From: Sediminibacterium sp. Gen4 | GTDB taxonomy: Bacteria; Bacteroidota; Bacteroidia; Chitinophagales; Chitinophagaceae | Length of the DNA stretch: 51,701 nucleotides | NCBI GenBank assembly: GCA_013391385.1 | Contig: JACBFI010000024.1 | Location: 1 to 51,701, forward strand | Reading direction: 5' to 3' | Shown: positions 1-51,701 of the stretch, piece after piece | Layout of the letters: every line of letters begins with the position of its first letter | How positions within the stretch are numbered: position 1 is the first letter of the stretch | Made by a program: the position numbers and the translations under genes | The notes under the pieces: generated by a model | Seen by the model: the letters and a program-made list of their open reading frames with translations, nothing else | The model's database searches: none | Told to the model about the DNA's origin: nothing

Positions 1-6
1 TTTCAC

Positions 7-75
7 GCTCAATTGGATAGAGCATCCCGACTTTAGTCGGGAAGGTCATTGGTTCCCCTTCCTACGTCAGGGCAA
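7..75 (+). repeat. tRNA-like degenerate unit, copy 1
   Basis: The segment starts with a good tRNA D-arm (GCTCAATTGGATAGAGC), followed by an anticodon-like stem TCCCGA/TCGGGA and a variable-loop-like AAGGTCATTGGTTC. The acceptor stem and the second half of the T-arm are not recognisable, and the loop of the anticodon-like stem has the wrong size. It resembles a decayed tRNA of the Arg/Lys-type layout rather than a functional gene. A similar unit follows at 118-192. The window starts at or inside this unit, so its left border is unknown. Confidence 0.5.
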
Positions 76-85
76 TCCGGTTCAC

Positions 86-117
86 AAAGCCTCACAAATA
101 TGTGGGGCTTTTATTTT
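86..117 (+). terminator. rho-independent terminator after tRNA-like unit
   Basis: AAGCCTCACA and TGTGGGGCTT form a stem around an AATA loop (87-110), followed by TTATTTTAC. This arrangement is typical of a tRNA-gene terminator and supports the idea that the upstream unit descends from a tRNA gene. Confidence 0.7.
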
Positions 118-192
118 ACTCAATTGGATAAAACATCCCGATTACTATCGGCAAGGTCCATTGTTCCCCTTACTACGTCAGGGCAACTCGGT
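118..192 (+). repeat. tRNA-like degenerate unit, copy 2
   Basis: This is a diverged second copy of the unit at 7-75. It shares CTCAATTGGATA, CATCCCGA, AAGGTC, TTGTTCCCCTT and the block CTACGTCAGGGCAA. The D-arm is already broken (AAAACA for AGAGCA), so it is more decayed than copy 1. About 114 bp separate equivalent points, which suggests a tandem duplication. Confidence 0.5.
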
Positions 193-395
193 TCGTATAC
201 AAAGCAAAGAAGCCTAGGAATTACCTTTTGAAAGTTTCGATCTTCTCCAAAGGGCAATTATCAGGCATTATCTCTAACCAAAGTATGCCTTTATCTGTAG
301 GGTATGATAAGATGGGAATGAGATAAAGGGTTGAGAGGTACCGAATAGCTTGTGAATAAAAGGTTGCAGGATAACAAATAGGTAGTGAATGTATA

Positions 396-450
396 ACGCA
401 CATGAAACGGACTTATAACGGACTTATAACGCACCGATAACGGAACAATA
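396..450. repeat. Five 11-bp tandem repeats
   Basis: Five consecutive 11-bp units read ACGCACATGAA, ACGGACTTATA, ACGGACTTATA, ACGCACCGATA and ACGGAACAATA. The middle two are identical. A period of 11 bp puts equivalent bases on nearly the same face of the helix. The array lies about 115 bp upstream of the small membrane protein gene at 566. Apart from this array, the palindrome at 461-500 and the hairpin at 541-559, I see nothing in 232-560. Confidence 0.6.
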
Positions 451-460
451 ACCCTATCCC

Positions 461-500
461 ATTCAACTAGCTACGGACTTAAGCCTGGAGCTAGTTGAAT
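461..500. repeat. Long palindrome, CTTAAG-centred
   Basis: ATTCAACTAGCT (461-472) and AGCTAGTTGAAT (489-500) are perfect inverted 12-mers around an imperfectly paired core ACGGACTTAAGCCTGG. The core resembles the perfect palindrome at 1586-1613. The two together flank the membrane-protein/ABC gene pair. Confidence 0.75.
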
Positions 501-540
501 CAGGTGATTTAACGAACCCTTGATGGATTCCCTCATAAAG

Positions 541-559
541 CTTTTGTATTTTACAAAAG
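541..559. promoter_or_regulatory. Hairpin next to start codon
   Basis: CTTTTGT and ACAAAAG form a 7-bp stem with an ATTTT loop, ending six bases before the ATG at 566. No clear Shine-Dalgarno sequence is visible. The hairpin could be a leader structure of the following pair; that role is inference. Confidence 0.4.
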
Positions 560-565
560 CACAAC

Positions 566-877
566 ATGTTTAGGTATTTAAAAACCATACAAGCACTCTG
601 TACTTTTTATAAAAGCTATTGCTTCCTCTCGGTCTTGATAACTTTTTTCTGTGTAAGAACATTCTGGCTATATGGTTTTGCCAGTTTCGCAGGTATTTTT
701 TGGTTAAAAATTTTGACATTAGGTATAATCTTTTTCTTTGTGAATCAACTAAAAAAGAAAGAATATTACTACTATCGAAACTTAGGTATTGGAAAAACAT
801 TGCTTTGGACTGCTACTCTATTATTTGATTTTGTATTGTTTGTTGTTCTTCTCATCCTAACAAATCAATATTCATGA
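566..877 (+). CDS. Small membrane protein paired with ABC ATPase
   Basis: I do not recognise the family. The 103-residue product has about three hydrophobic segments (roughly residues 18-32, 36-58 and 80-99) and a basic, tyrosine-rich stretch between the last two (QLKKKEYYYYRNLGIGK), so it should sit in the inner membrane. There is no signal peptidase site. The gene ends inside the start of the ABC ATPase (ATGA overlap at 874-877), which implies translational coupling and a shared function. It is much smaller than a normal ABC permease, so it may be a minimal transmembrane subunit or an anchor for the ATPase. The ATG at 566 is the only plausible start. Local DNA is AT-rich compared with the flanking core genes. 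Confidence 0.7.
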   Translation: MFRYLKTIQALCTFYKSYCFLSVLITFFCVRTFWLYGFASFAGIFWLKILTLGIIFFFVNQLKKKEYYYYRNLGIGKTLLWTATLLFDFVLFVVLLILTNQYS

Positions 878-1527
878 AGCATGTATTAGAAGCGGATGGG
901 ATTCAGTTGGAATTCAATGGAAGAAAAATACTGTCTGATATTTATCTTAAATGCGAAACAGGTAAGATCACAGGATTATTAGGTAGAAATGGACAGGGAA
1001 AATCTTGTTTGATGAATATTATCTATGGTAGTTTGGCTTGTGAGAAATCTGTGAGATTTGATCGCATATCTATAAAAGAACCATATAAAAGAACAGACCT
1101 TATAAGATACCTGCCTCAATTTCATTATTTACCTAAGTCTTTATCCTTGCACCGCATCTTTACAGATTTCGAATTGGAGTACAGTGCGTTTTCAGGAAGA
1201 TTTCCTGAGTTTATGGGTAAACAAAAAGATACTATCGGAAGACTATCTGGCGGTGAACGAAGATTAGTGGAAATGTATGTACTTGTAAAATCAAAGTCTC
1301 AATTTGTTTTGTTGGATGAACCTTTCACACAATTAAACCCCATTCAAATTGAAAAAGCCAAGCTATTGTTACAGGAAGAAAAAGAAAACAAAGGCTTATT
1401 GATTACGGATCATATTTACAGACATGTTCTTGACATTGCCGACACTATTTACACTTTATCACAAGGAAAAACGCATACAACCAAAGATATCACTGATCTA
1501 GAAAGATTGGGATATATCAGCTCGTAG
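874..1527 (+). CDS. ABC transporter ATP-binding protein (LptB/LivF-like)
   Basis: The 217-residue product is a single nucleotide-binding domain. Walker A is GRNGQGKS (about residues 37-44), the Q-loop is in LPQFHY, the signature is LSGGE (about 124-128), Walker B is FVLLDEP (about 145-151) and the switch histidine is in ITDH. It ends soon after the H-loop, with no accessory domain, which gives the compact shape of LptB/LivF-type ATPases. Its only obvious membrane partner is the 103-residue protein whose gene overlaps it by 4 bp. No full-size permease or substrate-binding gene is adjacent, so substrate and direction are unknown. It could also drive a permease encoded elsewhere. Confidence 0.85.
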   Translation: MKHVLEADGIQLEFNGRKILSDIYLKCETGKITGLLGRNGQGKSCLMNIIYGSLACEKSVRFDRISIKEPYKRTDLIRYLPQFHYLPKSLSLHRIFTDFELEYSAFSGRFPEFMGKQKDTIGRLSGGERRLVEMYVLVKSKSQFVLLDEPFTQLNPIQIEKAKLLLQEEKENKGLLITDHIYRHVLDIADTIYTLSQGKTHTTKDITDLERLGYISS

Positions 1528-1585
1528 GGGTCCGGTTTTACTATATGCAAGCTTTCGATTTAAAATATTGTAGTATCCATTTCAA

Positions 1586-1613
1586 ATAGCTCCGGGCTTA
1601 AGCCCGGAGCTAT
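1586..1613. repeat. Perfect 28-bp palindrome between convergent genes
   Basis: ATAGCTCCGGGCTT is followed directly by its exact reverse complement, giving a 14-bp stem with no loop bases. It lies between the ends of the ABC ATPase gene and the metalloprotease gene and could act as a two-way terminator. Its CTTAAG centre and GGAGCTA edge match the palindrome at 461-500, so it also belongs to a dispersed repeat family. Confidence 0.8.
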
Positions 1614-1620
1614 CTAAAAA

Positions 1621-2376
1621 TTATTTCCCTCCATTCGCCCTCAAATCATTCAAACAATTCGCATCTAACTGAGGAATATTGTTATTCAGCATATTCATCA
1701 ATCCTGTGGTCTCAATGGTATAATACATCAAACAATTGGTATTGGTACAATGTGCACGATTATCGCCGTCTTCATGGGGTGTTACCATAGCGGTTCCATT
1801 ATTGACCAAACCCAGAATATGTCCGATCTCATGCAACAGCACACCCGACTCCACTTTCACCCTACTCGCTTGGTTGATGCCACCACTATTAGACTGAATG
1901 GTTTTACCAAACAAACAAACAGCTGTATTCCGGTAAGCAATGCCTACCACATTGCCTTTATCAAAACTCGCATCTGTGATATAGACATATACAGTTATTC
2001 TGTTTCCGTCTGTATATGCTGTACGATTTTTATCGGTAAAAGAAGTAATGTCTGCCACAGATACCACTGCTTTTCCGATCGTAGCTACCGGTTTACTTTG
2101 TATAGTGATACCTCCGGGTTTATTGAGCCTTTGCTCTAAAAAACTACGCAGGTTGGCAACTGACTGTTCCTGCAATTGCATACCCGGACCATATTGCAAT
2201 TCTACCGTTAGTGTAGTGTAGGTATCAGATACCAATAACTCAGTAGCGGATGCTCCCACATTTCTAAGATCATTGACACCTACCGGACCCGATAGAATAA
2301 CACTGGTCGTTTCTTTTTTACAGGATTGAAACAAAAAAGCAGACAATAGCAGCAGGGATAATAATGGCCTTTTCAT
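1621..2376 (-). CDS. Lipoprotein zinc metalloprotease, metzincin-like
   Basis: The 251-residue product begins with a lipoprotein signal (hydrophobic residues 5-15, lipobox FQSC with Cys about 19), so it is probably anchored in the outer membrane or surface. The zinc site is HEIGHILGLVN, an HExxHxxGxx motif in which the usual third histidine position is Asn. It is followed by a His/Asp-rich segment (PHEDGDNRAH) and CTNTNCLM, a Cx4CxM Met-turn like that of archaemetzincins. A histidine in the insert may be the third ligand. This family is often annotated in Bacteroidota as a membrane metalloprotease; substrate is unknown. The gene is monocistronic, convergent with the ABC ATPase. The start ATG at 2376 gives the complete signal peptide. 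Confidence 0.8.
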   Translation of the reverse strand: MKRPLLSLLLLSAFLFQSCKKETTSVILSGPVGVNDLRNVGASATELLVSDTYTTLTVELQYGPGMQLQEQSVANLRSFLEQRLNKPGGITIQSKPVATIGKAVVSVADITSFTDKNRTAYTDGNRITVYVYITDASFDKGNVVGIAYRNTAVCLFGKTIQSNSGGINQASRVKVESGVLLHEIGHILGLVNNGTAMVTPHEDGDNRAHCTNTNCLMYYTIETTGLMNMLNNNIPQLDANCLNDLRANGGK

Positions 2377-2617
2377 TTTTTTTGATTTGACTAAATATTC
2401 ATTTGAAAAAATGATGCCAAAATTGATCCATCTGAAAAAATGATGTAATAATCCGTCTATTTCAGCCTGTCAGCATACCATGATAAACCAATCATCCTAA
2501 AAACCCGCTTATATAAAACAGAAATGATATTTATGTATGAAATTTGGTTAATTTAGGGATGGATATCATGAACAAAATGATACCCTCCCCTGCCTGAAAT
2601 CCAACTTATGCAACTCT

Positions 2618-2638
2618 TCAGACAACCAGGTTGTCTGA
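2618..2638. promoter_or_regulatory. Perfect 10-bp inverted repeat before T9SS cargo gene
   Basis: TCAGACAACC and GGTTGTCTGA flank a single A, ending nine bases before the ATG at 2648. It may be an operator or an mRNA leader hairpin controlling access to the start. The rest of 2377-2617 is AT-rich, with no gene that I can see. Confidence 0.5.
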
Positions 2639-2647
2639 TATAACAGT

Positions 2648-4852
2648 ATGTATCAGAAGAAACACACGATGAAGTATTTGTTAGATTGTTGGTGTCGCAA
2701 AACAAAGGCAGTTGGGTCATTGATGGTATTGATGATCTGCATCAGCCATTACTCTTTCGCACAATGTCCTCCGAATATCGGTTTTGAAAAAGGTAATTTC
2801 GAGAATTGGGAAACCCTGAAAGGAACCATAGATGGAGGAGGCATTATTTCAATGTCTGCTCAAACACCTGATTTTTTTAATCATATCATACTAAGTGCTG
2901 ATAAGGATGGGAATTTAAATGATGAGTACGGTGGATTTCCAGTTGTTTGTCCAAATGGAAGTGGCTACTCAGTTAAACTAGGTTCTCCAACCGGAGGAAG
3001 AGATGCACATGGGCTTTCTTATACTTTTACAGTTCCAAAAACAAGTGGCGATTATAGCATTATTTATAATTACGCCGTAGTTCTTGAAAATCCAGGAGAT
3101 CATCAGCCCTTCCAGCAGCCTGTATTTTCAGTAAAAGTTTTTAACGTTACAGATAACAAGTATGTTGATTGTGGATCTTTTCAGTTTGTTGCTGCACCAA
3201 ACTTACCAGGATTCAAATTGTCAAATGCAGGAAGACCCAATGTCTATTATAAGGACTGGGCACCTATTACTTTGAAACTGCCTGGCTTTGAAGACAAAAC
3301 GCTTCGTTTGGAGTTTACTATAAATGACTGTACCCTAGGCGGACATTTTGGGTATGCATATATTGATATCAATGAAAACTGTACCACACCCATTACCGGT
3401 AATGTGTTTTGCACGGATGTCACCAATTTAACATTGACTGCCCCTTATGGCTTTCAAGGATATCGATGGTTTACAGAGGATTTTTCTACTAAGTTGGGTG
3501 AGAAAAATACATTGAAGCTCAATCCTGCACCACTCCCGGGTACAAGACTGGCTTTGGAAATTACCCCCTTCCCTAACCAAGGTTGTTTGGATACTTTGTA
3601 TACTACCGTTACCAAATCATTAGAACCATTTGTATTCAATGTAATTTCTGATATTGATGCGTGTAGAAAACCGGGCGTTGACCTAACACATCCGGATATT
3701 ACGAAAGGCAGTACGCCGAATATGAACTATGCCTATTTTGTAGACTTTGACGAATCGGTTTTTATTACCAACCCGAAATCAATCATTTATAGTAGTACGT
3801 ATTATATCAAGGCCAGTAATAAAGCGGGTTGTACAGATACCAAACCGGTTAATGTGGTCGTTCGTGAGAATCCTGTCGTTCGTGTTTTAAGCACGATTGC
3901 AGAATGTATCCCGAATACGGTTAACCTTCTTGATCCTGCTTTGGTAGCAGGCAATAGATCTGATTTGACGTATAGTTTCTGGGAAGATATCAACGCTACC
4001 AAACCTTTATTGAACCCTGGCGCTATTACAAAAACCGGTAACTATTACATTAAAGGTACTGATCTATTTAAGTGCTCGTCCACAGAACCTATTTACGTCA
4101 CCATTACTCCCCCACCGGTAACAGTAGTGAATAACGTGGTAGCCTGTGGTTCTTTGGTATTATCATCTGCAAACATCGCTGCAGGAAGCGATCCCACCGC
4201 CACTGTTTCTTATTGGAATGATGCCGCTGCAAGGGCTAGCCAATTATTGGACAATTCTCTAATTACCAATACCAAAAAGCTCTTTGTAAAAGTGACATCT
4301 ATTGCCGGATGTTCCGTGATTCGTCCGGCTAATATTACGATTCATCCTTATCCCGATTTTACCGTCGTAGATCCACCCACCGTTAAAATACCGAAGACCA
4401 TTAACTTAATGACAACGGTTCCTTTTAGCCAAAACTGGAGATACACCTACTGGGAAGATAGTGCTACCACAAAAACCTTATTCAATCCGGAACGAATTCT
4501 AAAGTCGGGTAAGTACTTCGTAAAAGCCACCAGTAATGAAGGTTGCACTGTGGTTCAACCGATCAATGTAAATATTGATGATGCCGATATTTTACCTTCT
4601 AATATTTTTTCGCCTAACGGAGATGGCATTAATGATTATTGGCTCATCCCATTGATTGAGTATTATCCGGAATCAACCATTGAGATATTTACACGGAATG
4701 GGCAATCTATTTATCGATCAAAGGGCTATACGCGTGTTTGGGATGGCAGATCAAATGATGGCAGTATTGTTCCCGTAGGCGTTTATTATTATCTCATCAA
4801 AGCATCGCCAAGATTAAAACCAGTATCCGGTACGGTTACTGTGATTTACTAA
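2648..4852 (+). CDS. Large secreted protein with gliding-type T9SS C-terminal domain
   Basis: The 734-residue product has an N-terminal signal peptide ending near SFAQ. An alternative start at 2669 (MKYLLDCW) gives a more usual signal peptide and may be the real one. Residues about 40-250 look like a carbohydrate-binding/jelly-roll type N-terminal region (NIGFEKGNFENW). Residues about 260-640 contain several cysteine-bearing Ig-like repeats of about 80 residues, each with a YYIKA or YFVKA strand and an A-x-x-x-x-C turn. The C-terminal 90 residues are the CHU_C/type B sorting domain (SPNGDGIND, IFTRNGQSIY, WDGRSNDG, VGVYYYLI). This domain directs type IX secretion through the outer membrane. 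The protein is probably an adhesin or surface component; no catalytic motif is visible. It stands alone as a transcription unit. Confidence 0.88.
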   Translation: MYQKKHTMKYLLDCWCRKTKAVGSLMVLMICISHYSFAQCPPNIGFEKGNFENWETLKGTIDGGGIISMSAQTPDFFNHIILSADKDGNLNDEYGGFPVVCPNGSGYSVKLGSPTGGRDAHGLSYTFTVPKTSGDYSIIYNYAVVLENPGDHQPFQQPVFSVKVFNVTDNKYVDCGSFQFVAAPNLPGFKLSNAGRPNVYYKDWAPITLKLPGFEDKTLRLEFTINDCTLGGHFGYAYIDINENCTTPITGNVFCTDVTNLTLTAPYGFQGYRWFTEDFSTKLGEKNTLKLNPAPLPGTRLALEITPFPNQGCLDTLYTTVTKSLEPFVFNVISDIDACRKPGVDLTHPDITKGSTPNMNYAYFVDFDESVFITNPKSIIYSSTYYIKASNKAGCTDTKPVNVVVRENPVVRVLSTIAECIPNTVNLLDPALVAGNRSDLTYSFWEDINATKPLLNPGAITKTGNYYIKGTDLFKCSSTEPIYVTITPPPVTVVNNVVACGSLVLSSANIAAGSDPTATVSYWNDAAARASQLLDNSLITNTKKLFVKVTSIAGCSVIRPANITIHPYPDFTVVDPPTVKIPKTINLMTTVPFSQNWRYTYWEDSATTKTLFNPERILKSGKYFVKATSNEGCTVVQPINVNIDDADILPSNIFSPNGDGINDYWLIPLIEYYPESTIEIFTRNGQSIYRSKGYTRVWDGRSNDGSIVPVGVYYYLIKASPRLKPVSGTVTVIY

Positions 4853-4903
4853 AGCGATATCCCTGAAGGATTCTGTATTTTCGCTGCATAAGCACAATGC
4901 CTT

Positions 4904-5596
4904 ATGGATGTGAAGATAGAAGCATCATGGAAAGCAGTTCTGAAAAACGAATTCACCAAGCCTTACTTTTTACAGGTTGCCACGCACCTGAAAACGGAAA
5001 GGGCTACAGGTGCTGTTATCTATCCGCCCGGATCTTTAATATTCAATGCTTTTTTTACAACACCATTTGATCAACTAAAAGTAGTGATACTTGGTCAAGA
5101 TCCTTATCATGGTCCCGGACAAGCACATGGGTTAAGTTTTTCAGTTCCGGAGGGTGTTCCTCCCCCACCTTCATTGGGCAATATTTATAAAGAGCTCAAT
5201 AAAGATATTGGTATGCCCATTCCCAAAACCGGCGACCTCACAAAATGGGCTACACAAGGGGTATTATTACTCAATGCAGTACTTACTGTAAGAGCCAATG
5301 AACCAGCCAGTCATGCCAAAATTGGTTGGATGGATTTTACAGATGCAGTGATTCGAAAAATATCGGATGAAAAAGAAGGCATTGTTTTTTTACTATGGGG
5401 AAGATTCGCACAAGAAAAACAAATACTCATTGATGAAACCAAACACCATGTACTTAAAGCAGCTCACCCTTCTCCTTTTAGTGCAGATAAAGGATTTTTT
5501 GGCTGCAAACATTTCAGCCGCACCAATGAGTTATTGATGAAACAAGGTCTCTCCCCCATTGATTGGAACTTGTCAACTGAAGCAACACCATCATGA
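4904..5596 (+). CDS. ung: Uracil-DNA glycosylase, family 1
   Basis: The enzyme removes uracil from DNA at the start of base excision repair. The 230-residue product has the usual length. The water-activating motif [16 protein letters not shown] (about residues 65-80) carries the catalytic Asp, and the DNA-intercalation loop HPSPFSA (about 189-195) carries the catalytic His, followed by GFFGCKHFS. The start at 4904 gives a standard N-terminus. The stop overlaps the ATG of plsC (ATGA at 5593-5596), so the two are co-translated, although their functions are not obviously related. Confidence 0.97.
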
Positions 5597-6345
5597 AAAA
5601 AAAGAACAATACTCCTTTCTGGAAATTGATAGTAGGTAGAATCATGGCAGCCTGGGCACTGATTCTTTTTATTGTTACCATGCTACCGGCTATTATTTTT
5701 TATCTCCCTTGTTTTCTGCTAAATGATCCTGCTAAAGCCAGTTGGCATAGACATGTTTCTCGCGTATGGATGTGGATCTATTTACATTTGATCGGATGTC
5801 CGCTGAAAGTAACCGGAAAAGAACATTTTGCCACACCTACCAATTATGTGATTGTTTGTAACCACAACAGTTTGATGGATGTTCCTGTGAGTACGCCATT
5901 CATGCCCAGACCTAATAAAACGATTGCTAAAAAGAGCTTTGCCAAGATTCCGCTTTTTGGATGGATCTATACTTTTGGCAGCGTATTGGTAGATCGGAAG
6001 AGTGATGAAAGTCGAAGAAAGAGTTATGAAGAAATGAAACGAATGTTAGCCATTGGGTTAGACATGCTCATCTACCCAGAAGGAACGCGAAACAGAACCC
6101 ATGATCCTTTAAAAAGCTTTTACGACGGCGCTTTCAGACTCGCAGTAGATACCGGAAAACCGGTCCTTCCGGTGATATTACTGCATACCAAAAAAGTATT
6201 ACCGGCACACTTATTCTTTTACCTGATGCCCCATCATCTTGAGATGCATTTTCTAACACCCGTTTCTACCCAAGGAAAATCAGCCGGTGAACTGAAAGAA
6301 GAAATATTTACCATCATGTGGAATTACTATCAGGAACATGCTTGA
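5593..6345 (+). CDS. plsC: 1-acyl-sn-glycerol-3-phosphate acyltransferase
   Basis: This membrane enzyme adds the second acyl chain to lysophosphatidic acid to make phosphatidic acid. The 250-residue product has an N-terminal membrane segment (about residues 12-40), the catalytic H-x4-D motif in CNHNSLMD (about 94-101), and the substrate-binding block YPEGTRNR (about 161-168). A third conserved patch is PVLPVIL. The length is normal. It overlaps ung by 4 bp and converges with the LptD-like gene, whose end lies five bases away at 6351. Confidence 0.93.
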
Positions 6346-6350
6346 TGTTA

Positions 6351-9044
6351 TCAGAATCCTGAATTAGAAAATACGCGACTTCTATTGATGCGCAGATCAC
6401 GTAAAATACCTGACTTTGGATTGATGGTAATATTGAAAGAGCGAAATAAACCAATGGGGGTTACATTCACCGATAATTGCCAGCAGTGCATTTCGCGGGT
6501 TATGAACATACTGAATTGTTGCAAGCCTCCTTGCGAAATATCATAATACCCATTCCCTCCCATTTTCCATTTATCCGTTAAACTAAAGTCGCCATTGAAG
6601 TTGATACTTGAAAAAAGTTGTGTTTCAAACCCTGAGAAATCCTGTTTTAATACACGATTAAAATTGAGAGAATAAGATAAATTCAAACTCCATGGAATAT
6701 TAAAATCTGTAAACTCAGCAGGATTCGCTCTCGCAAACTGTAATTGTCTTTGTTGTTCCTCGGGTGTCATAAAAGGATCAATCGGTATGTCTCTGTCTTT
6801 TTCCGTACTGCCATCTTTTGGCTTACTGGTGAAGGAGGTAGATACAGCCAGATTCCCACTGGTAATTCTTCCGAATTTTAATTTAGCAGGATCGAATAAA
6901 ATACGATTTACTCGATATCCTTGTCTGTCAACATCATAAGGATCCAGGTTCATGCCCGCTGTAATGTTGATCTTATCAAACAAAGTACTACGTGCATAAA
7001 TATTAAAATTGCCAAGCGCAAAACTGTCCGCTAAAAAGTTATAGGATGAGTTGAATCCAAAACCATCAATCAACTTTATTTTTTTGGTCGCCTTTCCGGT
7101 ACTATCCGATTTGTCTTTGACTTTCATCTCCAGCAGATTGTCGACTCCAAATGAAAGTCCTCCAAAAGTACCTTCCGAAAAAGCCCCAATAACACCACCC
7201 TCAAATTGGGAGAATCGGAGTACTCTTCCGGTAGAATCTACTTGTGTATTGTAGAAGTATTTCTTTGCCATATCAGGCCTGTAATTGATCGCAAGACTGG
7301 GTCTTACTTCATGTCGTATGATTCTGCCACCATCTTTCGACTTCACATTATAAGTACCAAAAATTCGGGTATTGGCGCTGATACCGAATGCCATTTGTCT
7401 AGCTGTATAAAATCCACGCTGTACGCTTGTCTCCACCTGTTTCGAAGTATTGTTCCAGTTTCGGAAAATCCGTTGACCATACCAACGCTCTTCATAGGAA
7501 ACACTTGGCGCTATTGTAACAGGACCTAAAGATGGTAAAGAAAGTGTAATGGGAATATTGTGTTGTGCACCCCATTGTAAAGTATCGAGTAAGCCTCTTA
7601 AAGTAAAGGCTGTATCATAAAACGATAATTGATTCTGGAGATTGCCGCTATAGCCAACACCTATTTTCTCATACCATTTGGATTCTCCAACTTGTTCTTT
7701 TCGTTGAAATGGATAAAAAGTAACAACGTTGAAATTCACAGTCGGTAAATTCATGTTTACCAAACGAGTATTGTTATTCTGATTGTGATTGGCATTGACG
7801 GAAAGATTGTATTTACCTCTCCAATCTTTTGTATAGTTAACAGATGAACTTAATTGGTTTTGAAAATTCTGTAAAGGACTATTCAATAAATTCTGATTGA
7901 AACGCGTGCTACCAAAATTCACGTTACCCGAAAAGCTGGTACCGGGTCTGGCTCTACCATCACGTGTATGCGACCAGTTGATCATGAAAGAACGACTTCT
8001 ATTAAATTCCTCTTTAGAGATCCCTCCCCGATTCAGTGCTTTGGTATTTTGTATGGTCACATTCAAATTACCCGTGTACGTATAGCGTTTGATATACTTT
8101 GAATTAAAGTTGGCCATCCAACCACCATAAGAATAAATATTGGTTCTGGTGGTCAGATCCATATAATCACTGATGAGGAAATAATAACCCAGGCCTTCCA
8201 ATCCTAATCCAAAGTCTTCACTCGCAGTAAAAGCCGGTGCCATTAAACCCGACTGAGGACCACGATTGAGCGGAAACAATCCAAATGGAATACCAATGGG
8301 CATGGGTACTCCTTCAAATTCCGGAAAAGCAGCACTTGAAATACCGAGCTTATTATTCACAATTTTCATTTTGCTGGTTCTAAAAGCAAAATGTGGGGTA
8401 TCTAGGTTACAAGTGGTAAAACGAGCTTTGCTGGCAAAGACCTCGGTTGCACTTATTTTTTTTAGTTTCTGGGCATTGACATAGATCTCTCCCTCCTGAA
8501 AAAAAGTATTCTTGGTTAACCCCTTGGCAGTGCGCATATCATAAAAAATGGAATCGCTTACCGATTTCATTTCACCTTGGATAAATTGAGGTTTACTCAT
8601 GGGGTTACCGGTAGAATCGAGCGAGCCATATGCTTTCACCATTTGCGATTGCTGATCATAGCGGATGGTTGCCGCTTCCATCTGTAGATCTTTGTACTCG
8701 GTTTTAGCTTTACCATATAAAAGAAATTCTTTCGTATCAATGATCAGTACTCCTGAATCAGCAGCTGCGTATTTGATCGGTGCGTCTATAGAATCTTTGG
8801 AAATTCGAATGGTATCTATTTTAGATATAGAATCAGGTCGCTGTCTTTGGGCAAGACTATCTGATTTCACACCTGTGGTATCTAATTTTTGCTTTCCCGG
8901 AACCGTATCTATTCGTTGTTGCGCAAAATTTGTGGGAATGTGCGCAGCAGCATTGGCCTGCATAAGAAATGTTAATATGAGCAAATATCCACACGCCACA
9001 ATAGGAAGCATGGTTTTTGCGTTAATTTTACAGCGTTTGCTCAT
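6351..9044 (-). CDS. LptD-like LPS-assembly outer-membrane protein
   Basis: The product (897 residues from the ATG at 9044) begins with a signal peptide (hydrophobic residues about 12-30, then AAAH). A Ser/Asp-rich linker follows, then an OstA/LptA-like region (about 85-230; AKTEYKDLQMEAATIRYD) and a long beta-rich part to the end with alternating aromatic strands typical of a barrel. LptD places lipopolysaccharide in the outer leaflet; in Bacteroidota this large homologue is usually called a putative LPS assembly protein LptD. The longer reading frame to 9050 would need a GTG start. A perfect -7 box at 9055-9062 lies ten bases upstream of the ATG and favours 9044. It is divergent from the amidase-MlaD-OstA operon, giving an envelope cluster. 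Confidence 0.85.
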   Translation of the reverse strand: MSKRCKINAKTMLPIVACGYLLILTFLMQANAAAHIPTNFAQQRIDTVPGKQKLDTTGVKSDSLAQRQRPDSISKIDTIRISKDSIDAPIKYAAADSGVLIIDTKEFLLYGKAKTEYKDLQMEAATIRYDQQSQMVKAYGSLDSTGNPMSKPQFIQGEMKSVSDSIFYDMRTAKGLTKNTFFQEGEIYVNAQKLKKISATEVFASKARFTTCNLDTPHFAFRTSKMKIVNNKLGISSAAFPEFEGVPMPIGIPFGLFPLNRGPQSGLMAPAFTASEDFGLGLEGLGYYFLISDYMDLTTRTNIYSYGGWMANFNSKYIKRYTYTGNLNVTIQNTKALNRGGISKEEFNRSRSFMINWSHTRDGRARPGTSFSGNVNFGSTRFNQNLLNSPLQNFQNQLSSSVNYTKDWRGKYNLSVNANHNQNNNTRLVNMNLPTVNFNVVTFYPFQRKEQVGESKWYEKIGVGYSGNLQNQLSFYDTAFTLRGLLDTLQWGAQHNIPITLSLPSLGPVTIAPSVSYEERWYGQRIFRNWNNTSKQVETSVQRGFYTARQMAFGISANTRIFGTYNVKSKDGGRIIRHEVRPSLAINYRPDMAKKYFYNTQVDSTGRVLRFSQFEGGVIGAFSEGTFGGLSFGVDNLLEMKVKDKSDSTGKATKKIKLIDGFGFNSSYNFLADSFALGNFNIYARSTLFDKINITAGMNLDPYDVDRQGYRVNRILFDPAKLKFGRITSGNLAVSTSFTSKPKDGSTEKDRDIPIDPFMTPEEQQRQLQFARANPAEFTDFNIPWSLNLSYSLNFNRVLKQDFSGFETQLFSSINFNGDFSLTDKWKMGGNGYYDISQGGLQQFSMFITREMHCWQLSVNVTPIGLFRSFNITINPKSGILRDLRINRSRVFSNSGF

Positions 9045-9054
9045 ATTCACTGGA

Positions 9055-9062
9055 CAAAAATA
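9055..9062 (-). promoter_or_regulatory. -7 box TATTTTTG for the LptD-like gene
   Basis: On the minus strand the sequence matches the Bacteroidota consensus TAnnTTTG exactly and ends ten bases before the ATG at 9044, giving a very short leader. I do not see a convincing -33 element. Confidence 0.45.
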
Positions 9063-9114
9063 GTGTTTGATGCGTGTAAACCGAACTCTGGTTATAATCC
9101 TTTAACGAATTGAT

Positions 9115-10056
9115 ATGATGCGTCTTAAATATGCTGCTTTTGTTTTGTTAAGTTTAGTGATCACTTTCTTATGTGCATTCACGGGTCCATCAGGTAAACC
9201 GCAACAAAAACAGGTACTTAAAAGAATCATTATTGATGCCGGACATGGCGGAGAAGATGTGGGTGCCCGGGGCAGGTATTCTACGGAAAGCCAAATTTCA
9301 CTGGAAGTATCACTCAAACTGGAAAAGATGCTACAGGCAGCATTACCCGATGTTGATATTGTAATGACCCGTCGTACCGATATCTTCCATTCTGTCATTC
9401 AGAAGGCAGAAATAGCCAACCAAGCCAAAGGCGATCTTTTTGTTTGTATACATGTGAATTCAGCTGCCCCCTCTAAGCACAGAGAGTTTGTGGGTTATAA
9501 AACCATCACAGTCAAGAGAAAGGGGAAATCTGTTAAACAAAACGTAAAGGATTACAGAACCTGGACAACTCCTAATCCGGCCAAAGGAACTGAGACTTAT
9601 ATTTATGGGGTAGATAAAACAGATGAACGTAAAGCTGTGGCGAGTGAAGGACTAGATGAATACTTGGATAGTGTTTCTATTAAGATATTACAGGCTAGGA
9701 AAAACTCTGACGCCAATGACCCTACCAAAACCATGTTGGCGAATATACTCACCCAACAATATTTTCAACGCAGTGCTAAATTAGCGCTTACCATCGAGGA
9801 AGAATTCCAAAAAGTGGGGCGTATCAGTCGTCAAGCGCAACAGCGAAAAAAGGGCATTTGGGTATTACAGGCAGTGAATATGCCTGCTGTTTTGGTGGAA
9901 ACGGGTTTTATCTCCAATCCTGAAGAGGAAGACTATCTCAATAGCGAACAGGGGCAAATTGAAATTTGTGAAGTTATTACGCGTTCTATTCGCCTGTATA
10001 AATACTCGCTTGAGAACCAGGTAGGCATCAGTTCCAGTGCCGGCTCCCGAAAATAA
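9115..10056 (+). CDS. N-acetylmuramoyl-L-alanine amidase, AmiC type (Amidase_3)
   Basis: The enzyme cuts the amide bond between MurNAc and the stem peptide of peptidoglycan in the periplasm. The 313-residue product has a signal peptide (residues 1-20, ending near LCAF). The catalytic domain starts at IIIDAGHGGEDVGA (about 38-51), with zinc His in AGHGG. It continues with HVNSAA (about 121-126), a second zinc His, and VLVETGFISN (about 262-271), with the catalytic Glu. An insertion of about 60 residues (KTITVKRKGK...) lies after HVNSA, as is common in Bacteroidota homologues. It is the first gene of a three-gene envelope operon with MlaD and OstA proteins. Confidence 0.93.
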   Translation: MMRLKYAAFVLLSLVITFLCAFTGPSGKPQQKQVLKRIIIDAGHGGEDVGARGRYSTESQISLEVSLKLEKMLQAALPDVDIVMTRRTDIFHSVIQKAEIANQAKGDLFVCIHVNSAAPSKHREFVGYKTITVKRKGKSVKQNVKDYRTWTTPNPAKGTETYIYGVDKTDERKAVASEGLDEYLDSVSIKILQARKNSDANDPTKTMLANILTQQYFQRSAKLALTIEEEFQKVGRISRQAQQRKKGIWVLQAVNMPAVLVETGFISNPEEEDYLNSEQGQIEICEVITRSIRLYKYSLENQVGISSSAGSRK

Positions 10057-10099
10057 GTTCACTTTAACAGTCGGCGAAAAGCGATAGCACAATAAACCG

Positions 10100-10107
10100 T
10101 AGTTTTG
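10100..10107 (+). promoter_or_regulatory. -7 box TAGTTTTG before mlaD-like gene
   Basis: An exact TAnnTTTG match ends six bases before the ATG at 10114. If used, the transcript would be leaderless or nearly so. It offers a second promoter inside the amidase-MlaD-OstA operon. Confidence 0.45.
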
Positions 10108-10113
10108 TGGTAT

Positions 10114-11118
10114 ATGAAGATATCGAATGAAACAAAAGTGGGTGCCCTTACTGCTGTAGCCATCACCTTACTGATACTTGGCTTTAACTTTTTAAAAGGA
10201 AAAACGCTTTTTAAGACCGGTAATTTTATTTATGCAAAATATACCGATACCAAGGGCATCATGGTATCCAACGGTGTGTTTATTAACGGTTTTCAGGTGG
10301 GTTCTGTATATGATATTGAAAATGCAGATAAAAACCTGTCTGCCATCGTAGTGGCCATCAAACTAAAAGACAACTACAATATCCCTGCTAATTCAATAGC
10401 CAGCATCAAAGAAAATCCTTTAGGGAATGCGAGCATAACCATTGCGTTAGGTGATGCTGCTACTTATGTAAAATCCGGGGATACCATTTTAACGGCTTCA
10501 AATGCAGGTCTATTGGGTGATGTGATGAATAAATTAGGTCCGGTTGGAGATCAGATCAAAAACACTGTGGGATCATTGGATAGTGTGCTGAAAAACATCA
10601 ATACCATTTTCGACCCGGCTACCAAGAATAACTTGCAGGAAGTGATTGCCAATATCAATAAAACCACCGCTAGTCTGGTAGTATCTTCTGCTTCTATTCA
10701 AGCCATGCTCAACCAGCAAACAGGTGCCATCACCGCTTCTATGAATAATGTCAACAGTTTCACCAAAAATCTGGCTGATAACAATGACAAAGTCACCAGA
10801 ATGCTGGGTAATGTTGAGAAAACTACTGAAAACCTTTCTAAAGCTGATATTGATGGAACTATTGCTCAACTAAAAAACTCTATTGAGACCCTTAATACCA
10901 TTTTGGGTAAAATGTCTTCTACAGATGGTTCATTAGGAAAGTTATTGAATGATAAAGCACTGTATGATAACCTTACCAATACGGTAAGAAGTGCCAATAT
11001 CCTTATGGACGATCTACGTGTGCATCCCAAGCGATATGTCAATATTTCTGTCTTCGGTAAAAAAGACAAAACAGGTCCGCTCATGGCACCATTGGATTCT
11101 ACTAAGGGTAAACAGTAA
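10114..11118 (+). CDS. MlaD/MCE-family lipid transport protein
   Basis: MCE proteins form periplasmic rings or tubes that move phospholipids between the membranes. The 334-residue product has one N-terminal transmembrane anchor (about residues 9-25; ALTAVAITLLILGFNFL). The MCE domain (about 34-115) contains YTDTKGIMVSNGVFINGFQVG and the GNASITI strand. The rest (about 140-310) is a long helical, Asn/Thr-rich stretch with coiled-coil character and ends in a short tail. The frame could be extended to a TTG at 10105, but the ATG at 10114 is better and lies next to a -7 box. The stop shares a base with the ATG of the OstA gene (TAATG at 11116-11120). Confidence 0.9.
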   Translation: MKISNETKVGALTAVAITLLILGFNFLKGKTLFKTGNFIYAKYTDTKGIMVSNGVFINGFQVGSVYDIENADKNLSAIVVAIKLKDNYNIPANSIASIKENPLGNASITIALGDAATYVKSGDTILTASNAGLLGDVMNKLGPVGDQIKNTVGSLDSVLKNINTIFDPATKNNLQEVIANINKTTASLVVSSASIQAMLNQQTGAITASMNNVNSFTKNLADNNDKVTRMLGNVEKTTENLSKADIDGTIAQLKNSIETLNTILGKMSSTDGSLGKLLNDKALYDNLTNTVRSANILMDDLRVHPKRYVNISVFGKKDKTGPLMAPLDSTKGKQ

Positions 11119-12761
11119 TGCAAAAAAGGGTTCACTATATCTGCGTGTTTTTGTGCGGGATACTTTTGTTGCTTAGCAGCACAACAAGTTATGCCCAGCA
11201 ACAAGATACTACTACTCAACCGGGAGCCGGACAATTACTGGAGTTTCTAAAAGCAGACCGGAATAATATTAAAAAAGTAGATAGCAATCAATTCATATCC
11301 TACGCTGGCAATGTAAAGATTAAACAAGGAAAAACACTTTTTTACGCAGACAGTGCTGTTGTGAATCCGGTAACAAATATTTTCGAAGCTTTTGGCAATA
11401 TTCATATCAATGATGCCGATAGCGTTCATACCTACGCACAATACTTGAAATACCTGGCCAAAGAAAAACAGGCATTCCTGAAAAAAAGAGTCAGACTTAC
11501 AGATGGAAAGAGTACGCTTACCACAGATGAATTGGAATATGATGTCACCGTAAAAATTGGAACGTATTTAAAGGGCGGAAAAGTGATCAATGAAAAAACA
11601 ACCCTTACCAGTACAGAAGGATATTATTATGGTGATACAAGAGATATTATTTTCAAGAGAAAAGTAAGATTAGTAAATCCCGATTATAAAATTGACACCG
11701 ATACACTTCAGTATAATACCGATACTGAAATCACCACATTTACCAGTCCGACAACCATTCGCAATGATAAAAAATTGGTGATCAAAACCAAATCCGGATA
11801 TTATGATCTGAAAAATAAACGGGCAGAATTGTACAAACGTCCGGTCATTGATGACAGCACTTATACCATGACCGCTGATGATATGGCATTGGATAGTATC
11901 AGCGGCTTGAGTGAATTCAGAGGAAATGCCGTGTATCGGAGCAAGGATTCTACAAAGGGTTTTGATATGATCGCCAATAATATCAAAACCAATAACAAGA
12001 AAAATTCTTTATTAGCTACCCAGAGCCCTCTTTTGTTATTGAAACAAGATCGTGACTCTATTTATATCGCTGCAGATACTTTTTATTCGGCTAAACTTTC
12101 TGATTTATTAAAAATTAAAAATGTACCCCGTGTAAGAGACAGTATTGATTTCACATTTTTAATAGACAGCACTAAGGAAGACAGTACGGATAAATATTTT
12201 GAAGCTTATTATAACGTAAAGATATTTTCAGACTCCATGCAAAGTGTGGGTGATAGTTTGTTTTACGCGTTGAAAGATTCTGTATTTCGATTGTTTAAAT
12301 CGCCTGTAGTTTGGGCGCAAACCAATCAAGTGACAGGTGATACCATTTACATGTACTTGAAAAACAGCAAACCTGAACGTTTGTATGTATTTGAAAATGC
12401 AATGGCTTTGAGTCAGGTGGATAGTACCATCTATTTTAATCAAGTAAAAGGCAATACTATTAATGCATACTTCGATACCACTGGACAAATACAATTTCTG
12501 CGATCGAAAGGCAACTCTGAGAATGTGTATTATGCCACTGATGAAGGAGGACATTTTATCGGTGTCAATAAAAACAGTTCTGATGTAGTTGAGATCCGGT
12601 TTGCTGATGGTAAAGCCAAACGCGTATTATTGATCAATGGTGTTGATGGCACAATGTATCCGATGCGTCAAGTCAATCATGAAGACTTGAAACTCAGAAA
12701 CTTCAGATGGCTGGATAATTTGAGACCAAAAAGCAGGTACGATATCCTGTCATCACAATAG
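11118..12761 (+). CDS. OstA-like (LptA-domain) periplasmic protein
   Basis: The 547-residue product has a signal peptide (about residues 7-27, ending YAQQ) and then repeated beta-jelly-roll segments of the OstA/LptA type, for example GNVKIKQGKTLFYADSAVV, EAFGNIHINDADSVHTYAQYL and YYGDTRDIIFKRKV. LptA proteins carry LPS across the periplasm. This one is about three times longer than E. coli LptA and seems to contain tandem OstA domains, which is the usual Bacteroidota form. It starts on the stop codon of the MlaD gene. With the LptD-like gene nearby it is a likely part of the LPS transport bridge; that link is inferred from domains and position. Confidence 0.87.
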   Translation: MQKRVHYICVFLCGILLLLSSTTSYAQQQDTTTQPGAGQLLEFLKADRNNIKKVDSNQFISYAGNVKIKQGKTLFYADSAVVNPVTNIFEAFGNIHINDADSVHTYAQYLKYLAKEKQAFLKKRVRLTDGKSTLTTDELEYDVTVKIGTYLKGGKVINEKTTLTSTEGYYYGDTRDIIFKRKVRLVNPDYKIDTDTLQYNTDTEITTFTSPTTIRNDKKLVIKTKSGYYDLKNKRAELYKRPVIDDSTYTMTADDMALDSISGLSEFRGNAVYRSKDSTKGFDMIANNIKTNNKKNSLLATQSPLLLLKQDRDSIYIAADTFYSAKLSDLLKIKNVPRVRDSIDFTFLIDSTKEDSTDKYFEAYYNVKIFSDSMQSVGDSLFYALKDSVFRLFKSPVVWAQTNQVTGDTIYMYLKNSKPERLYVFENAMALSQVDSTIYFNQVKGNTINAYFDTTGQIQFLRSKGNSENVYYATDEGGHFIGVNKNSSDVVEIRFADGKAKRVLLINGVDGTMYPMRQVNHEDLKLRNFRWLDNLRPKSRYDILSSQ

Positions 12762-12790
12762 CCCTTCCCTCCTTTTTTGTAACTTGCGTC

Positions 12791-13969
12791 ATGATCTTAC
12801 CAAAATTTGTTCATACGCGATTGATTCATCCACTTAGGCAATTTATTCATGATAGCCGTGCTATTGGAATTACCTTATTGGTCTGCACCGCAGTATCCTT
12901 GCTTGCTGCCAACTGGGGCGATTGGGGCGAGGCATACAGAAGCATGTGGAATATCAGCTTTGATGGAACCAATGCACATCATGCACATATAGGATATTTA
13001 TCATTACCCAATTCGCCGCTACTCATCATCAATGATGCGTTGATGGCTGCTTTCTTTTTTTTGGCGGGTATGGAAATAAAACGGGAACTGGTTTGTGGTG
13101 AGTTAGCCTCAATCAAAAAATCAGCTTTACCCGTATTTGGCGCCATTGGAGGCATGCTGGCACCGGCTTTATTCTTTGGCTTATTCAATAAGGGAACACC
13201 TTATATGGAAGGATGGGCCGTACCTACTGCTACTGATATTGCCTTTACCTTAGGGATCGCATCTTTATTAGGCAGACGAGTGCCTGTAGCTTTAAAAATA
13301 TTTTTGACCGCACTAGCCATCATTGATGATCTCGGAGCGATTGTGGTAATAGCACTTTTTTATGGCGGTGAAATTGCCATTGGTTATTTGATCGGAGCTG
13401 CTTCCATCATTACATTGTTATGGTTTCTGAACAAGAAAAAAATTCCGTTTGGCATTGTACATTGGGGTTTGGGCATTTTACTTTGGTATATGATGTTCAA
13501 CTCAGGTATTCATGCCACAGTTGCAGGCGTCATCTTTGCCTTCATGGTTCCGGTAAAAAACCTGGAAGCATATGAGTTGAAATTTCATACACCGGTATAT
13601 TTTATCATCATGCCCATTTTTGCATTGGCCAATACAGCTATCGGATTTCCAACAGATAGTTTAAGCGCACTCAATAGTTCATTAAGTTGGGGTATCATCA
13701 TAGGTTTGTGTATCGGAAAACCAGTTGGTATTACAGCAGCTTGTTATTTCCTGGTATCTCGAAAACTAGCTGAACTCCCATCAGGAACCAATTGGATGAA
13801 AATGATCGGTGGCGGATTATTAGCGGGTATTGGTTTTACCATGAGTATTTTTATCTCCACCCTTGCATTCAGTAACCCTGCCGAACAAGACATCGCTAAA
13901 ATATCTGTTCTACTGGCTTCACTCATTGCGATGCTAGCAGGATATGTTTGGCTAAAAAATAGTAAATAA
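12791..13969 (+). CDS. nhaA: Na+/H+ antiporter NhaA
   Basis: NhaA exports sodium in exchange for protons across the inner membrane. The 392-residue length is typical. The helix with ATDIAFTLG (about residues 145-153) and the helix with IIDDLGAIVV (about 176-185) carry the aspartates that bind and move Na+ in E. coli NhaA. About twelve hydrophobic segments are visible, and FFFLAGMEIKREL near residue 95 is a family hallmark. It is a single-gene unit that ends against prfB across a long inverted repeat. TAACTTGC just before the ATG is a near match to a -7 box. Confidence 0.96.
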   Translation: MILPKFVHTRLIHPLRQFIHDSRAIGITLLVCTAVSLLAANWGDWGEAYRSMWNISFDGTNAHHAHIGYLSLPNSPLLIINDALMAAFFFLAGMEIKRELVCGELASIKKSALPVFGAIGGMLAPALFFGLFNKGTPYMEGWAVPTATDIAFTLGIASLLGRRVPVALKIFLTALAIIDDLGAIVVIALFYGGEIAIGYLIGAASIITLLWFLNKKKIPFGIVHWGLGILLWYMMFNSGIHATVAGVIFAFMVPVKNLEAYELKFHTPVYFIIMPIFALANTAIGFPTDSLSALNSSLSWGIIIGLCIGKPVGITAACYFLVSRKLAELPSGTNWMKMIGGGLLAGIGFTMSIFISTLAFSNPAEQDIAKISVLLASLIAMLAGYVWLKNSK

Positions 13970-13970
13970 A

Positions 13971-14097
13971 AAATAAGAAGCAAGAAGCAGGAAACAAGGG
14001 TCAAGGAAGAAACAAGGATCAAGAAACAAGAAAGTCTCAAGACTCAATAAACTTGTACATTGGCTCTTGCAACTTCCTTGTTTCTTGTTTCTTATTT
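13971..14097. repeat. Short-word inverted repeat between nhaA and prfB
   Basis: AAATAAGAAGCAAGAAGCAG on the left pairs imperfectly with CTTGTTTCTTGTTTCTTATTT on the right. Between them lie direct copies of the words AAACAAGG and GTCAAGRA. It fills the whole gap between two convergent genes and can serve as terminator for both. Confidence 0.7.
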
Positions 14098-14098
14098 G

Positions 14099-15185
14099 CT
14101 ATCCTTCTTTCTCCATCATCAAATAAGCTTTGATGAATCCATCAATTTCGCCGTCCATAACCGGACCAACATTTCCTACTTCATAATCGGTACGGTGATC
14201 TTTGATCATTTTATAGGGATGGAATACATAACTTCTAATTTGACTACCCCACTCAATTTTTTTCTTATTGGCATTGGTAGCATTCATCGCTTCTTGACGC
14301 TTGCGTAGTTCTTCTTCATACAAGCGACTCTTCAACATCTTTAAAGCCAATTCACGGTTCTCACCTTGTGTTCTGGCTTGCTGACATTCTACAATAAAAC
14401 CGCTGGGAATATGTTTCAAACGAACAGCCGTTTCTACTTTGTTAACGTTTTGTCCGCCACTACCACCGCTTCGATAGAATGCCCATTCCAGATCTCCGGG
14501 ATTTACATTGATCTCAATACTGTCATCAATCAATGGGTATACGAATACAGATGCAAAAGAAGTATGACGTCTGGCATTACTATCAAACGGAGAGATACGT
14601 ACCAATCGATGAACGCCGCTTTCCGCTTTTAAAAAGCCGTAAGCAAAATCTCCATCAAACTGTAGGGTCGCACTCTTGATACCGGCACCATCTCCTTCTT
14701 GAAAATCTAATTCTGTTACCTTCCAACCTTGCTTATCGCCATACATTCGATACATACGCAATAGCATCTCTGCCCAATCTTGGCTTTCTGTTCCGCCTGC
14801 ACCGGAATTGATCTGAACAATCGCCGGCAATTCATCTTCAGGCTTATTGAGTGTGCTCTTGAATTCAGCATCTTCAATAGCAGCCAATGCTTGTTCATAG
14901 GATTGTTTGGTTTCCTCTTCACTAGCATCACCTCCTTTCCAGAAATCAAATAACACAGCGAAGTCTTCTACGGCAGTCTCTACTTGCTTATAGAGTCTGA
15001 GCCAGTACTCATTCACCTTAATTTCTTTCATGATGGCCGTAGCGCGGGTATTATCATCCCAAAAGCCCGGCGAAAGAGAGAGTTGTCGATCGGTATCTAC
15101 TTTGTAATTACGATTATCGACGTCAAAGAAACCTCCTCAGAACCACCACACGGTCCCTCATACTCTTAATTTGTTCTTGTGTCAT
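14099..15185 (-). CDS. prfB: Peptide chain release factor 2 with programmed +1 frameshift
   Basis: RF2 releases peptides at UGA and UAA. The ATG at 15185 opens a 20-codon leader ([20 protein letters not shown]) that stops at an in-frame UGA (plus-strand 15123-15125). The slippery context is AGGAGG TTT CTT TGA C, the classical RF2 autoregulatory site with an internal Shine-Dalgarno-like AGGAGG. A +1 shift on CTT reads GAC next and continues as [14 protein letters not shown] into the long frame that ends at 14099. The full product is about 361 residues, normal for RF2. The stop-recognition tripeptide SPF ([11 protein letters not shown]) and the GGQ motif (GSGGQNVNK) are intact. Low RF2 favours the shift, so synthesis is self-regulated. 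It converges with nhaA. Confidence 0.96.
15123..15138 (-). promoter_or_regulatory. RF2 frameshift site
   Basis: On the minus strand AGGAGGTTTCTTTGAC combines the internal Shine-Dalgarno-like AGGAGG, the CTT slip codon and the UGA at codon 21. This is the standard arrangement of prfB frameshifting. Confidence 0.93.
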
Positions 15186-15199
15186 AGTTTGGAATTTAG

Positions 15200-15259
15200 G
15201 ATGTAGGATGTCGGATGTCTGATATAGAATTTTATATCAGACATCCGACATCCTACATC
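15200..15259. repeat. Perfect 27-bp inverted repeat between rnpB and prfB
   Basis: The arm 15200-15226 (begins GATGTAGGATGTCGGATGTC) and its exact complement 15233-15259 flank a six-base loop. The arm itself is made of the word GGATGT repeated with small changes. It lies between the 3' end of rnpB and the start of prfB, both on the minus strand, so it can terminate rnpB transcription. Confidence 0.85.
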
Positions 15260-15271
15260 AGACATAAAACA

Positions 15272-15652
15272 TAAGCCTCATAAGCCGGATTCTGTTCCTA
15301 CACCATCATTTATCTGGTCCCAACATTACTGTTGGGATCTTGCTGCCTACCCTGGAATCCTTCCGCCTGAGGCGGAAATCGAACGAGCCGCTCTCAAAGA
15401 CTCCTATACATGGCATTACAGCACCCAAGGTTTACCCTTCTGTCTTGTTACCAATACAGAACGTGAGCTCTTACCTCACATTTTCACCCTTACCCCCACA
15501 ATACTGTGGGGACGGTTATTTTCTGTGGCACTTTCTCTCTCCCATTCGCCTTAGGCGAATGGGGGGCCGGCTATTCACCGGTGGGTTGCCCTATGCTGTC
15601 CGGACTTTCCTCCCCCACAGTACTGTGGGGGCGATGGTTCGGGCTTATGCAA
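15272..15652 (-). ncRNA. rnpB: RNase P RNA, bacterial type A
   Basis: This is the catalytic RNA that matures the 5' ends of tRNAs. On the minus strand the conserved 5' core GAGGAAAGTCCGGAC followed by GCATAGGGCA is present near 15590-15620, and the 3' core ACAGAATCCGGCTTATG is near 15280-15297. GCATAAGCC at the 5' end pairs with GGCTTATG at the 3' end to form P1, which sets the borders to within a few bases. GGTAGGCAGCAAGAT and AACCCACCGGTGAATAG are also typical. Several helix tips are perfect palindromes of two repeated types (15318-15337, 15361-15377, 15494-15511, 15541-15563, 15612-15631). No protein gene here is credible. Confidence 0.95.
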
Positions 15653-15668
15653 ATACAAAGGTAAACAA

Positions 15669-15733
15669 AAGTGAAAGGTGAAACGTGAAAAGAGAAATGA
15701 TTCTTTTCACGTTTCACTTTTCACCTTTCACCT
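15669..15733. repeat. Short-word inverted repeat after Smr gene
   Basis: GTGAAAGGTGAAACGTGAAA on the left pairs with TTTCACGTTTCACTTTTCAC and following TTTCACCTTT on the right. It fills the gap between the end of the Smr gene and the 5' end of rnpB (both minus) and probably terminates the Smr transcript. Its words (GTGAAA/TTTCAC) recur at 44701-44761. Confidence 0.75.
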
Positions 15734-16765
15734 TTAATACTGAAAAAACACTTCCGTAGCCCCATACCCAAATCGGGGATCATATTGATTGATGAAATGT
15801 TTTACCTCTCTTTTGGTTTTGAGAATATCATGTATTTCTTCGCGCAAACGCCCCTTTCCAACTCCGTGAATAACAATCAATGAAGGTTGACGATGGGCGA
15901 CGGCGAGGTCAAACCATTTTTCAAATTCAGACAACTGAATGCCGATGATCTCGATATTACTGAGATGATCGTATTTGTCTGTCAACTTTTCAATGTGCAA
16001 ATCAATCACCGATCTTGCAGGAGGTAAATGCTGACGCACTTTGGAGACATCATAAATTTTATAGCCTTTATTGGACAATTTAGATAGGTCTACATAATCT
16101 TCAGCTTCATTCTTCTCCGGATATTCTTTAAACAGCTGATAAGAAAAAGTAGGTTCATTATTTTCTTTCAAGGCTTCAATTCGCTGAAAGATTTGCTTGG
16201 GTTTCAGTTTCAATTGTGCTTCGTAATGAGCTGCTTTTCCTTTTTTGGGGGAAAGCAAGGAGAAATCAACAGAGAATGACGGACTATCATTCACGGTTTC
16301 AAAATCAATATCATGCAGATAAAAATCATGAAAGCCCTGTACCTGATTCACCAATTCAAAATTCAGATCAGTCAAAAAAAATTGTTTGTAGGTAAACTGA
16401 TAGGCTTCAGGTGTTTTATTCACCAAATGCACTTTTAGCAATTCGACTACTTCATCATTAAAATCATCCAATGCAAATTTGGGAATGAAAGACAACCATA
16501 CTCCATCAGCTACCTGAATCTGATTGGGCTTGGGTTTTTCCTTGGGAACCTGATCGATGTATTGTTTTGGAGGAAGTTTTTTTTCCGGCTCCTGTTTCTT
16601 TTTGGTAAAGCGATAGAAATAAGGAAAATCGATCTGATCCATGTAAGCGGGGAACTTCACTCCTCTCACTTCAATCATGACCATTTTATCATTGATCAGT
16701 TCAATTACTTTTCCTTCTTCATTGCTGTGCAATACGATAATATCATCCCCAACCTGGTACTTCAT
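15734..16765 (-). CDS. DUF2027 and Smr-domain protein
   Basis: The 343-residue product has an N-terminal SH3-like strand region (residues 1-55; VGDDIIVLHSNEEGKVIELIND), a DUF2027-type middle part (about 75-230) and a C-terminal Smr domain (about 250-343). The Smr hallmarks are VIDLHIEKL and the HGVGKGRLREEI loop, a member of the HGxGxG motif class. Smr domains are nucleases found in MutS2 and in stand-alone proteins. The MutS ATPase part is absent here, so it should not be called MutS2. The exact substrate is unknown. A perfect TAACTTTG box lies about 20 bases upstream of the ATG. Confidence 0.87.
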   Translation of the reverse strand: MKYQVGDDIIVLHSNEEGKVIELINDKMVMIEVRGVKFPAYMDQIDFPYFYRFTKKKQEPEKKLPPKQYIDQVPKEKPKPNQIQVADGVWLSFIPKFALDDFNDEVVELLKVHLVNKTPEAYQFTYKQFFLTDLNFELVNQVQGFHDFYLHDIDFETVNDSPSFSVDFSLLSPKKGKAAHYEAQLKLKPKQIFQRIEALKENNEPTFSYQLFKEYPEKNEAEDYVDLSKLSNKGYKIYDVSKVRQHLPPARSVIDLHIEKLTDKYDHLSNIEIIGIQLSEFEKWFDLAVAHRQPSLIVIHGVGKGRLREEIHDILKTKREVKHFINQYDPRFGYGATEVFFQY

Positions 16766-16784
16766 GTCTCACAAAATTTCGCTG

Positions 16785-16792
16785 CAAAGTTA
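16785..16792 (-). promoter_or_regulatory. -7 box TAACTTTG for the Smr gene
   Basis: This is an exact TAnnTTTG match on the minus strand, 19 bases upstream of the ATG at 16765. It sits just past the end of the permease gene that precedes it (16804). Confidence 0.45.
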
Positions 16793-16803
16793 ATCAGATC
16801 CTA

Positions 16804-18507
16804 TCAGGATTCCGTATTCAATCTACTGCGTTTGCGTCCGTAAAAAAAGTAGATCGAGAGTCCAACACCCATCCAAACAAAGAACCATAACCAGCTGATA
16901 GCAGGTATTTCGATCATGAGGTATAAACAACACAAAGCTCCTAATACCGGTATCAATGAATGGTTTTTCAGAAAACTATACACAGCGGTAACCAGCGCTA
17001 TCAATACAAATACCAAGAATAAGATTTCCTGATAACCCTCTGACCCTATATTCTGAAACGCAGCTATGATACGATCCCATGAGAAATAAACAAAAACTGC
17101 CACCAGTGCAGGAATCAATACTTTCCCATTGATATAGGGCAATGTAAAGGCATTGCTTCCTTTGGCTTTTGCGATACGTGGTAAAGCCAATACCCCAAAA
17201 CATACCAATACAAAAGCAAATAAAGTGCCGATACTGGTAAGGTCTGTCATGGTACCACTAGACATAAACAATGCAGGAACACCCGCCATTAAACCGGTTA
17301 AAATCGTTGCAAAAGAAGGTGTTTGGAATTTAGGATGTACTTGTGCGAATTTCTTTGGCAACAAACCATCCCTACTCATACTCATCCAGATACGTGGTTG
17401 TCCGAGTGCGAATACCAACAATACACTAGTGGTTGCAACTACTGCACTAATGGATATGATATAACCGATCTTATTCATTTTAAGCTTATCAAATACATAT
17501 GCCAATGGATCATCTACTTTCAATTCACTGTAATGCACCATACCCGTTAGTACCAAAGCAATCAAAATATACAAGCCGGTACAAATTAATAGTGAATAGA
17601 TCATGCCTTTAGGCAGATCTCTTTGTGGATTTTTACACTCTTCTGCAGTGGTAGAAATGGCATCAAAACCAATATAGGCATAGAACACAGCAGATACTCC
17701 TGCCAATACCCCACCAAAGCCATTGGGCATAAAGGGGGTCCAGTTATCAGTATCTACATAAAAGAAGCCCATCACGATCACAAAAATGATCACGCCAATT
17801 TTGAACATTACCATGGCATTGGTGCTCTTCTTACTTTCCTTAATACCAATATAGGCCAACACAGTAATAAGCGCCACGATCATGAATGCGGGAATATTAA
17901 TGATCATCTTCCATCCTCCCAACACAGGTGCATTCATGATCGCATCATATCCCATTCTGGCATGATTGGTCATGCTCTCTAATGTCTTTCCTTCCGCCAT
18001 GCCTTTCATTGCTTCCTCATAACCCAATTGCGCATTCGAGGCATTGGTAGCGAGCCAACCGGGTAGGTGAATGCCAAATCCTTCCAATAGATTATTAAAA
18101 TATCCACTCCAACTGATGGCTACAACGATATTACCAATGGAATATTCAAGTATCAATGCCCAACCAATAATCCAGGCAACCACTTCACCAAAAGAAACAT
18201 AGGCATAGGTATAAGCACTTCCAGCAATGGGAATACGACTCGCGAATTCCGCATAACAGAGGGCACTAAATCCACAGGTGATGGCCGTGATGACGAATAA
18301 AACTGCAATCCCCGGTCCGCCATTATACGCAGCAGTACCTATGGTTGAAAAGATACCTGCGCCAATTACAGCGGCAATACCCATAAAAGTAAGGTCACGT
18401 ACACCCAGTATTTTTTTTAACCCGGTACCATGACCGTCGGTATGACCTGCCGCGGCTTCTGCCGCAATTTTATCGATGGATTTTCTTCTGAATAAAGAAG
18501 CTGACAT
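16804..18507 (-). CDS. Amino acid permease, APC superfamily (cationic amino acid type)
   Basis: The 567-residue product has about 13-14 membrane helices. Helix 1 carries the substrate-backbone motif IGAGIFSTIG (about residues 43-52), and the block FYAYIGFDAISTTAEECKNPQRDLP (about 274-298) is the hallmark of CAT/YfnA-like transporters. The N-terminus SLFRRKSIDKI is also family-typical. The protein should import amino acids by proton coupling; the exact substrate cannot be read from sequence. An extra loop of about 50 residues (EEAMKGMAEGKTLESMTNHA) lies near 165-215. It is followed closely by the Smr gene on the same strand. Confidence 0.92.
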   Translation of the reverse strand: MSASLFRRKSIDKIAAEAAAGHTDGHGTGLKKILGVRDLTFMGIAAVIGAGIFSTIGTAAYNGGPGIAVLFVITAITCGFSALCYAEFASRIPIAGSAYTYAYVSFGEVVAWIIGWALILEYSIGNIVVAISWSGYFNNLLEGFGIHLPGWLATNASNAQLGYEEAMKGMAEGKTLESMTNHARMGYDAIMNAPVLGGWKMIINIPAFMIVALITVLAYIGIKESKKSTNAMVMFKIGVIIFVIVMGFFYVDTDNWTPFMPNGFGGVLAGVSAVFYAYIGFDAISTTAEECKNPQRDLPKGMIYSLLICTGLYILIALVLTGMVHYSELKVDDPLAYVFDKLKMNKIGYIISISAVVATTSVLLVFALGQPRIWMSMSRDGLLPKKFAQVHPKFQTPSFATILTGLMAGVPALFMSSGTMTDLTSIGTLFAFVLVCFGVLALPRIAKAKGSNAFTLPYINGKVLIPALVAVFVYFSWDRIIAAFQNIGSEGYQEILFLVFVLIALVTAVYSFLKNHSLIPVLGALCCLYLMIEIPAISWLWFFVWMGVGLSIYFFYGRKRSRLNTES

Positions 18508-18592
18508 GCTCGTTGGTTTTGGTATAAAGCAATCTGAACAGATACAAATGATTGATCTCTATTTGTATCGATGACAAGATAAATGAATCCTG

Positions 18593-19558
18593 TTAATATT
18601 CACGCTGTATCAGGAAATTAGCCAGTTCTTGCAGGGGTTCTTTACGAACAGACCGAACAGCAATGGCTTCCAGATGTTGTAGGGCGGTTTGGAGATATTT
18701 ATCTTTTAATTCCTTTGCCCATTCATCAATATTGCAATCACGGAATATTTGCAACACTTGTTCTACTTTATCAGGAGGATTTTGTTGCATCAACTGAAAC
18801 AATCGATTTTTTTGTTCAGCATTGGCCACTTCCAATGCATGCAACATGAGGAATGTTTTTTTATTCTGACGGATATCTCCCCCTACATCTTTCCCAAATT
18901 TTTCCGGGTCTCCAAAAGCATCAAGATAATCATCTTGTACCTGAAACGCGATACCCAGATTTTTACCAAATTCATAGAGGTGTTTGCAATTTCCTTCACT
19001 GGCACCGCCAATGATAGCTCCCATTTCCAGACTGGCTGCTAATAACACAGAGGTCTTCAGGCTGATCATATTGATGTAATCATCCAGTGATACAGAACTG
19101 CTCTGTTCGAAGTCCATATCCATCTGCTGTCCTTCACACACTTCTCTGGCGGTTTTATTAAATAGGTGGATGATGCGATGTAGGTATTGGGGTTGTATTT
19201 TATTCAAATAATCATAGGCTTTGATCAGCATCACATCACCTGCTAATAAAGCCGTACTCAATCCGTATTTCATGTGTACGGTTTCCATCCCCCTACGAAG
19301 GGGTGCTTCATCCATGATATCATCATGAATCAATGTGAAATTATGGAACAACTCGATCGCGGTTGCGAGTTCAAAACTATCCGGATGGATCTCATCGAAT
19401 AATTCATTCCCCATCAAACACATTACAGGTCTGATTCTTTTTCCACCCCATGATAAAAAATATTCATTGGGCTCGTATAAACTGGCAGGTTGTTGAGGAA
19501 AATGCCTGACTGCAAAATGGTCAGCGAATTTTGTTACTAAATCTTTAAAACTGTGCAT
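18593..19558 (-). CDS. Polyprenyl (geranylgeranyl/farnesyl-type) diphosphate synthase
   Basis: The enzyme condenses isopentenyl diphosphate with allylic diphosphates. The 321-residue product has the first Asp-rich motif DDIMD (residues 79-83), followed by APLRRG, and the second motif DDYLD (about 211-215) in FQVQDDYLDAFGD. The substrate block GGKRIRP is at 38-44. The residue five before the first motif is Phe and the motif has no insertion, a pattern usually linked with products of medium length such as C20; that is family knowledge, not proof. A -7 box ends four bases upstream of the ATG, which suggests a leaderless mRNA. Confidence 0.92.
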   Translation of the reverse strand: MHSFKDLVTKFADHFAVRHFPQQPASLYEPNEYFLSWGGKRIRPVMCLMGNELFDEIHPDSFELATAIELFHNFTLIHDDIMDEAPLRRGMETVHMKYGLSTALLAGDVMLIKAYDYLNKIQPQYLHRIIHLFNKTAREVCEGQQMDMDFEQSSSVSLDDYINMISLKTSVLLAASLEMGAIIGGASEGNCKHLYEFGKNLGIAFQVQDDYLDAFGDPEKFGKDVGGDIRQNKKTFLMLHALEVANAEQKNRLFQLMQQNPPDKVEQVLQIFRDCNIDEWAKELKDKYLQTALQHLEAIAVRSVRKEPLQELANFLIQREY

Positions 19559-19562
19559 ACTA

Positions 19563-19570
19563 CAAACCTA
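19563..19570 (-). promoter_or_regulatory. -7 box TAGGTTTG for the prenyl synthase gene
   Basis: This is an exact consensus match on the minus strand, separated from the ATG at 19558 by only four bases (TAGT). Transcription would start at or next to the start codon. Confidence 0.5.
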
Positions 19571-19662
19571 AATATAAAACCAAAAGCAACCTTAACTATT
19601 CCTTCCGGAATCACGAGATTATTTTTGGCACGATTTTATCATGTACAGACAAAAACACTGTT

Positions 19663-20139
19663 ATGAAACGAATAGTTCTGTTAACCCTTATTGTTTTGGC
19701 TGCCAATGCAGCGATGTCTCAAAGTACCGGATCCACTTACAAAACAGCGTTAGGTGTGAAAGTATATCCCGGAGCCATTAGTATCAAGCATTTTACGAAA
19801 AGTAATGTGGCACTGGAAGGACTTGGATATATCTCCAATGATGGTTTTCGTTTAACGGGCTTGTATGAGTACCATGGCGATTTTAATGGTGTAGAAGGAT
19901 TGAAATGGTATGTGGGTGGTGGTGCTCACCTCGGAGTATGGAGTGATAACTGGCGTAACCGTTATCCCACACGTAACGATGGTTTAGCCATTGGTGTAGA
20001 TGGTGTATTGGGTGTTGATTACAAGATCAAAGGCGCTCCATTGAATCTTAGCTTCGACTGGCAACCTTCATTCAACTTTATCGGATACAACTACTTTGAA
20101 GGTGGCTGGGGAGGAATTGGAATTAGATATACTTTTTAG
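19663..20139 (+). CDS. Small outer-membrane beta-barrel protein
   Basis: The 158-residue product has a signal peptide (residues 1-19, ending AAMSQ) and then short alternating strands rich in Gly, Tyr and Trp (ALGVKVYPGAISIKHF, WYVGGGAHLGVW, NYFEGGWGGIGIRYTF). It ends with an aromatic residue (Phe), the usual signal for insertion by the BAM complex. It is too short for a porin of the usual size and resembles 8-strand barrels. No function can be assigned. It is alone on the plus strand, convergent with ftsY. Confidence 0.75.
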   Translation: MKRIVLLTLIVLAANAAMSQSTGSTYKTALGVKVYPGAISIKHFTKSNVALEGLGYISNDGFRLTGLYEYHGDFNGVEGLKWYVGGGAHLGVWSDNWRNRYPTRNDGLAIGVDGVLGVDYKIKGAPLNLSFDWQPSFNFIGYNYFEGGWGGIGIRYTF

Positions 20140-20160
20140 ATAAGAAACAGAGGAATGTAA

Positions 20161-20203
20161 AATAAGAAATCAGAAAATAAACACTACTTTCTGATTTCTT
20201 ATT
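20161..20203. terminator. 16-bp inverted repeat, two-way terminator
   Basis: AATAAGAAATCAGAAA (20161-20176) and its exact complement (20188-20203) form a stem between the convergent barrel-protein and ftsY genes. Further imperfect complementarity (ATAAGAAACAGAGGAA against TTTCTTATTTCTCTGTTAT) extends the pairing outward on both sides, into the last codons of ftsY. Confidence 0.75.
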
Positions 20204-20212
20204 TCATGTTTC

Positions 20213-21178
20213 TTATTTCTCTGTTATAGTAAACAAGCTTTCTACAAAAGCATGTTTATTAAAAATAATCAGGTCATCAATTTTTTCTCCTACACCTATA
20301 TATTTCACGGGAATTTTAAATTGATCGGCTATGGCTAATACAACACCTCCTTTAGCGGTTCCATCTAATTTGGTAATGGATAAAGCAGAGACTTCTGTTG
20401 TTGCAGTAAATTGTTTGGCTTGCTCCAATGCATTCTGTCCGGTAGAACCATCCAACACCAGCATCACTTCATGAGGCGCATCAGGAATTACTTTTTGGAT
20501 CACACGTTTGATCTTACTGAGCTCATCCATCAGGTGCAGTTTATTGTGTAATCGACCGGCGGTATCTATGATCACCACATCTGCATTACGCGCAACAGCA
20601 CTTTTCACCGTATCAAATGCAACGGCACTGGGATCAGAACCCATGGCTTGTTTGACGATGGGCACACCTACTCGTTCACTCCAAATGGTCAATTGATCAA
20701 CAGCTGCTGCACGAAAAGTATCCGCAGCACCTAAGACTACTTCCTTTCCTGCTTTTTTATAGTTGTGAGCAAGTTTTCCGATGGTAGTGGTTTTGCCTAC
20801 GCCATTTACGCCTACTACTAATATTACATAAGGTTTTTTCCCTTCGGGGATTTCGAAATCCTGATAAGAGAGCTCAGGAGCATCCACAAGAATAGCAGCG
20901 ATTTCTTCTTGTAAAATTTGATTGAGTTCAGCAGTATTCACATACTTATCCTGCTTCACTCTTTTTTCAATCCTTTCAATGATTTTGATCGTGGTATCAA
21001 TTCCTACATCTGCACTTACCAAAGCTTCTTCCAAATTATCGAGCACTTCATCATCTACGGTAGTTTTTCCGGCTATTGCTTTGGTGATCTTAAAGAAAAA
21101 TCCTTCTTTGGTCTTTTGTAATCCCTCATCCAGACTCTCTTTTTCTTTCTTCCCGAATAATTTATCAAACAAACCCAT
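20213..21178 (-). CDS. ftsY: Signal recognition particle receptor FtsY
   Basis: FtsY is the GTPase that docks ribosome-SRP complexes at the inner membrane. From the ATG at 21178 the product has 321 residues. The frame extends to 21211, but MGLFDKLFGKKEKES is the usual amphipathic start. The acidic A domain is very short. The NG domain contains GVNGVGKTTTIGKLA (P-loop, about residues 125-139), DTAGRL (about 211-216) and TKLDGTAKGG (about 271-280). It is the last gene of the rpmB-rpmG-DUF4295 group, separated from it by a terminator-like hairpin at 21211-21240. Confidence 0.96.
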   Translation of the reverse strand: MGLFDKLFGKKEKESLDEGLQKTKEGFFFKITKAIAGKTTVDDEVLDNLEEALVSADVGIDTTIKIIERIEKRVKQDKYVNTAELNQILQEEIAAILVDAPELSYQDFEIPEGKKPYVILVVGVNGVGKTTTIGKLAHNYKKAGKEVVLGAADTFRAAAVDQLTIWSERVGVPIVKQAMGSDPSAVAFDTVKSAVARNADVVIIDTAGRLHNKLHLMDELSKIKRVIQKVIPDAPHEVMLVLDGSTGQNALEQAKQFTATTEVSALSITKLDGTAKGGVVLAIADQFKIPVKYIGVGEKIDDLIIFNKHAFVESLFTITEK

Positions 21179-21210
21179 GATACCTTGTTTTAAGGATGCA
21201 ATTAAATACA

Positions 21211-21240
21211 AAAAGCCTTCTCGTAAAAGAGAAAGCTTTT
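21211..21240 (-). terminator. Hairpin between DUF4295 gene and ftsY
   Basis: On the minus strand AAAAGCTTTCTC, a short TTTTAC loop and GAGAAGGCTTTT form a stem that continues into TTGTATTT. It lies just upstream of the ftsY start and can terminate or attenuate transcription coming from the ribosomal genes. Confidence 0.65.
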
Positions 21241-21261
21241 AATATGATAAGGTCAGAACGA

Positions 21262-21435
21262 TTATTTCTCTGACATGAAGTCTTTAACCTTGTCTTTGTG
21301 TACAATAGCTTCTTTGAAGGTGTATGCACCTGTCTTTGGGCTACGTACCGCTCTGATTACTTTAGTCCAGTTCTTAGCTTCAGCGGCTGCTTTCTGGTCT
21401 TTTACTTTCGCGTTTTTGGAAGCTGCTTTTGCCAT
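21262..21435 (-). CDS. DUF4295 small basic protein
   Basis: The 57-residue product starts MAKAASKNAKVKDQK and ends VKDFMSEK. It is rich in Lys and Ala, with a conserved core NWTKVIRAVRSPKTGAYTF. This small protein is found next to rpmB, rpmG and ftsY throughout Bacteroidota and is annotated as DUF4295; a ribosome-related role is likely from this constant position but is not shown. The ATG is two bases after the rpmG stop (21438), so it is in the same operon. Confidence 0.9.
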   Translation of the reverse strand: MAKAASKNAKVKDQKAAAEAKNWTKVIRAVRSPKTGAYTFKEAIVHKDKVKDFMSEK

Positions 21436-21437
21436 GA

Positions 21438-21620
21438 TTATTTGATTTCTTTATGAACGGTTACTTTTTTCAAAATTGGATTGAACTTTTTCAGTTCCAT
21501 ACGCTCAGGCGTATTTTTTTTGTTTTTGGTAGTGATATAACGGCTAGTGCCTGGCAGACCAGTAGTCTTATGCTCAGTGCATTCCAAAATCACCTGTACC
21601 CTGTTACCTTTCTTTGCCAT
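21438..21620 (-). CDS. rpmG: 50S ribosomal protein L33
   Basis: The 60-residue product ([18 protein letters not shown]) matches L33. Its CTEHK and [19 protein letters not shown] blocks are diagnostic. Only one of the four zinc-binding cysteines of the zinc form is present, so this is the zinc-independent type. It lies 29 bases downstream of rpmB. Confidence 0.96.
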
Positions 21621-21649
21621 TGTATTAGGTAGTTTTTTCTTTTTGTTAA

Positions 21650-21886
21650 TTAGATCTTAGCGCCCTGGGCTCTCATTTCTTTGATCACAGTTGCCAAACC
21701 ATTCTTGTTGATGGTTCTTAAAGCATCAGTTGAAACCTTCAGGGTTACCCAACGGTCTTCCTCAGCAAAAAAGAAACGCTTCTTTTGTAAATTCGGTAAA
21801 AAACGACGCTTGGTCTTAATGTTTGAGTGAGAAACACTATTTCCTACGATCGGCTTTTTTCCAGTAACCTGACATACTCTTGCCAT
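21650..21886 (-). CDS. rpmB: 50S ribosomal protein L28
   Basis: The 78-residue product begins [20 protein letters not shown], the standard L28 N-terminus, followed by [18 protein letters not shown]. It is the first gene of the rpmB-rpmG-DUF4295 operon, with a perfect -7 box upstream. Confidence 0.97.
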
Positions 21887-21908
21887 GACTCAATTTTTTT
21901 CGGGACGG

Positions 21909-21916
21909 CAAAGGTA
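21909..21916 (-). promoter_or_regulatory. -7 box TACCTTTG for the rpmB operon
   Basis: This is an exact TAnnTTTG match on the minus strand, 22 bases upstream of the L28 ATG. A possible -33 TTTTGG lies closer than usual, so the upstream element is uncertain. Confidence 0.5.
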
Positions 21917-22060
21917 GGGAAATGCTCCAAAATATCCATACGAAATTCTCTTTTTTTAATGAATTTGTTCACAGTTTCCGTATAAATTTCATTTGGAAGT
22001 GATTTTTTGGGTTAGTTTTTCCACATTTCGCCTCCTCGCTACCCTAATTTTCAAAAAAAA

Positions 22061-22121
22061 TCTGTGACTTTCTGTGCCCTCAGTGGCATTTATTGCCACA
22101 GAAAGCACTGAAAATCACAGA
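22061..22121. repeat. Imperfect 28-bp inverted repeat (CTGTGCCCTCAGTGGCA family)
   Basis: The left arm 22061-22088 (TCTGTGACTTTCTGTGCCC...) and the right arm 22094-22121 pair with about six mismatches around a five-base loop. It lies just after the M14 peptidase gene end and could terminate it. Eighteen bases, TCTGTGCCCTCAGTGGCA, are identical to the arm at 43371-43387. Confidence 0.7.
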
Positions 22122-22129
22122 AATAGGGA

Positions 22130-24688
22130 TTATAATCTGATGATGTCTCCGAAGAAGACCGCATTCATGAACAGTTTGGAAGTCCCTAACCAGAATGCTC
22201 TGAAATTGAGATTATCGACCATGGATATCACTTTTCCCCTGCCTACCGCATCGATGTTGATAGCAGCACTTTTCTTAACCACCTCTTTATAGCCACGATA
22301 TAAATACCCGCTTTGTAAAGGATTCTCGGTATACATCACCGGTGAGTCATAGGGATTATTATTCTGATCCATGAATAAGGTATTCGATTTAAAGATGCTT
22401 ACCGACGGTTGGCGATAACCATAAGCCAGTGGATGTGTGAGATCCAGCTGTGCTTCAAATAAGGAACCTGCCATGTCTTTGGCACGCATTTCATCTGAAC
22501 GCAGATAATAAGGCAATTGCAAAGTAGTATCTCTTTTTTCCTGCGCATTTCTGAAGATCACTTTGGTAAATCCATTGGTAGCAAGCCATTTGGTAGCATC
22601 TTCTGTGGCCACCAAAGTTCCTCCTGCACTGATCCAATCTTTGAGTTTATCCTGTGCAGACTTATTCAAATTATTGTATGAACCTGAGGGCATGATGATC
22701 ACATTGTATTTGTCGGCATTGATTGAATTAAAACGATCCACATCTACAATACTTACGGGCATTTGATAACGGATATCAATCATATGCCAGATCTCTCCAA
22801 CATCGGTGGCAGTGGTTCCCGTTCCACCAAACATCATGATGCGTGGTGTTTTTACATTATTCAAACTGGCACTACCCAAATCAATACCACCAGCAGCCAA
22901 TCCGGTCGGCAACGCAAATACTTCTACACCTGTTCCGGCTGCAACAGATCCGATCAATGTGGCCAATTCTTTTCCTTTTACTGTTTGTGTTCCCATCGGA
23001 ATAACAATGGTTCCATAATCAAAAGATTCTTCTTTTCCATCCACCATCATTTTGAATTGCTGTGTGGCTACTTTGGCTTTGATTCCTTTGGATTGCAATT
23101 GAAACAACACTTTAGGGGCATTATAATCATCCCAACGAAAAGCATAAGCTGCAGCGGTGGCTGATAAATTCATGATCGGTTGACTCAATGGCACTGCATT
23201 GATCACTTTGGCCCCCAGCAATTGATCATAACCTGTTTTCAGTTCTGCTGTTGGCAGTCCGAAAGCCAGCGACATGGTCCAGGCAGTAACATCATAAAAC
23301 AAACTGTCTTTATAATCGAAGGTTTTTTCAAAAACAGTTTTAATGATTTTGAATTGTTGTTGCGCAGCAGGGATCACAAATGCTTTACCGGCTTTGAATT
23401 GTTTTCCATCAGCTGAAAAATCCTGTTTCAACTGGAAAATATCGACCTGATGTCTGAGCAACATTTGAACAAAAATATTCGTACGGGTTTGATCAAACTG
23501 ATCCCCTATTACAAAGGCTTTGACAGGATAGGCAGCAGCCTCTTTTTCCACTTCTTTATAAAAATCACGCTGGTATTTCAACATATCCACCCGCAATTGT
23601 TTTGCAGCTTCTAAAGTTGACAATGCTGCTGTAAACTGGTTGCGTACTGTGAATGGAAAAGTCAACAAGCCATTTTCCGTGTCTTGTGCATGTCCGCGAC
23701 TACTCGCTTGTTCAAAAAGAATACCTACCCCACCATTGATATCAGGATAGGTAGAACCTTTACCATAATAAAAATCATCATAGCCTTCTTTTGTGAAATA
23801 CAAAGAGCCGATGCTATCAAAGAATTTAGCGTGATAATTTCCGATGGCAGCCGTTAATTCCTGATTCTTTGCCGGCGTATTTGGATTCACCCTTGATGGT
23901 ACTCCGGGCTGAAAAAAGAATGTAGCATTACTACCCATCTCATGATGGTCTGTCAAAATATTCGGCTTCCACTGATGAAACAATTTTAAGCGATTCTGAC
24001 TTTCTCTATGTTGTGCAGGTAACCAATCACGGTTCAGATCAAACCAATAGTGATTGAATCTTCCACCCGGCCATACTTCATTGAACTCTCTCGCTTGGGG
24101 ATCAGATACCAAGGTCTGACTCTTATGCATATTCGCCCAGGTGGCAAAGCGATTCAATCCATCCGGATTAAAAGAGGGATCTAATAAAACAACTGTTTTA
24201 TCCAAGAGTGCATCTACTTCCGGGCCTTGCGCGGCAGCTAAATAATAGGTAGTCAATAAGGAAGCATTGGAACCACTGCTTTCATTACCATGAATACTGT
24301 GACCGATCCAAACAACAGCAGGCATCTCATTGATATTGAGATTCCCTGATTGATTGGTTTGCGTCAATTGCAGATGCTGTTGACGTATTTGTTCTAAATT
24401 CTGATGATTTTTGGGAGAAGTGATGATCAACGCCAATTGTGGGCGTCCTTCATAAGTAGTACCCAATTGCTGTAAAGTCACACGATCTGAAGCAGCATCC
24501 ACTGCTTTCATATAATTCACCAAACGATCATGTGTAACATGCCACTCTCCCACTTCATGACCAATCACGGAAGCGGGTGTAGGAATCGCTGGATTGTACC
24601 GTACATTTTTAGGCAAATAGTAATCTAAATTCTGTGCCTGCACACCAACAGTTAATAGCAGGACAGCAGCAAAAAGCAAGTTTCTCAT
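22130..24688 (-). CDS. M14-family zinc carboxypeptidase, large secreted form
   Basis: The 852-residue product has a signal peptide (residues 1-18, ending VQAQ). The peptidase domain (about 45-380) holds the zinc ligands HGNE (133-136) and a later His in TDHHEMGSN (near 250), with FNPDGLNRF between them and the catalytic Glu probably in GILFEQASSRG (near 340). These are M14 carboxypeptidase features. The C-terminal half (about 400-852) has no peptidase motif; a ThuA/glutamine-amidotransferase-like fold is possible from NVIIMPSGSYNNL and DWISAGGTLVATE. The substrate is unknown. The gene is monocistronic. The initiator ATG at 24688 gives the full signal peptide. Confidence 0.87.
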   Translation of the reverse strand: MRNLLFAAVLLLTVGVQAQNLDYYLPKNVRYNPAIPTPASVIGHEVGEWHVTHDRLVNYMKAVDAASDRVTLQQLGTTYEGRPQLALIITSPKNHQNLEQIRQQHLQLTQTNQSGNLNINEMPAVVWIGHSIHGNESSGSNASLLTTYYLAAAQGPEVDALLDKTVVLLDPSFNPDGLNRFATWANMHKSQTLVSDPQAREFNEVWPGGRFNHYWFDLNRDWLPAQHRESQNRLKLFHQWKPNILTDHHEMGSNATFFFQPGVPSRVNPNTPAKNQELTAAIGNYHAKFFDSIGSLYFTKEGYDDFYYGKGSTYPDINGGVGILFEQASSRGHAQDTENGLLTFPFTVRNQFTAALSTLEAAKQLRVDMLKYQRDFYKEVEKEAAAYPVKAFVIGDQFDQTRTNIFVQMLLRHQVDIFQLKQDFSADGKQFKAGKAFVIPAAQQQFKIIKTVFEKTFDYKDSLFYDVTAWTMSLAFGLPTAELKTGYDQLLGAKVINAVPLSQPIMNLSATAAAYAFRWDDYNAPKVLFQLQSKGIKAKVATQQFKMMVDGKEESFDYGTIVIPMGTQTVKGKELATLIGSVAAGTGVEVFALPTGLAAGGIDLGSASLNNVKTPRIMMFGGTGTTATDVGEIWHMIDIRYQMPVSIVDVDRFNSINADKYNVIIMPSGSYNNLNKSAQDKLKDWISAGGTLVATEDATKWLATNGFTKVIFRNAQEKRDTTLQLPYYLRSDEMRAKDMAGSLFEAQLDLTHPLAYGYRQPSVSIFKSNTLFMDQNNNPYDSPVMYTENPLQSGYLYRGYKEVVKKSAAINIDAVGRGKVISMVDNLNFRAFWLGTSKLFMNAVFFGDIIRL

Positions 24689-24721
24689 AATGGCTATTTA
24701 AGTTGCCTAAGATAGGAAAAA

Positions 24722-24751
24722 CAAAAAAGCCATTCATGAATTGAATGGCTT
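24722..24751 (-). terminator. Terminator of the retropepsin-like gene
   Basis: On the minus strand AAGCCATTC and GAATGGCTT form a 9-bp stem followed by TTTTTTGT, a standard rho-independent terminator. Confidence 0.8.
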
Positions 24752-24773
24752 AATAGGTGAATACAAAAAGAAA

Positions 24774-25151
24774 TCAGATCAACTGCATGATCATCACTTT
24801 TGGATCCACATGAACAGTATCATGATCGAAGTCCAATTTCATACGCCACTTCTGCATCGTCACTGCACCTACAACTGCTTCTTCAGTCAAGCCAGGCACT
24901 ATTAAGAACTCATCACTTACATACACATCATTTATCCAGAAATCAACAATAATACGATGTGAAACTTCGATATAATGACCTTGACTAGCAGTTAAAAGCT
25001 TTCTGGTAGCACTTAGCTCTGTTGGAATTTCTAGTCCAGATACAAAATTGGGATGGATACAAGAAAGGTTGGCTCCACTATCAAATAAAGTATAGATTCT
25101 TTTTTCCCCGAGTGATCCGGTGAACAATAATGGAATTTTTATAACAGACAT
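24774..25151 (-). CDS. Retropepsin-like aspartic protease domain protein
   Basis: The 125-residue product carries the active-site triad LFDSGANLSCI (about residues 22-32), a flap-like middle region and the C-terminal signature VVGAVTMQKWRMKLDF (about 92-107), which is the usual end of a pepsin-like half domain. Like retroviral proteases it should work as a dimer. There is no signal peptide or membrane segment, so it is predicted to be cytoplasmic. No reverse transcriptase or gag-like gene is near, so this is not a retroelement. Substrate is unknown. It is transcribed alone, with its own terminator at 24722-24751. Confidence 0.75.
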   Translation of the reverse strand: MSVIKIPLLFTGSLGEKRIYTLFDSGANLSCIHPNFVSGLEIPTELSATRKLLTASQGHYIEVSHRIIVDFWINDVYVSDEFLIVPGLTEEAVVGAVTMQKWRMKLDFDHDTVHVDPKVMIMQLI

Positions 25152-25155
25152 ATAA

Positions 25156-25206
25156 AAGGGTTATTTAAGAGCTAAACTAAGTAGTATTTGCTTTTAAATA
25201 ACCCTT
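25156..25206. repeat. Perfect 13-bp inverted repeat with 25-base loop
   Basis: AAGGGTTATTTAA (25156-25168) and TTAAATAACCCTT (25194-25206) are exact complements. The inner edge lies just upstream of the retropepsin start and the outer edge near the ABC-F gene end, so it may terminate the ABC-F transcript or form part of the retropepsin leader. A second small hairpin, AATTCGCG/CGCGAATT, overlaps the ABC-F stop codon at 25238-25256. Confidence 0.65.
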
Positions 25207-25254
25207 CCAAAAAGATTTGCGGGAAATACGGTAACAGAATTCGCGAGACGCGAA

Positions 25255-26895
<1,641 letters not shown>

Positions 26896-26903
26896 TCAGG
26901 CGG

Positions 26904-26911
26904 CAAAATTA
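26904..26911 (-). promoter_or_regulatory. -7 box TAATTTTG for the ABC-F gene
   Basis: This is an exact TAnnTTTG match on the minus strand, about 23 bases upstream of the ATG at 26880. Confidence 0.5.
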
Positions 26912-26965
26912 CGCTGATTAAACGGTATTTCCATCTCTTATACGATGAAGGCAGTCGATATAACG

Positions 26966-26995
26966 AAAAGGGCCGCCATTACTGGCAGCCCTTTT
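26966..26995 (-). terminator. Terminator of the delta-60 protein gene
   Basis: AAAAGGGC-GCC pairs with GGC-GCCCTTTT across an ATTACT loop, with one unpaired base on each side. It sits 20 bases after the stop of the long minus-strand gene. Confidence 0.75.
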
Positions 26996-27015
26996 ACATA
27001 GGGGTTACTAGAAAA

Positions 27016-30000
27016 TTATCGTTTTACCTTGATCAGCTGAACCACCTTACGCTGATTGGCTTGTATGAATTCTGCATAATAAGTACCACTCAGGAAGTTA
27101 GTACCTACGCGAAGAGTACTGTTTGGAGCCAGGTTAGCCCTGCTTTCCACAGCCCTGCCAGACGCATCTGTAATACGCATTTGAACAGGTGCCTGTACTT
27201 TACTTTCCAGTTTCAGCGTAAATGCATCAGCACTTGGATTTGGCATCACAACTACCTTGAGTGCCTCTTCTTCTCCGCTTCTCTGGATCGTTTCTGTTAA
27301 TGCCTGTGCTTTTTGTGTGGTTGATTGAGGCGCATTGCTTACGACAGCACAGCCTTGATCTGCACAAGTACCCAGTTTATCAGATGCATGAGCTCCTATA
27401 TGAGCAGAAACCGCATTTACACTGACTTCCAAAGTCTGTGGGTTACCACTATTACCCGGAGGCACATGGCATACATATACTTTCTTACCCGCAGTACCCG
27501 GTACCCTGATGTCTTTCACACAAATACGTATGGTAGACGTTGTTACACAACCATTGGCATTGGTTACCATCACCGTAAATGTATAGTTACCTGCAGTTGT
27601 TGGTGCAAATACAGGGTTCGCTGTATTATTATTACTCAATGTACCATTACCTGTCCACTGGTAAGTATATGGCGCACCATTCGATGCATTTACAGATAGT
27701 GTAACACTCTGCGCACCATAACCAAGATAAATATTGGTGGGCACTCCGCCAGTAAACACATTGGATGATGGAATAGCAGTGATAGATGCAGTTGGAATAC
27801 TACCTGTCACCGTTACTTGTGCTGTACAAGTAGACTGATTACCGTGTACATCTGTTACAGTTAAGGTTACATTATGTGTTCCAATCTCAGCACAACTGAA
27901 ACTAGACTTAGAAATAGTCATGCTGGCGATACCACAATTATCTGTACTTCCATTATTGATATCATCTGCAGTAATGGTAGCGGTACCATTCAGAAGATGA
28001 ACAGTTACCGGCTGACATTTAGCAACAGGTGCTTCTGTATCATTCACAGTAATCGTTTGTTTAACAGTACTAGTATTACCATTCACATCTGTTGCAGTCC
28101 AGGTAACTTCTGTAGTACCAACCGGGAATGTAGCAGGAGCATTGTTGGTAACAGATGCTACTCCGCACTCATCTGTAGCAGAAGGTGCAGTCAGCTGAAC
28201 CGTAGCAGCACACAAACCTGCATTATTAGATACAGTGATTGCGTTAGGTGTACTTGTAAATACCGGTGCAGTATTATCATTTACTGTAACGGAGAAGCTA
28301 CAAGTAGACTGATTACCTACCGCATCAGTAGCAGTTACCGTAACAGTAGTTACACCTTTAGTGAATGAACTACCTGAAGCGATACTGTAAGATAAATTAA
28401 CAGTACCACTATTATCGGTAGCAGTAGCCTGATAAGTTACGTTGGTGGCACATCCTGCACCAGCACTCACAACGATTGGTGCCGGACAAGTAATTACCGG
28501 AGGCTCGTTATCAAGCACTACTATTACTTTTTGCGTACAAGATGTGGTATTACCTGCAGCATCTGTTGCAGTCCAGTTTACATAATTTTCACCAGCATAT
28601 AAATATGGATAATTGCTGCTAGTAACTGTTGCTGTTCCACAAAGATCAGTGGCTGTAGGCGCAGTAAGACTAGATAAGAACACAAAGTTATTACCAGGCT
28701 GAACTGCAACGCGTATCTCGGCAGGACAGGTCATTACCGGCGGGGTTACATCTTTTACTGTCACAGTAAATGTACATTGACGCTGATAATACTGCTCATC
28801 AGCACCCATGATATTGCCTGTATAAATGATGTATGAAGTTCCAAGATTAAAGGTAGTGCCGCTGACATCACCTTCACCGGAACCTGTTGTAGCTCCATTG
28901 ATAGTGTATGTTACCAGTCCTAATGTTTCCCCTTGCTTCAATTCGAAATGAGAAGCAATATTATTGACTACTGTTGAACATGCATTTGCAGGTGCATTCA
29001 CTGAAACAGATGCTGGACAATCATTATTCACCAGTATTCTGATGGCTCCCATTTTATCACCGGTAGAATAATCATTTGATCTTCCTGCCATTACTATACG
29101 ACCATCCGGGGCTTTTGCCATGGATTCAGACCATGAGTAACTGTAATTGTAGTTATTGTTTGGATGAAGCCTATAAGTATTTACGCCATTTTGATTAGGA
29201 CCAAATGTATTATCCAAAGAACCATCAGCATTCAATCTAGCTAATGCAAAATTCTGGCTATATGTATACCCAAATTGAGGATTATACTCTTGACCTTCAA
29301 TAGTACCTCCTACCAATATTTTCTGATCATTTTGAATCAATATTGAATAGGGATGATTATAAGTGTATGTGTTATAATCATTCGTATTTGTCAATTCACC
29401 TCTTCGCAAACTAAAGTTTTTCTGTCCATCACCATCAAAACTATTATCAAGGCTACCATCTGTATTCAAACGAAATACACCTACTACATAATATTCTCTG
29501 GTATAATCTCCATTACTATAGTCATATCCAAATCCGGATACGACAATCTTATTATCGGCCTGAACTGTGACACCTCTTCCTTGAGCATACCCATAGTAAT
29601 AATTATTATAGTCATAAGGGAATACATCTAGTTTAACAGAACCAGACCCATTAAAAGATGGATCCAGAGTGCCGTCTGTATTTACCCTTACAACACCATA
29701 ACTATAACGCTCATTATAATAATTATAGTTATACTGATTGTTGTAGGTTCGGGCAACCCCATTCATTATTACTTTACCATCATTCGTTAATGCAATATCT
29801 TGACAAAATGCATATGGTGAATAATAACCATAGTAAGGATCGTAGTAATTATCTTGATCGAATGAATACCTGAAAACGCCGGTACCACCATTATAACTAT
29901 TATCATGGGTACCATCCGGATTGAATCTTACCATTGCATAAGACCAAGTTGTATAACCATAATAATTATACGTATAGTCATAAGCTGACCCAGCCACTAA

Positions 30001-30582
30001 AATTCTACCATCATTTTGAACCACTACATCTGTAACCTCTGATCCATAACTATTGTTGTAAGAAGGATTAAACTGTGCAATTCCATCTCCACCTCCAAAA
30101 CTGTTATCTATACTTCCATCACTATTTAATCGAATAACTGTAAACACATAACTACCATAATTATAATTATAGTCTTGATAATAAGCATTACCTGCAACCA
30201 CAATCTTACCATCGCTTTGTATCGAAACAGCTCTTGCTTCACTGTAGTTATAATAATAATAATTATTGTTATTATAAATATTAACCCTAGCCACTCCATT
30301 ATTGCCAAAACTTTGATCTTCCGTTCCGTCTTGGTTTAATCGTACAATGGTAAATGGATATTGATTGTAGTTATAATTGTTATCATCCAATCTACCTACC
30401 AAAACTGTTTTGCCGTCAGACTGAACAGCTACATCAGTTGCGTTGCCATAATTTTGATTCTGAATAACTTTAATACCATTCCCATTGAAACTATTATCAA
30501 GGGTTCCGGCTTGTGCATGTAATTGATCGACCTGTATCATTAACAGCATGAAACAAGTCAATATGTGTAATATTTTTTTCAT
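27016..30582 (-). CDS. Delta-60 repeat, HYR and T9SS type A surface protein
   Basis: From the ATG at 30582 (MKKILHILTCFMLLMIQ) the product has 1,188 residues; the frame extends upstream to 30693 but would lack a signal peptide at its start. After the signal peptide (ending LHAQ) come seven delta-60 repeats of 55-80 residues, each with a QSDGKIVVAG-like strand and VRLNxDGTxDxSFG. Their loops are unusually rich in Asn and Tyr (for example NIYNNNNYYYYNYS). Next are three to four HYR-like Ig domains (PPVMTCPAEIRV, PPVITCPAPIVV, APVFTSTPNAIT), a PKD/Ig-like domain with YTYQWTGNGTLS, and a C-terminal type A sorting domain (VMPNPSADAFTLKLESK to VVQLIKVKR). It is exported by the type IX system, probably as an adhesin or matrix protein. 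A small Spy-like gene lies 34 bases upstream. Confidence 0.92.
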   Translation of the reverse strand: MKKILHILTCFMLLMIQVDQLHAQAGTLDNSFNGNGIKVIQNQNYGNATDVAVQSDGKTVLVGRLDDNNYNYNQYPFTIVRLNQDGTEDQSFGNNGVARVNIYNNNNYYYYNYSEARAVSIQSDGKIVVAGNAYYQDYNYNYGSYVFTVIRLNSDGSIDNSFGGGDGIAQFNPSYNNSYGSEVTDVVVQNDGRILVAGSAYDYTYNYYGYTTWSYAMVRFNPDGTHDNSYNGGTGVFRYSFDQDNYYDPYYGYYSPYAFCQDIALTNDGKVIMNGVARTYNNQYNYNYYNERYSYGVVRVNTDGTLDPSFNGSGSVKLDVFPYDYNNYYYGYAQGRGVTVQADNKIVVSGFGYDYSNGDYTREYYVVGVFRLNTDGSLDNSFDGDGQKNFSLRRGELTNTNDYNTYTYNHPYSILIQNDQKILVGGTIEGQEYNPQFGYTYSQNFALARLNADGSLDNTFGPNQNGVNTYRLHPNNNYNYSYSWSESMAKAPDGRIVMAGRSNDYSTGDKMGAIRILVNNDCPASVSVNAPANACSTVVNNIASHFELKQGETLGLVTYTINGATTGSGEGDVSGTTFNLGTSYIIYTGNIMGADEQYYQRQCTFTVTVKDVTPPVMTCPAEIRVAVQPGNNFVFLSSLTAPTATDLCGTATVTSSNYPYLYAGENYVNWTATDAAGNTTSCTQKVIVVLDNEPPVITCPAPIVVSAGAGCATNVTYQATATDNSGTVNLSYSIASGSSFTKGVTTVTVTATDAVGNQSTCSFSVTVNDNTAPVFTSTPNAITVSNNAGLCAATVQLTAPSATDECGVASVTNNAPATFPVGTTEVTWTATDVNGNTSTVKQTITVNDTEAPVAKCQPVTVHLLNGTATITADDINNGSTDNCGIASMTISKSSFSCAEIGTHNVTLTVTDVHGNQSTCTAQVTVTGSIPTASITAIPSSNVFTGGVPTNIYLGYGAQSVTLSVNASNGAPYTYQWTGNGTLSNNNTANPVFAPTTAGNYTFTVMVTNANGCVTTSTIRICVKDIRVPGTAGKKVYVCHVPPGNSGNPQTLEVSVNAVSAHIGAHASDKLGTCADQGCAVVSNAPQSTTQKAQALTETIQRSGEEEALKVVVMPNPSADAFTLKLESKVQAPVQMRITDASGRAVESRANLAPNSTLRVGTNFLSGTYYAEFIQANQRKVVQLIKVKR

Positions 30583-30616
30583 TACAAAAGATTTAAGTGT
30601 AAATAAACGGATGCGC

Positions 30617-31090
30617 TTATCCTCTTTCAGGTTTACGCATTTGTGCATTTTTAGGAGCACTTTGTTTTTTAAAGTATTCCTGCATTTGCTCATGAGGCTT
30701 TACAACCGGCAAACTTCTTTCAGCACGAACAAGATCTTTGATCTGTTCAGCAGTAAGTGTTGCCTTCAATTGAGCGTCCTTTGCAGCAATTGTTTTGTCC
30801 ATTAAATCTTTTGTAATACGGTTACCCGATTTTTTCTGTACTTCAATGGTTGTGAAGAAGTCGTCATAGATTTTAGCAACTTTCACTTTTTGTGATTGAG
30901 AGAGTTGAATCCTAGGAAGTACTTTTTCCTGAAAGTTTTTCAGTTGCTGTTCTTTACCCGGAGGTGCAAATCCCTCTTGTACAGGAACGGGGATCTTTGT
31001 TCGCTCTCTTCCGGCTTGTGCACTGGCATTGTTTGCAAGTACAAATACAATCAGACTTAAGCAGATTGCCTGTAGCATCAATTTTCTCAT
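30617..31090 (-). CDS. Small secreted Spy/LTXXQ-like helical protein
   Basis: The 157-residue product has a signal peptide (residues 1-25, ending ASAQ). The mature part is helical and basic. Two hydrophobic-hinge segments, LPRIQLSQSQKVKVAKIYDDFF and LKATLTAEQIKDLV, resemble the LTxxQ hinge of Spy/CpxP periplasmic chaperones. That similarity is weak and is an inference. A tail rich in Lys/Gln/Pro (YFKKQSAPKNAQMRKPERG) follows. It precedes the delta-60 T9SS gene by 34 bases on the same strand and may help its folding or export. The ATG at 31090 gives a proper signal peptide. Confidence 0.7.
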   Translation of the reverse strand: MRKLMLQAICLSLIVFVLANNASAQAGRERTKIPVPVQEGFAPPGKEQQLKNFQEKVLPRIQLSQSQKVKVAKIYDDFFTTIEVQKKSGNRITKDLMDKTIAAKDAQLKATLTAEQIKDLVRAERSLPVVKPHEQMQEYFKKQSAPKNAQMRKPERG

Positions 31091-31439
31091 GATGTTTTGT
31101 TAGTTGGTTATGAAAACCCATCAGGCAAATTATTCATCAGAACCAATTAACCAGATGGTATAAATAAAAATCCACACCTGCTTCGCAGACATGGATTTGA
31201 ATACAATATCATAGAAATTTTATTCTTTAATATATCAATTCGAACAGGCTGATTATATAGTCGACAAAGGGGGTTTTAAAGTAGATGAATAATTCTGTGG
31301 TCTTAAAAAAAATATACAAATAACAATTTAAATGTATATTTAAGCCTCTTTAAATTAAATTAATACTATTCGTTTTTGAAAAGACCAGTTGATACATACC
31401 CTATATTTACAACTTCGTTGAAAGATCAATATACCCTCT
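31091..31439. other. AT-rich divergent intergenic region
   Basis: About 350 bp separate the Spy-like gene (minus) and the LytTR regulator (plus). It is very AT-rich, with no ORF or long inverted repeat that I can see. It must hold both promoters. TATATTTAC at 31402-31410 is a near match to a -7 box for the regulator. Direct repeats typical of LytTR binding are not obvious by eye. Confidence 0.4.
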
Positions 31440-32216
31440 ATGTACCGATGTTTGATTGCCGATGATAATATCATTGAAAGAGATCTGCTTTTCATGCACC
31501 TCTCTTCCATTGAAAAAGTAAAAGTAGTTGCGATTTGTAGTTCAGGAGAAGAAGCACTTCAGTATCTCAAAGAGTCGACAGTTGATATTGTTCTTTCTGA
31601 TATTGATATGCCTGGCATGACAGGTATTGGCTTATTGAAAGAATTAAAACAACATCCCGTATTTATTTTTGTGTCATCTTATACAGAATATGCAGCAGAA
31701 AGCTACAACCTTGATGCCATCGATTATATTGTTAAACCTGCTACTCTTGAGCGAGTACAAAAAGCTATTGATAAAGCCATAGACTACATTGAGATTAAAA
31801 ATCAGTCACATCATTACTCAGATAAAATTCAGCAAGGATCTACACTGGAAGAAATCGGTAGTCATATCTCAACAGATGGATTCTTCTTTATTAGAGAAAA
31901 TAATAACTATACAAAGTTGAACATACAAGACATCACTTTTATTGAAAGTATGGGCGATTTTTCTAGAATTCATACAACCGGACAAAAAAAATTTGTAGTA
32001 CTGGTTAGCTTAAAGAATATTGAAAGGCAACTGACTCAAAAAATATTCAAACGCGTACATCGGCAATTCATCATTAATATTCTTCAAACCAATACTGTCA
32101 ATAATAATGAGATTCTTTTGTCAGATAAGAGTGTAATCCCTCTGAGCATGTCTTATAGACAAAATTTAATTGAATCAGTATTGGACAAAAAACTTTTAAA
32201 ACGTTTCGGAGATTAA
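31440..32216 (+). CDS. LytTR-family response regulator
   Basis: The 258-residue product has an N-terminal receiver domain (residues 1-120) with the acidic pair Asp8/Asp9, the phosphorylated Asp54 in LSDIDMPG, and Lys99 in YIVKPA. A linker of about 30 residues follows, and then a LytTR DNA-binding domain (about 155-250; NNYTKLNIQDITFIESMGDFSRIHT and FKRVHRQFIIN). Such regulators usually pair with a sensor kinase. The adjacent candidate is the TPR kinase on the opposite strand, whose stop overlaps this one in the tetranucleotide TTAA at 32213-32216. The target genes are unknown. Confidence 0.94.
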   Translation: MYRCLIADDNIIERDLLFMHLSSIEKVKVVAICSSGEEALQYLKESTVDIVLSDIDMPGMTGIGLLKELKQHPVFIFVSSYTEYAAESYNLDAIDYIVKPATLERVQKAIDKAIDYIEIKNQSHHYSDKIQQGSTLEEIGSHISTDGFFFIRENNNYTKLNIQDITFIESMGDFSRIHTTGQKKFVVLVSLKNIERQLTQKIFKRVHRQFIINILQTNTVNNNEILLSDKSVIPLSMSYRQNLIESVLDKKLLKRFGD

Positions 32217-34474
32217 CAATTTTCAAAATCAATTCGAACACTTGTTCCATGCCCTAATGAACTGTTGAAATGAATTGATCCTTTCATTAAATGAACAAAG
32301 GATTTACACAATAATACTCCAAGACCATTTCCTTTTTCCTGGCTAGTGCCTAAAGAAGAATTCACCACTTTTGCAACTGGGTCATTGATATATTTTAGCT
32401 TATCTGCCGGGATACCAATCCCCTCATCCTGAATAATCAAATAACTTCCCCTACTATCTTTTGCGGTATGAATTCGTATTGTGCCATTTTGATAACTAAA
32501 CTTAATAGCATTGCTTATTAGGTTTCTAATTACACATAACAACATTTCTTTATCAGCCAATACATCAACATCTATATCAATGTCTTGCTGAATCTTTAAT
32601 TGCTTTTGTAAAATACTATCAGAAAATCCTGAAAGCGCTTGTTGTATTACTTCATTGAGATGAAGCTGAATGAGTTGAGGTGAGAATCCTTTCATTTGTA
32701 TACTCGCCCATTTCAACAAATTATCCATTAGTCCTTGAGTATAACCTAAAGTATTTTTCAATTGTGATGCATATACTTTAAGTTTTTCCTGTGAAATCTG
32801 ACTGTTTTCCAATAAATGGGTAAATGAAATCAAAGAATTAATCGGCGTCCGCATGTCATGACTGATCGTACCCAATAACTGATCTTTTACATGCAACAAT
32901 TCTTGAAGTGAATTTTTTTGTTCTGAGATAATCAGGTTTAGTTTTTTGGCCTTTCGTTGACTGTAGAAAATAATAGTACCACCGATGAGCAAGACAATCA
33001 CGGAAATCAAAAAAAATAGATTCAAGTATTTATTAAACCTGAGTTCAAGTTGCTGATTATCGATTTGTTTTTTCGCAATGGCACGATCATAGTCAGATTT
33101 ATTTTTTTGCTGTTGAAACGCAGCAGCTTGTAAACCGGCTTCATTCTGCAACTTGGTTCTTTGTTGTAGAAAAAGCAACTGTTGTACATCCTTTTCTTTT
33201 TTTGCGAGTGCTAACTGATCTCTTTGTGTTGCAGCTAATAATACTTGTTGTTTCAGTTCATTATCCAATAATTGCCTGTTATACCTGTATTCTTTTTCTT
33301 TAACCTCAAAATCAAGTACCAACTGCTTTCGTGTGATTTCTCTTTCTTTTTCTGCATTGAATAAACTGTCTTTTATGACTACATATTGCTGATAATAAAG
33401 CAAAGCACTATCATAGTTCCCAGATTGCTCATATATTTTACTAATGAGTTCATAGGCGTTTTGCAGATTACCTGGAATTTTATATCGATCAGCAATTGCC
33501 ACTGCAGCACGTGCTATTTGCAATCCGGCAGTATAGTTTTTTTGCGAAAAAAAATATTGCGCATACCTGATTTTATTTTTGGATGAAGAAACATGATAAT
33601 CATGTTTCTGATCCAGATTCATCACGGTTTCAAAATATTGTTTGGCTTTTGTATGATCACCCAATAACCCATAGACTTCACCAATATTCGCATTGATAGA
33701 CGCTGCTAAAGCTGGATCGTCTTCAATAAATGCGATAGGAAGCGCTTTTTTAAAATGCTCTAGTGCATGATTGTACCGTTGTGAAGGCAATACACCCAAG
33801 TTGATGAGATCCTGATCTTTCGCCTTCATAAAAGCAACCCCCATTGCCTCACTAACAACCCCTACTCCTCTTGAATTAGGACCATTTTGAATAAATAACC
33901 CAAGTGCTAAATTGAGATAAGGAAATGCTTTATCAATCTGATTTAAGTCTGTAAACACTTCAGCGATATTCATATAACAACTGCCCACTTCTCTTTTCAT
34001 TCCTAATTTTTCATACATAGGAATGGCTTGCTGATTTTTCTCAAGTGCCTTCACATAGTCCTTACTATCCATATAAATGGCGCCGGTATTCAAAAGAACA
34101 CGAGCCATACCATAAGTATTATTTGAAGCATCCGCAATAGCATATGATTCTTGATAGTGCGCCAGCGCTTCTGAATACCGGGTCTTACTATGATAAAACA
34201 AAGCCGCTCTATACAGCGCATCATAAAGCTTGTTTTTCAAATTGAGTCTTGCAGAAAGTATACGAACACTATCAAGATACAACTCCATCGGATCGTATTG
34301 TTGACGACTTCCATAATACCTGAATACTTGATCATACAGCTTCAATTTGACAGAATCTGCTTTGGGATACTTCCTGAGTGCGATGATAAGATCCCCTTCA
34401 GATGGGTACTGTGCACGAACTTCAGCATGACACAAAACCATAATACAAACCATACGAATGAAACAACGCATCAT
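32213..34474 (-). CDS. TPR-sensor histidine kinase
   Basis: The 753-residue product begins with a signal peptide (ending EVRAQ), so its first 480 residues should be periplasmic. This part holds six or more tetratricopeptide repeats (SEALAHYQESYAIADASNN, VKALEKNQQAIPMYEKLGM, KAKQYFETVMNLD) and a coiled coil. One transmembrane helix (YLNLFFLISVIVLLIGG) leads into a cytoplasmic kinase. The H-box is GTISHDMRTPINSL, the N-box NLISNAIKFSY, and the G-boxes are DEGIGIP and KGNGLGVLLC. No receiver or output domain is fused. It probably senses an unknown signal through the TPRs and phosphorylates the convergent LytTR regulator; that pairing is inferred from position. Confidence 0.92.
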   Translation of the reverse strand: MMRCFIRMVCIMVLCHAEVRAQYPSEGDLIIALRKYPKADSVKLKLYDQVFRYYGSRQQYDPMELYLDSVRILSARLNLKNKLYDALYRAALFYHSKTRYSEALAHYQESYAIADASNNTYGMARVLLNTGAIYMDSKDYVKALEKNQQAIPMYEKLGMKREVGSCYMNIAEVFTDLNQIDKAFPYLNLALGLFIQNGPNSRGVGVVSEAMGVAFMKAKDQDLINLGVLPSQRYNHALEHFKKALPIAFIEDDPALAASINANIGEVYGLLGDHTKAKQYFETVMNLDQKHDYHVSSSKNKIRYAQYFFSQKNYTAGLQIARAAVAIADRYKIPGNLQNAYELISKIYEQSGNYDSALLYYQQYVVIKDSLFNAEKEREITRKQLVLDFEVKEKEYRYNRQLLDNELKQQVLLAATQRDQLALAKKEKDVQQLLFLQQRTKLQNEAGLQAAAFQQQKNKSDYDRAIAKKQIDNQQLELRFNKYLNLFFLISVIVLLIGGTIIFYSQRKAKKLNLIISEQKNSLQELLHVKDQLLGTISHDMRTPINSLISFTHLLENSQISQEKLKVYASQLKNTLGYTQGLMDNLLKWASIQMKGFSPQLIQLHLNEVIQQALSGFSDSILQKQLKIQQDIDIDVDVLADKEMLLCVIRNLISNAIKFSYQNGTIRIHTAKDSRGSYLIIQDEGIGIPADKLKYINDPVAKVVNSSLGTSQEKGNGLGVLLCKSFVHLMKGSIHFNSSLGHGTSVRIDFENC

Positions 34475-34655
34475 AAAATCAGAAAAGTTCTGCGTTATAA
34501 AATGATATTAAAGAAATAAGAGGAAGCGCGTTATAGAAAGCGTATGTTGGAATAAGCGGCATTAATTTTCTCACGTGTTGTTTGTTTGCGAATAAATAAG
34601 CACAAAGCGTTGTAATATAGGACTTTAGAAGTTCTTAACAATATCCTGTTCCGAT
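34475..34655. other. Gap without visible gene
   Basis: About 180 AT-rich bases lie between the kinase start and the tsaD end (both minus). I see no ORF, RNA or strong hairpin. It should contain the kinase promoter. Confidence 0.3.
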
Positions 34656-35669
34656 TTAATAAATAGCCCTTGCTGTTGGACTCGCATCTAAATCAATAAA
34701 CTCCCGTTGTAGGTATTTATGATACGCAGTAATGGCTATCATCGCAGCATTATCAGTACAATATTCAAAAGCAGGGATAAAAGTTTGCCATCCATGTTTT
34801 TGACCCGCCTCTTTCAATGCTTCACGCAAACCACTATTGGCACTCACCCCCCCTGCTATACACACTTGTCTGATTCCGGTTTGCTGAACCGCTTTTTTCA
34901 ACTTCTTGATCAAGATATTTACAATTGTGTACTGAACAGAAGCACAAAGATCATGGAGATGATTTTGGATAAAATCAGGCGATTGTTTTTGTAAAAAGTA
35001 CAAGACTGATGTCTTCAACCCACTAAAACTGAAATTCAATTCAGGTATCTGTGGTTCTGCAAAACGAAATGCTTGAGGATTTCCTGTTTTTGCATATTGA
35101 TCAATCAACGGACCGCCGGGATAGGGTAATCCCAAGAGCTTAGCCGTTTTATCAAAGGCCTCTCCAGCAGCATCATCAATTGTTTCTCCGATCACTTCCA
35201 AATCCAATGGTGAACGGGCTAATACGATCTGTGTATGTCCGCCACTCACCGTTAAACATAAAAAAGGAAAAGAAGGTGCCGGTTCCATGATCAGGTTTGC
35301 CAATACATGTGCCTGCATGTGATGTACCCCTATCAATGGGATATTCAATGATAATGCCATGGATTTTGCGAACTGGGCTCCTACTAGTAAGCTACCGATC
35401 AACCCTGGGGCTTGGGTGAATGCGATGGCATTGATGGTTGACAGTTGGCAGTTGGCGGTTGACAGTGCCTGATGCACAACCGGTACAATATTTTGCATGT
35501 GGGCACGACTCGCGAGTTCAGGTACCACACCACCATATTGTTCATGAATGGTTTGATTGGCGATAAAGTTGGATAATATCTTTCCATCTACACATACCGA
35601 TGCGGAGGTTTCATCACAAGATGACTCAATGGCTAATATGGAAATGGGCTGACTAATAAGTTCAGGCAT
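34656..35669 (-). CDS. tsaD: tRNA N6-adenosine threonylcarbamoyltransferase TsaD
   Basis: TsaD transfers threonylcarbamoyl to A37 of ANN-decoding tRNAs, together with TsaB and TsaE. The 337-residue product has the start ILAIESSCDETSASV, the metal-binding HHMQAH (about residues 112-117), SGGHTQIVLA (about 137-146) and the C-terminal ASPTARAIY. Length is normal. Within it, residues about 69-78 (STANCQLSTI) are encoded by a DNA stretch made of GTTGACAGTTGGCAGTTGGC-type words, although the protein length here matches the E. coli protein. A perfect -7 box lies 15 bases upstream of the ATG. Confidence 0.96.
   Translation of the reverse strand: MPELISQPISILAIESSCDETSASVCVDGKILSNFIANQTIHEQYGGVVPELASRAHMQNIVPVVHQALSTANCQLSTINAIAFTQAPGLIGSLLVGAQFAKSMALSLNIPLIGVHHMQAHVLANLIMEPAPSFPFLCLTVSGGHTQIVLARSPLDLEVIGETIDDAAGEAFDKTAKLLGLPYPGGPLIDQYAKTGNPQAFRFAEPQIPELNFSFSGLKTSVLYFLQKQSPDFIQNHLHDLCASVQYTIVNILIKKLKKAVQQTGIRQVCIAGGVSANSGLREALKEAGQKHGWQTFIPAFEYCTDNAAMIAITAYHKYLQREFIDLDASPTARAIY
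35436..35465. repeat. Short-word repeat inside tsaD
   Basis: GGTTGACAGTTGGCAGTTGG followed by CGGTTGACAG consists of the words GTTGACAG and CAGTTGGCAG. It looks like the intergenic short-word repeats of this window but lies in coding sequence and keeps the frame. Confidence 0.6.
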
Positions 35670-35684
35670 TCATGAATAAGCCTG

Positions 35685-35692
35685 CAAAATTA
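35685..35692 (-). promoter_or_regulatory. -7 box TAATTTTG for tsaD
   Basis: This is an exact TAnnTTTG match on the minus strand, 15 bases before the ATG at 35669. Confidence 0.45.
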
Positions 35693-35716
35693 CAGTAAGA
35701 AAAGAGTTGATCCTGA

Positions 35717-36967
35717 TTATTTTGTTCTAATCGCTACCACCGGATCCATTCTTGCTGCGATAGATGCCGGAATAATTCCTGAAATAATCCCTAGTCCAAT
35801 ACAAATACTCAACGCTAGAATGATAATATTGGGTGCAATATAAATGGGGAATGGAAGTACCGCACTCAACACCAAGGACATCAACCAAACCAATGCAAGT
35901 CCGATCAATCCACCTATGATACATAAGAATGCACTCTCTAATAAAAACTCAGTAAGAATGGTCCTTCTTTTCGCTCCAATCGCTTTTTTCAATCCAATTT
36001 GACTGGTTCTTTCCCTTACCGTTACAAACATAATATTGGCTACCCCAAATGCACCAACAATCAAACTCAAACCCGCAATTGCCCAACCACCTGCACTCAC
36101 TTGTCCAAAGAAACCACTTACCTGCTCACTGAATTGTGCCACATCATTGCAGGAAAAATTGTTTTCTTCTGCCGGACTCAACCTTCTCAGTTGTCGCATC
36201 ACACCCGTTAGTTCATCTGCCAATGCTGCGGAAGAGATATTGGGTTTACCTTGTACCATGATGACCGGACTATTCAAATCCGGATTGTACACACTGGCGA
36301 AATAATTATAGGAAACCAATACAGATTGATCATAATCAAATCCTCCCACAAAGCTTTGACCTTGCTTCTTCACCACACCCACTATATTCAATCGTTTACC
36401 ATTATAGCTGATCTGTTTACCTACTGCCTTTTGAGGAGAGCCAAATAATTGTTCAGCAACAAAAAATCCAATCACCGCAGAGGTTGTACCACGTAAAAAT
36501 TCTGCCTCATTCAAATAACGTCCTTGGTCGATCTCAATCGTCTGAATAGCATTGTATTCTTGTGTGATACCATAAAGATTGATATTGCTGAGAATATTGT
36601 CTTTGTAACTGATATTAGATGTGGTAGATACAAAAAAGGCGATATTACTGGCCAACTGACTTTTTGTTTTGATAAAGCTCATCTCCGCTTCTTTCATGGC
36701 CGGACGCTTCACAAATTTCCACCAAGGATAATCGGGACCACCGCCACTGTAATCCCATTTATCAATATAGATCGTATTATTACCAAATGCTTTGATATCA
36801 TTCTGTACTTTTCTTTCTAGGCTATCTACAGTCGCCAATACACCAATAATGCAGAAAATACCAATGGTAATGCCAAACAGCGATAAAAAAGTACGTAGTT
36901 TATTGACCCTCAACTCTTGAAGTGCCATCCGGAAACTATTCCATAATATGCTGAGCAGCTTAAACAT
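35717..36967 (-). CDS. MacB/FtsX-type ABC transporter permease
   Basis: From the ATG at 36967 (MFKLLSILWNSF) the product has 416 residues. It has the MacB layout: an N-terminal helix (about 22-48; LRTFLSLFGITIGIFCIIGVL), a large periplasmic MacB_PCD domain (about 50-280), and three C-terminal helices in the FtsX domain (GLSLIVGAFGVANIMFVTV, FLCIIGGLIGLALVWLMSLV, IILALSICIGLGIISGIIPA). VRERTSQIGLKKAIGAKR is the coupling segment that touches the ATPase. No ATPase gene is adjacent, so the partner is elsewhere. Such permeases drive mechanotransmission of peptides, lipoproteins or drugs. The upstream extension to 37036 is unlikely because a -7 box lies three bases before this ATG. Confidence 0.9.
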   Translation of the reverse strand: MFKLLSILWNSFRMALQELRVNKLRTFLSLFGITIGIFCIIGVLATVDSLERKVQNDIKAFGNNTIYIDKWDYSGGGPDYPWWKFVKRPAMKEAEMSFIKTKSQLASNIAFFVSTTSNISYKDNILSNINLYGITQEYNAIQTIEIDQGRYLNEAEFLRGTTSAVIGFFVAEQLFGSPQKAVGKQISYNGKRLNIVGVVKKQGQSFVGGFDYDQSVLVSYNYFASVYNPDLNSPVIMVQGKPNISSAALADELTGVMRQLRRLSPAEENNFSCNDVAQFSEQVSGFFGQVSAGGWAIAGLSLIVGAFGVANIMFVTVRERTSQIGLKKAIGAKRRTILTEFLLESAFLCIIGGLIGLALVWLMSLVLSAVLPFPIYIAPNIIILALSICIGLGIISGIIPASIAARMDPVVAIRTK

Positions 36968-36970
36968 ATC

Positions 36971-36978
36971 CAAATGTA
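36971..36978 (-). promoter_or_regulatory. -7 box TACATTTG for the permease gene
   Basis: This is an exact consensus match, with only GAT between the box and the ATG at 36967. It implies a leaderless transcript. Confidence 0.5.
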
Positions 36979-37210
36979 AGGTGTGAACAGGAATAGATGG
37001 TGAGAATTTTATGGATGGGAAAGCATAAAAAGACAAGTATTGCTTTCCATGTAACTGAAATGTTCAAAGAGCATGACCACAAGGCTATTTCAAGTTCAAC
37101 AACATAAAAAACAGGCATAAAAACGAGAACAATTGCTCATTTCCTATTGTTTATCAACATTATGCATGAAAAAAGTTTTTCGTTTGAGAAATAGCTATCT
37201 CCTTCTGTGC

Positions 37211-37218
37211 TATTTTTG
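37211..37218 (+). promoter_or_regulatory. -7 box TATTTTTG for sdhCAB
   Basis: This is an exact TAnnTTTG match 30 bases upstream of the sdhC ATG. A TTTG at 37183-37186 could be the -33 element, although the 24-base spacing is slightly long. The rest of 37037-37210 shows nothing else. Confidence 0.55.
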
Positions 37219-37248
37219 CAGCGATTTCTTAAAACATAAACTTGCGAT

Positions 37249-37917
37249 ATGACCTGGAAACAAGTATTTATTTCATCAGTTGGAAAGAAGCTGGTCATGG
37301 GACTTACCGGTATTTTCCTGATCCTCTTTCTAATCGTTCATGCCGGATTGAATGCCTGTATTTGGGCCAATGATGGAGGTGAAATGTTTTTACATGCAGC
37401 CCATTTCATGGGTGGTAACTGGGTTCCACGCATTCTTGAGATCGGACTTTTTGTAGGGTTTATCCTCCATATCTATCAGGGTTACCTCTTAACTGTTGAG
37501 AATAGAAAGAAACGCTCTGTAGGTTATGCAGTTGCTTACAGCGATGGCAGCAAATGGTATAGCCGTAGTATGGGACTGTTGGGTACATTGATCTTGTTAT
37601 TCCTGATCATGCATATGTCTCATTTCTGGTTTCCTAACAGATCCAATCAAGGATTCCTTTTAGGTCCGGAAATCAATTTATATGAAAAAATGAAAACAGA
37701 GTTCAGCGTTCTGTGGGTTGTCATTGTATATGTGATCGGTTGTATTTCGCTGGCTTATCATTTGGCACATGGATTCCAGAGTGCTTTCAAAACACTTGGT
37801 GTTCACAATAAAAAGTATAACAAAATGCTGGTAAGTATCGGATATGGATTCTCAGTGATTGTTCCACTGGTTTTCGCGATGATGCCTATTAGTTTTTATT
37901 TTAAATGGATTCAATAG
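37249..37917 (+). CDS. sdhC: Succinate dehydrogenase cytochrome b subunit
   Basis: This is the membrane anchor of complex II (single-subunit, di-heme type B as in Bacteroides/Wolinella). The 222-residue product has five hydrophobic helices. Heme-ligand histidines are in LIVHAGLNA, FLHAAHFMG, FILHIYQGY, MHMSHFW and YHLAHGFQSAF. Electrons from SdhB pass through it to menaquinone. It is first in the operon sdhC-sdhA-sdhB, with a perfect -7 box upstream, and is followed directly by a 27-bp inverted repeat before sdhA. Confidence 0.94.
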   Translation: MTWKQVFISSVGKKLVMGLTGIFLILFLIVHAGLNACIWANDGGEMFLHAAHFMGGNWVPRILEIGLFVGFILHIYQGYLLTVENRKKRSVGYAVAYSDGSKWYSRSMGLLGTLILLFLIMHMSHFWFPNRSNQGFLLGPEINLYEKMKTEFSVLWVVIVYVIGCISLAYHLAHGFQSAFKTLGVHNKKYNKMLVSIGYGFSVIVPLVFAMMPISFYFKWIQ

Positions 37918-37986
37918 GTGAATGGTCAATTGTGAATTGTGAATGGAGTAGCAATAAATTTCACAATTCACAATTGACCATTCACC
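37917..37986. repeat. Perfect 27-bp inverted repeat between sdhC and sdhA
   Basis: The arm 37917-37943 (starts GGTGAATGGTCAATTGTG) and its exact complement 37960-37986 flank a 16-base loop. The arm starts on the last base of the sdhC stop codon. The words GTGAATTGTGAA repeat inside the arm. It sits inside an operon, so it must affect RNA stability or relative expression rather than simply end the transcript. Confidence 0.85.
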
Positions 37987-38017
37987 ACTCACTTTTTCAC
38001 TTCAAAAATCGTCTCGT

Positions 38018-39991
38018 ATGCTGAATGCGAAAATTCCCGCAGGACCTTTAGAAAGTAAATGGACAGATTACAAAGGACATTGTAAGTTGGTGAATCCTGC
38101 CAACAAACGTAAGTTGGAAGTGATTATCGTAGGTACCGGTCTTGCCGGCGCATCTGCTGCCGCATCTTTGGGCGAACTAGGTTATAAAGTGAAAGCATTT
38201 TGCTTCCAAGATTCACCTCGTCGTGCTCACTCGATCGCTGCACAAGGTGGTATCAATGCTGCCAAAAACTATCAAAATGATGGCGATAGCGTTTTCCGCC
38301 TTTTTTATGATACAATCAAAGGAGGCGACTATCGTGCCCGCGAAGCCAATGTGCATCGTCTGGCTGAAGTGAGTGCCAATATCATTGACCAATGCGTGGC
38401 CCAAGGTGTTCCTTTTGCACGTGAATATGGTGGATTATTGAGTAACCGTTCATTTGGTGGTACGCAAGTGCAAAGAACTTTCTATGCTGCCGGACAAACC
38501 GGACAGCAATTATTGATAGGTGCTTATCAAGCTTTAGAGCGTCAGGTGGCATTGGGTAATGTAAAGATGTACAGCCGTCATGAAATGCTCGAGATCGTTA
38601 AGATCGATGGTAAAGCACGTGGTATTATTGCTCGCGATTTAGTGAGTGGTAAATTGGAACGTCACTTTGGTCATGCAGTATTGCTTTGTTCAGGTGGTTA
38701 CGGTAATGTCTTCTATCTGTCAACCAATGCCATGGGAAGTAATGTAACTGCAGCATGGAAAGCACACAAACAAGGGGCTTTGTTCGGCAACCCTTGCTTT
38801 ACACAGATTCACCCAACTTGTATTCCGGTGAGTGGAGATCATCAGTCTAAATTGACATTGATGTCAGAATCGCTGCGAAATGACGGTCGAATCTGGGTGC
38901 CTAAAAAACAAAATGATACAAGAAAAGCGACGGATATTCCTGAAGAGGAAAGAGATTATTATCTGGAGAGAAGATACCCTGCATTCGGCAACCTGGTACC
39001 AAGAGACGTAGCATCTCGAGCTGCGAAAGAAAGATGTGATGCGGGTTATGGTGTAGGTTCATCAAAGCAGGCTGTTTATCTGGATTATGCTTCTGCCATT
39101 GAAAGATACGGACGCACAGAAGCCAATAAGCAAGGAAAGAGCAATGCCGGCATGGAAGAGATCATTTCGATGGGTAAAGAAGTGGTGAAAGAGAAATATG
39201 GCAACCTGTTTGATATGTATGAAAAGATCACAGGTGAAAATCCATACGAAGTTCCGATGCGCATCTACCCTGCTGTTCACTATACCATGGGTGGATTGTG
39301 GGTAGACTATGAATTACAAACCACTGTTCCGGGATTGTATGCTTTAGGGGAAGCCAATTTTAGTGATCATGGTGCCAACCGTTTGGGTGCTTCTGCACTG
39401 ATGCAGGGATTGGCTGATGGTTACTTTGTGATTCCATATACCATTGGTAATTATCTGGCAGACGAAATTTATAGCAAAGCAATTGCTACTGATCATCCTG
39501 CATTTGCGGAAGCAGAAAAAGCGGTGAATGATCGTATTCATCAGTTGATGAACATTAAAGGAAAACAAACTGTAGAAAGCTTCCATAAGCGTTTGGGTAA
39601 GATCATGTGGGATAAATGCGGTATGGCGAGAAACGAACAAGGATTGAAGCAAGCCATCGCAGAGATCCAGGCATTGAAGAAAGAGTTTTGGAGTGATGTA
39701 CGTATACCGGGTGAAATTGAACAAATGAATCCGGAGTTGGATAAAGCCAATCGCGTTGCAGACTTTATTGAGTTAGGAGAACTGATGTGTATAGACGCAT
39801 TGAACCGTAATGAAAGTTGTGGCGGTCACTTCCGTGAAGAATCTCAAACAGAAGAAGGGGAAGCTTTGCGTGATGATGCTAACTTTATGTACGTAGCTGC
39901 CTGGGAGTTCAAAGGTGAACATGCCTGGGAACTACACAAAGAAGCATTGAATTATGATGTAATTAAGCCAAGTCAGCGGAATTATAAGTAG
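38018..39991 (+). CDS. sdhA: Succinate dehydrogenase flavoprotein subunit
   Basis: This is the catalytic subunit of complex II, oxidising succinate with covalent FAD. The 657-residue product has the FAD-binding [17 protein letters not shown] (about residues 37-53), the flavin-attachment block [17 protein letters not shown] (about 67-83) with the FAD-linked His, and the substrate-side HPTCIP (about 269-274) and GGLWVDY (about 426-432). The C-terminal region ([25 protein letters not shown]) matches the Bacteroidota-type enzyme. It is separated from sdhC by the inverted repeat and from sdhB by a GxxExxY gene. Confidence 0.97.
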
Positions 39992-39998
39992 AATGATA

Positions 39999-40054
39999 GG
40001 CCGCAGATTTTTATGATTGATTATGATCATAATGAATCATAAAAATCTGCGGCC
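39999..40054. repeat. 28-bp inverted repeat between sdhA and GxxExxY gene
   Basis: GGCCGCAGATTTTTATGATT... (39999-40026) pairs with 40027-40054 with one mismatch and no loop. It is the left flank of the GxxExxY insertion. A half copy of the same arm lies at 50009-50037. Confidence 0.85.
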
Positions 40055-40116
40055 CATAAATAATCCATTGGAAAGAAAAGGCGAGTGATTTATTACTTAC
40101 CTAAAATTTCCTATCT

Positions 40117-40512
40117 ATGGATGAAAATTTCAAACACACAGCTCTTACAAATAAGATAATAAAATGCTTTTACACTGTTTATAATCATCTTGGGTTTGGT
40201 TTTTTAGAGAAGGTCTATGAAAAAGCACTTTTAATAGAACTTAGAAAAGAAGGTTTGAGTGCATCAAGACAAACTCAATTAAAAGTGTTTTATAATCAAA
40301 TAGAAGTAGGTGATTATTTTGCAGACATAGTTGTTGAAAATGAAGTTATCATTGAAGTTAAAGCTGCTGAAGGATTGATTGAAATTCATGAAGCGCAATT
40401 AACTAATTATTTGAAAGCAACAAACATTGAAGTCGGACTCTTACTTAACTTTGGTAAAACACCACAGTTTAAGAGAAAGGTCTTCAGTAATAAATACAAG
40501 AAACACTTATAA
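40117..40512 (+). CDS. GxxExxY family protein
   Basis: The 131-residue product has the family motif GFLEKVYEKAL (G-x-x-E-x-x-Y; about residues 29-39). A PD-(D/E)xK-like core follows: ADIVVENEVIIEVKA (about 69-83) has the Asp and the ExK pair. The family is thought to be nuclease-like, but its function is unproven. The gene lies between sdhA and sdhB, a place where it is not expected, and its DNA is clearly more AT-rich than the sdh genes. It is bounded on the left by a strong inverted repeat, and sdhB begins ten bases after its stop. It was probably inserted into the operon. Confidence 0.88.
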   Translation: MDENFKHTALTNKIIKCFYTVYNHLGFGFLEKVYEKALLIELRKEGLSASRQTQLKVFYNQIEVGDYFADIVVENEVIIEVKAAEGLIEIHEAQLTNYLKATNIEVGLLLNFGKTPQFKRKVFSNKYKKHL

Positions 40513-40521
40513 CATCGTGAT

Positions 40522-41283
40522 ATGGAACACTACCACATGAATTTGAATCTCAAAGTTTGGAGACAAAAGAATAACCAATCAAAAGGAGAGTTTAAATTAT
40601 ATCGAGTTGAAAACATTTCTTCTGAAATGAGTTTTCTGGAAATGTTCGATGTGTTAAATGAACAGCTCATCCGCGACGGAGAAGATCCTGTTACGTTTGA
40701 TCATGATTGTCGTGAAGGTATTTGTGGAGCTTGTTCCATGTATATCAATGGAAAACCCCATGGTCCATGGCAGGCCAATACCACCTGTCAGTTGCACATG
40801 CGTGCTTTCAAAGATGGTGATACGATTGTAGTAGAACCATGGAGAGCCAATGCCTTCCCTGTGATCAAAGATTTGATGGTAGATCGTTCTGCTTTCGATC
40901 GCATTATTCAAGCCGGTGGTTATATCAGCGTGAATACCGGTAATGCTGTAGATGGTAATGCCTTACCCATTGAAAAAGATAAAGCAGACAGTTCATTCGC
41001 AGCGGCGATGTGTATTGGCTGTGGTGCTTGTGTGGCTGCTTGTAAGAATAGTTCAGCGATGTTATTCCTTAGTGCAAAAGTGTCGCACCTCGCATTATTA
41101 CCACAAGGTGCACCAGAACGTAAAACCCGTGTCATGAACATGGTAGCGCAAATGGATAAAGAAGGTTTCGGCGCATGTACCAATACCGGTGCCTGTGAAG
41201 CAACTTGTCCAAAAGAAATTTCCATCAGCAATATCGCTCGCTTGAATCAGGAGTATTTGATGGCGAGTTTGACGGCGGAGTAA
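40522..41283 (+). CDS. sdhB: Succinate dehydrogenase iron-sulfur subunit
   Basis: This subunit carries electrons from FAD to the quinone site. The 253-residue product has the [2Fe-2S] ligands in [15 protein letters not shown] (about residues 68-81) and TTCQLH, the [4Fe-4S] set in [12 protein letters not shown] (about 165-176), and the [3Fe-4S]/[4Fe-4S] set in [15 protein letters not shown] (about 218-232). All expected cysteines are present. A start at 40537 ([10 protein letters not shown]) is also possible and would resemble other SdhB N-termini. It is the last gene of the operon, ending before a perfect 19-bp terminator stem. Confidence 0.96.
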
Positions 41284-41316
41284 ACAGCTGCAAGCCGCAA
41301 GCTTCAAGCTGCAAGT

Positions 41317-41366
41317 AATAAAATGAAGAGAGCACCTGAATTATCAAGTGCTCTCTTCATTTTATT
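41317..41366. terminator. Perfect 19-bp stem, two-way terminator
   Basis: AATAAAATGAAGAGAGCAC (41317-41335) and its exact complement (41348-41366) flank a 12-base loop. It lies between the convergent sdhB and DUF4199 genes. Outside it is a second nested pair: GCTTCAAGCTGC (about 41301-41312) against GCAGCTTGAAGC (41403-41414). Confidence 0.85.
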
Positions 41367-41434
41367 CAGATATAAGTACACAGAAGTATCAATATTTCAC
41401 ATGCAGCTTGAAGCGTGAAGCTTGCAGCCCTCTT

Positions 41435-41947
41435 TTATTTTCTCTTCAACAAAAAAGCACTCACCAAAGAAACCAACAATCCTACCGGTAAAATTTCCGC
41501 ATAGGTCATGAGGGCATTGAATAGCGGATTTTTATACCATTTTGCAAAACTGGCCATTTCGGCTGTCTGTTTGGCCAACTCAGCCTCGGTGGCTCCAGCA
41601 GCTTTTGCTTTTGCAAGCTCTACCTCTGCATATTTTTCTGCAAAATCAGGGAAGAAATAAAAGTATTCTACCAACCAGGTAGCTACATAAAAAGTAGAGG
41701 CGATCAATGCGATCAATAGTCCGATCTTAAAGGCTTTTCCAAAACTAATCAGTCCATTATTGTATCGGTCGCGGAAGCTTTTGATACCGACAAAAATAAA
41801 AGCAAAGGCTAGAATCATGGATGCGTATCCATAGATCATTCCGTTTTCATGATCGCCGGAAGATTTAAAATACATGGTAGAAGCTACCATCAATACACTG
41901 ACGATCAATCCGGCAATAATGCCATTGACAAGAACCACTTTTTTCAT
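41435..41947 (-). CDS. DUF4199 membrane protein
   Basis: The 170-residue product has four hydrophobic segments: about residues 5-25, 37-58, 72-92 and 143-166. The SFGKAFKIGLLIALIAS block is diagnostic of DUF4199, a Bacteroidota inner-membrane family of unknown function. A charged, Ala/Glu-rich soluble segment (AEKYAEVELAKAKAAGATEA) lies between helices 3 and 4. The LuxR-type regulator follows upstream on the same strand, with 118 bases between them. Confidence 0.85.
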   Translation of the reverse strand: MKKVVLVNGIIAGLIVSVLMVASTMYFKSSGDHENGMIYGYASMILAFAFIFVGIKSFRDRYNNGLISFGKAFKIGLLIALIASTFYVATWLVEYFYFFPDFAEKYAEVELAKAKAAGATEAELAKQTAEMASFAKWYKNPLFNALMTYAEILPVGLLVSLVSAFLLKRK

Positions 41948-42065
41948 ATGTGTTGGTTTAGGGTGATAAATGAACTGCTAAAGTCGGATGTCTACCTATC
42001 TTTTCGTTCATACTTTCGGGTGATTTTGATGATCCTGTCCGGAAATCATCCAAAAGCATGAACTG

Positions 42066-42539
42066 TTAGGCGATCAAACCGATCTTTTTTGCTTTTTCAA
42101 CTGCTTGCGTTCTTCTTTGCACATCCAGTTTTTCAAAAATTCGTGCTGCATGGGTCTTCACCGTATTCAACGATACAAATAATTGAGCGCCTATTTCCTG
42201 ATTACTCATCCCCTGCGACATCAATTGCAAAACTTCTAATTCTCTTTCACTGATACCCAATTCCTCCATTTCTTTTCTATTGATTTCAAAAGGAAGGGAA
42301 GGATCACGATACACTGTTTTTTCTATGATACGGGTTTCTGTTTTAGGCTGCGTAAGTTTTTGGGATAACCAAATTCCCAATCCGGTGAAAAATAAAGCGA
42401 TGATTCCTGCATAGATCTCAAAAGAATGTTCATAGATCAGGAATTTCAACTCCAACCATCTTAATAATAGCAAGAGAATCGCCAGCGATAACCCATACAA
42501 TCCAACCGTTTTGTATTTATTGAAAAAACTTGTTTTCAT
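42066..42539 (-). CDS. Membrane-anchored LuxR-type HTH regulator
   Basis: The 157-residue product has two N-terminal membrane helices (about residues 10-27 and 38-57; LYGLSLAILLLLLRWLEL and YAGIIALFFTGLGIWLS). A C-terminal LuxR/FixJ HTH follows (about 92-152; LGISERELEVLQLMSQGMSNQEIGAQLFVSLNTVKTHAARIFEKL). No receiver or ligand-binding domain is present, so it is a minimal membrane-tethered DNA-binding protein. It may control the DUF4199 gene just downstream. Confidence 0.88.
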   Translation of the reverse strand: MKTSFFNKYKTVGLYGLSLAILLLLLRWLELKFLIYEHSFEIYAGIIALFFTGLGIWLSQKLTQPKTETRIIEKTVYRDPSLPFEINRKEMEELGISERELEVLQLMSQGMSNQEIGAQLFVSLNTVKTHAARIFEKLDVQRRTQAVEKAKKIGLIA

Positions 42540-42580
42540 CTTCTCTAAGATAATAACTCCGCTTCAAAACCCCGCAGTGT

Positions 42581-42588
42581 TACCTTTG
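42581..42588 (+). promoter_or_regulatory. -7 box TACCTTTG for trmN6
   Basis: This is an exact consensus match; only CACC separates it from the ATG at 42593, so the mRNA would be leaderless. Confidence 0.5.
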
Positions 42589-42592
42589 CACC

Positions 42593-43324
42593 ATGCCTAA
42601 CTCCTATTTCCAGTTCAAGCAATTCACGATTCATCAGGATCGATGTGCCATGAAAGTGTGTACGGATGCTTGTTTGTTCGGAGCCTGGGTGGGGAGGAAA
42701 GTGAGCAGTTGGCAGATGACCTTTGACAGGAAGAATTATAGTAGGGCTTTGGATATTGGAACGGGTACGGGATTACTGTCCTTGATGCTTGCGCAAAAAA
42801 ACGATTGCTGGATTGATGCCATCGACATCAACCACTCCGCTGCTCAACAAGCAGAAGAAAACATACAAGATTCCAAATGGAAGGATCAAATAACCGTACA
42901 CACTATCAATATACTGGAGTGGAAGAGCGAACCTTATGATCTTATCATTTCCAATCCACCTTTTTATGAGAACGATCTTAAAAGTCCGGATACAGATCGC
43001 AACCTGGCTTTACATGATAGCGGATTAACCCTGGTTACATTATTTGAACAGGTGGCCCGTTTACTACAACCCCATGGCAGATTTGCATTGCTGCTACCCG
43101 CACATAGACGAACAGAAGCCATGGATCTGGCAAAACAATATGACTGGATAGCAACTGAAACGGTAGAAGTTTGTCAGACAGAAAAACATACGCCTTTTCG
43201 GGCGATGTTTTGGTTTGAGAAAGGTATTGCTGCCAGTGAAGCAAAAAGAATGCAGATCAAAGAAAATGGAGTGTATACTGAGGGTTTTGTGGATTTGTTG
43301 AGGGATTATTATTTAGCATTTTAG
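42593..43324 (+). CDS. trmN6: tRNA1(Val) (adenine37-N6)-methyltransferase
   Basis: The enzyme methylates A37 of tRNA-Val. The 243-residue product has the N-terminal FKQFTIHQDRCAMKVCTDACLFGAW, motif I LDIGTGTGLLSLMLAQ (about residues 53-68), and the catalytic NPPF (about 121-124; ISNPPFYEND). Between GAW and LDIG it carries about 11 more residues than E. coli YfiC (VSSWQMTFDRKNYSR). That stretch is encoded by DNA containing CAGTTGGCAG and TTTGACAGG, words also seen in the tsaD repeat. The frame is kept, so the protein is probably functional. It has a leaderless-type promoter. Confidence 0.92.
   Translation: MPNSYFQFKQFTIHQDRCAMKVCTDACLFGAWVGRKVSSWQMTFDRKNYSRALDIGTGTGLLSLMLAQKNDCWIDAIDINHSAAQQAEENIQDSKWKDQITVHTINILEWKSEPYDLIISNPPFYENDLKSPDTDRNLALHDSGLTLVTLFEQVARLLQPHGRFALLLPAHRRTEAMDLAKQYDWIATETVEVCQTEKHTPFRAMFWFEKGIAASEAKRMQIKENGVYTEGFVDLLRDYYLAF
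42698..42739. repeat. Repeat-word insertion inside trmN6
   Basis: This stretch contains CAGTTGGCAG (42706-42715) and TTTGACAGG (42722-42730), the word types of the tsaD repeat at 35436-35465. It coincides with the extra 11 or so residues relative to E. coli YfiC. Confidence 0.5.
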
Positions 43325-43388
43325 TTGCCACTGAGGACACTGAAATACACAGAAACGATTCAGTGCTTCTCTGTGCCCTCAGTGGCAA
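43325..43388. repeat. Inverted repeat with CTGTGCCCTCAGTGGCA arm
   Basis: TTGCCACTGAGGACAC (43325-43340) pairs with GTGCCCTCAGTGGCAA (43373-43388) with one mismatch. It lies between the convergent trmN6 and dehydrogenase genes. The 18-base word TCTGTGCCCTCAGTGGCA is identical to the one at 22071-22088. Confidence 0.8.
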
Positions 43389-43393
43389 TCAAA

Positions 43394-44593
43394 TTAATGA
43401 GCCGCATAATCCGCTAAATAATCAAAATAAGTAGTCAGCTTCCCTTTTGAAAGAATCGTAGCACGATCAATGGTTTCACTTCCGCCATTTCTGATATCTT
43501 CCAGTACATATTTAATCAACTGTTCACCAAAATATTTACTGGCATCACGAGGCAATTCATTGGGTAAATTACCTACTGCCATTACATCTATACTGCCAGA
43601 CAAATAAGGTGCAGTTTTTTCAAATGAAGATCGATCCACTCCATACACCGGATCATCAATAGTACCATCACCCAGGTTACAGGGAACGCTACCACCTTTA
43701 TCATCGGTGATATCTGCAATGGTTTGAATGCGAAAATCAGCAGCACGCAGGTCATCCATTTCAAAGAGTCGAGGAATATTGTGATCCCAGTAAATACCAT
43801 TCATGAGAATATCCGTATCAGCACAATATTGTTTGAAAATGCATTCATATTCTTCCGGATGGTTGTGAAAATGATCTCGCTGATATGTGCGATTGACTTT
43901 ATGACGGTACAAATCGCTTCCCTTCAAATGTACATATACCGGATAAGTAAATGAGCGGTTCAGGTATTCATCGGGTTCTACTTCCTGTACATCCATCAGG
44001 TTCATGATCTCCAAAATACCATGAGCAACCCGCCCACTCCCGGTTACAGCAATTTTGATATTGGGTAGTTTGAGCCCGAAATAAGTATGAATCAATTCTC
44101 GGTAATCTTTTACTTCCACTACCCTATTTAAATGATAAGCGCCCGTTCTTTTTCCATAACACATGATGCCATTATGTGCCCCAACAATACCGGCAAAAAA
44201 TCCAAAGCCAATGATGCGTTGTCCATCCGTATGTTCCAGACATTCATAATCAACCAATGTGATATTTTTATCCATCATGGCATGTAATAAAGCCTGGTTA
44301 TAGGGCTGTTTTTTCTTGGTATGAGAAAAAAACAGGTAGGTTTTATTCGGAATCAGCATGCTCACGGGCACTTCTTTGATACCCAGCAAAATCGAACAGT
44401 CAGATAAATCATCAGTCACTTCAATCCCGGCATCTTGGTACTCCTGATCAGAAAAACATCGGTTAGGCGATTGTTGTACCCGTATTTTCAGCCCCTGCAC
44501 ATTTTTTTGCAGCCATTTACATTGTCCGGGCGTAAGCGCCACCCGATTATCCGCCGGAATTTTTCCCTCTCTAATAAGTCCGATAACGAGCAT
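43394..44593 (-). CDS. Alanine/saccharopine dehydrogenase-like NAD(P) oxidoreductase
   Basis: From the ATG at 44593 (MLVIGLIREGKIPADNRVAL) the product has 399 residues; the longer frame to 44611 would need a TTG start. The N-terminal domain begins REGKIPADNRVALTP, as in alanine dehydrogenase and lysine-forming saccharopine dehydrogenase (LYS1 type). A Rossmann segment IKIAVTGSGRVAHGILEIM (about residues 184-202) binds the dinucleotide. The order and length match the AlaDH/PNT-N superfamily. LYS1-like enzymes are common in Bacteroidota, but lysine biosynthesis genes are not next to it. The exact substrate cannot be decided from sequence alone. Confidence 0.85.
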   Translation of the reverse strand: MLVIGLIREGKIPADNRVALTPGQCKWLQKNVQGLKIRVQQSPNRCFSDQEYQDAGIEVTDDLSDCSILLGIKEVPVSMLIPNKTYLFFSHTKKKQPYNQALLHAMMDKNITLVDYECLEHTDGQRIIGFGFFAGIVGAHNGIMCYGKRTGAYHLNRVVEVKDYRELIHTYFGLKLPNIKIAVTGSGRVAHGILEIMNLMDVQEVEPDEYLNRSFTYPVYVHLKGSDLYRHKVNRTYQRDHFHNHPEEYECIFKQYCADTDILMNGIYWDHNIPRLFEMDDLRAADFRIQTIADITDDKGGSVPCNLGDGTIDDPVYGVDRSSFEKTAPYLSGSIDVMAVGNLPNELPRDASKYFGEQLIKYVLEDIRNGGSETIDRATILSKGKLTTYFDYLADYAAH

Positions 44594-44700
44594 TGGAGTA
44601 ATTTTGAGCAAGATAATGTTTTAGGAGGAGTGAAAAGGGAGAAGTGTCCACAGGACTCCTTTGGAGAAAGGTGAAAAGGGATTCAATATTATACAATCCT

Positions 44701-44761
44701 TTGACTTTTCACTTTTGACTTTTCACTTTTGACTTCTCACTTTTGACTTTTGACTTTTCAC
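44701..44761. repeat. Direct short-word repeats (TGACTTTTCACTTT)
   Basis: About five tandem variants of TGACTTTTCACTTT, TGACTTCTCACTTT and TGACTTT fill the region up to four bases before the hscB ATG. They lie between divergent genes, so they are not a terminator. Part of the reverse complement (AAAAGTCAAAAGTCAA) occurs at 49135-49150. Confidence 0.7.
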
Positions 44762-44765
44762 GCCC

Positions 44766-45239
44766 ATGAACCATTTCGAATTATTCAACATCCCTATCAC
44801 CCTGCGACCCGATACCAGTCAGTTATCAAAACAATATTTCGAGTTACAGCGAAAGTATCACCCGGATCGGTATGTACAGGCTTCAGAGGAGGATCAGGAA
44901 GAGGCATTGCAGGTATCGGCACAGATCAATAAAGCCTTCAAAACTTTAAAAGACCATGACGAGACCATCAAATATGTATTACAATTAAAGGGATTATTGG
45001 AGGAGGAGGAAAAATACCAATTATCCCCCGATTTTTTAATGGAAATGATGGAGTTGAATGAGTTAAAAGAAGAGGGTGATACCGACAGTATTACCGCCAC
45101 TATTGATCAACTAAAAAAGCAGATCTATGAGCCTGTGGAAGCGATTATTACAAATTATCAGGAGGGTATTACTACCGAAAAAGAGTTGTTGCAAGTAAAG
45201 GAGTACTATTTTAAAAAGAAGTATTTGGATAAAATTTGA
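44766..45239 (+). CDS. hscB: Fe-S cluster co-chaperone HscB
   Basis: HscB delivers the IscU scaffold to the HscA chaperone. The 157-residue product has an N-terminal J domain (about residues 1-75) with the HPD motif in YHPDRYVQASEEDQ. The C-terminal HSCB domain (about 80-157; DFLMEMMELNELKEE) is three-helical and binds IscU. Other isc genes are not adjacent. The final codons GAT AAA ATT TGA lie inside the left arm of a perfect inverted repeat that continues to 45257. Confidence 0.93.
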   Translation: MNHFELFNIPITLRPDTSQLSKQYFELQRKYHPDRYVQASEEDQEEALQVSAQINKAFKTLKDHDETIKYVLQLKGLLEEEEKYQLSPDFLMEMMELNELKEEGDTDSITATIDQLKKQIYEPVEAIITNYQEGITTEKELLQVKEYYFKKKYLDKI

Positions 45240-45361
45240 TCCACCAAAGGCGGATTGAAAATGAGGTTATCTAAAGCCTCAGAACAACTACGTTAATCGA
45301 TTTTTTGTGCCTTTGGCACAAAAAAATATTTACAATCCGCCTTTGGTGGATCAAATTTTAT
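45229..45361. repeat. Perfect 29-bp inverted repeat reaching into hscB
   Basis: The left arm 45229-45257 begins ATAAAATTTGATCCACC and includes the last codons and stop of hscB. The right arm 45333-45361 is its exact complement. The loop of 75 bases holds its own stem, TTTTTTGTGCC (45301-45311) with GGCACAAAAAA (45315-45325). The right arm ends 24 bases before tRNA-Leu. Confidence 0.9.
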
Positions 45362-45385
45362 CGTATCATTGCAGCCCGATAAAAA

Positions 45386-45469
45386 GCCCAGATGGCGGAA
45401 CTGGTAGACGCGCTAGACTCAAAATCTGGTTATCGCAAGGTAGTGCAGGTTCGATTCCTGTTCTGGGCA
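45386..45469 (+). tRNA. tRNA-Leu(CAA)
   Basis: Acceptor strands GCCCAGA and TCTGGGC pair fully. The D-arm is GGCGGAACTGGTAGACGC-like, the anticodon stem is CTAGA/TCTGG, and the loop CTCAAAA has anticodon CAA. A long variable arm (TTATCGCAAGGTAGTG) marks a class II tRNA and the T-arm is CAGGTTCGATTCCTG. The sequence ends with A at 45469; CCA is not encoded. Confidence 0.95.
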
Positions 45470-45480
45470 CAAAAATCACC

Positions 45481-45514
45481 AAGCAATTACACCCTGTGTA
45501 ATTGCTTTTTTTAT
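45481..45514 (+). terminator. Terminator of tRNA-Leu
   Basis: AAGCAATTACAC and GTGTAATTGCTT form a 12-bp stem with a CCT loop, followed by a run of T. Confidence 0.9.
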
Positions 45515-45584
45515 ATCGGTTATTCAAGAAGCGTTTCTTAAAATAATAGCAAGGCTCATTCTACTCGAAATTTTTAGCTGTAAA

Positions 45585-45664
45585 AGTTCGGCTAAATAAC
45601 CGAACTATTCAAAAGTTCGTATATTTTACCGAACTATGTAAAAGTTCGTATATTTAACCGAACT
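45585..45664. promoter_or_regulatory. Three 22-bp palindromes at a 29-bp period (satD operator array)
   Basis: AGTTCGG-N8-CCGAACT (45585-45606) is followed by AGTTCGT-N8-CCGAACT at 45614-45635 and again at 45643-45664. Starts are exactly 29 bp apart, with seven-base spacers (ATTCAAA, ATGTAAA). The inner eight bases are AT-rich. The last one ends 35 bases before the satD ATG. The geometry suggests cooperative binding of a dimeric repressor or activator, and the HTH protein encoded next is the obvious candidate; that assignment is inference. Confidence 0.8.
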
Positions 45665-45699
45665 ATTCAAAAAGGCCTTTTTTAACCAAACTTAATGAT

Positions 45700-46326
45700 A
45701 TGTCTAGTCGTGCCGTCATCACTGCGGATATTGTCAATTCAACCAGATTGAAATCAGCTGAAGCAAAAAATCTTCTGACCACCATTACAAAAATACTTGC
45801 ACCACTGAAGTATGAGTTTTATAGAGGCGACAGCTTTCAGGTATACGTCAGAAATCCACAAGAGGCATTACAATGGATACTACTTTGCAGAGCAATAGCT
45901 ATCAGTGTTAGCAAAACAGCTCAATGTGATATACGAGCAAGTATTGGATTGGGAAATGTGACCACTCCTGTTAGAAATCTGTCTACAGCCAAAGGAGAAG
46001 CATTTATATTATCCGGGAGAGCATTTGACATGATGAGTCAATTAGACAAAAGACTATTTATTGTAATCAATACTACTGAAGAAAAAAAGATTTATGAGAT
46101 TGCGTTAGATTTGATTGCAACTTATACTGATAGCATTTTCAAAAAAATGACAGCAAAGCAGGCAGCAGTGATCGCAGAATTATTAAAAGGAAAAACGCAA
46201 CAGGAAATAGCTGATCAATTCAGAAAATCAAAAAGTACTATTTCCCAACTTGTGAACACTGCCGGATGGTCTGAAATTGAGTCAGTGATTGCAAAATTTG
46301 GAAACATCATCAAACTGCTCAAATGA
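45700..46326 (+). CDS. SatD-like protein with C-terminal HTH
   Basis: The 208-residue product has two parts. Residues 1-125 resemble SatD and also, loosely, class III nucleotide cyclases: ADIVNST (9-15) is like the first metal-binding strand, YRGDSFQVYV (41-50) has the Gly-Asp turn, and IRASIGLGNV (78-87) occupies the place of the RxGIHxG-like strand. Catalytic residues of true cyclases are not all recognisable. Residues 151-190 (TAKQAAVIAELLKGKTQQEIADQFRKSKSTISQLV) form an HTH. Its stop overlaps the DUF3307 start by 4 bp. It may bind the palindrome array just upstream. SatD was named from an acid-tolerance locus of streptococci; the role here is unknown. Confidence 0.82.
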   Translation: MSSRAVITADIVNSTRLKSAEAKNLLTTITKILAPLKYEFYRGDSFQVYVRNPQEALQWILLCRAIAISVSKTAQCDIRASIGLGNVTTPVRNLSTAKGEAFILSGRAFDMMSQLDKRLFIVINTTEEKKIYEIALDLIATYTDSIFKKMTAKQAAVIAELLKGKTQQEIADQFRKSKSTISQLVNTAGWSEIESVIAKFGNIIKLLK

Positions 46327-47039
46327 TCATTGAAGAATTGTGGTTAATCAAACTATTGATCGCACATTTAATGACTGATTTTATACTTCAACCCAGATCC
46401 TGGATTGAAGAAAGAAAACTGAAACACTTCAATTCAGGTAAATTATACTTACATGGAGGTATTACAGCCTTAGTTGCCTGGCTATTGATAGGTTGGCAAT
46501 ACTATCTCGTAGCAATCATCATATTTGCAACACATACCATCATTGATGGATGGAAATCCTATCAAAAAGACAGCACCCCCTATTTTATTATTGATCAACT
46601 ACTTCACCTGATCGTGATTTTTGCCTGTTGGTATTTTTCATTTATCGAATGGAAAGACACCCTTATGAGTTGGAAAGCGTTCACTAATAACCTCCCCCTT
46701 TGGAAACTGATAGCTGGATTTCTTTTCGTTACCTATCCTGCAGGTATTATCATTGGTCAGTTTACAAAACAGTGGAGCGATAAAATCAAACAAACAGACG
46801 ATGCCGAAAAAACTGAAAGTCTGGTCAATGCAGGAAAATGGATAGGTATTGCTGAACGTGTTATTGTATTGATCCTAGTTATTCAAGGGCAATATGCTGC
46901 CATTGGATTACTGGTAACAGCTAAAGGCATTATTCGTTTTGCTGAGAAAGACCGGCAAGAATCGAAAACAGAATACCTCGTCATTGGAACATTACTTAGC
47001 ATCGGATTAGCGATTGTTACGGGATTAATGATTCACTAA
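46323..47039 (+). CDS. DUF3307 membrane protein
   Basis: The 238-residue product has about six hydrophobic helices. The N-terminal block LIAHLMTDFILQPRSWIEERK (about residues 12-32) and ATHTIIDGWKSY (about 79-90) carry conserved His/Asp residues of DUF3307, an inner-membrane family of unknown function. The start codon overlaps the satD stop (ATGA at 46323-46326), so the two are translated together. Its stop overlaps that of the convergent gene in CTAA at 47036-47039. Confidence 0.86.
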   Translation: MIIEELWLIKLLIAHLMTDFILQPRSWIEERKLKHFNSGKLYLHGGITALVAWLLIGWQYYLVAIIIFATHTIIDGWKSYQKDSTPYFIIDQLLHLIVIFACWYFSFIEWKDTLMSWKAFTNNLPLWKLIAGFLFVTYPAGIIIGQFTKQWSDKIKQTDDAEKTESLVNAGKWIGIAERVIVLILVIQGQYAAIGLLVTAKGIIRFAEKDRQESKTEYLVIGTLLSIGLAIVTGLMIH

Positions 47040-47743
47040 TGGTGTATTTTTCTAGGGGAAGAATACTGCTTTAACAGTTTTGAAAAATCAATAGGATCGA
47101 ATTCTACTTCCTCCATCCGATCCGTTACACAGTAATTAACAATTGTAGGGAATAAATGGGCTCGATTGGCATCTACCATGAGTTGTTGATGACCACCAGT
47201 ATATCGAGACGAAGAAAAGTTAAGAATAGCGATCCCTCTTTTGGGATCAATCATATGAATGGTTACGGTATCTCCCCCATACAAACTACTCCTTTCAATG
47301 GTAAACATTCCTTTTCCATGATCTTTGATTTGTTTGATCCAAGAGGGTTCCGGTCCTTCCACACCATGATCCATGGTGGTGGTATCAGTGATACGAAATC
47401 GAAAAATGCAACACCAGTCTGAAGCATGATACGTATAATATTTCCCCTGGTATTGGAAAAGCGGTACCCAATTACGAGGCAAAGATTTTAAGCGTGGCAA
47501 TTTTTGTATGTTTCTGGGTCGTTCTAGACATTGAAGTCCACCAAAATAAGTTGTGGAGTCATACTTTTCAAATTGATAATCGGTAATACGATTTCTAAAT
47601 ACAGAATTTTTCGAAGTATCAATGAAAATGGCGTGATAGAACGCGTAAGGGGTATCAGCTATTCTTCTTTTGATAAAGAGGGTATCCTGTGCATCGGCTG
47701 ACAGTCCTATACAAACAAAAAAAATAGTCAATAACAGTCTCAT
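47036..47743 (-). CDS. Secreted protein of unknown function
   Basis: I do not recognise this protein. The 235-residue product has a signal peptide (residues 1-18, ending SADAQ). The mature part has beta-strand-like blocks and several tryptophans and cysteines (HASDWCCIFRFRITD). No catalytic motif stands out. It is predicted to be periplasmic or surface-exposed. It is transcribed alone and converges with DUF3307, sharing overlapping stop codons, with no terminator between the two genes. Confidence 0.65.
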   Translation of the reverse strand: MRLLLTIFFVCIGLSADAQDTLFIKRRIADTPYAFYHAIFIDTSKNSVFRNRITDYQFEKYDSTTYFGGLQCLERPRNIQKLPRLKSLPRNWVPLFQYQGKYYTYHASDWCCIFRFRITDTTTMDHGVEGPEPSWIKQIKDHGKGMFTIERSSLYGGDTVTIHMIDPKRGIAILNFSSSRYTGGHQQLMVDANRAHLFPTIVNYCVTDRMEEVEFDPIDFSKLLKQYSSPRKIHH

Positions 47744-47841
47744 AGTGTCCCTTTCTATATAGATGCTATCTTAAAGATATTACACATCGATCATTGTAAA
47801 ACATACGCTAATATTCAATACCTTGGTACAAACAACACCCC

Positions 47842-49104
47842 ATGCACAAACGCGACTTCCTGAAATCCCTTTCACTAGCAGGTATCTCTTTACCCTTTAG
47901 TGGACTCGCCATGGAGCAATGGGTCAGTAAATATGAAGATATGTCTGCACAAAAATTAGCCACCGAAGAAGATTTCTGGTCGGTCATCCGTTCGGGATAT
48001 ATATTGAAACCGGATTATATCAATCTTGAAAATGGTTACTATAATTTTCTGCCCCAAAATATTCTCGAAGCCTATATTCAGAATATCAGGGAAGTCAACA
48101 AGCAGGGCGCATTTTATATGCGTACCGTTCAGGGAGAGAACAAAAAGAAAAGTGTGGAACAACTCGCAGCGCTTGCGGGTTGTAGTGCGGAGGAATTGAT
48201 CATCACCAGAAATACCACCGAATCATTAGATACTATCATTGGCGGCTTTCCATGGCAACCCGGTGATGAAGCGGTAATGGCTTATCAGGATTATGGTGCC
48301 ATGCTGGATATGTTTCGCTTAGTAGCAATACGGCATGGTGTGGTGAATAAAATGGTATCTGTTCCCAACAATCCGCAATCAGACGAAGAGATCGTTCAAG
48401 TGTATGCCAACGCCATTACGCCCAAGACCAAATTGTTAATGGTTTGTCATGTCATCAATATCACCGGACAAGTCATGCCTGTTCAAAAGATTTGCGATAT
48501 GGCACATAGTAAAGGCGTGCAGGTATTGGTAGATGGTGCGCATGCTTTTGCTCAACTGAATTTTAAAATACCGGATCTACATTGTGATTATTATGGCGCC
48601 AGCTTACACAAATGGTTGAGTGTGCCCTTGGGTGCGGGCATTTTATATGTAAAAAAAGACCTGATACACCAGAATTGGCCATTACTCGGACCTTCAGAAG
48701 GGGAAGAAAAAAGTCTTGCGCGATTGAATCATACCGGTACACATCCGGTTGCAACAGATATCACGATTCCTTTTGCCATCCAACATTATCAGATGATTGG
48801 CGCAGAAAGAAAAGAAGCACGTTTAAAATACCTGCAACAATACTGGACCACACAAGTACGCAAATTTCCAAATGTGATCCTGAATACACCGGAAGACCCT
48901 AATCGTTGTTGCGCTATTGCGAATGTGGGGATCAAAGGGATGAAACCGGCTGAATTGGAAGCTGCATTAATGAACAAATACAAAATATATACTGTTGGCA
49001 TAGATAGACCTGCTGCACAGGTACAAGGATGTCGCATCACACCCAATGTGTATACTACTATACAGGAATTGGATGCATTGGTCAATGCTTTGAAGAATCT
49101 TTGA
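47842..49104 (+). CDS. Class V aminotransferase-fold PLP enzyme, exported
   Basis: The 420-residue product belongs to the aminotransferase class V group related to isopenicillin-N epimerase and cysteine desulfurases. The PLP lysine is in YGASLHKWLSVPLGAG (about residues 250-265), the pocket Asp in VQVLVDGAHAFAQLN (about 227-241), and ITRNTTESLDTIIGG (about 119-133) is the phosphate-binding block. The N-terminus MHKRDFLKSLSLAGISLPFS looks like a Tat signal with KR in place of RR. A folded, cofactor-loaded protein exported by Tat would fit. The substrate is unknown. It is a separate unit, 98 bases from the divergent secreted-protein gene. Confidence 0.87.
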   Translation: MHKRDFLKSLSLAGISLPFSGLAMEQWVSKYEDMSAQKLATEEDFWSVIRSGYILKPDYINLENGYYNFLPQNILEAYIQNIREVNKQGAFYMRTVQGENKKKSVEQLAALAGCSAEELIITRNTTESLDTIIGGFPWQPGDEAVMAYQDYGAMLDMFRLVAIRHGVVNKMVSVPNNPQSDEEIVQVYANAITPKTKLLMVCHVINITGQVMPVQKICDMAHSKGVQVLVDGAHAFAQLNFKIPDLHCDYYGASLHKWLSVPLGAGILYVKKDLIHQNWPLLGPSEGEEKSLARLNHTGTHPVATDITIPFAIQHYQMIGAERKEARLKYLQQYWTTQVRKFPNVILNTPEDPNRCCAIANVGIKGMKPAELEAALMNKYKIYTVGIDRPAAQVQGCRITPNVYTTIQELDALVNALKNL

Positions 49105-49196
49105 TTTGTTGATTTAATTTGAAAATCAAAAATCAAAAGTCAAAAGTCAATTAATACAAATCAAAAAATCACAGATCAAAAAATCATAGATCAAAA
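49105..49196. repeat. Simple repeats upstream of sigma factor
   Basis: The whole 92-base gap consists of variants of AAAATCAAAAGTC and GATCAAAAAATCA. Two tandem units, ACAGATCAAAAAATC and ATAGATCAAAAA, end at the ATG at 49197. TCAAAAGTCAAAAGTCAA (49133-49150) is complementary to part of 44701-44761. Promoter elements of the sigma gene must lie in or before this tract. Confidence 0.65.
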
Positions 49197-49754
49197 ATGC
49201 CCCTCTCTCCCTCTGAATGGATATCCAACTACGCTGATGCACTGTATGCTTATGCAAAACCAAGGGTGAATGATGCTCAGTTGGCAGAAGATTTGGTGCA
49301 GGAAACTTTTTTGAGTGCCTGGAAAGCCAGAGATGGCTTTAAGGGAGAAGCTTCTGAAAAAAGTTGGTTGTTTACGATCTTAAAAAATAAGATCATCGAT
49401 CATTATCGGAAGAAAAGTAAAGACATCATTCAAACAGGAACCGGACAAGACGCTACAGATTATTTCTTTAATGATGCAGAACATTGGACAGAAAAAGACC
49501 AACCTTTGAATTGGGGATTAGAGGGAGCCGACAGATTACAACAAAAAGAGTTTTATCAAGTCCTGGAAAATTGTAAGAAGAAATTACAACAGCAGCAGCA
49601 AGCCGTTTTTGTAATGAAATACATGGAAGACATGGATGCGGATGAAATTTGTAAGGCATTGAACATTACATCGTCTAACTATTGGGTGTTGATACACAGA
49701 GCCAAACTCGGACTCAGAGCCTGTTTGGAGAAAAATTGGATCAACCTCAAATAA
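49197..49754 (+). CDS. ECF-type RNA polymerase sigma factor
   Basis: The 185-residue product has region 2 (about residues 10-80; AEDLVQETFLSAWKARDGF and SWLFTILKNKIIDHYRKKSK) and region 4 (about 130-180; FVMKYMEDMDADEICKALNITSSNYWVLIHRAKLGLRACLEK). A loop of about 45 residues links them. Region 3 is absent, so it is an ECF (group 4) factor. A small gene 13 bases downstream encodes a likely zinc-binding anti-sigma protein. Neither the regulon nor the trigger can be inferred from the window. Confidence 0.93.
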   Translation: MPLSPSEWISNYADALYAYAKPRVNDAQLAEDLVQETFLSAWKARDGFKGEASEKSWLFTILKNKIIDHYRKKSKDIIQTGTGQDATDYFFNDAEHWTEKDQPLNWGLEGADRLQQKEFYQVLENCKKKLQQQQQAVFVMKYMEDMDADEICKALNITSSNYWVLIHRAKLGLRACLEKNWINLK

Positions 49755-49767
49755 TAACCTGATCAAC

Positions 49768-50010
49768 ATGGGATTATTTACTATCAGTTGTAAAAAAGCC
49801 ACTTATCTGGTTTCAAAAAAGGAAGAAGGTAAGTTGAACTGGATTGAAAGTATTCAGCTGCGTTCGCATATGGCCATCTGTAGCTTGTGCAGGTTATTTG
49901 AACAGCAATCTAAATTCATCAGCAAGCAAGCCAAACATTTACATGGTGAGGCGTCGCTTTCGGAGGATCAAAAAAAGAAGATGGAGCAGGCTTTACATCA
50001 AGTCCAATAG
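49768..50010 (+). CDS. Small anti-sigma (ZAS-like) protein
   Basis: The 80-residue product contains SHMAICSLCRLFEQQ (about residues 33-47), an H-x3-C-x2-C zinc motif as in ZAS anti-sigma factors (zf-HC2). No transmembrane helix is present, so it would act in the cytoplasm. It begins 13 bases after the ECF sigma stop. Role as the cognate anti-sigma is inferred from motif and position. Confidence 0.8.
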   Translation: MGLFTISCKKATYLVSKKEEGKLNWIESIQLRSHMAICSLCRLFEQQSKFISKQAKHLHGEASLSEDQKKKMEQALHQVQ

Positions 50011-50037
50011 GCCGCAGATGATCATGATTGATTATGA
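50009..50037. repeat. Half copy of the sdhA-end repeat
   Basis: GGCCGCAGAT at 50009-50018 and ATGATTGATTATGAT at 50023-50037 match the left arm of 39999-40054. The complementary arm is missing here, so it cannot form the same stem. Confidence 0.65.
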
Positions 50038-50049
50038 TTGATAAAAAAA

Positions 50050-50079
50050 AATGTCGAACGTATTATTACATTCGACATT
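50050..50079. terminator. Two-way terminator between anti-sigma and YdeI genes
   Basis: AATGTCGAA (50050-50058) and TTCGACATT (50071-50079) form a 9-bp stem, with a run of A on the left that reads as U on the minus-strand transcript. Confidence 0.7.
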
Positions 50080-50103
50080 CAATATTCCTCTGTTGGATAT
50101 TCA

Positions 50104-50766
50104 TTATTTCTCCGAAGGATTCTTCTTCCCCGCCAGTAATTTCTCCAGCGCTGTTTCCAGTCTTCGTTGACGAGTCTCTTCTTTTTTAGCTCCCTGAATC
50201 CAGGTCACATATTCTTTTTGGTTGGTAAAAGACAAAGAAGTGAAAAATTCTTTGGCTTCTTCATGTTTGGTAAATAGCCTTTCCAGTTCAACCGGTGCCA
50301 CCACCAAACGTTTTTCAAAATCTACACCCATTTCCTGACTTTTTACTTCAGAGAAAGCCCTGGAACGGTTAGGAATTTTATCAGTCTTTTTAAAACGAAT
50401 CGCACTCCACACATGATCCAATGCCACCTGGCGTACAGATTCATATTCTTTTTTGGTCAAACAATCCCAACTGCAATCGCGGTTCAAATCGCTGACAATC
50501 TTGCTGGTTGTCTTAGGATAAGCCACCCATAATTTGCTGTCTTCATGCAGAGCCGGTATCACTTCACACAAAACCGCATTCAACTGCTGTTGGCTAATGG
50601 CAAAAACCAAGGCAAAGTCTACCTTTTTACTTCTCAGTAGCGGGGTGACATTTTTGGCGTAGGTTAATTTGGCAAACTGCTTTTCGATGGCTGAAGGAAG
50701 ACCCTGGATTAACAGGTTCTTCTCATCCTTCAGCTGTAATTTTTCTAACATCGTCTGATTTGACAT
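50104..50766 (-). CDS. YdeI/OmpD-associated family protein
   Basis: From the ATG at 50766 (MSNQTMLEKLQL) the product has 220 residues. Upstream in-frame codons to 50796 are less likely. The N-terminal 120 residues resemble the DUF3052-type domain (IQGLPSAIEKQFAKL, VDFALVFAISQQQLNAVL). The C-terminal third has the YdeI/OmdA signature FTSLSFTNQKEYVTWIQGAKKEETRQRRLETALEKLLAG. It is probably cytoplasmic, since there is no signal peptide. Function is not established. It is transcribed alone. Confidence 0.85.
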   Translation of the reverse strand: MSNQTMLEKLQLKDEKNLLIQGLPSAIEKQFAKLTYAKNVTPLLRSKKVDFALVFAISQQQLNAVLCEVIPALHEDSKLWVAYPKTTSKIVSDLNRDCSWDCLTKKEYESVRQVALDHVWSAIRFKKTDKIPNRSRAFSEVKSQEMGVDFEKRLVVAPVELERLFTKHEEAKEFFTSLSFTNQKEYVTWIQGAKKEETRQRRLETALEKLLAGKKNPSEK

Positions 50767-50796
50767 GCCTAAAGAGAAATTTACAAGGATGAACAA

Positions 50797-51253
50797 AAGA
50801 AGTGCAAAGTTAAAAAAATGTTACCGCTTTCCGCAAACAAATGGTGGGTATTTTGTGTTTAAGGTCACTTTTTAACAGAAGAAGGGCTGATTTTACTATC
50901 ATATTATAATTAATGAAATGCTATTCAAGCAATTTCAGAAAAACTCTGTGACACTTCGCATTAACTCCGTGCAACTCCTATGTTTACAAAGTAATGAAAA
51001 CAGGGGTATAAAAGTTCTTTGGAATAAGATAATAGTTTTGATGAATAAAGGTGAAAAAGGGTTGAGAGTACATCGTGTAAGAAATAGCTTTTAAAGCATA
51101 TTGTCACAGAGATATAACCTCATCCTTTTTGATCTCTTCGAGTTTGAACAGAATGTAAGGAATATGGTCAGGTACTATATATCCAGAATATCCAATTAGG
51201 AGACAAAACGAAGGGAGATTTTTCACTTTATTAACCTCAAAACAGAAGTAAAG
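50797..51253. other. Intergenic region before IS110 gene
   Basis: About 455 AT-rich bases hold no gene that I can support. A stretch near 50942-50980 (CTCTGTGACACTTCGCATTA and ACTCCGTGCAACTCC) resembles the short-word repeats elsewhere. AAAGGGTTGAGAG at 51057-51069 recurs at 325-337. The left end of the IS element should lie in this region, but no clear terminal repeat is visible. Confidence 0.35.
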
Positions 51254-51701
51254 ATGAAAAGGATTGTAAAACAGGCTGTGGGAATCGATGTAGCCCAAGA
51301 TGAGTTAGTGGTTTGCATGGGTCGTATGTATGAAGACTTGACGCTAGAGCTGTATAGTCACAAGACTTTTGGCAATACAGCTAAAGGTTTTGAATTACTG
51401 ACCAACTGGGTAAGTAAATTATCAAATGCAGATGTTGAGCTCATCTATGTCATGGAAGCTACGGGAGTATACCATGAAAGTTTAGCTTACTATCTATCAG
51501 ATCGAGGGGATCGTTTGAGTATTGTTTTACCCAATAAGATCAGCAATTACAGCAGGACATTGGATGTAAAGACAGTAACGGACAAGACCGCTTCTGAAGC
51601 GATCACCCGGTTTGGATTAGAAAGGAAATTGGATAACTGGGAGCCTCCCAAAGGTGTTTACCGATCATTGAGACAATTAACGAGGGAAAGAGACCAGGTA
51701 G
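51254..51701 (+). CDS. IS110-family transposase, 5' part (runs off window)
   Basis: An uninterrupted frame starts at the ATG at 51254 and has no stop before the window end (149 codons read). The product begins MKRIVKQAVGIDVAQDELVVC, in which the Asp of GIDVAQ is the first of the DEDD active site of IS110 transposases. VMEATGVYHESLAYYL carries the Glu, and VTDKTASEA carries the next Asp. This is the N-terminal RuvC-like part; the C-terminal transposase_20 part is outside the window. IS110 elements encode a bridge RNA in the flanking non-coding ends and insert without large inverted repeats. Confidence 0.9.
   Translation, partial: MKRIVKQAVGIDVAQDELVVCMGRMYEDLTLELYSHKTFGNTAKGFELLTNWVSKLSNADVELIYVMEATGVYHESLAYYLSDRGDRLSIVLPNKISNYSRTLDVKTVTDKTASEAITRFGLERKLDNWEPPKGVYRSLRQLTRERDQV

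Follow-up and report, generated by a model that had tools for sequence, protein, structure and literature searches.

A putative three-operator ladder upstream of a satD-DUF3307 gene pair, with half-sites that covary with the recognition helix of the SatD-like protein

The gene pair and the palindromes that precede it

The window analysed here is the whole 51,701-nucleotide stretch of contig JACBFI010000024.1 of Sediminibacterium sp. Gen4. Near its right end two genes follow one another on the forward strand: a satD-like gene (45700..46326), encoding a protein of 208 aa with a cyclase/GGDEF-like domain and an HTH, and a DUF3307 gene (46323..47039; 238 aa; PF11750, 92.9 bits), whose start overlaps the satD stop by four bases (ATGA). 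The first protein matches the Pfam SatD family (PF16264) at 21.9 bits, below the 29-bit cut-off, and for this reason "SatD-like" is the right wording; of the 76 homologues, 44 match PF16264 at E<=0.01.

The structure of the SatD-like protein was modelled from the 76 homologues (mean pLDDT 97). The model consists of a beta-alpha-beta-beta-alpha-beta domain, a long helix and then the HTH, and on this basis the class III cyclase/GGDEF-like domain covers residues ~1-148, the HTH residues 152-187 and the recognition helix residues 178-187. The C-terminal HTH that the earlier note had attributed to this gene product is clear in the model, though the Pfam HTH matches of the protein are several and all below their cut-offs. 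A Foldseek comparison with the PDB returned 11 matches at E<=0.001, all of them class III nucleotidyl cyclases or GGDEF proteins; the best E is 6.6e-5, and the query-normalised TM is modest, 0.33-0.41 across the 11 matches. From this comparison the N-terminal domain is predicted to have a class III nucleotidyl cyclase/GGDEF-like fold. D10, G43 and D44 are invariant across the 76 sequences, and in profile searches D10 and G43-D44 align weakly (E 0.016-0.11) with the cyclase "DI" and "GD" motifs; D10 and D44 are presumably the metal-site aspartates of this fold.

The DUF3307 product is presumably a membrane protein. Its model is all-helical, no useful PDB match was found by structure (best E 0.88) and none by sequence, and the profile search gave no other convincing Pfam family. 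Among 62 sequences the invariant polar residues include H15, D19, H44, H71, D75, D91, H95, E178 and R179. In the window's taxonomic family DUF3307 adjoins satD at 72 of 74 satD places, and 9 of 81 DUF3307 places have no nearby satD match at the threshold used, 5 of the 9 scoring more than 40 bits. An internal stop or a short frame was seen in DUF3307 in two genomes (G075:C23:2880-3203 and G116:C1:658420-658719), too few to test; stops in satD occur at 0 of the 74 satD places.

Three 22-bp palindromes, considered here as putative operators and given without a strand, precede the satD-like gene. Operator 1 (45585..45606) reads AGTTCGG-N8-CCGAACT, a perfect 7-bp dyad, while operators 2 (45614..45635) and 3 (45643..45664) read AGTTCGT-N8-CCGAACT, and 35 bases separate the end of operator 3 from the satD-like start codon. 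The period is exactly 29 bp; the spacers of seven bases and the AT-rich eight-base centres (CTAAATAA, ATATTTTA and ATATTTAA), both pointed out in the earlier note, were confirmed in the sequence. One 28-bp step beyond operator 3 lies a degenerate right half-site, CCAAACT (45686..45692, forward strand; 6/7), which from its letters and position may be a decayed fourth copy.

The placement of the palindromes at 45585, 45614 and 45643, also reported earlier, rests on exact matches: with zero mismatches AGTTCG(G/T)-N8-CCGAACT is matched in the window by these three only, and in the whole 3.52-Mb assembly (98% complete) exact matches to AGTTCGN10CGAACT are confined to the array copies. Searching the window with up to 3 mismatches gave 6 matches against 3.59 expected, which is not significant. 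The three-copy dyad score of 45471-45700 is 37 out of 42, reached by 0 of 1000 dinucleotide shuffles of that stretch (maximum 33), and when the window was scanned in 1030 stretches of 230 bp at a step of 50, those free of the array scored at most 31. A CRISPR-like array, a candidate prompted by the period of 28-29 bp, was rejected: the repeating part consists of the palindromes and the spacers are merely 7 bases.

Arrays upstream of satD homologues

The earlier note had expected palindromes to stand upstream of homologous satD loci as well, a lack of them speaking against its reading; they were found at 67 of 81 loci in a first set and at 38 of 56 in a second. The first set comprises 94 loci (L004-L097) minus 4 without a tblastn hit, 7 duplicates and 2 with at most 11 bases upstream; 24 loci were drawn from named genome contigs and are partly identical places. 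The array threshold is a score of 33 or more, which 14 of the 81 loci miss; of 314 control stretches 0 reach it (control maximum 31); the controls were taken at fixed distances in the same loci, and they are less AT-rich because many of them are coding. Compared with their own shuffles, 74 of the 81 loci outscore all 20. Of the 67 arrays, 41 have a period of 29 and 26 one of 28; 53 consist of three copies and 9 of four. The layout is conserved (dyads of 22 bp repeated every 28 or 29 bp, usually three times) and the letters of the half-sites are not. At one locus (L026, in genome G016) satD has a clear array (38/42) but DUF3307 is not adjacent. A link between the period (28 or 29) and an HTH loop longer by two residues, seen in the first set, was dropped when the second set was found to have period-29 members that apparently carry the longer loop.

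The second set is a phylum-wide sample, in which the Pfam SatD model matched 65 of 296 genomes and 56 loci were fetched, a few of them under the PF16264 cut-off. Arrays scoring at least 33 were present at 24 of the 29 closer homologues and at 14 of the 27 distant, low-scoring ones, with 18 of the 56 loci below threshold, versus 0 of 161 controls; some SatD members above the Pfam cut-off also have an upstream array.

Seven plasmid copies outside the main set were scored in the same manner. The copy from Vibrio lentus has a clear array (39/42) and that from Pseudoalteromonas piscicida scores 31, with 0 of 100 shuffles as good; those from Salinivibrio costicola and Enterobacter kobei are borderline at 30 (1 of 100 shuffles as good in each case), as is the pEC34A copy at 29 (5 of 100). 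In the upstream scoring of the Segatella (27) and Sphingomonas (26) copies no three-copy array was found. A recognisable SatD reading frame was present at 3 of 5 loci on viral contigs; two of the three have arrays (scores 39 and 36), and the third, at 26, has none.

Half-sites, the recognition helix and the promoter

The half-site cores are diverse (TTCGG/T, ATAAG, ATCGG, ATAGT, ATAGC, ATCTG, ATATG, TTAGG, GTAAC and others), and DNA positions 3-7 are of 23 types among 65 loci. These are 65 of the 67 array loci, L052 and L057 being left out for their truncated proteins and L054 being kept though it is probably in the wrong register. Over the 65 loci, the distance between half-sites correlates with the distance between recognition helices (Mantel r 0.56), and it does so with N-domain distance held constant (partial r 0.435, 0 of 2000 permutations). 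Given the recognition helix, the partial r of the half-site is 0.077 with N-domain distance (21 of 2000 permutations) and 0.19 with HTH helices 1-2 (0 of 2000).

The correlation can be followed to single positions. Of 187 protein columns, residue 178 is the best overall, with partial values of 0.85 for DNA position 2 and 0.84 for position 3. The partner of residue 180 is position 6 (0.57), and that of residue 183 is position 7 (0.31). All three residues lie within the modelled recognition helix; in the window's protein they are K178, T180 and Q183. For DNA positions 4, 5 and 8-11 the best partners are outside these residues, with no strong partner in the helix. Among the 65 loci, 45 of the 47 with Q178 have A3, the exceptions (L011 and L018) having T3, and T3 accompanies K178 in 11 of 11. 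At position 6, G is found with T180 in 29 of 29 and with S180 in 10 of 12, and A with A180 in 14 of 15; with N180 no base is clearly preferred (T6 in 5 of 9). At position 7, E183 meets G in 10 of 10, R183 meets C in 4 of 4 and K183 meets C in 11 of 15. When held-out loci are added, 67 of the 70 with Q178 have A3, as do 0 of the 19 others. Several of these pairs would fit textbook contacts (Gln-Ade; Lys/Arg with the opposite Gua; Glu with the opposite Cyt).

Kinship among the loci was taken into account in several ways. A tree of the 65 built from the N-domain requires 28 or more changes at positions 5-7; by parsimony on the same tree, residue 178 and position 3 change just 5-6 times, the loci being related. 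Of 32 disjoint pairs of nearest relatives, 25 are concordant, with core and residue triplet either shared together or changed together (Fisher p 0.003); among 2000 random triplets of variable columns a single one equals this. A held-out test was made on those 24 of the 56 new loci whose SatD-profile score is at least 140 and whose array score is at least 33: half-site overlap is 0.814 with the training locus nearest in the helix, 0.734 with the one nearest in the N-domain and 0.561 with an average locus, the helix neighbour being better in 10 cases, tied in 10 and worse in 4 (p 0.0076). The co-varying palindromes that the earlier note had proposed to look for upstream of related satD genes are therefore present, with half-sites that track residues 178, 180 and 183 beyond kinship.

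It is general knowledge that the regulator of palindromes in front of an operon is often the product of a gene at another place in the genome, and the array might be read by an unlinked or global regulator, with satD merely as a target gene. The half-sites, however, differ among relatives and follow the SatD helix residues, a covariation that such a regulator would leave unexplained, and the array is unique in the genome; we consider this explanation very unlikely.

An array on a viral contig (L206, ~2160-2340) can be mentioned here as a separate observation. It is made of GGCCG-type palindromes (39/42) before satD, and by eye it has R at the place of residue 178 and G at position 3, as in Pseudoalteromonas; its position 4 is G, T180 meets C6, and the remaining recognition rules fail.

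The arrays also overlap promoter-like sequences. In the window a putative -7 element, TATATTTA (45649..45656, forward strand), lies inside operator 3, -5 from the dyad centre, and can be compared with TAnnTTTG; we take TAnnTTTG / TATATT(T/C)(G/A) to be the Bacteroidota-type -7 promoter consensus. Boxes of either form occur in 51 of the 67 upstream regions versus 9.7 expected from mononucleotide shuffling, an excess that is partly due to half-sites ending in TATA. Measured from the nearest dyad centre, 29 boxes lie at +6 and 12 at -5, which places the box within the operators in 41 of the 51; most boxes are at most 50 nt from the ATG.

These positions bear on whether the repeats act as DNA at all. 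If a transcript began upstream of the array, the palindromes could fold and serve as RNA hairpins (leader, attenuator or processing signals). But with the box mostly within 50 nt of the ATG, and 41 boxes at +6 or -5, much of the array would be untranscribed, and hairpins give no account of the covariation with a DNA-reading helix, so that we regard them as highly improbable.

The whole is read, with high though not full confidence, as follows: the SatD-like protein encoded downstream uses the palindromes as its operators and represses satD-DUF3307. For this protein we infer DNA binding, a dimer, cooperativity, repression and a ligand, and for DUF3307 toxicity. A SatD dimer would read each 22-bp dyad with one HTH per half-site, through the helix beginning at residue 178, and adjacent dimers on the 29-bp ladder would probably bind cooperatively, as suggested by the fixed period and the maintained copy number. 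Bound SatD would shut RNA polymerase out and so repress satD-DUF3307, a proposal based on the -7-like box within the operator array. The cyclase-fold N-domain would probably hold the dimer together, and a nucleotide bound to it may modulate repression; SatD would thereby keep its potentially harmful partner DUF3307 low. The autoregulation proposed in the earlier note for the SatD-like protein thus gains strong support, at the level of sequence, from the homologue arrays and from the helix covariation.

SatD might also bind the array and chiefly activate, or act in either direction depending on a nucleotide ligand on the cyclase-fold domain. The invariance of D10 and D44 in 76 sequences is in favour of this, and the upstream copies could touch polymerase, but a -7-like box within an operator is in the classical position for repression; activation or a dual role is in our opinion unlikely.

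Distribution of the module and comparison with known systems

The satD-DUF3307 pair is a pair of adjacent genes, accessory, patchy and found on mobile elements. SatD homologues were detected (E 1e-8) in 73 of 294 genomes sampled from the window's family, while satD was found in 14 of the 72,556 plasmid records searched, 7 of which cover at least 80% of the query. In the window the left neighbour of the variable site, outside the module and after hscB, is tRNA-Leu(CAA) (45386..45470, forward strand). Beyond this tRNA, four same-genus genomes all differ from the window; satD has no match in these four, and the ~1.2 kb examined behind hscB-tRNA-Leu(CAA) in same-genus genomes lacks satD, DUF3307 and the genes that come next in the window. 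This site may be an insertion site.

Plasmid pEC34A (L154, 1792-3481), a mobilizable plasmid of 3.77 kb found in E. coli and Klebsiella, carries as cargo essentially a SatD-like gene and DUF3307, and by megablast its module was found in none of the E. coli complete genomes. On a Sphingomonas insulae plasmid (L158, 1-5600) satD-DUF3307 stands beside genes annotated as TIR domain and Pycsar effector, and further annotated neighbours are an E2-associated cysteine-rich protein and an adenylate/guanylate cyclase. Neither SatD nor DUF3307 was found in the phage records searched. Two genomes have two fetched SatD copies both scoring at least 33 (L118 and L150 in G344; L116 and L135 in G489), with unrelated half-sites; in three others (G457, G497 and G558) one of the two fetched copies is below 33. 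PADLOC has no model for the SatD-like or the DUF3307 protein, the matches obtained being weak, and a crude PADLOC scan of satD neighbours revealed no clear enrichment of defence genes; a defence role of the pair is a guess.

Another idea is that the array serves a mobile element in the manner of a centromere or of iterons. The repeats are evenly spaced, and small plasmids carry the module that the arrays precede. Against this, 67 of 81 loci have the array fixed at the satD promoter, and satD is much more frequent in the genome assemblies than in the plasmid records given above, although these are unlike types of sample; we find such a role extremely improbable.

The name of the SatD family (secretion and acid tolerance) rests on acid tolerance in S. 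mutans, as cited in the part of PMC11323703 used here. According to the same source, satD of S. pyogenes is accessory (178 of 249 genomes) and yet essential in all strains studied by Tn-seq, as would be expected if its product were a repressor or antitoxin keeping a harmful neighbour in check; by analogy, this essentiality looks like an antitoxin-like signature.

On sequence grounds, satD-DUF3307 would be an HTH operon under its own control, in which the sensor fold is unusual, the ladder of three operators is conserved and the specificity code can be read. A wider interpretation, which we put forward tentatively and hold to be possible but somewhat less than probable, is that it is an undescribed, widespread conflict module: a nucleotide-sensing cyclase-fold HTH repressor would silence a membrane effector through the three-operator ladder, loss of SatD or a change of ligand would free the effector, and specificity would have been repeatedly rewritten, so that co-resident copies are spared cross-silencing. 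If this were true, a three-residue protein-DNA recognition code could be read from genomes alone. An uncharacterised gene pair gains a concrete and testable regulatory logic, and the HTH variants that occur in nature, each with its matching operators, would make specificity predictable and rewirable. The accessory satD of S. pyogenes may be essential as a brake on a harmful neighbour.

In the open-access literature, among the matches listed, no description of SatD as a DNA-binding regulator or of its operator array was found; DUF3307, SatD and their Pfam accessions have passing mentions only, among the matches listed and in the parts of those texts that were available. With the SatD family (PF16264) the window's protein is related at the level of the domain. 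Pycsar and similar defence systems likewise have a cyclase-like gene adjoining a membrane protein gene; unlike them, SatD has an HTH and is predicted to read its own promoter, and cyclic nucleotide synthesis or phage protection by SatD is without support.

Toxin-antitoxin systems offer other parallels, drawn here from parts of the respective papers. In Xre-RES, a palindromic repeat in the system's own promoter is bound by the complex with its dimeric DNA-binding domains (PMC12204516); the protein families are other ones, and a family-wide three-copy ladder does not appear in the abstract or outline of that paper. The type IV toxin-antitoxin and abortive infection system AbiE is likewise bicistronic, its HTH antitoxin binds inverted repeats and represses its own operon, and it can stabilise mobile elements (PMC3985639). 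Unlike AbiEi/AbiEii, as that source presents them, the SatD-like protein has its HTH fused to a cyclase-fold domain, its partner is presumed to be a membrane protein, and the families are different. The LacI-family recognition code (PMC2978694), as far as the portion of that paper used here goes, was likewise derived across many genomes from genes under local regulation; there two residues covary with two bases, with convergent changes. SatD differs from the LacI family as treated there in its HTH family and its sensor domain, in the three residues involved, in its fixed-period ladder of three operators and in being part of an accessory two-gene module. On these partial sources, the LacI recognition code is the closest parallel in method and concept, and AbiE the closest in operon logic.
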